The position numbers and the translations under genes were made by a program. Below are positions 1 through 64,000 of a stretch of DNA of 64,000 bases, one piece after another. The number at the start of each line of letters is the position of its first letter. Within the stretch, counting starts at the first letter, position 1. A model generated the notes under the pieces. That model worked only from the letters and a program-made list of their open reading frames with translations. It was not told the origin of the DNA and made no database searches. Origin of the DNA: an uncultured Microbacteriaceae bacterium (GTDB lineage Bacteria > Actinomycetota > Actinomycetes > Actinomycetales > Microbacteriaceae); the NCBI GenBank assembly GCA_937124545.1, contig CAKZKU010000294.1, forward strand, positions 1 to 64,000, written 5' to 3'.

Positions 1-338
1 GGTTGGAAAAACAGGCGCACAAGTCGCGCGTTGTCGGTGTCCAGGCCAAAAGCGTCAATGCCCTCCACATACTGATTGATATTTCCCGGAAAAATCGCAA
101 CAAAAAACGCCGCTGTTGTCAGACCAGCTATTGCAGCCACACGGCCTCGGGTGAACAACGCAAGACCCAGCGCGATTTCTACTACCCCAGACGCGAGGAC
201 GACAAAGTCGGCATCGAGGGGCAACCAAGTCGGCACCTGGGCTTGAAACTCCTGCCGCGCAAACGTCAAGTGCGAGAATCCGGCATACACCAGCGCTAAA
301 CCAAGAGTGATTCGTGCTGCACCTTTGAGAAATCTCAT
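1..338 (-). CDS. DoxX-like small membrane protein (partial, 3' end outside window)
   Basis: Reverse-strand reading MRFLKGAARITLGLALVYAGFSHLTFARQEFQAQVPTWLPLDADFVVLASGVVEIALGLAL... is open to the window edge. It has hydrophobic helices in the DoxX style. The ORF track omits it because it is truncated. Confidence 0.7.
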   Translation of the reverse strand, partial: MRFLKGAARITLGLALVYAGFSHLTFARQEFQAQVPTWLPLDADFVVLASGVVEIALGLALFTRGRVAAIAGLTTAAFFVAIFPGNINQYVEGIDAFGLDTDNARLVRLFFQ

Positions 339-462
339 GACCCCACTCTAGGCAGGGTTACGCGATGGCTGTCGCCGCGGGCGTTCAGCTGACACGCGGT
401 GCCATCCAGCAAATCTTGAGGACGACTGCCTAAAGTGAAGCTATCGAGGCCAAGGGAGTTTG

Positions 463-1668
463 TGCGTGAAGTTTTCATCAAAATGGGCGGCAGCATTTGT
501 GGCTCCAGCAGTCGTTGCCGGTGGTTCACTCGTCATGGCCTTGCCCGCAGCGGCCGTTGATCTCCCGGATGTCACTCCGAAGGAGCTCCTCATGCTCATG
601 GATGGTGACGTGACGGGTTTTTCCGGGACTGTGACCAAGACCTCCGACATCGGTCTGCCGGTGATGGAACTCTCCTCCATGATGTCTCAGGACGCCGTTG
701 ACGACATGGCAGAGAAGATGCCCGAGGGCTTCGAAGACTTTGTGCCCCAGCTCATTGAGCAAAACAGCATCACCCAGCTGGTGGAATTGGCGGCAGGAAC
801 CCACACGATGCGTGTTTATGCCTCGGAGAGCGGATCACGGGTCCAGATCTTGGACCAGATGAGCCAGCGGGACCTCATCGTCACACCCACCGAGTTTTGG
901 ATCTATGACGCCGGGCAAGCCTCTGCTGTGACGGGCACGCTCGATTCCGGCACGAGAGACTCACTGGAAGCTGCCGCACTGCGGGCCCAAGAACGTGCGG
1001 CCAGCCCAGAGGCTCTGATTGATGACCTCCTCGAAGAGGTGGGAGCATCCAGCGACCTGAGTGTCGGACAGGACCACCGAATAGCCGGTCGCACCGCCTA
1101 CCAACTGGTGGTGGAGCCTCGCTCCGCCGTGTCACTGATTGATTCGGTCGTCGTTTCCGTTGACTCGGAAACAGGTATGGCTCTGGGTCTCGAGGTGTTC
1201 GCACGCAGTAGTGCTGCGGTGGCACTCGGGATCGGATTTGATTCGATTCGCTTCGAGACCCCGGATGCGGATCTCTTTAGCTTCACTCCTCCTCCCGGCA
1301 CCACCGTGGAGGTCTGGGAAGCGCCACAGGAGCTGACCGACCTTGCCGACACCTATGCAGCCCAAGAGCCGACCGAGGAGACGCTTCGGGCTCTCGCCGG
1401 TGACCTCCAAGCGTTGAGCGGCAGCGAAGATCTTCCCGCTTCCCGTGTGGTCGGCGAGGATTGGGAGGCCGTGATGGTGATGGATTCGCTGCCCGCGGAC
1501 TTCCCAATCGAGCTCCTGGAAACCGAACTGTTTGCCGACCTGATGGTAGAGGTAGACGGCGGAACCGCATTCTCGACGCCCATCCTGAATATCCTGCTCG
1601 CTGACTCAGGCAGGGTTTATGCCGGGGCCGTGACACTGGATCACTTGGTCAAAGTCGCGGCGGAGTAA
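463..1668 (+). CDS. Secreted LolA-fold / MucB-RseB-N-like lipoprotein-carrier protein
   Basis: N-terminal signal peptide (VAPAVVAGGSLVMALPAAA). Beta-rich body with 'TEFWIYD' and 'HRIAGRTAYQLVVEPRSAVSLIDSVVVSVDSETGMALGLEVFA', typical of the actinobacterial LolA-like family. Start is GTG at 463 or TTG/GTG at 460. Confidence 0.7.
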   Translation, partial: CVKFSSKWAAAFVAPAVVAGGSLVMALPAAAVDLPDVTPKELLMLMDGDVTGFSGTVTKTSDIGLPVMELSSMMSQDAVDDMAEKMPEGFEDFVPQLIEQNSITQLVELAAGTHTMRVYASESGSRVQILDQMSQRDLIVTPTEFWIYDAGQASAVTGTLDSGTRDSLEAAALRAQERAASPEALIDDLLEEVGASSDLSVGQDHRIAGRTAYQLVVEPRSAVSLIDSVVVSVDSETGMALGLEVFARSSAAVALGIGFDSIRFETPDADLFSFTPPPGTTVEVWEAPQELTDLADTYAAQEPTEETLRALAGDLQALSGSEDLPASRVVGEDWEAVMVMDSLPADFPIELLETELFADLMVEVDGGTAFSTPILNILLADSGRVYAGAVTLDHLVKVAAE

Positions 1669-2613
1669 ATGTCCGCCGGGTCTTCCTGGGCGATAGAAAC
1701 AACAGGCCTCACCAAATCGTTCGCCGGGCACGACGCGGTCTCGGGCGTGTCCCTTCAGGTACCCCGAGGGTCCGTCTTTGGATTCCTTGGCCCGAACGGT
1801 TGTGGGAAAACCACCACTATTCGCATGCTGTTAGGCCTGGCAGAGGCAACCGCGGGAGACATACGGGTGCTGGGGCACACCATTCCTCGGGAAAAAGAGA
1901 GCGCCCTGCCGCGCGTGGGCGCTCTGGTGGAGGGACCTGCTTTCTACCCTTATCTTTCCGGGACCGCGAATCTCATTCGGATGGATTCCGCTGACCGTTT
2001 CTCTGACTCGGCAACCCGCAAAGCACGCGTGGAGGCGGCGTTAGACAGGGTGGGGCTGACTAATGCTGCGGATAAGAAAGCGGGGCAGTACTCACTGGGA
2101 ATGAAGCAGCGTTTGGGTCTGGCAAATGCCCTCTTGAAACGGCGTGACTTGCTCATCCTTGACGAGCCCACCAATGGGCTTGATCCCCAGGGCACGAGGG
2201 AAGTGAGAAATCTCATTCGGCAACTCGCGACTGAAGGCATCACAATTTTCCTGTCTAGCCACCTTTTGGTCGAAATCGAGCAGGTGTGTTCCCACGCCGC
2301 GGTGATGAACGCCGGAGAGCTGCTGGCGCAAGGCTCTCTTGAGGAGCTCCGGGCGCAAGGTTCCACAAGGGTTGTGCTCGCTGTGGACCAGCCTTCACTC
2401 GCCCAGTCTGTCTTGGAGACCCAGAGCGGGGGAACGGTGGCATTCTCCGAGGGTTACCTTCGCGCCGAGGTGCCCGATGACTTTGACACCGCTGCTCTCA
2501 CAGCGGCACTGGTGAAAAAGAAGGTTGGGGTCAGAGAAATTCGCCTTGAGCGCCCTTCTCTCGAAGACTACTTTGTGGAGCTCACCGGGGAGGGTTTCGA
2601 TGTTGTTCGCTAA
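1669..2613 (+). CDS. ABC transporter ATP-binding protein
   Basis: Walker A GPNGCGKTT, signature YSLGMKQRLGLA, Walker B LLILDEPTNGLDP. Directly abuts the preceding gene. Confidence 0.97.
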   Translation: MSAGSSWAIETTGLTKSFAGHDAVSGVSLQVPRGSVFGFLGPNGCGKTTTIRMLLGLAEATAGDIRVLGHTIPREKESALPRVGALVEGPAFYPYLSGTANLIRMDSADRFSDSATRKARVEAALDRVGLTNAADKKAGQYSLGMKQRLGLANALLKRRDLLILDEPTNGLDPQGTREVRNLIRQLATEGITIFLSSHLLVEIEQVCSHAAVMNAGELLAQGSLEELRAQGSTRVVLAVDQPSLAQSVLETQSGGTVAFSEGYLRAEVPDDFDTAALTAALVKKKVGVREIRLERPSLEDYFVELTGEGFDVVR

Positions 2614-3433
2614 ATCGGTCAGTCTTTCTCTGATGCTTACCGAGCTGCAGATTATGTTCACCCGGCGTCGAACCTGGGCGATGCTCGCTGCGATTGCGCT
2701 GATTCCCATCATGTTGGCTCTCGCGGTTGCTCTGAGCTCCGAGCGCTTAGCCCCGGGAGAGGGCCCGCCATTTCTGGATCGGGTGACGCAAAACGGTCTG
2801 TTCACCGGGTTTACCGCCATGCTTCTGGCAATGCCGCTCTTTCTGCCACTCACGATCTCGGTCGTGTCGGGCGACACCATTGCCGGCGAAGCCGGCCAGG
2901 GAACCCTTCGGTACTTGCTGATTGCCCCAGTCAGTAGGCTGCGACTTCTGGTCGTGAAATACCTCGGTACCATCGCCTTTACGCTTGTCGGAACCTTCCT
3001 TTTGATGCTCTCTGGCGCGCTGATTGGGGCGCTCCTGTTCCCAGTAGGGCCCGTGACCTTGCTGAGCGGTGATGTCATTGGCGTAGGGGAAGCGGTGGGG
3101 CGGATGATGTTGGTCGCTAGCTACACCACTATCTCGATGACGGGCATGCTGGCCGTGGGGCTCTTCATCTCTACGCTGACAACGATCCCCGTGGGAGCAA
3201 TGACCGGAGTGCTCGTCACCAGTGGTGTTAGTCAAATACTCGATAATTTGCCCCAGTTTGAGGTGATCCACACGTGGCTTTTCACCCACTACTGGTTGGA
3301 TTTCGCCGATATTTTGCGCCAACCCATTGAACTCTCCAGCATGGGGAGCAACGCCCTGCTTCAGCTCGGCTATGTGGCGGTCTTTGGATCACTCGCGTAC
3401 GGGCGCCTCGCCAGTAAGGACATCCTCAGCTAA
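2600..3433 (+). CDS. ABC transporter permease (ABC-2 type)
   Basis: Multi-TM protein starting MLFAKSVSLSLMLTELQIMFTRRRTWAMLAAIALIPIML. The ATG at 2600 overlaps the end of the ATPase gene; the longer ORF start at 2525 is rejected. Confidence 0.9.
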   Translation: MLFAKSVSLSLMLTELQIMFTRRRTWAMLAAIALIPIMLALAVALSSERLAPGEGPPFLDRVTQNGLFTGFTAMLLAMPLFLPLTISVVSGDTIAGEAGQGTLRYLLIAPVSRLRLLVVKYLGTIAFTLVGTFLLMLSGALIGALLFPVGPVTLLSGDVIGVGEAVGRMMLVASYTTISMTGMLAVGLFISTLTTIPVGAMTGVLVTSGVSQILDNLPQFEVIHTWLFTHYWLDFADILRQPIELSSMGSNALLQLGYVAVFGSLAYGRLASKDILS

Positions 3434-3461
3434 GCCGGAGGCACGGCTGCGGTATCACCTG

Positions 3462-5354
3462 TTACCGGGCGGTCAATCGCTCTGCCACGCCCAACTGTTC
3501 GTTGAGCGCTACGTCTTGTCGGTTTTTCATCGCCAGGATCGAGGCCACCAGGGCAATTCCCGAGAGCGCCACCAGGGAGACTGCTCCGGCAGCAATGCGG
3601 GCTCCGTCCCCGCCAGCCACTGCGGCGAGCAGCGCATCGGTAAACCACGCCAGCGGTGTCAGGCCCTCGAGGATCCGATAGGGGGCAGGGAAGACTTCGG
3701 TGGGCACGAGCGAACCGACGCTGGCGATCTGAATCACAGCTGCAGCGATAGAGACAGCGGGAACCCACGTGGGGCGCCACACCCAGAGAAGGAAGTGCAG
3801 GGAGAGGTAGGCAAAAATTCCTGCGCCCACAACCACCGAGGTGACTCCGACGGTGCCCCACTCGGCGCCACCCAAAGTATGCAGGAGAGCCAGTGCGATG
3901 AGGCCCTGAAGAACGCCGAGCCCCAGCAATGGTTTGAGTGAACGCCACGTGAGGGCGCGGGGACCACGGTTTCCCGTCAGCGACAACGCGGTGAGCGGGG
4001 GAGACGTGACCATGGTGACGAGCATCACCAGCCAGAGGCCCAAGGGAATAATCACACTGGCGAGGGTGGGCTGCACCCCAACAGCATCGCCTCGGTCCTG
4101 GGCGTCAAACACCACAGGAGACACCAGAGCTTCCAGCGCGCTTTCGCTGGGGACGGAAATATCGTTTTCTGAAAGCTCCTCGGCACCGTCCGAGAGGCCC
4201 TCAGCAAATTCTGCGGTTCCTTCCGCAATTTCGGTGGCGGCCGAATCCAACTCGCCAATCCCGTCTGCGAGCCCAGAAATTCCCTCGGCAAAATCAGCGG
4301 TTGCGTCACGAAATTCGTTAGAGGCATCGGCCAGTTTCTGGCCCGAAGTGTCGAGCGCATCTGCACCCTTGTCGACACCAATAATTCCGGTCGTGAGACC
4401 AGAGAGAGCTTCGCTGGTCTGTGTCGAAAGGGTGGCCCCACCCGCGGCCGTCAACGCAAGATTTTGCTCCACTGCTTGCAGAGTGGATTTACCCACGGAC
4501 GGATCCAGGCCTGAGATGTACGCATTGAGCGAGCTCAAAGTGGCCGACAGCGTGGAGACCCCGGCGGTGTAATCGCTGATGCCGCTGGAGAGGGCGCCCA
4601 GCCCACTGGTCCCCGCGGAAAGAGCATCCAGGCCGTCGCTGAGAGCTGTCACTCCATCGGCATAATCGCCGAGTCCGTCGTCGAACGTTGCGTACCCACT
4701 GGCGAGATCGCTCGCTCCATCATCGAGATCGGGCATTTCCGCAGCGAGCTCGGACATGCCTTCAGCGAATTCTTCCGTTCCTTCGGCAAGTTCCGTGGCG
4801 GCGTCAGCAGCCTCCTCAAACGCATCCCCGAGGTCCACGATGACGGTGAACAGCCCCTCTGTGGCTGCTTCAGCGAATTCAACACTCAAAGCCCGCGCGA
4901 TGGAGTCGCCCACTTGGTCGCCCAAAACGCCGGCGAGATAGCTCCGCGAAGGGTCAGTCCGCACGGTGAACTGCGCCTGTTCGGGGTTACTTCCCCCGAG
5001 CGTTGATACCGCGGCCGAGAAGTCAGCGGGAATCTCAAAAATTGCATAGACCTCGCCGGCCGCGAGGAGGGTGTTCGCCGCCTCCGTGCTGGTGATGACC
5101 CACTCCACCTCTGTGCCATCGCCTGAAACGAGCTCCGTAATCAATGGTTTGGAAGCGAGGATGATTTCCTCTTCGCCGTCATCATTAGTGGTTTCCACGA
5201 GCTCGTCATTGTTGACCAGTGCTACGGGGATCCGCTCCAGAGCGGTGTCTGCGCTCGAGGTTAGCCCCAACAAGCTACCCACAACGACGACGGGCATAGC
5301 CAGCGCCACAATCGTCCACCAGAGACGCGAGCGCTGCGGAGTGCGTTCTTTCAT
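3462..5354 (-). CDS. YhgE/Pip family membrane protein (ABC-2-like exporter component)
   Basis: N-terminal TM, extracytoplasmic region with many 'LxxGxxxL' heptad-like repeats (ELAEGTEEFAEGMSELAAEM...LASGYATFDDGLGDYADGVTALSDGLDALSAG), then a C-terminal bundle of TMs. Its start overlaps the MMPL stop by 4 nt. Confidence 0.9.
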   Translation of the reverse strand: MKERTPQRSRLWWTIVALAMPVVVVGSLLGLTSSADTALERIPVALVNNDELVETTNDDGEEEIILASKPLITELVSGDGTEVEWVITSTEAANTLLAAGEVYAIFEIPADFSAAVSTLGGSNPEQAQFTVRTDPSRSYLAGVLGDQVGDSIARALSVEFAEAATEGLFTVIVDLGDAFEEAADAATELAEGTEEFAEGMSELAAEMPDLDDGASDLASGYATFDDGLGDYADGVTALSDGLDALSAGTSGLGALSSGISDYTAGVSTLSATLSSLNAYISGLDPSVGKSTLQAVEQNLALTAAGGATLSTQTSEALSGLTTGIIGVDKGADALDTSGQKLADASNEFRDATADFAEGISGLADGIGELDSAATEIAEGTAEFAEGLSDGAEELSENDISVPSESALEALVSPVVFDAQDRGDAVGVQPTLASVIIPLGLWLVMLVTMVTSPPLTALSLTGNRGPRALTWRSLKPLLGLGVLQGLIALALLHTLGGAEWGTVGVTSVVVGAGIFAYLSLHFLLWVWRPTWVPAVSIAAAVIQIASVGSLVPTEVFPAPYRILEGLTPLAWFTDALLAAVAGGDGARIAAGAVSLVALSGIALVASILAMKNRQDVALNEQLGVAERLTAR

Positions 5355-8203
5355 CGAAGCGCCTCCCGACGTGTTTTCGTCAGATCAGACTGTGCGGTCT
5401 CATCAGCAAGGGTGCAGAGGATGACCACCTGGTTCGGCAGTGCAAAGTGGTTGATGGCCTGCCACCACAGCGCGGCGGTGTCTCCTGGCTCCACCGGTGA
5501 ACCCGCGCCAATGATGCAGACCGGCGAGCCCGACAGTACTGCTAGAGCTGCCTGGATAAGTACTTGCTGGGAAACAGTCAGCGATGAAACCGGTGTTGCT
5601 GCTGTTGTCTGGGACAAAGGCGCCTTCGCCATCTGGCTCATCAGGCTGTTTGTTTCCTTCAGGATTTTTGCGAGCACCTCGTCGCGATTAGTCCCCACCG
5701 GGAACCGGTCGGCGTGGTGAAGAGTCACCCACTCGCCGATGGTGAGCGAGCCAAGGGGGAGAGTCATATCGGCGATGGCGACGACCCTCCGAACGCTCGA
5801 AGCTTGGCTGGGCAGGGGCATTCCCGCTACCTGCAGCGAGCCGGTAACGGGAGCGCGGGCTCCAGTCAGCGTGGCGGCATAGAACCCGCTGTTGACGGCA
5901 GTTCCCTGGTGTTCGTATCGGGCTCCGGCTTCGAGTACCCAGCTGCTGGCTGCGGTGCGCTCTGCTCCCAGGTCCATCACCAGGTTTTCAGCTGACACAA
6001 TCGCTCCGTTCTGCGACTGTGCCCAATTAAGAGCCGTCAAGTGTTCGCGAAGTTTTTCCCCCTCGACATCGGCGTGAGGCAGAACGCGTTCCAAGAAACG
6101 CGGCAGGGCCCAAGCTTTTTCACCAAAGAGCGTCATGAGGGCAGGGACAAGGAGCATTCGGACCACAAAGGCATCGAGAGCAATGCCAACGGTGAGCCCG
6201 AGGGCAATCGGCTTAATGAGGGGGATGCCCTCGGGCACGAAGGAAAAGAAGACAAAAAACATGATGAGTGCGGCGGCCCCCACGACTCTGGCGCCTTGGG
6301 CATACCCCTCTTCAATGGACTCACGCCACTGTCCGGTGTGCACGTAGTGCTCGCGCATGCCGGAGACCAAGAACACCTGGTAGTCCATCGCTAGCCCAAA
6401 CAGCACGGCCATCAAAATGATGGGCATAAAACTCAGGATGGGCCCCGGGGTGTCAACCCCGAGAAGCGAGGCAAACCAGCCCCACTGGAAGACCGCGACG
6501 ACGATGCCAAACGCGGCCGTCACCGATAAAAGGAAGCCCACCGCGGCTTTTAGCGGGACCAAGATTGACCGGAACACTAAGAGCAGAAGGACAAACGAGA
6601 GCCCCACCACAACGAGCCCAAAGGGGATGAGAGCACCTTGGATGCGCTGGGAGACGTCGACACCGATAGCCGTGACACCCGTGACGGCAAGCGCGGTGCC
6701 TGTTTTGGCTTCAATTGCGGGGAACTCGCTCCTCATTCGATCAACCAGGGCTTTGGTTTCTCGAGAATCGGGGGCTGACTCGGGGATCACCTGGAATATG
6801 CCGGTCTCCACCGTGGGAGAGGGGAACCCTTCGGAGACGCTCTCAATTCCGGAGATTTTTTGAAACTCCTCACGAAGCGTTTCTAGGTCTTCAATGGGTT
6901 CGTCACTGGCGGCGAGATCCACGGCAACGATGAGGGGGCCATTGAAGCCCGGGCCGAAGCCTTCGGTGATCAGGTCATATGCTTTGCGCTGCGTCGAATC
7001 GATGGGCTCAGCACCACCGCTGGGCAGGTTAAGGTCAAGTTCGAGCGCTGGGACCGCGAGCGTCACGAGGCCGGCAATCGAGAGCCCTGCCACAATGAGC
7101 GGTCTCTTCATGATCATCCGGACGAATCTGCGTCCCCCCGACGGTGTGGGGTTTGTCGGGTCGGCGAGGCGCGCAGCTTTGGACCCTGCGGCAGGTCGGA
7201 GTCTCTCTCCCATAAGCCCCATCAGTGCGGGCAGCAGGGTGATGGCTGCGGCGATGGCAATCACCACAGCCAGGGCAGCAGCAGCGCCCATCACGCTGAG
7301 GAACGGAATTCCCACCACGAAAAGTCCGAGCAGCGCGATCACCACGGTGATGCCGGCAAAAACGACCGCGTTGCCTGCGGTTCCCACAGCGGTTGCCGCT
7401 GATTCGCGAACTTCGACCCCCCGCGCTAACTGCGTTCTGTGTCGCTGCAGGATGAAGAGCGAGTAGTCGATGCCCACTGCTAGGCCGAGCATCACCGCCA
7501 ACAGCGGCGCCGAGCTCGATACGGTCAGCACGCGTGCGGAGAAAAGGATGACGCCGATTGCGATGGCGACCCCGAACAGGGCGCTCGTGATGGGTTGCCA
7601 TGCCGGCCGAAGGGAGCGGAAGGTAACAATCAGCACCAGGCCGGCAAAAATGACACCAAATACTTCGGCGATGGTGAGGTGAACCTCTTGATCCTGGAAC
7701 AGCGAACCGCCGAATTCGACGGTAATCCCTAACTCTTGGCCGGCATCGCGATAGGCGATGAGCGCATCCAACATCTCGTCGGTGACTTGCCGCTCGCCGA
7801 CCTCAAACTGGATTTGAATGAGGGCGTATCGGCGGTCATCGCTGATCACATCGCCAGCAAATTCATCGAATGGGGACGTGACCTCGTCGATGAAGCGCTC
7901 GGCTTGAATAGCGTCGGCCAGGTCCTCAATGAACCGAGTGTTGCTGGCGGAGTCGACCCGCGAGTCGCCGGGTACCACCACGACGGCTTGGGCGCTTGCG
8001 CCACCAAACGAGGGGAAGACAGCTTGTAACCGGTCGAAAGCCTCTTGGGATTCGCTTCCGGGGATTCTGAATTCTTCGTCCGTTTGTCCGCTTAGCGCTA
8101 GTCCGCCGCCGCCGAGCACCAAGAGAGCGACGATCCACACTCCAAGGACCTGCCACCCGCGCGAGAAGCTCGCTTTGCCGAGGCGATAGAGCAGTGTGGC
8201 CAT
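5351..8203 (-). CDS. MMPL/RND family transporter with a C-terminal cytosolic extension
   Basis: Two repeats of RND topology with MMPL motifs (GLAVGIDYSLFILQRHR; LFGLAMDYQVFLVSGMREHY). About 220 extra aa after the last TM resemble a degenerate ABC-ATPase (see findings). Confidence 0.95.
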   Translation of the reverse strand: MATLLYRLGKASFSRGWQVLGVWIVALLVLGGGGLALSGQTDEEFRIPGSESQEAFDRLQAVFPSFGGASAQAVVVVPGDSRVDSASNTRFIEDLADAIQAERFIDEVTSPFDEFAGDVISDDRRYALIQIQFEVGERQVTDEMLDALIAYRDAGQELGITVEFGGSLFQDQEVHLTIAEVFGVIFAGLVLIVTFRSLRPAWQPITSALFGVAIAIGVILFSARVLTVSSSAPLLAVMLGLAVGIDYSLFILQRHRTQLARGVEVRESAATAVGTAGNAVVFAGITVVIALLGLFVVGIPFLSVMGAAAALAVVIAIAAAITLLPALMGLMGERLRPAAGSKAARLADPTNPTPSGGRRFVRMIMKRPLIVAGLSIAGLVTLAVPALELDLNLPSGGAEPIDSTQRKAYDLITEGFGPGFNGPLIVAVDLAASDEPIEDLETLREEFQKISGIESVSEGFPSPTVETGIFQVIPESAPDSRETKALVDRMRSEFPAIEAKTGTALAVTGVTAIGVDVSQRIQGALIPFGLVVVGLSFVLLLLVFRSILVPLKAAVGFLLSVTAAFGIVVAVFQWGWFASLLGVDTPGPILSFMPIILMAVLFGLAMDYQVFLVSGMREHYVHTGQWRESIEEGYAQGARVVGAAALIMFFVFFSFVPEGIPLIKPIALGLTVGIALDAFVVRMLLVPALMTLFGEKAWALPRFLERVLPHADVEGEKLREHLTALNWAQSQNGAIVSAENLVMDLGAERTAASSWVLEAGARYEHQGTAVNSGFYAATLTGARAPVTGSLQVAGMPLPSQASSVRRVVAIADMTLPLGSLTIGEWVTLHHADRFPVGTNRDEVLAKILKETNSLMSQMAKAPLSQTTAATPVSSLTVSQQVLIQAALAVLSGSPVCIIGAGSPVEPGDTAALWWQAINHFALPNQVVILCTLADETAQSDLTKTRREALR

Positions 8204-8775
8204 TAGCTCACCACCGCCGGGGCCGAGGCGTCTAGGTGGAGTGTGCTTTGCAAAAAATCCCTGAGGAGGGTACGGAGTTTGTCTGGATCCATGGGTTCGA
8301 TTCCGAGTATCCCCCCTGAAACCAGGGCATACGTCGCACCGGAGACCGCGATACCGAAGCGTGTGAGCTCTGTTTCATCTGCCGTGTGGTCCGCGAGTAC
8401 CGATGCGAGTCGGTGCATGAGAGCTTGCGCTCGTTGCAGAGATTGTGCCGAGTCGGCGAGGTAGGGGTGCGACACCACGATCTGAACCGACATCCGGTGG
8501 GCTAAGAGAAAATCGACGAACGCATCGACGAATGCCTGGCGGTCCGAGCTGCGGGAGAGCAGTGTTTGCTGCGCCCCGGCGACGATGGCTTCCAGCGCGT
8601 CGAGTGCGGGGGCCAGGGCGGCGTCGAGCAGAAGCTCTTTTGTGCTGAAGTGGTAAAGAACGTTGGCCTTTGAAGTCCCGCTGTGATCGGCAATGTCTTG
8701 GACACTGGTGGCAGGAATTCCCTGATGCGCGAACCTATCGCGCGCGATGTTGAGAATGTCTTCTTTGTGAGTCAC
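8203..8775 (-). CDS. TetR family transcriptional regulator
   Basis: N-terminal HTH: ILNIARDRFAHQGIPATSVQDIADHSGTSKANVLYHFSTKELLLDAAL. TAATG overlap with the downstream MMPL gene. Confidence 0.95.
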   Translation of the reverse strand: MTHKEDILNIARDRFAHQGIPATSVQDIADHSGTSKANVLYHFSTKELLLDAALAPALDALEAIVAGAQQTLLSRSSDRQAFVDAFVDFLLAHRMSVQIVVSHPYLADSAQSLQRAQALMHRLASVLADHTADETELTRFGIAVSGATYALVSGGILGIEPMDPDKLRTLLRDFLQSTLHLDASAPAVVS

Positions 8776-8807
8776 AGAAGAACCCTAGAGCCCGCCGCTG
8801 TGATTTC

Positions 8808-8823
8808 CTGACCAGATGGTCAG
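8808..8823. promoter_or_regulatory. Candidate TetR-family operator, CTGACCA-GA-TGGTCAG
   Basis: 16-bp inverted repeat with perfect 7-bp arms, 33 bp upstream of the TetR start codon, in the divergent TetR/heliorhodopsin intergenic region. Confidence 0.6.
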
Positions 8824-8989
8824 TTTCTGGGCATACTGCCAGACAACGTCCAGCTCACGCCAATGATCGGGACTGGTGTGCCCCGGTCGGGCCCCGCATC
8901 GGAATGATCCCCGACAGGGTTGAATGAACCCCACCGTTGTCGCGCTTCCAGCTAGAGTGAAAATCACCTTAAGTGCGTCGGGAGACATC

Positions 8990-9793
8990 ATGGCTAAAAC
9001 TCAAAGAACCATCGACGAGAAAATTACTCGCCTGAGGACCTACAACGTCGTTGCTGGTTCCCTCCACCTTCTCCAAGCGGTCGGGCTCGGCTATGTGCTG
9101 ACGCTTCTGGATAACCAGGTCACCTTCCCGGTGACCGCCGACTATCTAGGTGGCCCTCCTGGAGTCCCGGTTCCCGCGGAGCGAGTGGAACTCTTTGACA
9201 TCAACGTGGGAATTGGCGTGGTGGCGTTCCTGGCGATGTCTGCGTTCTTCCACTACCTGATTTCCTCTCCCATGTTCTTCACCCGGTATGGAAACGGTTT
9301 GAAGAAAAACCGCAACTATTTCCGGTGGACCGAGTACTCGCTGAGCTCGTCGGTCATGATCTGGCTGGTAGCTCAGATCACCGGAATCACCGATATCGCA
9401 GCGCTCTTTGGAATCTTCGCGGTGAATGCGTCCATGATCATGTTTGGTGCGCTACAGGAGAAGTATGAAAGCCCCGGCAGCGGAGGCTTCCTCCCGTTTG
9501 TCTTCGGTTCGATGACCGGGATTGTTCCCTGGATTGTCATCCTCATCTACTTCTTCGCACCGGGGTCCGCAGGGACGGTTGAAGCGCCAGCATTTGTGAC
9601 CGGCATCATCATCTCGCTGTTCCTGTTCTTCAACACGTTTGCGGTGAACCAGGCTCTTCAGTACCACCGCGTGGGTGGCTGGGCTGACTACATCAGGGGA
9701 GAGCGGATGTACATCACGCTGAGCTTGATTGCTAAGACAGCGCTGGCTTACCAAGTGTTTTCGGGAGCCATCATTCCAGCCCTGACGAGCTAG
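8990..9793 (+). CDS. Heliorhodopsin (267 aa)
   Basis: Seven-TM protein. Candidate Schiff-base Lys249 in 'YITLSLIAKTALAYQVF' (codon AAG at 9734-9736). Candidate counterion Glu115 in 'YFRWTEYSLSSSVMI' (GAG at 9332-9334). His26 and His88 lie at typical heliorhodopsin positions. Characteristic 'NTFAVNQALQYHRVGGWADYIRGERMYI' before TM7. Preferred ATG at 8990 rather than 8924. Confidence 0.93.
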   Translation: MAKTQRTIDEKITRLRTYNVVAGSLHLLQAVGLGYVLTLLDNQVTFPVTADYLGGPPGVPVPAERVELFDINVGIGVVAFLAMSAFFHYLISSPMFFTRYGNGLKKNRNYFRWTEYSLSSSVMIWLVAQITGITDIAALFGIFAVNASMIMFGALQEKYESPGSGGFLPFVFGSMTGIVPWIVILIYFFAPGSAGTVEAPAFVTGIIISLFLFFNTFAVNQALQYHRVGGWADYIRGERMYITLSLIAKTALAYQVFSGAIIPALTS

Positions 9794-9799
9794 AGAAAC

Positions 9800-10609
9800 A
9801 TGGAAACACCTGGCGAAAAGCTCGCCATATTTCGTGAGCGCCGAAACCTAGCCGCGGTCCAGCCGCAAGGACCTCTTGCGCTGGTCAACACCCAGTGGAT
9901 TGACATGGAGCAGACGGTCTGGGGTGTTCCGGGGCTCTGGGCGCCGCGTGAGGGCCTGTCCGGTCTGCAACTAACCGCCGCTGCCGAGGACGGCATTACC
10001 GTGGACGGCGAGCCCGTAGAAGGAACCGTGGATGTCCGGGCTAAGGGAACCGAGGATCCTTCTGACGTGGTCTTTAGTGACACCCAAGTAGGACATGTCA
10101 TCGCACAGGGCGATTCATACGCACTTCGGGTGTGGGATAGCAATTCCGAGGGCATTCAAGCCTTCGGGCACATCGACGCCTTTGACTACGCGCCGGAGTG
10201 GGTCATTACTGGCTCTTGGCAAGAAATACCCGGAGGCAAGAGTGTGGGCTTTGAGCATCTTAAAGACGAGGGCGTTTCCCGGGACGAAGTGATTCCCGGG
10301 GAAATCACCATCAGCCACGATGGTCAGGAGTACACGTTGGCCGCCTTCAAGGCGGGGAGAGCGTTGCAGCTCGTCTTCGCCGATGCCACAAACGATGTGA
10401 GCACCTACAGCGTGGGGCGTTTTCTCTTTGTTGCCCCCAACCCCGATGGCACGATCACGCTCGATTTCAACCTCGCCGTCCTTCCACCGTGTGCTTTTTC
10501 CTATGCGTTCAACTGCCCCTTACCTCCGGCGCAGAATCGGTTTCCCTTTCCCATTGAGGCCGGAGAAAAGAACGTCATGAAATCTGATGGTTCGCTGCTT
10601 CACGGCTGA
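9800..10609 (+). CDS. DUF1684 domain-containing protein
   Basis: C-terminal motif 'LDFNLAVLPPCAFSYAFNCPLPPAQNRFPFPIEAGEK' is characteristic of DUF1684. ATG lies 6 nt after the heliorhodopsin stop. Confidence 0.88.
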   Translation: METPGEKLAIFRERRNLAAVQPQGPLALVNTQWIDMEQTVWGVPGLWAPREGLSGLQLTAAAEDGITVDGEPVEGTVDVRAKGTEDPSDVVFSDTQVGHVIAQGDSYALRVWDSNSEGIQAFGHIDAFDYAPEWVITGSWQEIPGGKSVGFEHLKDEGVSRDEVIPGEITISHDGQEYTLAAFKAGRALQLVFADATNDVSTYSVGRFLFVAPNPDGTITLDFNLAVLPPCAFSYAFNCPLPPAQNRFPFPIEAGEKNVMKSDGSLLHG

Positions 10610-10716
10610 CCTTCAGTTGAATTCTTAGCCCAACTAGCGCATACTGACGGCACGACGCTAAGCGTCGGAGTATCTGATTCCAGGTCGATGGGGAAGTCGA
10701 ACCACAGGAATCGGAG

Positions 10717-11226
10717 ATGAGTATGGCTTTAGCCACCGCGCGCGGCGTGCTTTTTGTGCACTCCGCTCCGTCTTCCCTGTGCCGACACATTGATCGCACG
10801 CTCGGCGCTACCGTGGGTCACCACGTTGTACTGGACTGGCAGGAACAACCCGTTCTGCAGGGCACGTTTCGCGCCGAGTTTTCCTGGGTTGGACCGCCAG
10901 GGGCCGGGCGTGTGTTGGCAGCGGCTTTGCGCGGCTGGGAGCACGTGCGTTTTGAGGTCACTGAGGAAGCTTCCCCCGGGTCCGACGGGGCGCGCTTCAT
11001 GCACACACCCGATTTGGGGGTGTTTTCTGCGGCCATGGATACGGCGGGAAACACCATGGTCACTGAGGATCGACTCAAAGCCGCCCTGCAGGAGGGGAGG
11101 GGTGACCCTCAGCGGATAGCAAAAGAGTTGAGACTCGCCTGGGGTGCCGCGTGGGACGACGAACTAGAACCCTTCCGATACGCCGGAGAGGACACCGGCG
11201 TGGTCTGGTTTCATCAGGTGGGTTAG
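10717..11226 (+). CDS. DUF3145 family protein
   Basis: ATARGVLFVHSAPSSLCRHIDRTLGATVG...VDLDW-type pattern and 'RLAWGAAWDDELEPFRYAGEDTGVVWFHQVG', typical of the actinobacterial DUF3145 family. Confidence 0.8.
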   Translation: MSMALATARGVLFVHSAPSSLCRHIDRTLGATVGHHVVLDWQEQPVLQGTFRAEFSWVGPPGAGRVLAAALRGWEHVRFEVTEEASPGSDGARFMHTPDLGVFSAAMDTAGNTMVTEDRLKAALQEGRGDPQRIAKELRLAWGAAWDDELEPFRYAGEDTGVVWFHQVG

Positions 11227-12458
11227 TCGACACTCCGGAATGCCACAACGGCGTTGTGGCCGCCAAAACCGAAAGAGTTGCTGATTGCCAGTTGCGGTTC
11301 GGCGCCAAGCTTGCGCGGGCTCGTTACCACGTCGAGTGGGATTGCTTCATCCTGGTCATCCAGGTTGATTGTTGGGGGTGCCGTGCGCTCATGCACCGCG
11401 AGAACAGCGAACAGAGCTTCCAGAGCGCCCGTTCCGCCCAGAAGGTGCCCAGTGGAAGCCTTGGTGGCAGAGACCGGAATGTTTTTGACCCGATCGCCGA
11501 AGACTGAGTGGAGTGCGGCATATTCGGCGACGTCGCCTACCGGGGTAGAGGTAGCGTGCGCGTTGATGTGAGTAACGTCGTCCGGCTGCGCACCTGCCTG
11601 CTTGAGCGCGGCATGCACTGCACGAGATGCTCCTACACCTTCCGGGTCAGGAGCTGTGATGTGGTACGAATCGCTGGTAATCCCGCCTCCAGCAAGTTCT
11701 GCATAAATCTTTGCTCCGCGCGCAAGGGCGTGCTCTTTGGTTTCAAGAATGAGGGTTGCCGCACCTTCGCCCAGGACAAAACCGTCGCGGTTGGTGTCGT
11801 AGGGGCGGGAGGCCTTAGCGGGCTCGTCATTTCGTTTGGAGAGAGCCTGCATAGCCGCAAAGGCGGCAATGGGCAGCGGGTGAATGACGGCCTCCGTACC
11901 ACCAGCCACGACGATGTCCGCGAGTCCCAGTTGCAGGTGCTCATACGCGTTCGCGATGGACTCGGTCCCCGAAGCACACGCCGATACGACGGTCCGCGCG
12001 CCCCCCTTGGCGCCGAGCCCCATGCTGACAGCGGCAGCCGCAGCATTGGGCATCAGCATGGGAATAGTCATCGGCAACACGCGGCGGGGGCCTTTTTCGC
12101 GCAGCGTGTCCCACCCATCGAGCAGGGTCCACAGCCCTCCGATGCCCGTGGCGTAATCGACGAGAATTCTCTCCGGGTCAACATCGGGAGCGCCAGCATC
12201 CGCCCAGGCTTCCCGAGCTGACACCAGCGCAAACTGCGCGGAGGGGTCGAGGCGTTTGACCTCTTGCCGCTCGAGCACATCCGCCGCCGGGACTTTCGCT
12301 TGACCGGCAAAAGTCACGGGGAGCTCGTTGGCGGCCACCCACTCGTGCTCAATCGTGGAAATACCCGATTCGCCCGCGAGCAGTGCCCTCCAGGTATCGG
12401 CGACGTTCCCTCCCAGAGGGTTGGTCGTGCCAATACCGGTGACAACAATCGTGCTCAT
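11223..12458 (-). CDS. fabF: Beta-ketoacyl-ACP synthase II
   Basis: MSTIVVTGIGTTNPLGGNVADTW, active-site context TVVSACASGTESIANAY, 'NAHATSTPVGD', 'SNSFGFGGHNAVVAF'. Confidence 0.97.
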   Translation of the reverse strand: MSTIVVTGIGTTNPLGGNVADTWRALLAGESGISTIEHEWVAANELPVTFAGQAKVPAADVLERQEVKRLDPSAQFALVSAREAWADAGAPDVDPERILVDYATGIGGLWTLLDGWDTLREKGPRRVLPMTIPMLMPNAAAAAVSMGLGAKGGARTVVSACASGTESIANAYEHLQLGLADIVVAGGTEAVIHPLPIAAFAAMQALSKRNDEPAKASRPYDTNRDGFVLGEGAATLILETKEHALARGAKIYAELAGGGITSDSYHITAPDPEGVGASRAVHAALKQAGAQPDDVTHINAHATSTPVGDVAEYAALHSVFGDRVKNIPVSATKASTGHLLGGTGALEALFAVLAVHERTAPPTINLDDQDEAIPLDVVTSPRKLGAEPQLAISNSFGFGGHNAVVAFRSVD

Positions 12459-12473
12459 GGGCGTGAGGTCTCC

Positions 12474-12722
12474 CTACGCCTGTGCTTTGGTGATGAATTC
12501 CACAGCTTCGCCCACTGTGGTGAGGTTCTTCACTTCGTCATCAGGAATCTTGACGTCAAACTTTTCTTCCGCGTTCACGACAATGGTCATCATCGAAATG
12601 GAGTCGATGTCGAGGTCATCGGTGAAAGACTTCTCCAGGGTTACCTGGTCGGCTTCGATGCCGGTTTCGTCGGTGACGAGTTCTGCCAGTCCGGCTAAAA
12701 CTTCTTCGGTGGTGTGAGCCAT
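12474..12722 (-). CDS. acpP: Acyl carrier protein
   Basis: 82 aa with the 'DDLDIDSISMMTIVVNAEEKF' phosphopantetheine-attachment (DSxS) region, located between fabH and fabF. Confidence 0.96.
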   Translation of the reverse strand: MAHTTEEVLAGLAELVTDETGIEADQVTLEKSFTDDLDIDSISMMTIVVNAEEKFDVKIPDDEVKNLTTVGEAVEFITKAQA

Positions 12723-12784
12723 ATTTCTCTCTTTTCTGTGTTTCTAAGGGTGACCGGCTCCAATCTTAGAGCCAGCTGGGGGAC

Positions 12785-13786
12785 TTAGGGCAGAGTCACT
12801 ACCTGCGCGCCGAAGACCAAACCGGCGCCAAATCCGATCTGCAGAGCGAGGCCTCCGGAGGCCTCCGGGTGTTCTTCGAGCAGACGATGCATGGCTAGGG
12901 GGATGGAAGCCGCGGACGTGTTGCCGGTGGTTTCAATGTCTCGGGCGATCAGGACAGAGTCGGGCAAACCCAACTGTTTGGCAAATTCGTCGATGATGCG
13001 CATGTTTGCCTGATGCGGCACAAACGCGCTTAGCTCCTCCGGGGAAACACCGGACTCTTCGAGCGCATTCTTCGCCACTTTCGCCATTTCCCACACTGCC
13101 CAACGAAAGACCGCTTGCCCATCTTGCCGCAGGGTCGGGAAGCCGCCCTCCCGATCAGCGAAAGCTTCTTTGAGGGTCTTGTTCATCCCCACGGCGCCCC
13201 ACTTGGAGCCATCGGAGCCCCACAGGGTGGGGCCGATGCCGACGGTGTCGCTAGGTCCCACCACGGCCGCTCCTGCACCATCGCCCAGGAGGAAGGAAAT
13301 GCTCCGGTCTGTGGGCTCAACGATGTCGCTGAGCTTTTCTGCCCCGACAACCAAAACATAGTGGGCCGCACCCGAGCGGATGAGAGCATCGGCCTGCGCG
13401 ATGCCGTAGGTGTACCCGGCGCACGCGGCCGAGATGTCGTAGGCGGCGGCAGGAGTGGCGCCAATGGTGTCCGCGAGAAGAGCAGCTAACGAGGGGGTTT
13501 GCACGCTGTTGCTGATGGTCGCGACGATCACCGCTCCGATGTCGGTTGGCTTGATGCCGGCACCAGCAATTGCTTCTTCGGCCGCACGAGAAGCTAGGTC
13601 GAGCACGCCCTCACCTGCACTCGAGCGTTTGCGCTCGATAACTCCCGTACGTTGGCGGATCCACTCATCCGATGAGTCGATGGGGCCCGCAATATCGTCG
13701 TTGCTGACGGAGGTGTCGCCACGGGCGGCGCCGAGTGAATAAATCTTGGTAAAGGCAGCGCCCTGGGACTGAACAAGCGGGCTCAT
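12785..13786 (-). CDS. fabH: Beta-ketoacyl-ACP synthase III
   Basis: 'DISAACAGYTYGIAQADALIRSG', 'FVPHQANMRIIDEFAKQLGLP', 'GNTSAASIPLAMHRLLE'. Start MSPLVQSQGAAF at 13786 (ATGA overlap with fabD); the longer ORF start at 13957 is rejected. Confidence 0.96.
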   Translation of the reverse strand: MSPLVQSQGAAFTKIYSLGAARGDTSVSNDDIAGPIDSSDEWIRQRTGVIERKRSSAGEGVLDLASRAAEEAIAGAGIKPTDIGAVIVATISNSVQTPSLAALLADTIGATPAAAYDISAACAGYTYGIAQADALIRSGAAHYVLVVGAEKLSDIVEPTDRSISFLLGDGAGAAVVGPSDTVGIGPTLWGSDGSKWGAVGMNKTLKEAFADREGGFPTLRQDGQAVFRWAVWEMAKVAKNALEESGVSPEELSAFVPHQANMRIIDEFAKQLGLPDSVLIARDIETTGNTSAASIPLAMHRLLEEHPEASGGLALQIGFGAGLVFGAQVVTLP

Positions 13787-14700
13787 GCTGCAGCCACCAT
13801 TTCGAGTGCTTTTTCCAGTTCTTCGGGTGTGTTCAATGCCACGCTGGGCACCCCTTTCAGGCCACGTTTGGCTAAACCGACGAGTGCTCCCGCCGGGGAT
13901 AGCTCCATCATGCCCCGGATGCCATCCGTGGCAAAGGACTCCATGCAGGAATCCCACCGGACGGGGCGGGTCACCTGGGTTACCAACGAGTGAAGAGCGT
14001 CCTGGCCCCCACCCAAGAGTGAACCATCCCTATTCGTGTACAGCGGAAACTGAGGGTCGGCGGGCGACAGCGTTGATGCAGCGTCTGACAGGCGGCCCTG
14101 TGCACTCTCCATGAAGCTGGTGTGGAATGCCCCCGCTACTGACAAGGGAATCACTCGGGTCCCAGGGATCGGCGATTCGGCTAGGTCAGCCAGGAGCGCC
14201 TGGGTCCCCGCTACGACCAGTTGCCCACCACCGTTGTAGTTGGCGGGATGAAGCCCTCGGGAGATCACGTCGGCTTCGAGCGTTTCTGGGTCGCCCCCCA
14301 AGAGTGCTGCCATACCCGAGTCAACGATTTGCGACGCTTCCGCCATTGCCCGGCCCCGGAGCGCCACCAACTCCAGCGCCTCATGGTCGCTCAGAACACC
14401 CGAGAGCGCTGCGGCTGTGAACTCTCCGACCGAATGGCCAGCAAAAGCGAGGGGCGTGCCACCCGGTAGACGGGCGAGAAGGGCGCGCCCGGTCAATATT
14501 CCCGCGGCTACGATCAGCGGTTGCGCTACGGCCGTGTCTTTGATTGTGTCTTCGTCGCTGGTCGTGCCATGGGCTACCAAGTCAATTCCCAGGGAGTCCG
14601 ACCAGCTACGCAGGGTGTCGGCGTTAGTGCTGTCAGCGAGCCAGGGCTTCAGGAAGCCGGGTTTTTGTGAGCCTTGACCCGGAGCAGCGATAACAAACAT
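13783..14700 (-). CDS. fabD: Malonyl CoA-ACP transacylase
   Basis: 'PGQGSQKPGFLKPWL', 'FAGHSVGEFTAAALSG', 'GAFHTSFMESAQ'. Confidence 0.96.
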   Translation of the reverse strand: MFVIAAPGQGSQKPGFLKPWLADSTNADTLRSWSDSLGIDLVAHGTTSDEDTIKDTAVAQPLIVAAGILTGRALLARLPGGTPLAFAGHSVGEFTAAALSGVLSDHEALELVALRGRAMAEASQIVDSGMAALLGGDPETLEADVISRGLHPANYNGGGQLVVAGTQALLADLAESPIPGTRVIPLSVAGAFHTSFMESAQGRLSDAASTLSPADPQFPLYTNRDGSLLGGGQDALHSLVTQVTRPVRWDSCMESFATDGIRGMMELSPAGALVGLAKRGLKGVPSVALNTPEELEKALEMVAAA

Positions 14701-14788
14701 AGGTTTTAGTGTCCCCTGAATGCTCTCGTGAGGTCGTAGTAGGCATCGGTGTGTTTGTCACGCACCTTTTTGTGGCAAACCAACAGAA

Positions 14789-15967
14789 CTACGACCCAGG
14801 TCCGGATGAATTCGGCTCGCTCATGCTGCCGAGAATGATGGCCAAGTGCAGAGTCAGCGCATCTCGAGGGTTACTGGGGTCCCACGCCACCACTTGGGAC
14901 ACCTTCTTCAGGCGGTAGCGCACGGTGTTGGGGTGAACATAAAGCTCGCGCGCTGTCGACTCCAGCGAATGACCGGTTTCGAGGTACGTCCACAGTGTGC
15001 CCAACAGATCCAACTGGTGGTCTCGCAGAGGTTCGTAGATCTCGGTAACGAGCGCTCGACGAGCGAGCGGGTCTCCCGCGAGTGCCCGCTCCGGCAGCAC
15101 ATCGCCCGCGGAGAGGGGGCGGGGGAGCTCTCGGCGGGATTTGGCAACAGAGAACCCAGCCAGCGCGGCTTTCGCGCTTTTTGCGGCATCCACCACAGAA
15201 GCCACCGCGGGCCCAACAACGAGTGCGCCCGCACCAAAGCTCTCCTGCATATCGGTCACGATGTCGAGGAACGGCGCAGGACTTTCGGGTGCTGCGTCCT
15301 CGTCCACGCGCCGCCCAATAACGACAACCAGCCTGTTTCCCTGCACACCGACCAACACGTCGGCATCGCGGTGGCGGGCGGTTCGCCGAATGATGTCGAC
15401 ATCAACCATGCGAGGGCTTGTGCCAACGACAACCGCCACCTCGCCATGCCCGAGCCACCCCAGTGCAGCGATGCGGGACGGCAATTCTTGGTCGTATTCC
15501 CCACTCAGGATCGAGTCCACCGCCAGCGCCTCCAAGCGCGCGTCCCACAGCCCACGGGATTCCGCTGCTCGGGCGTAGACGTCTGCGGCGGCAAACGCGA
15601 TCTCTCGCGAGTAGTGCAGAATCGATTCCCGCAGCTCGGGGGGGCCTTTCAAGAGCTCTTTTTCGACGACCTCGACGGTGACTTTGATCAGTTGCAACGT
15701 CTGTTGCAAGCTGACGGAGCGAAGAAGCTCGCGGGGGGCCACCCCGAAAACGTCGGAGGCAATCCACGGAGTCGACTGCGGATTTTCGTGCCAGGCGATG
15801 AACGAGGTAATACCCGTTTGGGCAACCATTCCGACTGCCGAGCGTCTGCTGGGTGGCATCGCGCGGTACCAGGGCAATTCGGCTTCCAGCGTCGCCAGGG
15901 TGGTGGTGGCCATCTCGCCGGAAATGTTGCGCAGCCATGCAAGCGTTTGCTTTTTGGTCATTGCCAT
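14789..15967 (-). CDS. PucR/CdaR-type regulator, FasR-like
   Basis: C-terminal PucR HTH 'YLETGHSLESTARELYVHPNTVRYRLKKVSQVVAWDPSNPRDALTLHLAIIL'. Position upstream of fabD in the FAS-II operon. Confidence 0.87.
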   Translation of the reverse strand: MAMTKKQTLAWLRNISGEMATTTLATLEAELPWYRAMPPSRRSAVGMVAQTGITSFIAWHENPQSTPWIASDVFGVAPRELLRSVSLQQTLQLIKVTVEVVEKELLKGPPELRESILHYSREIAFAAADVYARAAESRGLWDARLEALAVDSILSGEYDQELPSRIAALGWLGHGEVAVVVGTSPRMVDVDIIRRTARHRDADVLVGVQGNRLVVVIGRRVDEDAAPESPAPFLDIVTDMQESFGAGALVVGPAVASVVDAAKSAKAALAGFSVAKSRRELPRPLSAGDVLPERALAGDPLARRALVTEIYEPLRDHQLDLLGTLWTYLETGHSLESTARELYVHPNTVRYRLKKVSQVVAWDPSNPRDALTLHLAIILGSMSEPNSSGPGS

Positions 15968-15994
15968 GGCTACTCCGCGAAGCTCACCGATCGC

Positions 15995-18721
15995 TTACGC
16001 TTCACCGCCGGCGGAACCACTTGTTCCTGCGGTTACGTCATGGAGCTTGTATTTCTGGATTGCCTGAGTGAGAGCGTCGCTGGCCACAGCGCCGTCCTTA
16101 GCTAGTTGCTGCAGGACACGGGCGGCGACCGATGGCCCATCAATCGCAAAATAGCGTCGGGCAGCGGGACGGGTGTCGCTAAATCCGAAACCATCTGCTC
16201 CAAGCGTCAGGTAGGGGCGCGGCACAAATTCACGGATCTGATCCTGCACGGTGTGCATGAAATCACTGACCGCCACAACGGGGCCTTCGCCACCGGCAAG
16301 CCGAGAGGTGACGTAAGGAAGTTGGGGCGATTGGTCTGGGTGCAAGAAGTTGTGACGCTCTGCTGCCACGCCGTCGCGTCTCAACTCATTCCACGAGGTC
16401 ACCGACCACACTTCTGCGCTAACACCCCAGTCGTTGGCGAGCAGTGCTTGGGCTTCGAGAGCCCACGGGACACCGACGCCGGAGGCAAGAATGGTCGCTT
16501 TCGGGCCTGTTCCCGAGCCAGCACTGATGCGGTGCATGCCCTTGAGGATGCCCTCAACATCAACATCCGCAGGCTCTTCGGGTTGCACGATCGGCTCGTT
16601 GTAAATGGTGAGGTAGTACATGACATTGGGGTCCGGGTGCGACCCGCCATACATGCGCTCCATGCCGGCAGCGACAATGTGCGCAAGTTCGTACGAGTAG
16701 GCCGGGTCATAGGTAATGACAGCAGCGTTGGTGGAGGCGAGCAAGGGCGAGTGCCCGTCGGCGTGCTGGAGCCCCTCACCGGTCAGGGTCGTTCGACCGG
16801 CAGTAGCCCCCATGATGAAGCCTCGAGCCATTTGATCGCCGGCAGCCCACATGGCGTCACCGGTGCGCTGGAAACCAAACATCGAATAGAAGACGTAAAT
16901 GGGCACCATGGGTTCGCCATGCGTGGCATAACTAGTTCCCATTGCGGTGAACGCCGCAAAGGCACCGGCCTCGTTGATTCCCGTGTGAAGAATCTGACCC
17001 TCCGGGCTTTCCTTGTAGGCGAGCAATAGCTCACGGTCTACGGAGGTGTAGTTCTGCCCGTGCGGGTTGTAAATCTTGGAGGTGGGGAAGTAGGCGTCCA
17101 TTCCGAAGGTCCGCGCTTCATCAGGGATGATGGGCACCAACCGGTGGCCAAAGTCGGGGTTTTTCAACAGGTCTTTGAGCAACCTGGCAAACGCCATCGT
17201 GGTAGCGATTTCTTGTTTGCCCGAGCCTTTCTTGATCGACGCGTAAGTGTCTGCGCCGGGCAGAGATACCTCGGTGTATCGCGAGCGACGCTCGGGCACA
17301 TAGCCGCCCAATTCTCGGCGACGCTCGTGCATGTACTGCAGCGCTTCATCGTTGTCGCCGGGGTGGAAATACGGCGGTTGGTAAACATCGGCGTCTAGTT
17401 CCGCATCGGAAATAGGAATCCGCATGTCGTCGCGGAAGGTCTTCAGATTCTCGAGTGTGAGTTTTTTCATCTGGTGGGTCGCATTGCGCCCCTCGAAGCT
17501 TGGGCCCAAACCGTAGCCCTTGACCGTCTTCGCAAGAATGACGGTGGGCTGACCTTTGTGCTCTGTTGCAGCCTTGAAGGCGGCGTACACCTTGCGATAA
17601 TCGTGCCCACCGCGCTTGAGGAGCCAAATGTCGTCATCGCTCATACCGGCGACCATGGCTGCTGTGCGGGGGTCGCGGCCGAAGAAATTCTCGCGAATGT
17701 AGGCGCCACTTTCGGCTTTATACGTTTGGAAATCGCCGTCCGGGGTGGTGTTCATCAGATCACGCAGCGCGCCCTCGTGGTCCTGGGCGAGCAGGGCATC
17801 CCACTCCCGACCCCACACCACTTTGATGACGTTCCAGCCGGCCCCGCGGAAGAAGCTTTCGAGCTCCTGAATGATTTTGCCGTTTCCTCGCACGGGTCCA
17901 TCGAGTCGCTGCAGATTGCAGTTGATGACAAAGGTCAGATTGTCGAGGTCATCGTTGGCCGCGAGTTGAAGGGCACCGCGGCTTTCGACCTCGTCCATCT
18001 CGCCATCACCGAGGAACGCCCAGACGTGCTGCTGAGACGTGTCTTTGATCCCGCGGTGGTGGAGGTAACGATTAGCTTGTGCCTGATAAATCGCGTTGAT
18101 GGGGCCGAGGCCCATGGACACAGTGGGGAACTGCCAAAACTCGGGCATCAAACGGGGGTGGGGGTACGAGGAAAGACCGCCCGTGGGGTGAGACTTCTCC
18201 TGACGGAAACCATCGAGCTGGTCTTCGCTTAGCCGACCCTCGAGGTAAGCCCTCGCGTACATTCCGGGTGAAGCGTGTCCCTGGTAGAAAATGTGATCGC
18301 CACCGCCGGGGTGGTCTGCTCCACGGAAAAAGTGGTTGTGACCAACTTCATACAGCGCGGCGGAGGACGCGTAGGTCGAAATGTGGCCGCCCACAGCAAT
18401 CCCGGGACGCTGAGCTCGGTGCACGGTCATCGCTGCGTTCCAGCGGATCCAGGCGCGGTACCGACGCTCCAGCTCCTCGTCACCCGGGAACTCAGGTTCC
18501 GATTCGGGCGCAATGGTGTTGAGGTAGTCCGTAGTGGGGACCATAGGGACGCCAAGGTGAAGTTCTTTGGATCGCTTGAGGAGGCTCAGCATGATTTCGC
18601 GACCACGCTGGTGACCGGCACCAGCAACGACGGCATCGAGAGACTGTTGCCACTCTGCGGTCTCTACGGGGTCAGAGTCCATCCGGTGAGACGAATAGGG
18701 GTCTTGGTCGTTGACAGGCAT
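15995..18721 (-). CDS. aceE: Pyruvate dehydrogenase E1 component (homodimeric AceE type)
   Basis: '[24 protein letters not shown]', ThDP motif '[43 protein letters not shown]'. Confidence 0.98.
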
Positions 18722-18861
18722 CCTGACCTCTTCCTGTGTGTGGTAGATCCAGAAGTCGTTTTTCCCGGAGGGTTGCTCCGCGAAATCCCGTTCAGTCTAG
18801 ACCTAGACGCAGCCCGGGCCGGGGGCGGCCAGGGCTGCGCTGTGGTCTAACATTGAAGCTT

Positions 18862-18935
18862 GGGCCTGTAGCTCAGTTGGTTAGAGCGCCACGTTTACAC
18901 CGTGGATGCCGGGGGTTCGAGTCCCTCCGGGCCCA
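18862..18935 (+). tRNA. tRNA-Val (anticodon TAC)
   Basis: GGGCCTG-TAGCTCAGTTGGTTAGAGC-GCCACGTTTACACCGTGG-...-GGGGGTTCGAGTCCCTCCGGGCCCA folds into a cloverleaf: acceptor GGGCCTG/CGGGCCC, anticodon loop TTTACAC. Confidence 0.95.
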
Positions 18936-18943
18936 CCCTGCTG

Positions 18944-19279
18944 CTAGAGAAAAAGCGCCACCATCAGCGCAAAATAAATGACGATAAACACTGCTGGGGT
19001 GATGAACTTCACGACCCACAGCCAGTCCCGCGAGTTGCTCTCGCTCGATGCGGCCAGAGCTTGAGCCTCTGTTGCCGATTGGAACTGGACGAGTGCTCCC
19101 AAGATGCCTGACGCGAGAAGGATTCCGGCGGTGGCAACACGCACCGCAAGAGCGGTGTCGGCGAGACCAAACTGGAGCAGAGCGACCGTGGTGATCAGCA
19201 GCGCCGTGGGCGCTATCTGCGACACCACGATCGTCGAGCGGTGCTGGAGCCAGACCTGGGTTTGTTCGGGAGTCATCAC
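18944..19279 (-). CDS. Small integral membrane protein (hypothetical)
   Basis: 111 aa with about 4 hydrophobic segments (IAPTALLITTVALLQFGLADTALAVRVATAGILLASGILGALVQF...FITPAVFIVIYFALMVALFL). Confidence 0.6.
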   Translation of the reverse strand: MMTPEQTQVWLQHRSTIVVSQIAPTALLITTVALLQFGLADTALAVRVATAGILLASGILGALVQFQSATEAQALAASSESNSRDWLWVVKFITPAVFIVIYFALMVALFL

Positions 19280-19363
19280 GATTCCTTGCCTCTTGGGACT
19301 TCACACTTTATCGAAGCGTGCCGGTGCCAGCGAGAGGCCGTCAATAGGTCGTACGCTGGAGCC

Positions 19364-21352
19364 ATGCTTGACGAGGAAAAAAACGGTGGGGAGGATTCGT
19401 TCCCCAGGCGTTCTACTTTTTTGCCACCGGAGGACGACGCTTTTGCCGATGACGATGTTGTCGCGGAGTCACTAGGTTCCACTTCGCCCGAATCGACCCC
19501 GCCGCACGTTGTGCCCGAGCAGCCGATATCTGACGATCCTCTTGCCTATCCGCCTGCGCCTATTAGGCAGTCGATTCCCGCAGGTGTCGCGGTTGCGGGG
19601 GCAACGGACACAGTGACGATGATGGAAAGGCTGGAGGCCCAGATCGCCCTGAAGCGCGCTGAGGAAGAATCCTTCCGCGCTTGGGCCGATGCCGTGAAAG
19701 AAAGCCACCCCGACTTTGCCGAGGCGATCATTGCTCACGAGCGAGCCATTTTTGACGGCGCTGAGCGTACCGAGTTCCGTCTTGAGCCAGCCGAAGACAC
19801 TCTGTCGGAGACGCCAGACGCCGACGGCCTGAACGATGTAGAACAGTCGACCGCTGTTGAGGACAGCGCTGTGAGTGATGCGTTGAGTGAACTCGCGGGC
19901 GACGACTTGTCCTTGAGTCATGAACCTGAAGAATCCCCGGAACTGCCGGATAACTCGACGGACCCGGTGGCTGACCCGCTGGCGGTGGCGCCGGTGACGA
20001 AAGCCCGAGCACCGCGACCGTTGTCACCGACCCGGTGGTCCTTGATCTCTACCTGGCAGATTGCGCTGATACCCCTTCTGGCACTCACGCCGGGCCTGTG
20101 GTTTGTCGCGAGGGGTACCGACTACTCCGAGGCCTTGGCGGCTGTAGCCGTTGCGGCCCTCGTGATCGGTCTGGTGATTGCCGGTCTGACTCGGTCGCGA
20201 ACTCCTCTCCGTGACACCTTCGGCAGTGTGGGTAGCTTGATTCCCGGGGTAGCGCTTGTAGGGCTCCGCTTGGCCGTCCTGGCGCTGGTGGTGGGGTGGT
20301 CCTCTTCCGTGGCTGCAGAGATTGCCGATTTATCGGGTTTGTGGCCAGGCTCCGCTGAGCAAGCGCAGATTCTTGCCGCCGCTCTGCTCGGTGCCAGTGC
20401 CATCGTGCACTTGTTCTTCAGTGCTCCTGTTGTCCGTGTCACGGTGTGGGGTAGTGCGGCGTTGGGCCTGCTCGGATCAGCAGCTCTCATGTGGCGCACG
20501 GTCCCAGAGATTCCGGCCGTGCCTTCGTGGGATACACCCGACGATGCAGTGGCAGTGCTGAGCGCCGCGGCGATCCTTGTGGCAGCCGGTTTAGGGCTCC
20601 TGGCCCCCCTCGCTTCCAACATGGCAGGACTCGTTGCTTTCCGAAAGGTTCGCGCTCAGGGGCTTTGGGCCGGGATTGCATCCATGGTGCCTCTGGCAGC
20701 ACTACTGGGGTTTGTTATCGTTCTGGCCTCCAGTGCGCCAGAGTTTGCCGCGAACGTGCTTGCTGACCCCGTCCGCACCCTCGCGATTGGCCTCGGCACG
20801 TGGTTCCCGGTGCCTGCCTTGCTGACATTAGTTATCCCGTTCGTGGGTCTACTGGTCGTGGGGTTGAGCGCTGTCACCTCGTCGCTGCAGGATATGTCGG
20901 TACCGGGCCCTCGCCCGGTCATCGCGATCGTGGTGGCAGTCCTTTTTGTAGCTGCAGTGTTCGCTGGACTCGTATGGTCAGACGTGGTGAGTGACGCAAT
21001 GCCGGATTTGGTCACCGCGCTGGGAGTGTGCCTAGGAGCTTGGGCGGGAATGACGGCGATGAGCGCCATGTTGCCCGGTCGGCCTTCGGGGGATCGACCT
21101 CTTCGAGTGCGGGCGGGAAATCTGTTGGGGCTGGGTGTTGCCGTCGCATTAGGTTTTGGGGTGACCAGCTCTTCCGTTTCGTGGTTGTCCTGGCAGGGTT
21201 ACCTCGTGGACTTCGTGACGGTGGAGGGTCTTGGCGTCCTGGCCGAGGGGTCGATGGGAGTTCTCCTTGCGCTCGCGATGGGTGCCTTGTTCGCCCTGAT
21301 TTCGTTTGTCTTTTCTCTGGCTCGGACAGGTAACCCCCGTGTCGGAAGCTAG
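19364..21352 (+). CDS. Large polytopic membrane protein with acidic cytosolic N-terminus (possibly DUF6350/PerM-like)
   Basis: Start MLDEEKNGGEDS at 19364 (the 19241 start reads through the divergent promoter region). About 220 aa acidic N-terminus, then >10 predicted TMs. Family call is tentative. Confidence 0.6.
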   Translation: MLDEEKNGGEDSFPRRSTFLPPEDDAFADDDVVAESLGSTSPESTPPHVVPEQPISDDPLAYPPAPIRQSIPAGVAVAGATDTVTMMERLEAQIALKRAEEESFRAWADAVKESHPDFAEAIIAHERAIFDGAERTEFRLEPAEDTLSETPDADGLNDVEQSTAVEDSAVSDALSELAGDDLSLSHEPEESPELPDNSTDPVADPLAVAPVTKARAPRPLSPTRWSLISTWQIALIPLLALTPGLWFVARGTDYSEALAAVAVAALVIGLVIAGLTRSRTPLRDTFGSVGSLIPGVALVGLRLAVLALVVGWSSSVAAEIADLSGLWPGSAEQAQILAAALLGASAIVHLFFSAPVVRVTVWGSAALGLLGSAALMWRTVPEIPAVPSWDTPDDAVAVLSAAAILVAAGLGLLAPLASNMAGLVAFRKVRAQGLWAGIASMVPLAALLGFVIVLASSAPEFAANVLADPVRTLAIGLGTWFPVPALLTLVIPFVGLLVVGLSAVTSSLQDMSVPGPRPVIAIVVAVLFVAAVFAGLVWSDVVSDAMPDLVTALGVCLGAWAGMTAMSAMLPGRPSGDRPLRVRAGNLLGLGVAVALGFGVTSSSVSWLSWQGYLVDFVTVEGLGVLAEGSMGVLLALAMGALFALISFVFSLARTGNPRVGS

Positions 21353-22184
21353 TGCCGCTGCTGTGTCGTTGTCCGGAGTGCTCGAGGTGCTTGAAGCCCT
21401 ATGGCCTGAGGCCGGAGCAGAAGACTGGGATGCGCCGGGTCTCGTGGTGGGAGATCCTGAGTCGCCGGTGACATCGATACACCTGATGGTGGATGTGACC
21501 CCCGAGAGTGTCGAGGAGGCCCTCGAGCACGGCGCTGATCTCATCGTGGCCCACCACCCGTTGCTGTTGAGAGGTGTGACCACGGTTGCTGAGTCCACCT
21601 ACAAAGGACACATCATTGCCACACTGATCCGGGCCGGGTGTGCATTAGTTACCGCTCACACCAACGCGGATGCTGTTCCCACGGGCACCTCCGCTCGTCT
21701 GGCCGATCTGCTGGAGCTTCAGCAGCACAAACCCATCACTGAGGGCTTACAGCCTGGCCACGGGCTGGGTCGTGTCGGCACTCTCGCGCAACCGCGAAGC
21801 CTCTACGAAGTGGCTGTCGCACTGGGCGAAATTCTTCCCCACACCGCTATTGGCCCCGTGGTTGCCGGAGACCCCGAGGCGATGATCACCACGGTGTCGC
21901 TGTGTGCAGGAGCGGGAGATTCGCTTATTAGCCACCCCGCTGTCACTGCGAGTGACGTCTACATCACCAGTGACCTTCGGCACCACGTCGCGTCAGAAGC
22001 CAGGGAGCAAGCCCAACTTTGGGGGGGCCCAGCGTTGATCACCATTTCCCATTTTTCCGCGGAATGGCTGTGGCTGGCACAAGCTGCGGCAGAACTTGAG
22101 GCTCGCGTCGACATTCCCGTCTCGGTGAGTGATCTCAACACGGATCCCTGGACCTTCCAAGTGCAACGCGTAGGGGATGAATAG
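21340..22184 (+). CDS. Nif3-like dinuclear metal center hexameric protein
   Basis: 'LIVAHHPLLLRGVTTV', 'LVTAHTNADAV', 'CAGAGDSLISHPAVTASDVYITSDLRHH'. Likely GTG start at 21340. Confidence 0.92.
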
Positions 22185-22925
22185 ATGGCACTGACCGCTC
22201 CCGCTGAGAGCCAGAAGACGCTACTGAGTGTGGCCGAGAAAGACCTCGCCATTGCTCGTAATCACGCCACGACTCGTGGGCTAGCTCAGGCGCTCAGTAT
22301 TCAGACCTTAGAGAAAGCGCTGGAGGACATTCGGGCGAGGCGCCATGATGCGATGGTCGAGCGCGATGGGGTGCAATCGGAACTTTCCCGCGCTGAGTCT
22401 GATGTTTCCCTGGTCGACGCTCGCATCGCGAAAGATTCGGAGAGGCTTTCACAGACATCTTCCGCCAAAGATGCGCAGGGACTAGAGCATGAGCTCGAAA
22501 GCCTGGCCGCTCGCAAATCAGATTTGGAAGACATTGAGCTCGCCATCATGGAACGGCTCGAGGAAGCGAGCGCTGCATTGGCTTCCCTCGAGGAGCAACT
22601 CGCGAGCGCCGAAGGCGCGCTGAGTGAGGCGCGGGCGCAGGAAAAGGCTCAGAGCGAGGAGATCGCCGCGACAACCGCTCAGCTGACTCAGGAGCGCGAG
22701 AAACTGGTTGATTCTGTTCCTGCGGATTTGGTGGAGCTCTATGAGCGCCAACGTGAGCGCTACGGAATCGGTGCGTCCCATCTTCGTGCAGGAATCTCGA
22801 GTGCCAGCGGGGTTGCGCTGACAGAGTCTGACCTTCAGAAAATCCGGGAAACGCCGGAAGACACCGTGGTGCTGTGTCCGGATAGCAACGCCATCCTCGT
22901 GCGCACAGCGGAGTCGGGTCTGTGA
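22185..22925 (+). CDS. CT398/C4-zinc-ribbon-family coiled-coil protein with degenerate zinc ribbon
   Basis: Long coiled coil followed by '...YERQRERYGIGASHLRAGISSASGVALTESDLQKIRETPEDTVVLCPDSNAILVRTAESGL'. The C-terminal ILVRTAESGL motif matches the family. Sits between the Nif3-like and RNase HI genes. Confidence 0.75.
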   Translation: MALTAPAESQKTLLSVAEKDLAIARNHATTRGLAQALSIQTLEKALEDIRARRHDAMVERDGVQSELSRAESDVSLVDARIAKDSERLSQTSSAKDAQGLEHELESLAARKSDLEDIELAIMERLEEASAALASLEEQLASAEGALSEARAQEKAQSEEIAATTAQLTQEREKLVDSVPADLVELYERQRERYGIGASHLRAGISSASGVALTESDLQKIRETPEDTVVLCPDSNAILVRTAESGL

Positions 22926-23350
22926 CCTACCGGAACCTCATCATTGAAGCGGATGGTGCCTCGAGGGGGAACCCGGGTGACGCCGCCGGGGGAGCGGTTG
23001 TGCTGGATCCTGACACCGGGCACACAATCGCCACGGTGGGTGAGCTCTGTGGCACAGCGTCGAATAACGTGGCCGAGTACCGCGGGATGATCGCTGGAAT
23101 TCGGGCGGCCTGGGATATTGCTCCTGGAGCGTCGTTGAGAGTGCTGATGGATTCCAAACTGGTGGTTGAGCAGATGTCGGGGCGTTGGAAAATCAAACAC
23201 CCGGACATGCAGGCTCTCGCCCGCGAAGCGCGGGAGTTGATTGGCCAGGGCTCCGTGTCTTTTGAATGGGTTCCTCGAGAGAAGAATGCTCGGGCGGATG
23301 CCGCGGGAAACGCGGCGCTCGATCGACGCGAATCTTTCTACGAGCGCTAG
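22922..23350 (+). CDS. RNase HI-like protein
   Basis: 'LIIEADGASRGNPGDAAGGAVV', 'NNVAEYRGMIAGIRAA', 'VLMDSKLVVEQMSGRWKIKH', 'ENARADAAGNAALD' RNase H motifs. Confidence 0.92.
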   Translation: MTYRNLIIEADGASRGNPGDAAGGAVVLDPDTGHTIATVGELCGTASNNVAEYRGMIAGIRAAWDIAPGASLRVLMDSKLVVEQMSGRWKIKHPDMQALAREARELIGQGSVSFEWVPREKNARADAAGNAALDRRESFYER

Positions 23351-23380
23351 CTAGTTTCTCGCTCCTGCCCTACCCTGGAG

Positions 23381-23751
23381 GTGTTGGAGGGGTTGGCCAG
23401 GCAATCGCGTCACTGCGTCAGCGGTGCCGAGGAACGTCCGGGCTCCCCAGAGCAGGATGGTGGGTAACACCCACCCGGAGTAATCCGCGAGATAGTGCCA
23501 CAGAAAATAGACCGCCCGGTTTTCCGGGTAAGGGTGAAACGGTGGTGTAAGAGACCACCAGAGGTTTGGGTGACCAAATCTGCTTGGTAAACCTCATCCG
23601 GAGCAAGGTCAAACAGACACCCATCAGGTTGCTCGCCTGAGTGTCGGGTAGGCCGCTAGAGGGATCTGGTAACAGCTCCCCGAGAAAGATGATTGCCCTC
23701 GGGGTTCGCCCCGGGACAGAACCCGGCGTATCGGCTGACCTCCTCCAACAC
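23381..23751 (+). ncRNA. rnpB: RNase P RNA (bacterial type A)
   Basis: Universal core 'GAGGAACGTCCGGGCTCC' and 'AGATGATTGCCCTCGGGGTTCGCCCCGGGACAGAACCCGGCGTATCGGC'. P1 helix GTGTTGGAGG (23381-23390) pairs with CCTCCAACAC (23742-23751). Confidence 0.95.
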
Positions 23752-24386
23752 TAGGAAACGCTGCGAAGAACCGTCACGACTTTCCCCATCACTGTCGCGT
23801 GGTCGCCAACAATCGGCTCGTAGGCACTGTTTTGGGGCAGCAGCCAGGTGTGGCCATCGCGCTGCTTGAAAACCTTGACCGTTGCTTCGTCATCGAGCAT
23901 CGCTGCAACAATGTCTCCGTTGTTCGCGGTCTGTTGCTGGCGAACAACTACCCAGTCGCCATCGCAAATGGCTGCGTCGATCATGGAGTCCCCCACAACC
24001 TTAAGCATGAAGAGATCGCCATTGCCGACCAGCTGGCGGGGGAGGGACATTACATCTTCGACATGTTGCTCTGCCGTGATCGGAATACCCGCAGCAATCT
24101 GCCCCACTAAAGGCACAGAGACAGCGTTGGCATCCGCCGAAGAAATATCGACTACGGGGGCCGAGTGCTCGGGCGTCAGCCTTTTCAGAATCTCTAGGGT
24201 CCGCGCGGTGTTGGCGTGGCGTTTGATGTAGCCGGCACGCTCCAGTTGGCTGAGTTGGTGAGAGACGCTTGAGGTCGACGAGAGTCCCGTGTTCTCACAG
24301 ATCTCCCGCATGCTCGGGGGAACCCCCCGGGAATCCAAGGAGAGCTCGATAAAGGCTTGAATTTTCTGCTGTTTTTCACTCAACAT
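23751..24386 (-). CDS. lexA: LexA repressor
   Basis: HTH '[34 protein letters not shown]', autocleavage Ala-Gly in '[13 protein letters not shown]', catalytic '[24 protein letters not shown]'. Confidence 0.98.
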
Positions 24387-24405
24387 CTTTTCAGCGTAGC
24401 GGTTT

Positions 24406-24421
24406 TCGAACAGTTTTTCTA
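24406..24421. promoter_or_regulatory. Candidate LexA box (degenerate), TCGAACAGTTTTTCTA
   Basis: About 3 mismatches to the Actinobacteria/Bacillus-type SOS box TCGAACRTNTGTTCGA, about 20 bp upstream of the lexA start; plausible autoregulatory site. Confidence 0.5.
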
Positions 24422-24486
24422 TACATACGTTCGAATCACCGAACAGCGTGTCGGTGGTTCGGGGTGCAATTGGTGATGTTCAATAC

Positions 24487-24519
24487 TTGACAAGTCGAGT
24501 ATTCGAACATATATTCGAA
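24487..24519 (+). promoter_or_regulatory. Promoter TTGACA-N17-TATATT overlapped by LexA box TCGAACATATATTCGA
   Basis: TTGACA at 24487-24492 and TATATT at 24510-24515 (17-bp spacing). The SOS box at 24503-24518 has one mismatch to TCGAACRTNTGTTCGA and covers the -10. Confidence 0.85.
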
Positions 24520-24585
24520 ACAGAGATTCGGACCCGGCCCTCCCGGCCGAGGGTTGGGTCCGAACTCTCAACCAAGGAGGACACC

Positions 24586-24888
24586 ATGAACACCACCCCA
24601 TCACTTCGTATCACTGCTCGCGGTCGAGCGGTCCTCGGCCTAGCTCTCGCGTTACCGGTCATGGCGCTGTCGGTGTTCTTAGCCTCACCCGGTGCACTCG
24701 CCGATAGTGAGGTCACGGCGAACGATTTTGACTACATGACGGTTCTCTCCGGTGACACGCTGTGGAGCATTGCCACCTTGGTCAACCCTGAAGCGGACCC
24801 GCGGGACGTGGTGGAAGAGATCATCGCTCTCAACCAACTGGAAAGCGCTGTCTTGACTCCGGGCCAGGAGATTGCCCTTCCCCGATAG
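24586..24888 (+). CDS. LysM-domain membrane/secreted protein, candidate SOS-induced cell-division inhibitor (YneA/DivS/ChiZ-like)
   Basis: TM/signal segment followed by LysM 'YMTVLSGDTLWSIATLVNPEADPRDVVEEIIALNQLESAVLTPGQEIALPR'. RBS AAGGAGG at about 24573. Divergent from lexA. The extended ORF start at 24448 is rejected. Confidence 0.88.
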   Translation: MNTTPSLRITARGRAVLGLALALPVMALSVFLASPGALADSEVTANDFDYMTVLSGDTLWSIATLVNPEADPRDVVEEIIALNQLESAVLTPGQEIALPR

Positions 24889-24917
24889 TCTTCCGGGTCA
24901 CCGGTTACGCTGAGGGA

Positions 24918-26009
24918 ATGGCCTCACTGTCCGACCTACCGTTGCGCGATGATCTTCGCGGCAAAGCACCGTACGGTGCGCCGATGGATCCTGTGAAGTA
25001 CGCGCTCAACGTCAACGAGAACACACACCCTGTTCCAGGTCCTGTTCGGGAGGCAATCCTCGCTGAGGTTTCCCGTGCGCTTGAGTCCATCAACCGCTAC
25101 CCGGATCGGGAGTTCACAGCACTGCGCGCAGCCCTTGCGGATTATGCGTCACGAGACCGAGCGGCTGGGCCGATTGACCCGAGCATGGTGTGGGCGGCGA
25201 ACGGTTCTAACGAGGTCATCCAGCAGGTCTTGCAAGCGTTCGGGGGTCCGGGTCGGTCTGTTCTCGGATTTCCCCCGAGCTACTCAATGCACCCGATTAT
25301 CGCCGAGTCGACGGGGACCTCGTGGAGCGTCGGCAGTCGTGAAAGCGACTTCTCCCTCACTCCCGACGGCGTGCGCAGCGCCATCCAGCTCACCACTCCA
25401 AATCTTGTGTTTCTGTGCGCGCCCAACAACCCCACCGGCACTCCCGTGTCCCTCGAGACCATTGAGGCCGCATACGACGCGACCGACGGGATCGTGATGG
25501 TCGATGAAGCATATGTCGAGTTCCGCCCGGAGGGCTCTGCCACCGCGTCTGAATTGCTGCCGGGAAGAGAACGGTTGGTCATTTCTCGCACGATGTCGAA
25601 AGCGTTTGCGTTTGCTGGGGCTCGGGTGGGTTACCTCTTGGCCGATCCCGCCGTCATAGATGCACTTCGTTTAGTGCGTCTGCCCTACCACCTCTCCGGG
25701 ATTACGCAGGCTGCCGCTTTAGGCGCCCTCCAACACTCCGACGTGATGCTCTCGATGGTCAGCGATATCCGGGACCAGCGGGATCGGTTATTGCGGGAGC
25801 TGCCCGAGTTGGGCTACAGCGTTTGTGCCTCAGAAGCGAACTTCGTGCTTTTTGGGGGGATTGATGACCCGCAACAGCTTTTCCGCGATTTGCTGGAGCA
25901 AGACATCCTCATCCGAGATGTCGGAATCCCGGGTCACTTACGGGTGACCGCAGGAACGAAGGAGGAGACCTCCGTGTTCCTCGAGACCCTCGGTAGACTT
26001 CGGGCGTGA
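24918..26009 (+). CDS. hisC: Histidinol-phosphate aminotransferase
   Basis: '[14 protein letters not shown]', '[14 protein letters not shown]', 'VDEAYVEF', '[19 protein letters not shown]'. Confidence 0.96.
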
Positions 26010-26614
26010 ATTCGCAACCCCGTACCGCGTCACTGGAGCGGTCGACGTCAGAGTCCCAGGTCCGCGTGCGCGTCAACCTGGATGGCACCGGTTCTTCAAA
26101 CATCTCGACCACGGTGCCGTTTTTTGACCACATGTTGACCGCGCTCTCGAAGCACTCGCTGATGGACCTTGACATTGCGTCCACTGGCGACACCGACATT
26201 GACGTGCACCACACGGTGGAAGATACGGCAATCGTTCTCGGCCAGGCGATTCGTGAGGCACTCGGTGACAAGGCGGGGATTGGCCGCTACGGTGACGCTC
26301 TTGTGCCACTGGATGATGCGCTTGCTAGGGCCGTCGTGGACGTCTCCGGTCGCCCCTACCTGGTGCACAGTGGTGAACCCGAAGGTTTCGAATATCACGC
26401 CATCGGCGGACACTTCACCGGGTCTCTCGTTCGCCACGTTTTTGAAGCCCTCACGATGCACGCTCACCTGACCGTTCACATCACGGTGCTGGACGGGCGG
26501 GACCCTCACCACATTGCCGAGGCGGAATTCAAAGCCTTTGCCCGCGCTCTGCGCACGGCCATTGCAAAAGACGATCGCGTCCACGGCATCCCCTCCACCA
26601 AGGGCGCCCTGTAG
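26006..26614 (+). CDS. hisB: Imidazoleglycerol-phosphate dehydratase
   Basis: '[17 protein letters not shown]', '[18 protein letters not shown]', '[18 protein letters not shown]'. Confidence 0.97.
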
Positions 26615-26616
26615 CC

Positions 26617-27255
26617 GTGGCCCCACGGGTGGTCGTGTTTGACTACGGTTCTGGGAACGTTCACTCTGCTCTTAAAGCTGTGGAAGCGGCGGGTGCTTCG
26701 GTCACCCTGACCAACGACCGAAATGTGGCCCTTGAAGCCGAGGGTCTCCTCGTGCCGGGAGTGGGTGCGTTCGCGAGCGTGATGGCGGGATTGCGCGAAG
26801 CCCGCGGGGACAGTCTGATCGAAAAGCGTCTTGCCGGGGGCCGACCCGTCATGGGAATCTGTGTGGGACTCCAGGTGATGTGCGAAGAAGGTCTCGAGCA
26901 CGGTGTGCGCACCGAAGGCCTCGGGCAGTGGCCGGGGCAGGTTCAGAAACTCGACGCGCCAATCCTTCCCCACATGGGCTGGAACACCGTCGAGGTGGGT
27001 CCCGGCAGCACCCTGTTTGAGGGGATTGAAGACGAGCGGTTTTATTTCGTGCACTCCTATGCGCTGACGGAATGGACGCTTCCCGGAGGAGGGCCGGTCC
27101 AAGAACCCGTAATCACGTGGAGCCACCACGGCCAAAAGTTCGTGTCCGCCGTCGAAAACGGCGCCCTGTGTGCAACCCAGTTTCACCCGGAAAAATCGGG
27201 CCCCGCAGGCATTCAGCTACTGCGCAACTGGGTCCGGTCGCTCGGCGATTTCTGA
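26617..27255 (+). CDS. hisH: Imidazole glycerol phosphate synthase subunit HisH
   Basis: '[20 protein letters not shown]', '[13 protein letters not shown]', '[10 protein letters not shown]'. Confidence 0.97.
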
Positions 27256-27351
27256 GGAAATATCCGGTGACGAAACCGGAGTAGTATCTAAGGCTTGTGC
27301 GTGAGCACGCATCCACCCGCTAACTGAGCCCGAGACGCCTTTTCTTCCACT

Positions 27352-28101
27352 ATGAATGAGTTTTCGCAGTCACCGTCGCTAACCCTTCTTCCCGCTGTTG
27401 ATGTTGCCCAAGGCAAAGCTGTTCGCCTAACGCAGGGCGAGGCGGGAACGGAGACCGCTTACGGGGACCCGGTTGAGGCCGCCGAAGAGTGGATGCGCCA
27501 GGGTGCGCAGTGGATACACCTGGTTGATCTCGACGCCGCATTTGGTCGGGGTAATAACAAAGCCATCATCCGTCGCGTGGTGAAAGCGGTCGGCAAACGC
27601 GTGAACGTCGAACTCTCGGGTGGCATCCGGGACGATGACTCTCTGAAAGATGCGTTGTCTACTGGGGCTGTTCGCGTCAACCTCGGTACCGCAGCGCTAG
27701 AAAACCCCGAATGGACCGCGCACGTGATTTCAGAATACGGCGAAGCCGTTGCTGTGGGTCTCGACGTTCGCGGCGAGACCCTTGCCGCTCGCGGATGGAC
27801 CGAGGAGGGCGGAAACCTCTTCGAAACCCTCGATCGCCTCAACAAGTGCGGGTGTGCCCGGTTTGTTGTGACCGATGTCACCAAAGACGGAACCATGAAG
27901 GGCCCCAACACCGACCTGCTGCGCGATGTTCTCGCCCACACCGATCACCCTGTTGTGGCTTCGGGGGGGATTTCGTCGCTGGATGACATTGCCGCGCTGC
28001 GCGAACTCGTTCCGCTCGGTCTCGAAGGCGCGATTCTCGGCAAAGCGCTCTATGCGGGGGCCTTCACATTGGTCGAGGCTTTGGATGTCGCCGGCCACTG
28101 A
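27352..28101 (+). CDS. hisA: Phosphoribosyl isomerase A (HisA/PriA)
   Basis: '[56 protein letters not shown]', '[14 protein letters not shown]'. Actinobacterial PriA-type; bifunctionality not demonstrable from sequence alone. Confidence 0.95.
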
Positions 28102-28864
28102 TTCGGCCGGTCAGCCTTTTGAGGGCAGAGCGTTCCAACCCAACCCCCATGCGGGCGATTCGGGTGACTGCGATCCTGCCCTGGCAATAGCCCTCAAGGG
28201 GCTGGGCGAGGCTGCGGGCGATTCCGCCCCGTCTTCAGATGCTGTGAGCTCTGTTCTGGCAGCACTCGCTCAGGCGCGCATCCTGATTCCGCTAGTTGCG
28301 GAGGCAGGTGAAACGGGCCTGACTGACTCGGGTGCCGTTTTTGAGAAGAGCCAAGAGCTTGCTGTTGTTCATGTGGAGGCGCCCGACGGGAGACCGGTTT
28401 CACCCATCTTCAGCGATGTTGAGGCACTCAGAGCGTGGAATCCTGAGGCGAGACCCATTCCGGTTGCAGCCCAGCAAGCGGCGGTGGCGGCCGCGAAAGA
28501 TGGCCTGGCGCTCATGGTTCTCAACCCGGGTTCGAGCGCGTCTCTTACCCTTCGCCGCGGAGCCATTAGAGCGCTTGCCACCGGAGAGGCGCACGTCCCT
28601 GCGTGGGAGGATGTCGACGTCCTTGAGGCTCTCCGGGGTGCTTTCGGGGCGGAGGACTCTTTCGCCCAGATCGAATCTCTTCGGCCCGGTGACCCGCGCT
28701 ACGCGCTGGAGGGCCCCGAAGTGATCGTTACGCTCCGGGTGGCACCGGGTATGGATTCCTCCACCCTGCATGCCCGCTTGGCGTTGGCAACGCAAGCCTG
28801 GGGGGAGAACCCGCTACTGGCCGAACGTGTGGATGGGTTCGGCGTGAAAGTACTGTCCGCCTAA
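28085..28864 (+). CDS. SseB-N-terminal-domain family protein
   Basis: '[12 protein letters not shown]...[60 protein letters not shown]' SseB pattern. ATG inside the 3' end of hisA (17-nt overlap). The 27926 start is rejected. Confidence 0.83.
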
Positions 28865-29196
28865 TTGACCGGTCCGGTGTATTTTTCACCGGGACCCTGA
28901 CCGGGAGCATCCGGGTACTGCGAGGCCTCGCGGAAAGCGAGCTGCACGGACCGAACCCCATCGCGAAGGCTCCTGGCGTGATGATCGCCTATTTCAGGAG
29001 CAGCGGCCACCACAAGGCCCGCGAGCGCGGTGATGAGCTTTCGAGCCTCTGCGAGATCGGTCTCCTCCTCGGGGTTGTCCGAGAGCCCGCATTTGACGGC
29101 GGCAGCCGAGAGGAGGTGCACAGCGACCGTGGTGATTACTTCGACGGCGGGAACCTCCCCGATATCGCGGCCTAGTTCATCCAGGTCATCAGCCAC
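28861..29196 (-). CDS. DUF1844 family protein
   Basis: '[38 protein letters not shown]...[13 protein letters not shown]', located next to infC. Likely GTG start at 29196. Confidence 0.85.
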
Positions 29197-29440
29197 AATT
29201 TTCTCCTCACACTCGCCAGAGCGGCGAAACACTGCTATCGTTTCGAGCGTTGTCTGCTCGTTGGGCGGTCAGCACACGAAAGTGGAGAAATCTCCCACCT
29301 GTGTATGCCGGAAAGATAAGGCTACCGGGTCGTTGTACTCCGTGAATCTGAGATTCACAGCGTCAAGGGTGCGACACAGCTTCGGCTGTGGGGTGACCTC
29401 TGCTTTCACAGATTATGTTCGTGAAGAAAAGGAGAGTCGC

Positions 29441-30181
29441 ATCAGCGATCCGAGGATTAACGACCGCATCCGTGCCACCGAGGTTCGCCTCGTCGGGCCC
29501 GAAGGTGAACAGGTCGGAGTGGTACGCGTGGATGTTGCGCTGCGTCTAGCTCAAGAGGCTGACCTTGATTTGGTGGAGGTTTCCCCCAACTCGAACCCAC
29601 CCGTTGTCAAAGTAATGGATTACGGCAAGTTCAAATACGAGGCAGCACAGAAAGCAAAAGAAGCTCGTAAGAATCAGGCGAACACGATCCTCAAAGAGGT
29701 TCGCTTCCGCCTGAAAATCGATACGCACGACTACGAAACCAAGCGCAAACGCGCTGAGACCTTCCTCAAAGCGGGCGACAAGGTCAAGGCCATGATTTTG
29801 TTCCGCGGTCGAGAGCAATCTCGCCCCGAGCAGGGTGTGCGTTTGTTGCAGCGTTTCGCAGAAGACGTCTCGGAATACGGAGTTGTGGAGTTCACGCCCA
29901 CCATCGATGGTCGCAACATGGTCATGGTGATTGGTCCCCTGAAATCCAAAGCGGACGCGAAAGCAGCGCAGGCGAAGGAAAAAGAAGACGCCCGCGTCGC
30001 GGCACCTGCCGCCCCTGAGCCAGAAACCCCGGAAGCGAAGGCTCCCGAAAAACCGAAAACCGAGGAAAAGAAGCCCGCTGCCGTAGCGAAAAAAGCCCCC
30101 GCGGCGAAGAAGCCAGCAGCAGCCTCGGCAGCCAAGCCCGCAGCAAAGACCACCAAGAAAAAGGAAGAGAAAGATGCCTAA
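29441..30181 (+). CDS. infC: Translation initiation factor IF-3, apparent ATC start codon
   Basis: '[27 protein letters not shown]...[27 protein letters not shown]' canonical IF-3, followed by an Ala/Lys/Pro tail. AAGGAG at 29429-29434 is 6 nt before ATC at 29441, and no in-frame ATG/GTG/TTG lies nearby. Confidence 0.9.
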
Positions 30182-30368
30182 GCAGAAGAGCCACTCCGGC
30201 GCCAAGAAGCGCTTCAAGGTGACCGGTAGCGGAAAAATCATGAAGCAGGGTGCCGGAATGCGCCACAACCTGGAGAAGAAATCCAGCCGCGTCACGCGTC
30301 GCTTGAACCACGAGCAGGTCCTGCCCAAGCAGGATGCCAAAGTCATCAAGAAGCTTCTCGCCAACTAG
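30174..30368 (+). CDS. rpmI: 50S ribosomal protein L35
   Basis: [44 protein letters not shown]. Confidence 0.98.
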
Positions 30369-30395
30369 ACCTGAACGAAACGAAGGAAACGAATA

Positions 30396-30782
30396 ATGGC
30401 ACGTGTAAAGAATGCGGTAAACGCACACAAAAAGCGTCGGGTTATCCTCGAGCGCGCTTCGGGCTACCGCGGTCAGCGCTCACGCTTGTACCGGAAAGCC
30501 AAAGAGCAGGTCATTCACTCGCTCGTTTACAGCTACCGCGATCGTCGCCAGCGCAAAGGTGACTTCCGCCGCTTGTGGATTCAGCGCATCAACGCAGCAT
30601 CGCGTGCGAACGGAATGACCTATAACCGCTTCATCCAGGGCCTCGGCCTTGCGGGAATCGAAGTCGACCGTCGGATGCTCGCTGAGCTCGCCGTCAATGA
30701 GCCCGCTGCGTTCGCAACGCTGGTGGCAGAAGCCAAGAAAGCTCTACCCAAGGACACTTCGGCACCCGCCGTCAAGTCCTAA
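30396..30782 (+). CDS. rplT: 50S ribosomal protein L20
   Basis: [39 protein letters not shown]. Confidence 0.98.
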
Positions 30783-30790
30783 CGCTCGTT

Positions 30791-30823
30791 CACAAAACCC
30801 CGGCACTATGCCGGGGTTTTGTG
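30791..30823 (+). terminator. Rho-independent-like terminator after rplT
   Basis: CACAAAACCCCGGC-ACTAT-GCCGGGGTTTTGTG perfect hairpin with T-run. Confidence 0.9.
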
Positions 30824-30878
30824 CTTTCTGGGGGTGAGTCCTGGGGGTCGGCTTGCGCCAAGCCCGTACTCTAAGGGG

Positions 30879-32760
<1,882 letters not shown>

Positions 32761-32761
<1 letters not shown>

Positions 32762-35268
32762 TGCGCGCGCCGCTGTCCTGGCTCCGTGAGTATGTTGACC
32801 TGCCAGCCGATGTGACACCGGAGAGTGTTCACGCTGCATTGGTTTCTGTGGGGCTCGAAGAAGAGGGTGTTCACAGGTTTGAGCTCGAAGGCCCCGTTGT
32901 CGTGGGCGAAGTACTCGAATTTGCCGAGGAGCCCCAGTCCAATGGCAAAACTATTCGCTGGTGCCAGGTCAAAGTAGCCCAGAGTGATTCCGATGATGCC
33001 CCCGCAGTGCGGGGAATTGTCTGCGGGGCAGGCAACTTTTTTGTTGGGGACCTGGTGGTGGTGTCCCTGCCGGGCGCTGTTCTCCCCGGTCCCTTCCCCA
33101 TCAGTGCTCGCAAGACATACGGCCACGTGTCTGATGGCATGATCGCCTCGGCCAAAGAGCTCGGTTTGGGTGATGACCACGAGGGGATCCTTCGGTTAGC
33201 CGAGCTGGGCATCAGCGCTGACGTGGGTACCGACGCAATCGCGCTGCTGGGTCTCGATGATGTTGCTCCCGAAATGAATGTCACCCCGGATCGCGGTTAC
33301 GCGCTCTCCATTCGTGGAATTGCTCGCGAATACCACCACGCGACCGGCTCAGCGTTTCGCGACCCCGCTCTCGCTCTGACTCCAGACGTGGGGGAGGGGT
33401 TCCCCGTCACGCTTGCTGACTCTGCGCCGCTGCGAGGTGTGCAGGGCTGTCAGGTTTTCATTACCCGTGCGGTGAGGGGAATTGATCCAACCCGTCCGAC
33501 GCCGGCGTTCATGGTCGCTCGCTTAGCGCTTGCCGGTGTTCGTTCCATCTCGCTTCCTGTCGACATCACCAACTACGTGATGCTCGAGATGGGGCAGCCG
33601 ATCCACGGTTATGACCTCGACACGCTGAGTGGTGGAATCACGGTGCGCAGAGCGGCCGCAGGCGAAACGCTCGTCACTCTCGACGGTCATGAGCGCACTC
33701 TCCATCCGGAGGACCTCACGATTACCGACGATTCGGGGGTGATCGGGCTCGCTGGAGTGATGGGTGGCGCCAAGACCGAAATTTCTGACGCAACCACCGC
33801 GGTGCTGGTTGAAGCGGCATGGTTCGAACCGGTCTCGATTGCTCGGACGCAGCGCCGGCACAAGCTCCCCAGCGAAGCCTCCAAACGTTTTGCCCGCGGC
33901 GTTGACCCGCTGGTGGCTGAAGCCGCAGCGGAACGCGTTGTGGCGCTGCTCGAAGAGCACGCGGGAGGCACCCGCGACCCGCTCGGCTCCAGGGTGATGG
34001 CGGACTCAGCCGGGGTGATGCCAGCCTTTGTTATGCCGGGTCGCGCCGTCGAGAAGCTCACCGGTATGGATGTGTCGTCGGACACCGTGCAGAACGTGCT
34101 GAGGGATATCGGTGCTGAGGTTGTGGTGGAGGGGGAGGCCCTTCGGGTTACGCCCCCATCGTGGAGACCGGACATTGTTGATGTTCAGGGCCTGATCGAA
34201 GAAGTAGCGCGGATTGTCGGATACGACACCATTCCCTCGGCGCTCCCGATTGCACCAGCGGGGAGAGGCCTTACTTCTGAGCAAGCCGCAAAGCGTCGGA
34301 TTACCCGAAATCTAGCGGCGCGGGGAATGACCGAGGTGTTGGCCTACCCGTTCGTTTCCGGCTCAGACAATGAGATGTTTGGTGAGCGACGCAATGCCGG
34401 GGTTCCTCTCCACAACGCGATTGACGCTCAAATAAACCGCATGCGGACCAGTTTGATTCCGGGCCTGCTAGAGACGGCCCATCGTAATCTCTCTCGAGGG
34501 TTCTCTTCGCTGGCGATCTTCGAGGCCGGCGTTGTTTTTGAGGCAGCCGACGGACCGTTGGGAACCGAGGGAATACCCGTGGGCAATGCGCAGCCTTCTG
34601 CTGCGGAGCTCACTTCCCTTTACGACTCTGTTCCGGCACAGCCGTGGAGTGTCGCTGGGCTATTTGTCGGTAGCGCGGTGGAAAAAGTTCCTTTTGCCGA
34701 GGCGGTTCCGAGTGATGTGCGAGATGCACTGGACGCTGCCCAAGCTGTGGCGCATGCTGCTGGCGGCCACCTGACGGTCACTCAGGAGACACACGAAGCC
34801 TTCCACCCGAACCGTTTTGCCCACCTCTGGGTGGGAGACACTCGAGTCGGATATGCGGGGGAGCTCCTGCCTTCAGTGGCGATCGAACGAGACCTTCCGC
34901 GCAGGGTTTCGCTGTTCCACCTCAACGGTGACTCGTTGCTCGCCGCGCTGGGTCATGCCCCGCATGAGGCGACTGCGTTATCGGTGTATCCGGCGGCGAC
35001 GCAAGATGTTTCCCTGGTAGTGGACCGCGGCGTGCCCGCGGGTGATGTGCAATCTGCGCTCATCGAGGGTGCGGGTGAGTTATTGGAGTCACTAGCGCTG
35101 GTTGACGATTACCGCGGTAGCGGGATTGACGAGAAACAGAAGTCGCTGACATTCGCGTTGCGGTTTCGGTCCGATGATCGGACGTTGACTGCCGGCGAGG
35201 CAACGGAAGCGAAAGACGCGGGTGTCGCTCTGGCAGCCGCTCGTCACGGGGCCACCCTGCGCGCCTAA
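32761..35268 (+). CDS. pheT: Phenylalanyl-tRNA synthetase beta subunit
   Basis: MRAPLSWLREYVDLPADVTPESVHAALVSVGLEEEGV; B3/B4, B5 and FDX-ACB regions recognisable. Confidence 0.97.
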
Positions 35269-35307
35269 CCCCTTCTGTACCTTCAATTACTGCTCTAAGG
35301 TTGGTCT

Positions 35308-36363
35308 ATGACTTTTCGTGTGGCGATTGCTGGGGCAAGCGGATACGCCGGCGGCGAGCTCGCACGACTGCTCGCGGCACATCCCGACTACGAGGTGACG
35401 ACACTTGCTGCCCACACCGCGGCGGGACAGCCGGTCAGCGCCGTCCACCCACATTTGTCTAGCTTCGCTGATGCGACATTCGTCGAAACCTCGGTGGACA
35501 CACTAAAGGGGCATGATGTTGTCGCCCTGGCTCTTCCTCATGGGGAATCTGGCGCCCTTGGTGATGCTCTCAGCGCGAGCGGTGACCAGACGGTGCTGGT
35601 CGACTTAGGAGCCGATCGACGGCTAGAAAGCGCTGCCGACTGGGACCAGTTTTATGGCGGTAACTTTTGCGCACCCTTCACCTATGGAATGCCCGAGCTG
35701 GTGAGAGTGACTGGGCCCACATCCCGGGACTTGCTCTCACAAACACACACCATTGCGGTGCCTGGCTGCAACGCGACCGCCGTTACTTTGGCGCTTGCTC
35801 CGCTTCTTGCCCGCGGTGTCATCCAGGGCGACGACATTTCGGCTGTCCTCGCTGTCGGTTCATCAGGTGCTGGTCGATCTCTCCGCAGTGACCTGTTGGC
35901 CGCCGAAGTCACAGGCTCCGCCCGACCGTATGCCGTTGGCGGTATACATCGTCACCTCCCGGAAATTCGCCAGAACTTTTCTTTGGCCGCGGGGCTAAAC
36001 ACTTCCGTGTCGATGACCCCGGTGCTTGTGCCGATGTCGCGCGGGATTCTTGCCACCTGCAGTGCACCGCTGGCGGGCGCTTACGATGTGGACCAGGTTC
36101 ATTCGGTGGTGATGGATGCTTACGCCAGTGAACCCTTTATCCGCGTCTACGACCAAGGATTGTTCCCCGCGACCGGCGATGTCCTCGGGTCAAACACTCT
36201 CGCGTTGGGGGTAAGTGTCGATGCTGCTGTCAATCGCGTCATCGTGGTCGCAGCTCTCGACAACCTGGTGAAGGGCACAGCGGGTGCGGCGCTGCAAAGT
36301 TTGAATCTCGCGTTAGGCCTTGAGGAGTCGTCGGGGCTTACCACCGATGGGATCGCGCCGTGA
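35308..36363 (+). CDS. argC: N-acetyl-gamma-glutamyl-phosphate reductase
   Basis: 'AGASGYAGGELARLLAAHPDYEV', 'VPGCNATAVTLALAPLL', 'HRHLPEIRQ'. Confidence 0.97.
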   Translation: MTFRVAIAGASGYAGGELARLLAAHPDYEVTTLAAHTAAGQPVSAVHPHLSSFADATFVETSVDTLKGHDVVALALPHGESGALGDALSASGDQTVLVDLGADRRLESAADWDQFYGGNFCAPFTYGMPELVRVTGPTSRDLLSQTHTIAVPGCNATAVTLALAPLLARGVIQGDDISAVLAVGSSGAGRSLRSDLLAAEVTGSARPYAVGGIHRHLPEIRQNFSLAAGLNTSVSMTPVLVPMSRGILATCSAPLAGAYDVDQVHSVVMDAYASEPFIRVYDQGLFPATGDVLGSNTLALGVSVDAAVNRVIVVAALDNLVKGTAGAALQSLNLALGLEESSGLTTDGIAP

Positions 36364-37532
36364 GCGTGACCGCGGCTGCGGGCTTTCGCGCCGGCAGCGC
36401 AGAAGCCGGGCTTGCCGCGCGCGGGGGCGTTGACCTCACCGTCGTGATCAACGACGGCGACATGATTCCAGCAGCGTGCGTGTTCACGACCAATAAGGCC
36501 AAAGCCCACCCGATCTTGTGGTCACAACAGGTCATCGCCTCCGGCGAGGCCCGGGCGATCGTGCTCAACGCTGGCGGGGCAAACTGTTTCACCGGCCCGG
36601 AAGGTTTCGCGCTCACCCACGCCAGTGCAGAAACACTTGCCGGCTTGTTGGATAACACGGGAGCCAGTGAAGTGTTGGTGTGCTCGACCGGATTGATTGG
36701 CGAGTTGCTTCCTGCGGGAGCGGTCCTGCAGGGCATTGAGCGGGCGGTTGCTCTCGCTGACACCGGTGTGGACGCGGGTATTGCCTCGTCGCAGGCGATT
36801 TTGACCACCGATTCACATCCCAAGACTTCGGTGAAGACCCTTGAGGTCGAGGGGGGAGTAATCACCATCGGGGGGATGGCCAAAGGGGCAGGAATGCTTG
36901 CCCCAGGTCTTGCCACCATGCTGGTCGTGATGACAACCGATGCGGTGTTGGCGCCCGCCCAGTTAGATCGGGCTCTCCGGGCAGCGACCAGGCTCACGTT
37001 TGATCGCCTCGATTCGGATGGTGCAATGTCCACTAACGACCAGGTCACTCTCATGGCTTCCGGTGCAAGCGGTCTGAGCCCTGATGAGACAGCGTTTGGA
37101 ACAGCTCTCACCTCTCTGTGCGCTGACCTTGCCCAACAGCTGTTGGCTGATGCCGAGGGCTCCAGTCACGACATCACGATTACCGTGACCGGTGCACGCA
37201 CGGAGGATGACGCCGTAAAGGTCGGGCGGGCAGTCGCCCGGAACAATCTTTTCAAGGCTGCGATGTTTGGCGAGGATGCCAACTGGGGGCGGGTGTTGGC
37301 TGCGATTGGCACGGTTGATGCGGAATTTGATGTTTATGCCGTGGACGTGAGCATGAACGGTGTGCGGGTGTGCCACGCGGGGGCACCCGATCGCCCCCGT
37401 AGCGAGGTCGACCTTGGGCCCCGAGCCATTGAGGTGCTGATTGAGCTGCACGCCGGTTCGCACCAGGCGAGCATTTGGACGAATGACCTCACTCACGCGT
37501 ACGTGCACGAGAACAGCGCGTACTCAAGCTGA
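36360..37532 (+). CDS. argJ: Bifunctional ornithine acetyltransferase/N-acetylglutamate synthase
   Basis: Autoprocessing region '[29 protein letters not shown]', '[11 protein letters not shown]', '[15 protein letters not shown]'. Confidence 0.97.
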
Positions 37533-38425
37533 TGGCCGTGTCACAGTCTTCCCATCCGGAAGCGTTTATCAAAGCGGCGACGCTGACGGAAGCTTTGCCG
37601 TGGATGCGTCGCTTCCAGGGCGCAATTTTTGTGATCAAGCTTGGCGGAAACGCGATGGTAGACGAGGCGCTTTTGCAGGCCTTTGCGGACGACATGGTCT
37701 TTCTTCACACGGTGGGTGTGCGGCCCGTTGTTGTCCATGGGGGTGGCCCTCAGATTTCCGAGGCTCTTGCCGACCGGGGTATCGACAGCGAGTTTGTGGG
37801 TGGTTATCGCGTGACGACTACCGAAGCAATTCCCGTTGTCCGCGAAGTACTCAGGGAACAGATCAGCGCCGATATTGCGACGCGCATTAATCACCACCAC
37901 GATATGGCGGTCGTGCTCTCGGGGGAAGACAATGAGCTTTTCACGGCTGTTCGCAGGGGTGCACAGGTTGATGGCATAGCAGTCGATCTTGGTCATGTGG
38001 GCGAAGTGGTCGGCGTGAAACCCGAGGCCCTGGAGCAACTCCTGAGCGAGGGAAAAATTCCCGTGGTGTCATCGTTGGCGCCCGAGGTCGATAGTGCGGC
38101 CGTGTTGAACGTCAACGCTGACACGGCGGCCGCCGCCCTGGCAGTGGCTCTGAAGGCGGCAAAACTCGTGCTGCTCACCGATGTTCCGGGTTTGTATGAC
38201 AAATGGCCTGACACAGAGTCGGTGGTTTCCTCGATGACCGCAGACGAGCTGGAGGCCCTCTTGCCGAGTCTCGAGTCGGGAATGATTCCCAAGATGCAGG
38301 CATGCCTGGATGCGGTTCGTGGCGGGGTATCGAAGTCCGCCATTATTGATGGCAGACTGGCGCACTCTGTCTTGCTCGAGGCCTTCACGACAGACGGAAT
38401 AGGAACCGAGGTAGTAGCGCCATGA
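37532..38425 (+). CDS. argB: Acetylglutamate kinase
   Basis: '[47 protein letters not shown]', '[17 protein letters not shown]', '[34 protein letters not shown]'. Confidence 0.97.
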
Positions 38426-39366
38426 CCCGACACTTTTTGCGTGATGACGACATCAGCCCGGCAGAACAGGCCGACATCCTCGACCTGGCCCATGCTCTCA
38501 AACGCGATCGTTTTTCAACCCGTCCCCTGGAGGGGCCGCAAACAGTGGCGGTCATTTTTGATAAGTCCTCGACCAGAACCCGGGTGTCCTTTGCCGTGGG
38601 AATTGCTGATTTGGGCGGGCAGCCGCTGATCATTTCCACCGCCAATTCTCAACTCGGTGGAAAAGAAACTCCCTCCGATACTGCACGGGTGCTTGAGCGC
38701 ATGGTGGCAGCGATTGTGTGGCGGACATATGCCCAATCGGGACTGGAAGAAATGGCCGCTGGTACCACGGTGCCGGTGATCAATTCACTGAGCGATGACT
38801 TTCACCCCTGCCAACTGCTGGCCGATTTGTTGACCATTCGCGAACACAAGGGATCACTCGCCGGTCTAACTGTCACGTTTGTGGGCGATGGGGGGAGCAA
38901 CATGGCTCACAGTTATGCCCTCGCTGGCGCAACCGCAGGAATGCACGTTCGCATCGCGTGCCCCGAAACGTTCAAACCCGGGGCCTCGGTGGTCGGTGAT
39001 GCGCGCGCCATCGCCGAGACGACGGGCGGTTCTATTGCTGTCCTCCACCAGCTGGATGATGCCGTGGCCGGCAGCGATGTGGTGGTAACCGACACCTGGG
39101 TGTCGATGGGTAAAGAAGAAGAGAAAGCGGAGCGTGTCGCGACTTTCGGGCCTTTCCAGGTCGGTGCTCCCGCGATGGCTCTCGCGAAAGACGACGCAAT
39201 TTTTCTTCACTGTCTGCCCGCAGATCGAGGTTTTGAGGTGACCCCGGAGGTTATTGATGGCCCCCAGAGTGTGATCTGGGATGAGTCGGAAAACCGGCTG
39301 CACGCGCAGAAAGCCCTCATGGTGTGGCTTTTGGAGCGGGCTGAGTCCTCCACGTCGCGCCGATAG
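38422..39366 (+). CDS. argF: Ornithine carbamoyltransferase
   Basis: '[16 protein letters not shown]', '[13 protein letters not shown]', '[20 protein letters not shown]'. Confidence 0.97.
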
Positions 39367-39414
39367 ACTGGGCTTTCACCACCTGGTGACCTCTGAGAGA
39401 AAGTAGTTTCCTTC

Positions 39415-40611
39415 GTGACTGATCGCGTTGTCTTGGCATATTCCGGCGGACTGGATACCTCTGTGGGTATCGGGTGGCTTCAGGACGCCACCGGAAAAGA
39501 AGTGATTGCTCTCGCTGTTGATGTCGGCCAGGGTGGCGAAAACATGGACGACATTCGCCAGCGCGCCCTTGACTGTGGTGCGGTGGAAGCAATCGTGGTG
39601 GACGCAAAAGACGAATTTGCCAACGACTTTGTGATGCCTGCTTTGAAAGCTAACGCTCTGTACCAAAAGCGCTACCCCCTGGTGTCCGCTCTCTCACGGC
39701 CTGTCATTGCAAAGCACCTGGCCCGTGTGGCGCGGGAACTGGGAGCCGACTCGGTGTCACACGGTTGCACCGGCAAAGGAAATGACCAAGTCCGCTTCGA
39801 GTCAGCCGTCGCCGCTCTAGCACCAGAACTCTCCAGCATCGCTCCCATTCGGGACTTGGCGCTTACCCGAGATAAAGCCATTGTTTACGCGGAAGAAAAA
39901 GGCCTGCCCATCAAGCAGAGCAAAAAGAATTCTTACTCGATTGATAAGAACGTCTGGGGTCGCACGGTGGAAACCGGCCCGTTGGAAGACCCGTGGGCGG
40001 CTCCGCTCGATGACGTGTGGGAATACACCCAGAACCCGGACCACGGTCTTGCCGCAGAGGATGTGACCATCACGTTCACGGAGGGAATTCCCACCGCAAT
40101 CAACGGCGCATCGGTGACGCCCCTGGAAGCTATCGCTCAGCTCAACACCCTCGCCGGTGCCCACGGTGTGGGCCGGGTAGACATTATGGAAGACCGACTG
40201 GTCGGAATTAAGAGCCGCGAAATCTATGAGGTCCCCGCAGCGCTGACCCTGATCAATGCCCACGAAGAGCTGGAAAACTTGGTTTTGGAGCGCGACCTAG
40301 GTCGCTACAAGCGCAAGCTCGAAGCTGATTGGGCCAACCTGGTTTATGACGGCCTGTGGTTCTCTGACCTCAAGTCGAGCCTTGACGCGTTCTTTGAGCA
40401 CTCCCAGAAACATGTCTCTGGCGATGTGCGGGTGAACCTTTTCGCGGGACAGGCGGTGGTTACGGGGCGCCAGTCGGCCCAGAGTCTGTATGACTTTGAC
40501 CTGGCCACCTACGACACCGGTGACACTTTTGATCAGTCACACGCCAAGGGGTTCATCGAGTTGTGGTCGCTACCGAGCAAGATCTCTGCGAAGCGAAACG
40601 CCAAGAGCTAG
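39415..40611 (+). CDS. argG: Argininosuccinate synthase
   Basis: '[18 protein letters not shown]', '[15 protein letters not shown]', '[15 protein letters not shown]'. Confidence 0.97.
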
Positions 40612-40619
40612 GAGTCGCT

Positions 40620-42029
40620 ATGGCCGGGGAGACAAACGCGGGCGCGCTGTGGGGTGCGCGGTTTGCCCACGGCCCCAGTGAGGCGATGGCGGCCCTGTCG
40701 CGCTCGACTCATTTCGACTGGAGGTTGGTTCCCTACGACCTGGCGGCAACGCGAGCGCACGCTGCAGAGCTTCACGACAAGGGCTTTTTGAGTCCGGACG
40801 ACTTTGCCACCGTGGGTGGCGCACTCGAGGCGCTGAGTGAAGAGTATGAGTCGGGATCTCTTGTGCCCGCCGACTCGGATGAAGATGTTCACGGCGCACT
40901 GGAGCGTATTTTGATTGAGCGTGTGGGTCCCGCCCTCGGCGGCGCTTTGCGCGCCGGGCGCAGCCGAAACGATCAAATTGCGACCTTTGTTCGGCTCTAC
41001 ATGCGCGATAGCGCTCAGGCTCTTCGCTCTGCTCTGCTCGAGGTCGCCCAGGTCTTGCACCAGAGGGCATCTGAAGTGGGGGATGCGGTAATGCCGGGAC
41101 GCACCCACTACCAACTCGCTCAACCCGTGCTCGTTGGTCACTACCTCATGGCACATGCGTGGCCTCTGGTCCGCGACGTCTCGAGGATTGACGACTTTTT
41201 GGTGAGGAACGATGTGTCGCCCTACGGTGGGGGCGCGCTTGCCGGTGGCGGAGTGGGCCTGAGCCCCGAAGCGATTGGGGCGGCGCTCGGATTTGCCTCT
41301 GTGAGCCCAAACTCTCTCGATGGCACCTCATCTCGGGATGGGGTTGCCGAGTTCCTGTTTATTGCCGCTCAGATTGGGGTTGACCTTTCTCGTGTGGCAG
41401 AGGACATCATCGTGCTGTCCTCCGGCGAGTTCGGCTACCTCACGCTAGATGACGCTTTTTCCACTGGCTCATCGATGATGCCGCAGAAGAAGAACCCCGA
41501 CATTGCGGAGCTTGCGCGGGGTAAAGCTGGCCGTTTGATCGGAAACCTCACGGGTTTGTTAGCGACCCTGAAAGCCCTCCCGCTGGCCTACAACCGCGAC
41601 TTGCAGGAGGACAAAGAGCCGCTATTTGACTCGGTTGACTCTCTCCTTTTGGTGCTGCCGGCCATGAGTGGTCTGTTGGAGACCGTTACCTTCAACCTCG
41701 ATGTCATGGCAGCGGGTTCCACGGCCGGGTTCGCTCTGGCCACCGATGTCGCCGACAGTTTGGTGGCCAACGGCGTTCCCTTCCGTGAGGCACATGAAGT
41801 TGTGGGTCAGTTGGTGAGCTGGTGCGAACAACACGGGGTTGATCTTCCCCAGGTTTCTGATGCCGAGCTTTCGGCACTCTCACCGCACCTCGCCCCGTCT
41901 GTCCGAGAGGTCATGAGCGCTGATGCCTCTGTGGCCCGCAAGAGCGGTCGAGGCGGCACCGCTCCGGCAAGGGTGGCGCAGCAGCGGGATGAGCTGAAAG
42001 CCGAACTGCAGCGACTGTCGGCGGGCTAG
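40620..42029 (+). CDS. argH: Argininosuccinate lyase
   Basis: '[17 protein letters not shown]', '[21 protein letters not shown]', '[28 protein letters not shown]'. ATG at 40620. Confidence 0.97.
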
Positions 42030-42766
42030 GACTGACCACTAAAGCGCCGCAGGAACGCCTGGGTGCGCGGATCCTTTGGAGCTTGCAGAACCTCTCGTGC
42101 GGGTCCTGATTCAACGATTTGTCCGCCTTCAAGGAAGAGCACGCGGTCGGCAACATCCTGCGCAAAAGCCATTTCGTGCGTAGCCATCACGATGGTGGTT
42201 CCATCGTCCTTCAGTTTTTTGACGAGCTCAAGGACCTCTCCGACCAACTCCGGGTCAAGAGCGGAGGTAATTTCGTCAAGAAGCAGCACCTCGGGGCCCC
42301 CGGCGATTGCTCGTGCGAGGGCGACTCGTTGCTGTTGTCCTCCCGAGAGGCGGTCCGGATACCACGCTGCTTTTTCCGCGAGGCCAACATGGGAGAGAAG
42401 CTCTAGCGCGTGAGACCTGGCTGCCTGGGGTTTCATTTTTTTGACGTGAGTGAGCGACAGCGCAATGTTGTCGAGCGCAGACAGGTGGGGGAAGAGATTG
42501 AACTGTTGGAAGACCACACCGATTCGAGCTCGAACCTTATCCGGGTGCGCTCGAGGGTCAGAAATATCATCGTTGCCGAGCCAAATTTGGCCGTCGTCGA
42601 GTTGCTCTAGCAAATTTACGCAACGCAACAGCGTGGACTTCCCAGAACCACTCGCGCCAATAAGCGCAACGACTTCACCGCGGTTCACGGTTAGGGAAAT
42701 GCCGTTTAGAACGGCGGTGTCCCCAAAACTCTTGTGGAGCTCATCGAGTTGCAGGACGATGCTCAT
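42026..42766 (-). CDS. Polar amino-acid ABC transporter ATP-binding protein (GlnQ-like)
   Basis: Walker [19 protein letters not shown], signature [15 protein letters not shown], Walker [21 protein letters not shown]. Confidence 0.96.
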
Positions 42767-43623
42767 ACCAGCGACCCCGCTTGTTCCCGCTGCCTAAGGC
42801 GAGCCGAATACCAGTCGGTGAGTCGAATCATCGGCAGGGCTAACAAAACGAACAGCAGGCCTGCCAAAACATACGGACTGAAGTTGAAGGCTTGAGCCGT
42901 CTCAATCTGAGCTGCGCGCACTGCATCGACAGCGCCCAGAACCGAAATTAGTCCGACATCTTTCTGCATGGCAATGAAGTCATTCATCAGGGCCGGCGTG
43001 ACTTTTCTGAAGGCCTGGGGCAACACGACTAACCGAAGGGTCTTGCCGTAACTCAACCCGAGGGAGCGCGCTGCGAGGCGTTGCGAAGGATGGACGGATT
43101 CAATTCCTGCCCGGAAGACCTCTGCAACGTACGCGGAATAGGTGAGAATCAGGGCGATGGTGCCCCAAAACTCCAATGGCATACGGGGCAGAGCTCCGAG
43201 ACCGGGGACTCCGAATCCAACGATGTAAAGCACGATGATGAGCGGTAGGCCTCGAAACAGATCGGTATATCCAGCGGCAAAGGCGCGGAGAGGAAAGAAA
43301 ACCGGACCTCGCAGGGTACGAATCGTCGCGAGTAGAAGGGCAAGCACGAGAACGCCTATCGCGGCAAAAAAGAGAACACGAATGTTCAACCAGAGTCCCT
43401 CGATGACGCGGGGCCACGCGCTTTGGAATACGTCAAAATCGAAGAAACTTCGCTGCACTAGCGCCCAGCCGGGCGTGTTAACAACAAAAAACCACAACAC
43501 GATCGCGAAGGTAAGAGTTGAGAGAAAAGAAATCAGAACGGATCGAGAGTTCTGTTTCTTCCGGAAGGCCCGGCGTTCCCGCTCAACAGAGCTGGGAAGC
43601 CGGGCCGCCTGGGGGCCAGTCAC
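42763..43623 (-). CDS. Polar amino-acid ABC transporter permease
   Basis: HisM/GlnP-type 'GYTDLFRGLPLIIVLYIVGFG', 'EVFRAGIESVHPSQRLAARSLGLSYGKTLRLVVLPQAFRKVTPALMNDFI'. Confidence 0.95.
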   Translation of the reverse strand: MTGPQAARLPSSVERERRAFRKKQNSRSVLISFLSTLTFAIVLWFFVVNTPGWALVQRSFFDFDVFQSAWPRVIEGLWLNIRVLFFAAIGVLVLALLLATIRTLRGPVFFPLRAFAAGYTDLFRGLPLIIVLYIVGFGVPGLGALPRMPLEFWGTIALILTYSAYVAEVFRAGIESVHPSQRLAARSLGLSYGKTLRLVVLPQAFRKVTPALMNDFIAMQKDVGLISVLGAVDAVRAAQIETAQAFNFSPYVLAGLLFVLLALPMIRLTDWYSARLRQREQAGSLV

Positions 43624-43636
43624 GGAGAGCTGGACG

Positions 43637-44473
43637 CTAGTTCAGTGTGGGAGCGCCCTGGTCGGAACCAAGCCACTCGTCGGTGATTTCCTGCAATTTG
43701 CCGGAGTCCCGGAGGCTCTCGATGGCCTCGTTGACGGCTTCGGTGAGTGCACTGTCCTTGGGCAACACGAGTCCCCACTCATCGGCGAGACCCGCTGTTC
43801 CGGGAAGTTGACCAACGATGAGGCCCCCGGTGAGCTCTACGCCAGTGAGGTAGAACGCGGTGGGGAGGTCGACGACAAGCGCATCAATTTGTCCTGTTTC
43901 AAGGGCAAGCTTTGCGTCATCGTTGTTATTAAAGGCCTGCGCCCCATCGACAGGTTCAATGATTTCTTCGATTGCCTGAAACGACGTAGAGCCGCTAGCG
44001 GCCCCAACAAGGGTGTCGGCAAGCTCACTGAGGGTCGAGGCGCCGGCTGCTGGGGAGGACTCCACGGTGATGACTGCCTGTGGTGTGCTGTAGTACGGGT
44101 CCGAGAAGTCGACATTTTGTGCGCGTTCCTCGGTAATCGTGTACTGCTGGAGATTAAAGTCAAAGTCTTTGGGGCCGGGCTGAATTGCGGCCTCAAACGT
44201 CGTGCGAACCCACACAACATCGTCGGGGCCGTAACCCATTTCATCGGCTATAGCGTAAGCAACCGCAGACTCGAATCCGTTGCCGGACTCAGGAGCGTCA
44301 TCAAGAACGTAAGGGTAGTAGGCAGGTTCGCCGGTTGCGATGGTGAGTTTTCCTTCAGTGAGGGTGGCGGATGTTGAATCCTCGGCGGCTGCCGAGCAGG
44401 CAGCCAGGGACACTAACAATGCGCCAACCCCAGCGAGCGCCCCGATTCGGCGCGCTTGTGAGAGTTTGAACAT
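43637..44473 (-). CDS. Amino-acid ABC transporter substrate-binding lipoprotein
   Basis: Lipobox LVSLAAC; SBP-3 features 'FNLQQYTITEERAQNVDFSDPYYSTPQAVIT', 'LALETGQIDALVVDLPTAFYL', 'GLVLPKDSALTEAVNEAIESLRDSGKLQEITDEWLG'. Confidence 0.94.
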   Translation of the reverse strand: MFKLSQARRIGALAGVGALLVSLAACSAAAEDSTSATLTEGKLTIATGEPAYYPYVLDDAPESGNGFESAVAYAIADEMGYGPDDVVWVRTTFEAAIQPGPKDFDFNLQQYTITEERAQNVDFSDPYYSTPQAVITVESSPAAGASTLSELADTLVGAASGSTSFQAIEEIIEPVDGAQAFNNNDDAKLALETGQIDALVVDLPTAFYLTGVELTGGLIVGQLPGTAGLADEWGLVLPKDSALTEAVNEAIESLRDSGKLQEITDEWLGSDQGAPTLN

Positions 44474-44577
44474 GGTTTCTCCTCAAATGGTGATTTTGGT
44501 ACCCCCATTGTGCCGAATAATCCGACGTGTCGTTGCCTTCGTTAAGTTGTGTGACGCGCGCTGATAAGTTGTCTCTC

Positions 44578-45882
44578 GTGCCAGTCAGCGACGCTCTTGC
44601 GAATCAACGCAATGACTCGACGTTTGCAACACTTCACGACGAGCTGGTGTGGCGGGGGCTAATCCACGTTTCTACCGACGAAAAAGCGCTCTCTGCGGCG
44701 CTTGCTGGCGGTCCGATTGCTTTTTATTGTGGCTTTGACCCGACAGCACCAAGCCTCCACCTGGGCAACCTCGTTCAGTTGCTCGTGATGCGTCGGCTCC
44801 AATTGGCAGGACACCGTCCCCTGGCATTGGTAGGAGGATCGACGGGACTAATTGGTGATCCCAAGCCGACCGCGGAGCGCGTGCTGAACGAGCCGGCAAC
44901 AGTCGAGGAGTGGGTTTCCCGCTTGGGGTCTCAAATCGAGCGCTTCCTGGCGTTTGAGGGCAATAACTCAGCAACGCTGGTGAACAACCTCGACTGGACG
45001 AAAGACCTGTCGGCGATTGACTTCCTGCGCGATGTGGGCAAGTACTACCGCGTGGGCACGATGATCAAAAAGGACGCTGTCTCCGCCCGACTCAATTCAG
45101 ACGCGGGGATTTCCTACACGGAGTTTTCCTACCAAATCCTTCAGGGAATGGACTTTTTACGGCTCTACGAGCAGTACGGCTGCGTTTTACAAACGGGTGG
45201 CTCCGACCAGTGGGGAAACCTCACCAGCGGGACGGACCTCATCCATAAGTCCCAGGGGGTGTCCGTCCATGCGCTCGGCACACCGCTCATCACCAATAGT
45301 GATGGGACAAAGTTTGGAAAATCTGAGGGCAATGCCATCTGGCTGGATGCAGATTTCACGAGTCCTTTTGCCCTGTATCAGTTCTGGCTCAACACCGATG
45401 ATCGCGATGTGGTCGATCGCCTCAAAGTCTTTACCTTTCTTTCCCGGGCAGAGATTGAGGAATTAGACAAAGAGCAGCGAGACGCCCCCCACCTTCGCGT
45501 GGGTCAGAAAACGTTGGCTCGTGCGGTGACCACCCTGGTCCACGGCGACCAAGCTTGCGAAGACGTGATCGCGGCTTCGGAAGCTCTCTTCGGCAAAGGT
45601 GATGTCGCAGGACTCAACCCGGACACGTTCGCCAGTGCATTAGAGGCCCTACCCAGTGCGAAGGTAACCGATCAGACGTCCGTCGCCGAGGCCTTGGTTT
45701 CAACTGGCTTATGCGCAAGTGTCTCCGAAGCGAGGCGGGCTATCGCTCAGGGCGGCGTCACTATCAACAACACAGCGGTTGTCGACGAAACCGCCCTCGT
45801 CGGGGAGCCTCAAGCGCCGCACCCGTCTGCGTTGTTGTTGAAGCGAGGGAAGAAAACCCTGGCAGCACTTCACCGTGGCTGA
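44578..45882 (+). CDS. tyrS: Tyrosyl-tRNA synthetase
   Basis: 'FYCGFDPTAPSLHLGNLVQLL', 'GGSDQWGNLTSG', 'GTKFGKSEGNAIWLD' (KFGKS), C-terminal S4 domain. GTG start at 44578. Confidence 0.97.
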   Translation: MPVSDALANQRNDSTFATLHDELVWRGLIHVSTDEKALSAALAGGPIAFYCGFDPTAPSLHLGNLVQLLVMRRLQLAGHRPLALVGGSTGLIGDPKPTAERVLNEPATVEEWVSRLGSQIERFLAFEGNNSATLVNNLDWTKDLSAIDFLRDVGKYYRVGTMIKKDAVSARLNSDAGISYTEFSYQILQGMDFLRLYEQYGCVLQTGGSDQWGNLTSGTDLIHKSQGVSVHALGTPLITNSDGTKFGKSEGNAIWLDADFTSPFALYQFWLNTDDRDVVDRLKVFTFLSRAEIEELDKEQRDAPHLRVGQKTLARAVTTLVHGDQACEDVIAASEALFGKGDVAGLNPDTFASALEALPSAKVTDQTSVAEALVSTGLCASVSEARRAIAQGGVTINNTAVVDETALVGEPQAPHPSALLLKRGKKTLAALHRG

Positions 45883-46405
45883 GGTCAGTATCTATGAGGG
45901 CCTCCTGTCGGGTGGCCACCCCAACTCCTTGGGGAACACAGTCGAGGTCGTCGCGGCCGTAGGCGATAACCCCGATCTTCTCGCGGAGCTCATTGCGACG
46001 TATGCCAGTGACGACCCGGTTGTGCGGCTTCGGGTATCCAGTGCTCTCAAGCGCGTAGCCGCCGATCACCCGGTAATGGTGCATGAGGCGCTGGGGAGCA
46101 TTATGGCCTGGGTGAGAGACATTGACCAGCCCTCAGCGTGGTGGTCTCTCTCGCAGTTGTTTCACGAGCTCAAAGATCTGCTCTCTGCTGCCGAGCGAAC
46201 CGATGCGGTGGAGCTGATGAAGTCCGTGCTGACGAGCCACGATGACTGGATTGTTATCAACCAAACAATGGGAACACTGGGGGAGTGGGCGCGCACCGAC
46301 GAGGCCCTGCGGCAGTGGCTCCTCCCTGTTTTGGAGGGCTTCACGCACGAAGCACGCGTGTCCATTTCGAAGAGGGCCCAGCGCTACCTCGCCCAACTGG
46401 CTTAG
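45875..46405 (+). CDS. HEAT-like repeat protein (hypothetical)
   Basis: All-helical repeats 'LLAELIATYASDDPVVRLRVSSALKRVAADHPVMVHEAL... ' Start overlaps the tyrS stop by 8 nt. Confidence 0.65.
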   Translation: MAEVSIYEGLLSGGHPNSLGNTVEVVAAVGDNPDLLAELIATYASDDPVVRLRVSSALKRVAADHPVMVHEALGSIMAWVRDIDQPSAWWSLSQLFHELKDLLSAAERTDAVELMKSVLTSHDDWIVINQTMGTLGEWARTDEALRQWLLPVLEGFTHEARVSISKRAQRYLAQLA

Positions 46406-46441
46406 GGGCACTGTGCGCGACACGCCCGGGATGACAGTCAT

Positions 46442-46470
46442 TTGTCGCCTTTGGGGAACAGCCCTATAGT
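46442..46470 (+). promoter_or_regulatory. Candidate rrn promoter P1: TTGTCG-N17-TATAGT
   Basis: -35-like TTGTCG at 46442-46447, 17-bp spacer, TATAGT at 46465-46470; upstream of 16S in the same orientation. Confidence 0.65.
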
Positions 46471-46552
46471 TGGAAAGTTGTCAACGGAGGCACCGGAACC
46501 CTAGGTTCCCGGAGATTCTCCACTGACATCTCTGGTTCGACTGGCACCGCAC

Positions 46553-46582
46553 TTGCCGTGTGGTTCAGTTTCGTACTAGAGT
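46553..46582 (+). promoter_or_regulatory. Candidate rrn promoter P2: TTGCCG-N18-TAGAGT
   Basis: Second sigma70-like hexamer pair in the long 16S leader. Confidence 0.45.
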
Positions 46583-46730
46583 TACGACTCCAGCGTTTCA
46601 CAGCGTCGGGCCAAAACACTCCTTCGAGAGCGGGTTGGTTTCGACACCGAAAGCTGCGCCGGATGTAACAAACAGGATGCCACCCGACGTCCACTCGGAA
46701 ACGAGATGTGAAGTCAGCGGTGCCCGATCC

Positions 46731-46750
46731 TTGAGAACTCAACAGTGTGC
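46731..46750 (+). other. Pre-16S processing stem, 5' arm (partner 48610-48629)
   Basis: TTGAGAACTCAACAGTGTGC is largely complementary to GCACACTGTTGGGTCCTGAG in the ITS. Confidence 0.75.
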
Positions 46751-46918
46751 ACTAAGTCAATGCCAAATAACCTCCGTGGTGGGAGCAATTCCGCCACAGA
46801 GATTCCTTTGGATTAGATGGACAAGTCAGTAGACAAGTCATTTAGTCAGAACAAACTCGCCTGAATGCTTCGGCATTCGGCAGCAAGTCTGTCGGTAGCG
46901 ATATCGACAAGCAAGCTA

Positions 46919-51968
<5,050 letters not shown>

Positions 51969-52072
51969 CCACATGAGTGGTGCTCGCGTCCACTTTGTGG
52001 TTCTCGATTAACGGTCGAGAACCGATGATTTACCAGCTGTGCTGGTAATCCTCAGACTGAAAAATCAATAGT

Positions 52073-52191
52073 GTTTCGGCGGCCATAGCGAAGGGGAAAC
52101 GCCCGGTTCCATTCCGAACCCGGAAGCTAAGACCTTCAGCGCCGATGGTACTGCGAGGGGGACCTCGTGGGAGAGTAGGACACCGCCGGAC
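52073..52191 (+). rRNA. 5S ribosomal RNA
   Basis: GTTTCGGCGGCCATAGCG...CGGTTCCATTCCGAACCCGGAAGCTAAG...GGGAGAGTAGGACACCGCCGGAC. Confidence 0.95.
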
Positions 52192-52200
52192 TTCTTTGTG

Positions 52201-52229
52201 AAATGGCCACCCTCAGGGGTGGCCATTTT
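52201..52229 (+). terminator. rrn operon terminator
   Basis: AAATGGCCACCCTCAGGGGTGGCCATTTT hairpin with T-run after 5S. Confidence 0.9.
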
Positions 52230-52252
52230 GCGTTAACAACGAATGAGAGAAC

Positions 52253-53257
52253 ATGACAACCGATCGACCCCGACGTCCGTCTTCTGGTGCCTCCTCCGGA
52301 GACCGTCGTCCTCGTGGACCGGCGCGCGGGGGGAGTGATTCCCGCCCGGGACGACCCGATAGCGGCCGCCCTCGAGGCGAACGGCGCCCCGGCTCGGATT
52401 CCTCCAGGAAACGCGACGATGAGCGATCCGGTAGCGCCGGCTATCGCGGAGGCAGGGATTCGCGTTCGGGCTCCGATCGCGACAGGCCTCGCGAACCGAA
52501 ACGTTTTGGTCGTGATCGTGACGGTGATCGCCCACGCCGGGACTCGCGCGAGGCAGAGGATGGTCCGCGCCACGATGATCCCGCGGTGGATGAGGATGTA
52601 ACACCTCAGGAGTTGGAGCGCTCTGCCTGGAGAGAGCTAAAAGCCCTCACCAAAGAAAACGCCGAATGGGTGGCAGGCCACCTGGTGATGGCCTCCCGGG
52701 TTATCGATGATGATCCCGAGCGGGCGCACAAGCACGCGGTGGCTGCCGCTCGTCGTGCTGGACGCATTCCCGTGGTGCGGGAAACGGTCGGTATTACGGC
52801 CTATTTGGCCGGAGACTTTGCTCTGGCCCTGCGGGAGCTTCGCACCTATCGCCGCCTGTCGGGTTCTGACGACCAGATTCCCCTCATGGTCGATTGCGAA
52901 CGAGGGCTTGGACGCCCTCAGAAAGCGCTGGAACTTGCCGGCGAAGTCACCCGAGCCTCGCTTCCCGAGGCGGTTCAGGTGGAGTTGGCCATCGCACGCT
53001 CGGGCGCGCGTTTAGACATGGGCAAAACCGAGCTAGCGCTGGGTGAGCTGGAAATCCCACAGCTCTCCGCCGACGTTGCCTTTAGCTATTCGCCAGCGCT
53101 CTTTGATTCCTACGCAATCGTTCTCGCCGAGTTGGGCCGTGATGACGAGGCTGCCGCGTGGGGCAGACGGGCGAATATTGCGGCGGAGGCTCTCCGCGAA
53201 GCGGGCGGGGACATCGACGACATGGTGGTGGTGGAGATACCGGGAGACGAGGACTAG
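52253..53257 (+). CDS. TPR-like protein with Arg/Gly/Asp/Ser-rich disordered N-terminus
   Basis: About 110-aa N-terminus MTTDRPRRPSSGASSGDRRPRGPARGGSDSRPGRPDSGRPRGERR..., then an alpha-helical repeat domain (WRELKALTKENAEWVAGHLVMASRVIDDDPERAHKHAVAAARRAGRIPVVRETVGITAYLAGDFALALRELRTYRR). Confidence 0.85.
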   Translation: MTTDRPRRPSSGASSGDRRPRGPARGGSDSRPGRPDSGRPRGERRPGSDSSRKRDDERSGSAGYRGGRDSRSGSDRDRPREPKRFGRDRDGDRPRRDSREAEDGPRHDDPAVDEDVTPQELERSAWRELKALTKENAEWVAGHLVMASRVIDDDPERAHKHAVAAARRAGRIPVVRETVGITAYLAGDFALALRELRTYRRLSGSDDQIPLMVDCERGLGRPQKALELAGEVTRASLPEAVQVELAIARSGARLDMGKTELALGELEIPQLSADVAFSYSPALFDSYAIVLAELGRDDEAAAWGRRANIAAEALREAGGDIDDMVVVEIPGDED

Positions 53258-54261
53258 TGTCGCCGCGCACCCCACTGGAGGGCATCGATGTGGTGCTCGC
53301 TGATTTAGATGGAGTCCTTTACCAAGGATCCGCTGAAATTCCTCATGCCGTGGCGTCCCTCAAAAAAGCCGCCAAGAAGGCACGTCTGGGCTACGTCACC
53401 AATAACGCGTCACGAACGCCGGACGAAGTTGCCGCGCAGATTGCTGGCTATGGGCTGCCCGCTAACGCCGCGGATGTGGTGACCTCCCCGCAGGCAGCGG
53501 TGCGAGTTCTTTCCCGCGCTGTGCCCGCGGGCGCAAAAGTTCTTGTGGTCGGCGGCAAAGGACTGACCGACGAAGTTAGCGGGGCGGGGTTCCAGGTCGT
53601 CACTTTGGCTTCTGAGGAACCCGCCGCTGTTATTCAAGGGTTTTCCCCGAAGGTTGGGTGGGAAGAGCTTGCTCAAGCATCCTTTGCCCTGCAAGAAGAT
53701 CCCCTTCGGCCCTGGATTGCGACCAATACCGACTGGACTATTCCTGTTGAGGGCGGAATAGCGCCCGGCAACGGCGCACTAGTGTCCGCTGTGCACCTAG
53801 CAGTCGGGCGATTGGCGACCTTTGCGGGGAAACCGGAGAAGGAAATTTTTGATGTCGCCACCGAACGCTTCAGCCCTCACGGGGGTGCACTGATGATTGG
53901 GGACCGATTGGACACCGACATCCTCGGTGCCAACCGCGGAGGAATGGCTTCTGCTCTGGTGCTCACCGGTATTGATTCAGCCAAAACGCTTTTGGCCAGC
54001 GACAGCAGCATGCGGCCGACCTACGTTTTGGAGGACTTACGGCAACTCCATAAGCCCTACCCCGAGGTTGTCCGCAGCACCGACGCCGATGGTGTGCACA
54101 CCGTAGAGGTGGGGCGCGCGGTGGTGCGACGCAAAGACAACGTTGTGCGGGTAGCTCGGGCTGGCCAGAAAATTGATTTAGTGCGCGCGGGAGCGGCCAT
54201 CATCCACGATTCTGGCCTCAAAATTTTCGGGCTTGATGTCGATCCCCAGATATATTCGTAG
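53257..54261 (+). CDS. HAD-IIA family hydrolase (NagD-like)
   Basis: 'VVLADLDGVLYQGSAEIPHAVASLKKA', 'YVTNNASRTPDEVA', 'MIGDRLDTDILGANRGGMASALVLTG'. GTG start overlaps the preceding stop. Confidence 0.92.
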   Translation: MSPRTPLEGIDVVLADLDGVLYQGSAEIPHAVASLKKAAKKARLGYVTNNASRTPDEVAAQIAGYGLPANAADVVTSPQAAVRVLSRAVPAGAKVLVVGGKGLTDEVSGAGFQVVTLASEEPAAVIQGFSPKVGWEELAQASFALQEDPLRPWIATNTDWTIPVEGGIAPGNGALVSAVHLAVGRLATFAGKPEKEIFDVATERFSPHGGALMIGDRLDTDILGANRGGMASALVLTGIDSAKTLLASDSSMRPTYVLEDLRQLHKPYPEVVRSTDADGVHTVEVGRAVVRRKDNVVRVARAGQKIDLVRAGAAIIHDSGLKIFGLDVDPQIYS

Positions 54262-54263
54262 AC

Positions 54264-54398
54264 ATGGATCTGGACCCGACAGCACTCGCTGACCAGCTGG
54301 CAGAAATTGATTCTCTGCCCCTCAACGAGCGCGCCGCCAAGCTTGCCGCGCTGCAGACATCCCTGCGGGAAGCCCTGGATTCCCCGAACCCTTCGTGA
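54264..54398 (+). CDS. Conserved-position small protein (44 aa) between HAD and tlyA
   Basis: MDLDPTALADQLAEIDSLPLNERAAKLAALQTSLREALDSPNPS*. Amphipathic helical; its TGA overlaps the tlyA GTG. Too short for the ORF track. Same slot as the small ORF between the HAD gene and tlyA in mycobacteria. Confidence 0.78.
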   Translation: MDLDPTALADQLAEIDSLPLNERAAKLAALQTSLREALDSPNPS

Positions 54399-55186
54399 CC
54401 TCTCAGCGCCTCGATCAAGCGCTCGTGGCCCTCGGGCTCAGTGAGTCCCGCACCAAAGCGCAACGCAGAATCGCGGCTGGTGACGTTCGGGTCAACGGCG
54501 TTGTCGAAATCAAACCCTCGCAGCGGGTCGCGGAATCGGACACGCTTGATATCGAGGGTGGTGCTGACTATGTCGGGCGAGGAGCGCTCAAAATGGAGGC
54601 AGCTCTCTCGAAGTGGCCTATCTCGCCGGTCGGGAAGCTGTGTGTCGACATTGGCGCTTCGACGGGCGGATTCACCGAGGTATTGCTTTCTCGGGGAGCC
54701 CGGCATGTCATCGCCCTCGATGTGGGACACGGTCAATTGCATCCGTCGTTGGATGCCGATGTCCGGGTAACGCGCTGTGATGGTGTGAACATCCGGGACG
54801 TGAACAGGCAGTGGTGGGACGGCGTCTCTGGCGAAGCCCCCGAACTGATCGTGGTGGACGTCAGTTTTGTGTCGTTAACGCACGTGTTTCCACCTGCCGT
54901 AGCGCTATGGCCGGAAGCGGAATGGATTGCTCTGGTGAAACCTCAGTTCGAGGTGGGGCGAACGCAGATCACGGGCGGGATCGCTGAAAATCCTGACGAT
55001 CACGAGCATGCGGTCCAGGCTGTGCTGGAACATGCAAGGGGGTTAGGTCTCAACGTTCGGGGCGTAATGGCCTCACCGGTGACGGGGGAGGCGGGCAACC
55101 GCGAGTACCTGTGTTGGCTATCACCCACGGCAGAAGAGAATCCGCCAGAATGGGGTCAAGAGATTCACCGCCTAACCCATCCGTAG
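54395..55186 (+). CDS. tlyA: TlyA family rRNA (cytidine-2'-O)-methyltransferase
   Basis: S4 domain 'RLDQALVALGLSESRTKAQRRIAAGDVRVNG', 'CVDIGASTGGFTEVLLSRGARHVIALDVGHGQL', 'VVDVSFVSLTHVFP', 'LVKPQFEVG'. Confidence 0.96.
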   Translation: MTSQRLDQALVALGLSESRTKAQRRIAAGDVRVNGVVEIKPSQRVAESDTLDIEGGADYVGRGALKMEAALSKWPISPVGKLCVDIGASTGGFTEVLLSRGARHVIALDVGHGQLHPSLDADVRVTRCDGVNIRDVNRQWWDGVSGEAPELIVVDVSFVSLTHVFPPAVALWPEAEWIALVKPQFEVGRTQITGGIAENPDDHEHAVQAVLEHARGLGLNVRGVMASPVTGEAGNREYLCWLSPTAEENPPEWGQEIHRLTHP

Positions 55187-55201
55187 CTTGGAGGCACTGC
55201 C

Positions 55202-56101
55202 GTGGCAGACCGTCACATGCTCGTTCTTGCCCACGCGGCGCGCTCAGACGCGCTGGCAGGGGCAGTGGAAGTGTGCGAGCGACTCCGTGCTGCCGGAGCA
55301 ACCCCGGTGGTTGCTCCGCAGGGACATCCACTTCGCGTCGATGGAGTAGGGGATGCGCTCACACTGGGTGATGGCGCCCCGCTGTCGGGGATCGAGCTCA
55401 CCATCGTGCTTGGTGGTGACGGGACCATCCTGGGCGCTGCCGAGTTGATGCGTGAATCGACGGCCCCGCTGCTCGGCATCAACCATGGCCATGTGGGTTT
55501 CCTTGCCGAGAGCGAGCGGGATGACCTGGAGTGGACTGTGGCGCAAGCCCTCGCCGGTGATTACGACGTGGATGAGCGACTCGTCCTCGATGTGGTGGTC
55601 ACCGATGGCGAAAAAGAGCTGTTTCGGACCTTTGCGGTCAATGAGGCCACCATTGAAAAAGCTTCGCGCGCTCGCATGATCGAAGTGGCGCTCGAGATTG
55701 ATGGCCGCCCCATCTCCGCGTTTGGCGCCGACGGCGTTGTTATGGCGACCCCGACGGGGTCCACGGCCTATTCGTTCTCTGCCGGTGGGCCAGTCGTGTG
55801 GCCGGGAGTGGAAGCGCTGCTGATGGTCCCGCTTTCCGCACACGCTCTGTTTGCCAGGCCGCTTGTGGTTGGGCCTGATTCTGTGATGGCGGTTGAGTTG
55901 CTGGAGAGATCCGGTACACCGGCCGTGCTGTGGTGCGATGGGCGCAGGGGAGTCGACATTCAGCCTGGCTCCCGCGTGATGGCCTCGCGGAGCGAGCAAC
56001 CCATTCGACTTGCCCGACTCCACCCCGGCCCGTTTACCGATCGGCTGGTTCAAAAGTTTTCTCTTCCCGTTACTGGATGGCGCGGGCCTAGTGAGAAGTA
56101 A
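55202..56101 (+). CDS. nadK: NAD kinase
   Basis: 'IVLGGDGTILGAAELMRESTAPLLGINHGHVGFLAE', 'DGVVMATPTGSTAYSFSAGGPVVWPG'. Confidence 0.97.
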   Translation: MADRHMLVLAHAARSDALAGAVEVCERLRAAGATPVVAPQGHPLRVDGVGDALTLGDGAPLSGIELTIVLGGDGTILGAAELMRESTAPLLGINHGHVGFLAESERDDLEWTVAQALAGDYDVDERLVLDVVVTDGEKELFRTFAVNEATIEKASRARMIEVALEIDGRPISAFGADGVVMATPTGSTAYSFSAGGPVVWPGVEALLMVPLSAHALFARPLVVGPDSVMAVELLERSGTPAVLWCDGRRGVDIQPGSRVMASRSEQPIRLARLHPGPFTDRLVQKFSLPVTGWRGPSEK

Positions 56102-56107
56102 GAGTCG

Positions 56108-57811
56108 ATGATCCACGAAGTATCCATCACTGATCTTGGGGTGATCCATGAGGCCCGACTGCCTTTAGGGCCTGGGCTGACGGCCCTCACGGGAGAGACC
56201 GGTGCAGGAAAGACAATGGTGGTGACGGCCCTGGGTTTGCTCCTGGGTCAAAGGGCAGACTCAACTCAGGTGCGGCGCGAAGCGCGGTCGACATGGGTTG
56301 AAGGTCGCTTTGCCATCGGCACACTGCCGGGTGTTACGCATCGAGCGGCTGAGCTCGGCGCAGCGATTGACGATGGCGAGCTTGTCCTGTCTCGAGAAGT
56401 TCTCCCTGAGGGTCGCTCGCGGGCGCTGGTGGGCGGTCGCAGTGCCCCTGTTTCAGCGCTCTCAGAGTTGGCCTCAGACCTGGTGGTTGTTCACGGACAA
56501 AGTGACCAGGTCCGGCTCAAGTCCGAAACCGCGCAGCGAGATGCACTCGACCGGTTTGCCGGGCCTGATTTGAAAAAAGCGCTGGAGCAGTATCGCGAGG
56601 CCTATGAGTCCGCGATAGCGCTCGAAAAAACCCGAGATATGCTGCGCAACGACAGTGAAGCGCGATCCGCGGAAGCACAAGACCTCCGGGAGGCAATTGC
56701 GGACATTGAAGCCGTTAACCCCACGGCCGGTGAGGATGCCACGCTTTCGGAGCACATCGCCAAGCTCACTCACGCTGAGGAGCTTCGGCAGGCGGCGATG
56801 ATGGCGTCTCAAGCGTTGTCTGCCGATGACAGCGTGTTTGATGCCAAAGATGCCCTGGCGCTGGTTGACCAGGCGCTCAAGTCGTGGGAGCGAGTGGTCA
56901 GTTTTGACTCGAGCGCAGAGGAACTTCGATCCTCCCTCGCGGATGCGGCGTACCAACTCTCTGAAGTTTCTGTGGGTATTTCGGGCTACCTCGCGTCGTT
57001 GGAGAGCGAAGGGGTGGATTCTCTGGAAGACAGCCATGAGCGGCTCGCCGCCGTGACGGCCCTGATGCGACGACACGGTCCGACCCTGGATGACGTTCTG
57101 GCACTGTACGAAGGCTCGAGTGCACGGTTGCTAGAGCTCGAGCAGGACTCGGACCGGTTGGCGACCCTGGATGCCGAGTGTGAACAGGCTATGGCCGTGG
57201 CCTGGGAGCGCGCCAACGCTCTCGGCGATATCCGAGATGCTGCGGCCAGCAAACTTGCTTCAGCTGTCACCCACGAACTTTCAGCCCTCGCGATGCCGAA
57301 CGCATCTCTGCATGTCTCGGTATCCCGTGAACAGACGTTGAGCTCCCACGGAGCCAACCAGGTGTCCCTGCTGCTCGCGGCCCACCCCGGTGCGGAACCC
57401 CTGCCGTTGGGCAAAGGAGCATCCGGTGGCGAGCTCTCGCGGGTGATGTTGGCTCTGGAAGTGGTGATTGCCGAGAGTGACCCCGTGCCGACTTTCGTCT
57501 TCGACGAGGTCGATGCGGGTGTTGGAGGTGCCAGCGCTTTGGAAATTGGGCGCCGTTTAGACGCTCTTGCGCAAACCTCGCAGGTCATCGTGGTGACACA
57601 CCTTGCTCAAGTGGCTGCGTTTGCGAACAACCATCTTCATGTGGTGAAAGACACGGACGGGCAAGTCACCACCTCAAGTGTCACGAGGTTGGAGGGAGAG
57701 GAGCGACTGCGGGAAATAGCCCGGATGCTTGGCGGCATGGAGGACTCCCACAGCGCCCTGACCCACGCCCGAGAGCTCTTGGACCAAACCCACTCGGTGA
57801 GTCGTCGCTAG
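56108..57811 (+). CDS. recN: DNA repair protein RecN
   Basis: '[47 protein letters not shown]', '[32 protein letters not shown]', '[13 protein letters not shown]'. Confidence 0.97.
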
Positions 57812-57821
57812 TCACATCATT

Positions 57822-59540
57822 TTGGGGGTACCGTTGAATTCCGTGAAGGACTCCTCAAAAACCTCCCCGTCCGGCATCAGCAAACACATCTTCGTCACCG
57901 GGGGAGTCGTATCCTCGCTGGGCAAAGGTCTCACGGCTGCTTCTCTCGGAAACCTTTTGTCTGGTCGAGGTTTGCACGTGGTGATGCAAAAGCTTGATCC
58001 CTATTTGAACGTGGACCCGGGGACAATGAACCCCTTCCAGCACGGTGAGGTCTTTGTCACCGACGATGGTGCAGAAACTGACCTCGATATTGGTCACTAC
58101 GAGCGATTCCTCGACATCAACCTGTCCCAAGCGGCCAACGTCACCACGGGCCAGGTTTACCAGGAGGTTATTGGGCGTGAGCGCCGGGGAGAGTACCTCG
58201 GAGACACGGTCCAGGTGATTCCCCACATCACTGACGAGATTAAGCGCAGAATGCGCTTGCAAGCCCACAACGACCCGCGACCCGATGTGATTATCACTGA
58301 AATCGGCGGAACTGTGGGAGATATCGAGAGCCAACCCTTCATTGAAGCGGCCCGCCAAATTCGGCACGAACTGGGTAGAGACAATGTCTTTTTCGTTCAT
58401 GTCTCACTGGTGCCGTTCATGGGGGCCTCCTCGGAACAAAAGACCAAGCCCACACAACACTCGGTGGCGATGTTGCGCTCCATTGGAATCCAACCGGACG
58501 CTCTGGTGCTCCGCAGCGACCGACCGGTGGAAAGCGCCAATCGCCGCAAAATTGCCCTGATGTGTGACGTGGACGAGGCAGCTGTCGTGAACGCTGTCGA
58601 CGTGGCCAGCATTTACGACATCCCCTCCTTGCTCCACAGCCAAGACCTCGATGACTACATCATTGATGCTCTCGAGATGGACGCCGGGGAGATGGTGTGG
58701 GACGGCTGGAAGGACCTGCTCGACGCGGTCCATCACCCACAACACACAGTGACGATCGGCGTCGTGGGTAAATACATCGACCTCCCCGACGCTTACCTCT
58801 CTGTGAGCGAGGCCATCCGCTCGGGCGGTTTTGCTCACCACACCAAGGTCGAACTTAAGTGGATCGCCAGCGACGACTGTGCGACGCCCGAGGGTGCAGA
58901 GAAGGCCCTCGCCGACGTTGATGGTGTCTGTGTTCCTGGCGGTTTCGGTATTCGCGGGATTGAGGGAAAGCTCGGAGCTCTCACATATTGCCGCGAGAAC
59001 AAAATCCCCACCTTGGGGCTGTGCCTGGGACTCCAGTGCATGGTGATTGAGTACGCCCGCACCAAAGCAGGCCTCGTGGGCGCATCGAGTAGTGAATTTG
59101 AACCTGACGCCCCGTACCCGGTCATTGCCACGATGGCGGAGCAAGTAGACATTGTGTCCGGCAACGGCGATATGGGCGGCACTATGCGGCTGGGTCTCTA
59201 CGAGGCGAAACTTGCTGAAGGCTCCTTAGTGCGCAAACTTTACGGCGGAGCCTCAGTCACCGAACGCCACCGTCACCGCTATGAGGTTAACAACGCTTTC
59301 CGCGAGCCAATCGCGGCAGCGGGACTGGTGTTCTCCGGTGTCTCGCCCGATGATTCTCTGGTGGAATTCGTTGAGCTTCCGCAGAGCGAGCATCCTTTTT
59401 ATGTGTCGACTCAAGCTCACCCCGAGCTTCGCTCTCGCCCGAATAGAGCACACCCGCTTTTCGCCGGGCTGGTGGAGGCCGCCCTAGAGCGCCACGATTC
59501 CTCGGCACTGTTTGCTGTCGCTGATTCCAGCCAGGCATGA
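57822..59540 (+). CDS. pyrG: CTP synthase
   Basis: '[76 protein letters not shown]'. Start ambiguous among TTG/GTG codons at 57822-57843. Confidence 0.97.
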
Positions 59541-60103
59541 CCCGACGCGACCTTTCTGACCAGCACCGCGACACGGTGCTCCTGCAGTCAGAAAAGGTGT
59601 ATCGCGGGGCAATCTGGGATGTTTCTCGAGAGCGTTTTGACTACAACGGTGAAGAGCTGAGCAGGGATTTCGTCGACCACCCCGGTGCTGTATCTGTTGT
59701 GGCGCTGAACGAACACGACGAAATTATGATGATCCGCCAGTATCGCCATGCCATTAGAGCTATCGATTGGGAAATCCCCGCCGGACTTCTCGATATACCG
59801 GGTGAGGACCCCCTGGTGTGTGCGAAGCGCGAACTGCTCGAAGAAGCTGATTTGGAGGCAGAGCAGTGGAAGCATCTGACTCGTTTGAACACAACTCCGG
59901 GCGGTTCAAACGAAAGCACCCATATTTTTTTGGCCACCGGTCTCATCGAAGCAAGCCACGATTATGTGCGCACGGGTGAAGAAGCGGATATGGAAAAAAC
60001 CTGGGTGCCCTTAGCTGACGCCATCGATTCGATTCTTGCGGGGGAAATGACCAACCAAATCTCTGTCACCGCGATTTTGGCAGCTCATGCCAGCAGGCAG
60101 TAG
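59537..60103 (+). CDS. NUDIX hydrolase (ADP-ribose pyrophosphatase-like)
   Basis: Nudix box '[28 protein letters not shown]'. Confidence 0.93.
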
Positions 60104-61025
60104 TTCCCCGAGACCTCCCACGCCGCTTGAGCGTGAGTCGGAGCGCTACCTCCGCTACGTCACGCTGGAAAAAGGCAGATCCCCCCACACGGTTGCCGCG
60201 TACCGAGCCGACCTTGGTCGCTATCACGAGTTTCTCTACGGCAACGGTGTCGTCGAAGCCAGCCAAATTAGCGCGGATATGGTGCGCGGATACGTCCAAG
60301 GGTTAGAGGGTGCCCCTGGGACCATCGCCAGGAAGCTCTCGAGTATCAAGAACTTCCACCGCTACCTGGTGGAGGAGGGGGTGACCTCGCTTGATCCCAG
60401 CGCATCGCTCTCCGGCCCCGCCCGCCCCTCTCGGCTGCCGAAAGCGCTCAGCATCCAGCAAATCCAATCCCTGCTGGACGCCGTCATCGGTGACGAGCCA
60501 GAAAATTTGAGGGATCGCGCGTTGCTGGAGTTTCTTTATGCCACCGGCACCCGGATATCCGAGGCGTTGCAGTTGAGCGTGGACGATGTGCTGGATGATC
60601 ACCAGCGCGTTGCCGATGCCATTCGAGTCAGTGGTAAAGGTGGAAAACAACGCTTTGTCCCGGTGGGATCGTTTGCGCGCTCCGCCGTGGAAAGCTACGT
60701 GACCCGAGCGAGACCAGCCCTTCTTCGGGGGGCAAAAAACCCGTCACCAGCATTGTTCTTAGGTGTTCGGGGCGGCAGGTTGTCACGCCAAAACGCCTGG
60801 CTCATCTTGGGGTCCGCCGCGCGTCGCGCCGGTTTGGAGGGCCTTGTTTCTCCCCACACCCTGAGGCACTCGTTCGCGACACATGTGCTCTCGGGTGGCG
60901 GAGATATTCGGGTGGTTCAAGAGCTACTCGGACACTCGTCTGTCTCGACAACCCAGATTTACACAAAGGTGACCATCGATACGCTGCGAGACGTCTATCA
61001 ACAGGCTCACCCCCGTGCCCGGTGA
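60087..61025 (+). CDS. xerD: Tyrosine recombinase XerD
   Basis: 'LEFLYATGTRISEALQLSVDDV', 'SPHTLRHSFATHVLSGGGDIRVVQELLGHSSVSTTQIYTKV' (R-HxxR-H-Y). Confidence 0.95.
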   Translation: MPAGSSSPRPPTPLERESERYLRYVTLEKGRSPHTVAAYRADLGRYHEFLYGNGVVEASQISADMVRGYVQGLEGAPGTIARKLSSIKNFHRYLVEEGVTSLDPSASLSGPARPSRLPKALSIQQIQSLLDAVIGDEPENLRDRALLEFLYATGTRISEALQLSVDDVLDDHQRVADAIRVSGKGGKQRFVPVGSFARSAVESYVTRARPALLRGAKNPSPALFLGVRGGRLSRQNAWLILGSAARRAGLEGLVSPHTLRHSFATHVLSGGGDIRVVQELLGHSSVSTTQIYTKVTIDTLRDVYQQAHPRAR

Positions 61026-61047
61026 TTCGGCGCGATAGACTCAGTCC

Positions 61048-61902
61048 ATGGTTTCCGCAACACAAAAAGTAGGCCCCACGGGGCGGCCGATCAGGGATTT
61101 CCCCGAGCCGGCACCCCTGAAAAGCCATGGGCCTGCGCGAATTATCGCACTGTGCAACCAGAAGGGTGGGGTAGGAAAAACCACCACCACGATTAGTTTG
61201 GGCGGGGCACTGGCTGAATACGGTCGCTCTGTACTGATGGTTGATTTTGATCCCCAAGGCGCTCTCTCCGCGGGGTTGGGAATCAATACTCATGACCACG
61301 TCACCATTTACGACCTGTTGATTGGTCGAGAAAAAGACGTCCGGAAAGCAATCCAGCCGACGAAAACCGCGGGCATCCACGTCATTCCTGCGAACATTGA
61401 CCTCTCCGCCGCCGAGGTCCACCTGGTGAACGAGGTTGCTCGTGAACAGATTCTTGCCCGTGTCTTGAAACCCGTCATGGATGACTATGACGTCATCATG
61501 ATTGATTGCCAGCCATCGCTGGGTTTGCTCACGGTCAACGCTCTCACCGCCGCTCATGGAGTCCTTATTCCCCTGGAGACTGAGTATTTCGCCCTTCGCG
61601 GTGTGGCCCTGCTGATCGACACCATCGACAAAGTCCGAGAGCGGCTTAATCCGGCCATCCGCGTCGATGGGATTGTGGCGACCATGTTTGATTCGCGGAC
61701 ATTGCACTCCAAAGAGGTCATGGAGCGAGTCGTGGAGACTTTTGGCGATACCGTGCTGGATACCGTCATCGGGCGCACCATCAAATTCCCTGATGCTTCT
61801 GTAGCCGGTGTGCCCATTACGGAGTTCGCGCCCGGTCACGCGAGTGCAAAAACCTACCGTGCTTTAGCAAGAGAGCTTGTTGCTCGTGGCGCTGTCGCCT
61901 AG
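61048..61902 (+). CDS. ParA family ATPase
   Basis: 'IIALCNQKGGVGKTTTTISLGGALAEYGRSVLMVDFDPQGALSAGLG', 'YDVIMIDCQPSLGLLTVNAL'. Confidence 0.96.
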   Translation: MVSATQKVGPTGRPIRDFPEPAPLKSHGPARIIALCNQKGGVGKTTTTISLGGALAEYGRSVLMVDFDPQGALSAGLGINTHDHVTIYDLLIGREKDVRKAIQPTKTAGIHVIPANIDLSAAEVHLVNEVAREQILARVLKPVMDDYDVIMIDCQPSLGLLTVNALTAAHGVLIPLETEYFALRGVALLIDTIDKVRERLNPAIRVDGIVATMFDSRTLHSKEVMERVVETFGDTVLDTVIGRTIKFPDASVAGVPITEFAPGHASAKTYRALARELVARGAVA

Positions 61903-62737
61903 CGCTTCCCTGACAGCCGACGCGAAAGACACTTCGGAGGGTTCGTTTCGGGTAAGTCTTTCCAACTTCGACGGGCCCTTTGACCTACTCCTGACGCTGA
62001 TTGGGAAGCGAGAGCTCGACATTACCGATGTTGCGCTCAGCGTGGTGACCGACGAGTTCGTTAGCTATCTCAACTCTTTGGACGGTCCAGAGGAGCTCGA
62101 GGCGGCCAGCGAATTCCTGGTGGTCGCCGCCACGCTGCTCGATATGAAAATTGTCGGACTGCTTCCCCAGGGTGAGTTCGTGGATGCGGAAGATGTGGCC
62201 CTGCTCGAGGCGCGAGATCTTTTGTTTGCTCGCCTGCTGCAGTATCGGGCGTTCAAAGAAGTATCGGGCTGGCTGGGGGAGCGCATGGACGCTGAGGCTA
62301 TTCGGCACGCTCGTGACGTTCCGCTCGAGCAGAAGTTTGTGACCAGTATCCCGGAGCTTCGGTGGACACTGAGCCCCGAGGACTTCGCGGCGCTCGCCAT
62401 GTTGGCTTTTACGCCGAAAGAAATTCCCGTCGTAGGTCTCGACCACCTGCACGCCCCCTTGGTGAGTATTCGTGAGCAGGCAGCGCATGTCATCGCGTTG
62501 CTGCGCGGAGCGGGTCCGGTCTCGTTTAGGACAATCATCACCGGGGTCGCGGAGCGCGGTGTCGTTGTGGCACGGTTTTTAGCGGTTCTCGAGTTGTATC
62601 GCCGCTCGGCTTTGACATTTGAGCAGCTCGAGCCACTGGGTGAACTGACACTGCAGTGGGTTGCAGAGGACTTTGGCGAAGAGGAGCTAGCGCACTTAGG
62701 AAACGAGTGGGGCGGGGAGAAAAATGATGACGACTGA
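61886..62737 (+). CDS. scpA: Segregation and condensation protein A
   Basis: 'FRVSLSNFDGPFDLLLTLIGKRELDITDVALSVVTDEFVSYL', 'EFLVVAATLLDMKIVGLLP'. Start GTG 61886 or TTG 61877. Confidence 0.95.
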   Translation: MALSPSASLTADAKDTSEGSFRVSLSNFDGPFDLLLTLIGKRELDITDVALSVVTDEFVSYLNSLDGPEELEAASEFLVVAATLLDMKIVGLLPQGEFVDAEDVALLEARDLLFARLLQYRAFKEVSGWLGERMDAEAIRHARDVPLEQKFVTSIPELRWTLSPEDFAALAMLAFTPKEIPVVGLDHLHAPLVSIREQAAHVIALLRGAGPVSFRTIITGVAERGVVVARFLAVLELYRRSALTFEQLEPLGELTLQWVAEDFGEEELAHLGNEWGGEKNDDD

Positions 62738-63308
62738 TAGCGAGCAACAAGACACAACTGACCAGGTGGCTGTTACCCGCCAGATCGAGGCCGTCATGAT
62801 GGTGGCCGATGAGCCGATGAGTGTGGTGGCTCTTGCTGGCGCGCTTGATGTGCCTGTGGGGATCGTCGCTGGTTGCCTCGAAGAATTAGCGGCTGATTAC
62901 AACGGGGATCATGGCGGAGTTGAGCGGGGCTTTGAGTTACGGGAGGTCGGCGGCGGCTGGCGAATGTATGTTCGGCCCCGGTACGACGACGTCGTGTCGA
63001 AGGCAGTGTCGACTCAAGCACCGGCCAAATTATCCCAAGCAGCCCTCGAAACCCTCGCGGTAATCGCCTATAAACAGCCTGTTTCGAGGGGGCATGTGTC
63101 CTCCATTAGAGCTGTCAATGTCGATTCCGTCATCCGCACACTCCTCTCCCGCGGCCTGATCCGCGAATCTCACACCGACGCGGAGACAAACGCGATCTTC
63201 TACGTCACAACGGACGCCCTGCTCGCGGAACTGGGTATCGATTCACTCGAGGAACTCCCACCGCTGTCGCCGTTGCTCGACGATGGCTCCCAAGGCTTTG
63301 ATGAGTGA
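62724..63308 (+). CDS. scpB: Segregation and condensation protein B
   Basis: 'IEAVMMVADEPMSVVALAGALDVPVGIV', 'LSQAALETLAVIAYKQPVSRGHVSSIRAVNVDSVIRTLLSRGLIRE'. Confidence 0.96.
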   Translation: MMTTDSEQQDTTDQVAVTRQIEAVMMVADEPMSVVALAGALDVPVGIVAGCLEELAADYNGDHGGVERGFELREVGGGWRMYVRPRYDDVVSKAVSTQAPAKLSQAALETLAVIAYKQPVSRGHVSSIRAVNVDSVIRTLLSRGLIRESHTDAETNAIFYVTTDALLAELGIDSLEELPPLSPLLDDGSQGFDE

Positions 63309-64000
63309 AAGCACGGGCTCGAGCGACGGTGAGCGCCTGCAGAAAGTTCTCTCACAGGCGGGCGTAGCCTCCAGGCGTCATGCAGAAATCATGATGTCCC
63401 GCGGTCGCGTGCAAGTAAACGGCGAGGTGGTGACGGAGATGGGCCGCCGGATTCATCCAGAAACCGACATTGTGGCCGTCGACGGCTCGGTAATTTCGCT
63501 GCACACGGATCGCGTTTACGTGATGCTGCACAAGCCTGCAGGAGTCGTGAGCACCATGTCGGACGAAAAAGGCCGGCCGGACCTCGCCGCCTATGAGCGA
63601 GAAATTGGTCAGCGGGTGTTCAACGTGGGCAGGCTCGATGCTGAGACCACGGGGCTACTGCTGATGACCAACGATGGAGAGGTCGCCAATAGGGTCTCGC
63701 ACCCCTCGTTCGATGTGTCCAAGGTTTACACCGCCGTCGTGACCGGCGATGTCGAACCTGCGGTGATCCAACACCTACTCTCCGGAGTCGCCCTGGATGA
63801 TGGAGTGCAGAAAGCCGATAAAGCAAAATTGCTGGATTCGCCCCGTCGTGGCACCAGCCTGGTTGAGCTCACCCTGCACTCGGGAAAGAACCGGATCGTG
63901 CGACGCATGATGGAAGCGCTTGGTCATCCGGTCCAGCAACTACACCGCCGCCAGTTTGGGCCCCTTCATTTGGGGGGCTTAGCAGGGGGCAAGTGGCGGG
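63301..64000 (+). CDS. rluB: RluB/RsuA-family pseudouridine synthase (partial, runs off window)
   Basis: 'ERLQKVLSQAGVASRRHAEIMMSRGRVQVNGEVV', 'YVMLHKPAGVVSTMSDEKGRPDL', 'NVGRLDAETTGLLLMTNDGEVANRVSHPSFDVSKVYTAVV', 'HSGKNRIVRRMMEALGHPVQQLHRRQFGPL'. Open at the right edge, so absent from the ORF track. Confidence 0.94.
   Translation, partial: MSESTGSSDGERLQKVLSQAGVASRRHAEIMMSRGRVQVNGEVVTEMGRRIHPETDIVAVDGSVISLHTDRVYVMLHKPAGVVSTMSDEKGRPDLAAYEREIGQRVFNVGRLDAETTGLLLMTNDGEVANRVSHPSFDVSKVYTAVVTGDVEPAVIQHLLSGVALDDGVQKADKAKLLDSPRRGTSLVELTLHSGKNRIVRRMMEALGHPVQQLHRRQFGPLHLGGLAGGKWR

Follow-up and report, generated by a model that had tools for sequence, protein, structure and literature searches.

A heliorhodopsin gene directly followed by a DUF1684 gene in a Pontimonas-related actinobacterium

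The stretch of 64,000 nucleotides analysed here (hereafter, the window) belongs to a small aquatic relative of Pontimonas within the actinobacteria, and carries a gene, helR (Table 1), that very probably encodes a genuine, intact and ordinary heliorhodopsin with a photoreceptor role. This confidence covers the family and the photoreceptor role, coupling to the neighbouring DUF1684 gene lying outside it. The genus-wide pairing of these two genes appears to be an unreported addition, as we did not find a link between DUF1684 and heliorhodopsins in the literature, supplements of neighbour surveys aside, and it provides a concrete candidate partner for a receptor family of debated role.

Table 1. 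Features of the heliorhodopsin locus in the window
Feature	Coordinates	Strand	Basis
TetR-type regulator, divergent from helR	8203..8775	-	Profile matches; neighbourhood comparison
Presumed leader of helR	8931..8989	+	Comparison of upstream DNA (GCTAGAGTGAAAATCACC stretch common to nearest relatives); GGGAGA before ATG
Heliorhodopsin (helR), ORF of 267 aa, stop codon counted in coordinates	8990..9793	+	Pfam, NCBIfam and PDB matches; invariant residues; AF2 model; Foldseek
DUF1684 protein (PF07920), 269 aa, C231-x7-C239	9800..10609	+	PF07920, E=4e-36; next to heliorhodopsin in nine genomes of the genus
DUF3145 protein (PF11343)	10717..11226	+	E=8e-61; older DUF1684 neighbour in Microbacteriaceae

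Assignment to the heliorhodopsin family

The initial annotation, made from the letters alone, had read the gene as a heliorhodopsin, and had proposed a profile search and a structural superposition to check this reading. Both heliorhodopsin profiles are matched full-length and above their curated cut-offs, PF18761 with 304 bits (E=8e-91, cut-off 26.7) and the equivalog profile NF038020 with 327 bits (E=9e-98, cut-off 100), and the alignment with the structure of heliorhodopsin 48C12 (6su3, E=5e-85) spans nearly the whole protein; with such E-values, the match is not due to chance and the family assignment stands. All the motifs that had been quoted are present in the ORF, with Lys249 within SLIAKTALAYQVF, Glu115 within RWTEYSLSSSVM, and NQALQYHRVGGWADYIRGERMYI preceding TM7. 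Read off the alignment, Lys249 and Glu115 correspond to K241 and E107 of 48C12, in agreement with the roles of retinal lysine and counterion proposed for them, and His26 and His88 correspond to H23 and H80. These four residues are identical in 141/141 aligned heliorhodopsin sequences, a distant paralogue among them, some entries of this alignment being the same gene fetched twice. Where estimable, dN/dS of helR against Pontimonas relatives ranges from 0.004 to 0.09, indicating strong purifying selection.

The AlphaFold model (39 sequences, pLDDT 89, pTM 0.85) has the seven membrane helices that had been predicted, as well as two beta strands in ECL1 (residues 45-52 and 64-72). Compared with Foldseek, it superposes on 48C12 at 1.9-2.5 Å (TM 0.85-0.89) and is close to the archaeal heliorhodopsin structures of Thermoplasmatales (TM 0.82-0.84), while the type-1 rhodopsins listed reach only 0.51-0.69. 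Homology to 48C12 suggests an inverted topology with the N-terminus in the cytoplasm, and characterised relatives point to retinal binding and a slow photocycle without pumping. The protein would thus be an inverted seven-helix opsin with all-trans retinal bound to Lys249 and Glu115 serving as counterion, a slow photoreceptor that does not pump and may signal its light state to other proteins through its cytoplasmic loops.

If translation began at the in-frame ATG at 8924, the protein would have 289 aa instead of 267. Judging from the sequences compared, 8990 is nevertheless the better start, since relatives and a near-identical copy on another contig (C43, see below) align from MAKTQRTIDEKI, and since a ribosome-binding-like GGGAGA stretch lies just 5' of it. 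A promoter scan found no sigma-70-like promoter or sigma-70 consensus upstream of helR.

Heliorhodopsins are frequent and already well described among Microbacteriaceae, and the window gene is an ordinary member of their family: the heliorhodopsin profile is matched in 60 of 300 genomes, representing 21 of 85 genera, and published examples come from Rhodoluna and Aquiluna (PMC12422013) and from Aurantimicrobium (PMC8591293). In the phylogenetic tree, the window gene falls in a Pontimonas clade (99% SH-aLRT) that stands beside Cryobacterium/Arthrobacter and freshwater clades.

Host genome and other rhodopsins

The window contig, 69.8 kb long, is part of a bin of 2.33 Mb (303 contigs, 99% complete, 9% contaminated), and the nearest named relative, Pontimonas sp. 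AM-384-M10, has an identical heliorhodopsin protein. The description of the genome as compact is fair for the genus, relatives having about 0.9-1.8 Mb, several of these genomes being incomplete. The window also holds a complete rRNA operon (16S, 23S and 5S; 46919-52191), an RNase P RNA (23389-23746) and a tRNA (18862-18935).

Another contig of the bin, C43 (L002:1501-2826), bears a pair of heliorhodopsin and DUF1684 genes near-identical to that at 8990-10609. The two heliorhodopsins are identical in all but 1 of 267 residues, yet dS between their genes is 0.44 (66 differences over 197 synonymous sites) and their upstream flanks are different; a true second copy was therefore rejected in favour of a second species, the bin mixing two species of Pontimonas. 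A further heliorhodopsin, 37% identical to that of the window, is encoded on contig C226 (L160:1267-2040); its 86% identical counterpart in a cleaner congener (G104) makes it probable that this gene is a genuine character of the genus. It scores higher against a Thermoplasmatales structure than against 48C12.

Searching the bin for a type-1 rhodopsin, as had also been suggested, revealed one on contig C225 (L004:1456-2193), whose third helix, RYIDWLLTTPLLLVE, has the D-T-E pattern of proton pumps. The presence of this separate candidate pump, together with the fact that the closest solved relative of the window protein is the bacterial 48C12, makes it very improbable that the latter protein is itself a light-driven proton transporter like V2HeR3 of viruses. 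A viral heliorhodopsin does transport protons (PMC9448325), but those of bacteria are reported as non-pumping (PMC11109279). The type-1 gene lies between polynucleotide-phosphorylase-like and M16-type peptidase genes (neighbours read by eye).

Where would the retinal come from?

The observation that carotenoid and retinal genes are lacking from the window holds; in the bin, phytoene synthase and lycopene cyclase are found only on contig C11. There, the phytoene synthase gene is followed by a desaturase-like gene, a single lycopene-cyclase domain and a UbiA prenyltransferase, a set that fits C50 carotenoids. Profile searches of this fragmented bin (303 contigs), with positive controls in other genomes, gave no match for Blh, nor for a carotenoid-cleaving enzyme of the RPE65 type. 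The absence of Blh is informative, because the same profile detects it in 3 of 19 congeners (G030, G303 and G311), each of which has three lycopene-cyclase domain matches vs one in the window's bin. G030 has Blh without heliorhodopsin, G303 has both, and Blh is undetectable in 8 of the 9 genomes with the heliorhodopsin type of the window, many of them incomplete. In the P. salivibrio chromosome, the retinal genes have been reported as a horizontally acquired operon (PMC6106888).

Of the two sources first envisaged, elsewhere in the genome or outside the cell, the second is thus the likelier: as the bin encodes no known cleavage enzyme, retinal is probably taken from outside, a supply route already proposed for most Luna-1 genomes (PMC12422013). 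The same absence of Blh and RPE65, and the single lycopene-cyclase domain of the C11 cluster where Blh genomes have three, would also suit an opsin that stays mostly retinal-free in vivo, the cell making no retinal and the pigment forming only if neighbours supply some. We consider this unlikely, because purifying selection is strong and includes the retinal lysine, and because rhodopsins of bacteria without blh are reported to be functional with exogenous retinal, in work that a passage of PMC12422013 cites. The setting is that of a retinal-dependent receptor maintained under strong selection in an organism seemingly unable to make retinal.

In G030 (L149:5801-11703), the lycopene cyclases and blh precede the DUF1684 gene by about 3.4 kb, near the place that the heliorhodopsin gene occupies in the window. 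A common light locus was considered and rejected, as the crtY-blh set stands apart from DUF1684, with several unrelated genes in the interval.

The DUF1684 neighbour and the history of the locus

The DUF1684 gene, which the initial annotation does not mention, starts 6 nt after the helR stop codon on the same strand, and the DUF3145 gene follows 107 bases downstream. DUF1684 directly follows a heliorhodopsin of the window type (HeR-1) in all nine Pontimonas genomes that have HeR-1, at a spacing of 6, 4, 2 or -1 nt, which falls within the limit of about 10 bp used for same-strand neighbours in PMC8612252. Co-transcription of the two genes is considered likely. Upstream flanks of HeR-1 are variable (TetR, DoxX-like or desaturase genes), and the adjoining TetR gene is not conserved in other Pontimonas lineages in the neighbourhood comparison. 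TetR, MMPL and YhgE genes were rejected as partners, the first not being found beside heliorhodopsins of other lineages, and the other two occurring beside DUF3145 without heliorhodopsin. The TetR-MMPL-YhgE cluster itself (window 3462-8775) varies in place and orientation around DUF3145/fabF among Pontimonas, and in Aquiluna, too, heliorhodopsin is preceded by an MMPL gene, at a distance of 34 bp (L099).

The DUF1684 gene is present in 103 of 120 Microbacteriaceae genomes, and the DUF1684-DUF3145 pair exists without heliorhodopsin in four congeners (G030, G295, G301 and G306) and several other genera, the slot before DUF1684 being occupied in some by PIN-domain/antitoxin-like genes or an isochorismatase. 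DUF1684 is absent from beside heliorhodopsin in the other Microbacteriaceae and Micrococcaceae loci compared, where other heliorhodopsin clades adjoin genes for an alpha-amylase (11 bp), a fumarase (14 bp), a DUF1295 protein (6 bp), an MMPL protein (34 bp) or an M23 peptidase (85 bp). The pairing is confined to one clade of the heliorhodopsin tree and thus counts as one event. Since the DUF1684-DUF3145 pair exists without heliorhodopsin and other clades have other neighbours, the history of the locus is most simply explained by a single entry of heliorhodopsin upstream of this older pair.

Does this adjacency reflect a functional relationship? There is about an even chance that it does not, the heliorhodopsin having landed, or been kept, as a passenger at a variable site upstream of DUF1684-DUF3145, where tight spacing would reflect the use of one promoter only and the receptor would work alone or with unlinked partners. 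This explanation contests the coupling and not the family assignment. It draws on the heliorhodopsin-free loci, on the other occupants of the same slot and on the different neighbours of other heliorhodopsin clades just described, but has to account for a linkage maintained in nine genomes, with identities as low as 83% for heliorhodopsin and 63% for DUF1684, despite the reshuffling of the flanks on the opposite side.

A possible link between light and thiols

The DUF1684 protein of the window has no evident signal peptide and bears a Cx7C motif (C231-AFSYAFN-C239), whose two cysteines are invariant in 24 aligned homologues, whether paired with heliorhodopsin or not. Haloferax HVO_1043, a DUF1684 protein with a conserved Cx7C, has been placed in a thiol-relay group (PMC9426492); among the papers searched this is the only one to name DUF1684, and it does not do so in connection with heliorhodopsin. 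Heliorhodopsins are known to bind and light-modulate their operon partners GS (PMC9529153) and OmrDE (PMC11109279), and a survey of their neighbours suggests roles in oxidative stress (PMC8612252). A light-to-thiol link is possible, since the window protein has the Cx7C of HVO_1043 and heliorhodopsins modulate operon partners, but the motif belongs to DUF1684 at large. A modulation of the DUF1684 protein by heliorhodopsin, with a possible part in protection against thiol/redox stress, is rather unlikely, and the complete scheme, in which the Pontimonas heliorhodopsin with imported retinal would be the light input and the Cx7C of DUF1684 the thiol-relay output of a light-controlled redox protection, is more doubtful still.

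The residues specific to the paired clade were screened for a concentration in the cytoplasmic loops that might betray a new partner, but showed no enrichment there, only 1 of 8 being on the cytoplasmic face. That one, His226 in ICL3 in place of Arg/Lys, takes away a charge like those reported as important for binding partners (PMC9529153), and both findings count against the coupling. The AlphaFold model of the DUF1684 protein, obtained with seven close homologues as input, was set aside (pLDDT 52).

Comparison with known heliorhodopsin systems

As in the heliorhodopsin operon groups of PMC11109279, the window gene is co-directional with a close neighbour, but the ten groups described there (GS, NAD+ synthetase, photolyase, MerR, TerC, ABC transporter, SDR, alpha/beta hydrolase, DUF2177 and DUF2238) are without DUF1684. 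Within the family, heliorhodopsins of Cryobacterium, Microcella, Aurantimicrobium, Rhodoluna, Aquiluna and their relatives have the same signature residues at 54-78% identity, whereas a homologue of the window's DUF1684 gene adjoins none of the 70-odd loci outside the genus. With 48C12 (PDB 6su3, 6su4, 6uh3 and 9ljj), the window protein has in common full-length homology (about 55-56% identity), the fold, the retinal lysine, the counterion glutamate and the histidine pair. From the start of TM1 to TM2 it is longer by a net five residues, the numbering offset growing from 3 to 8, and in TM7 it has a tyrosine where 48C12 has a tryptophan (Tyr254 vs position 246). This TM7 residue (window 9749-9751) is Tyr in the whole Pontimonas clade and Trp in 100 of the 102 other heliorhodopsins.
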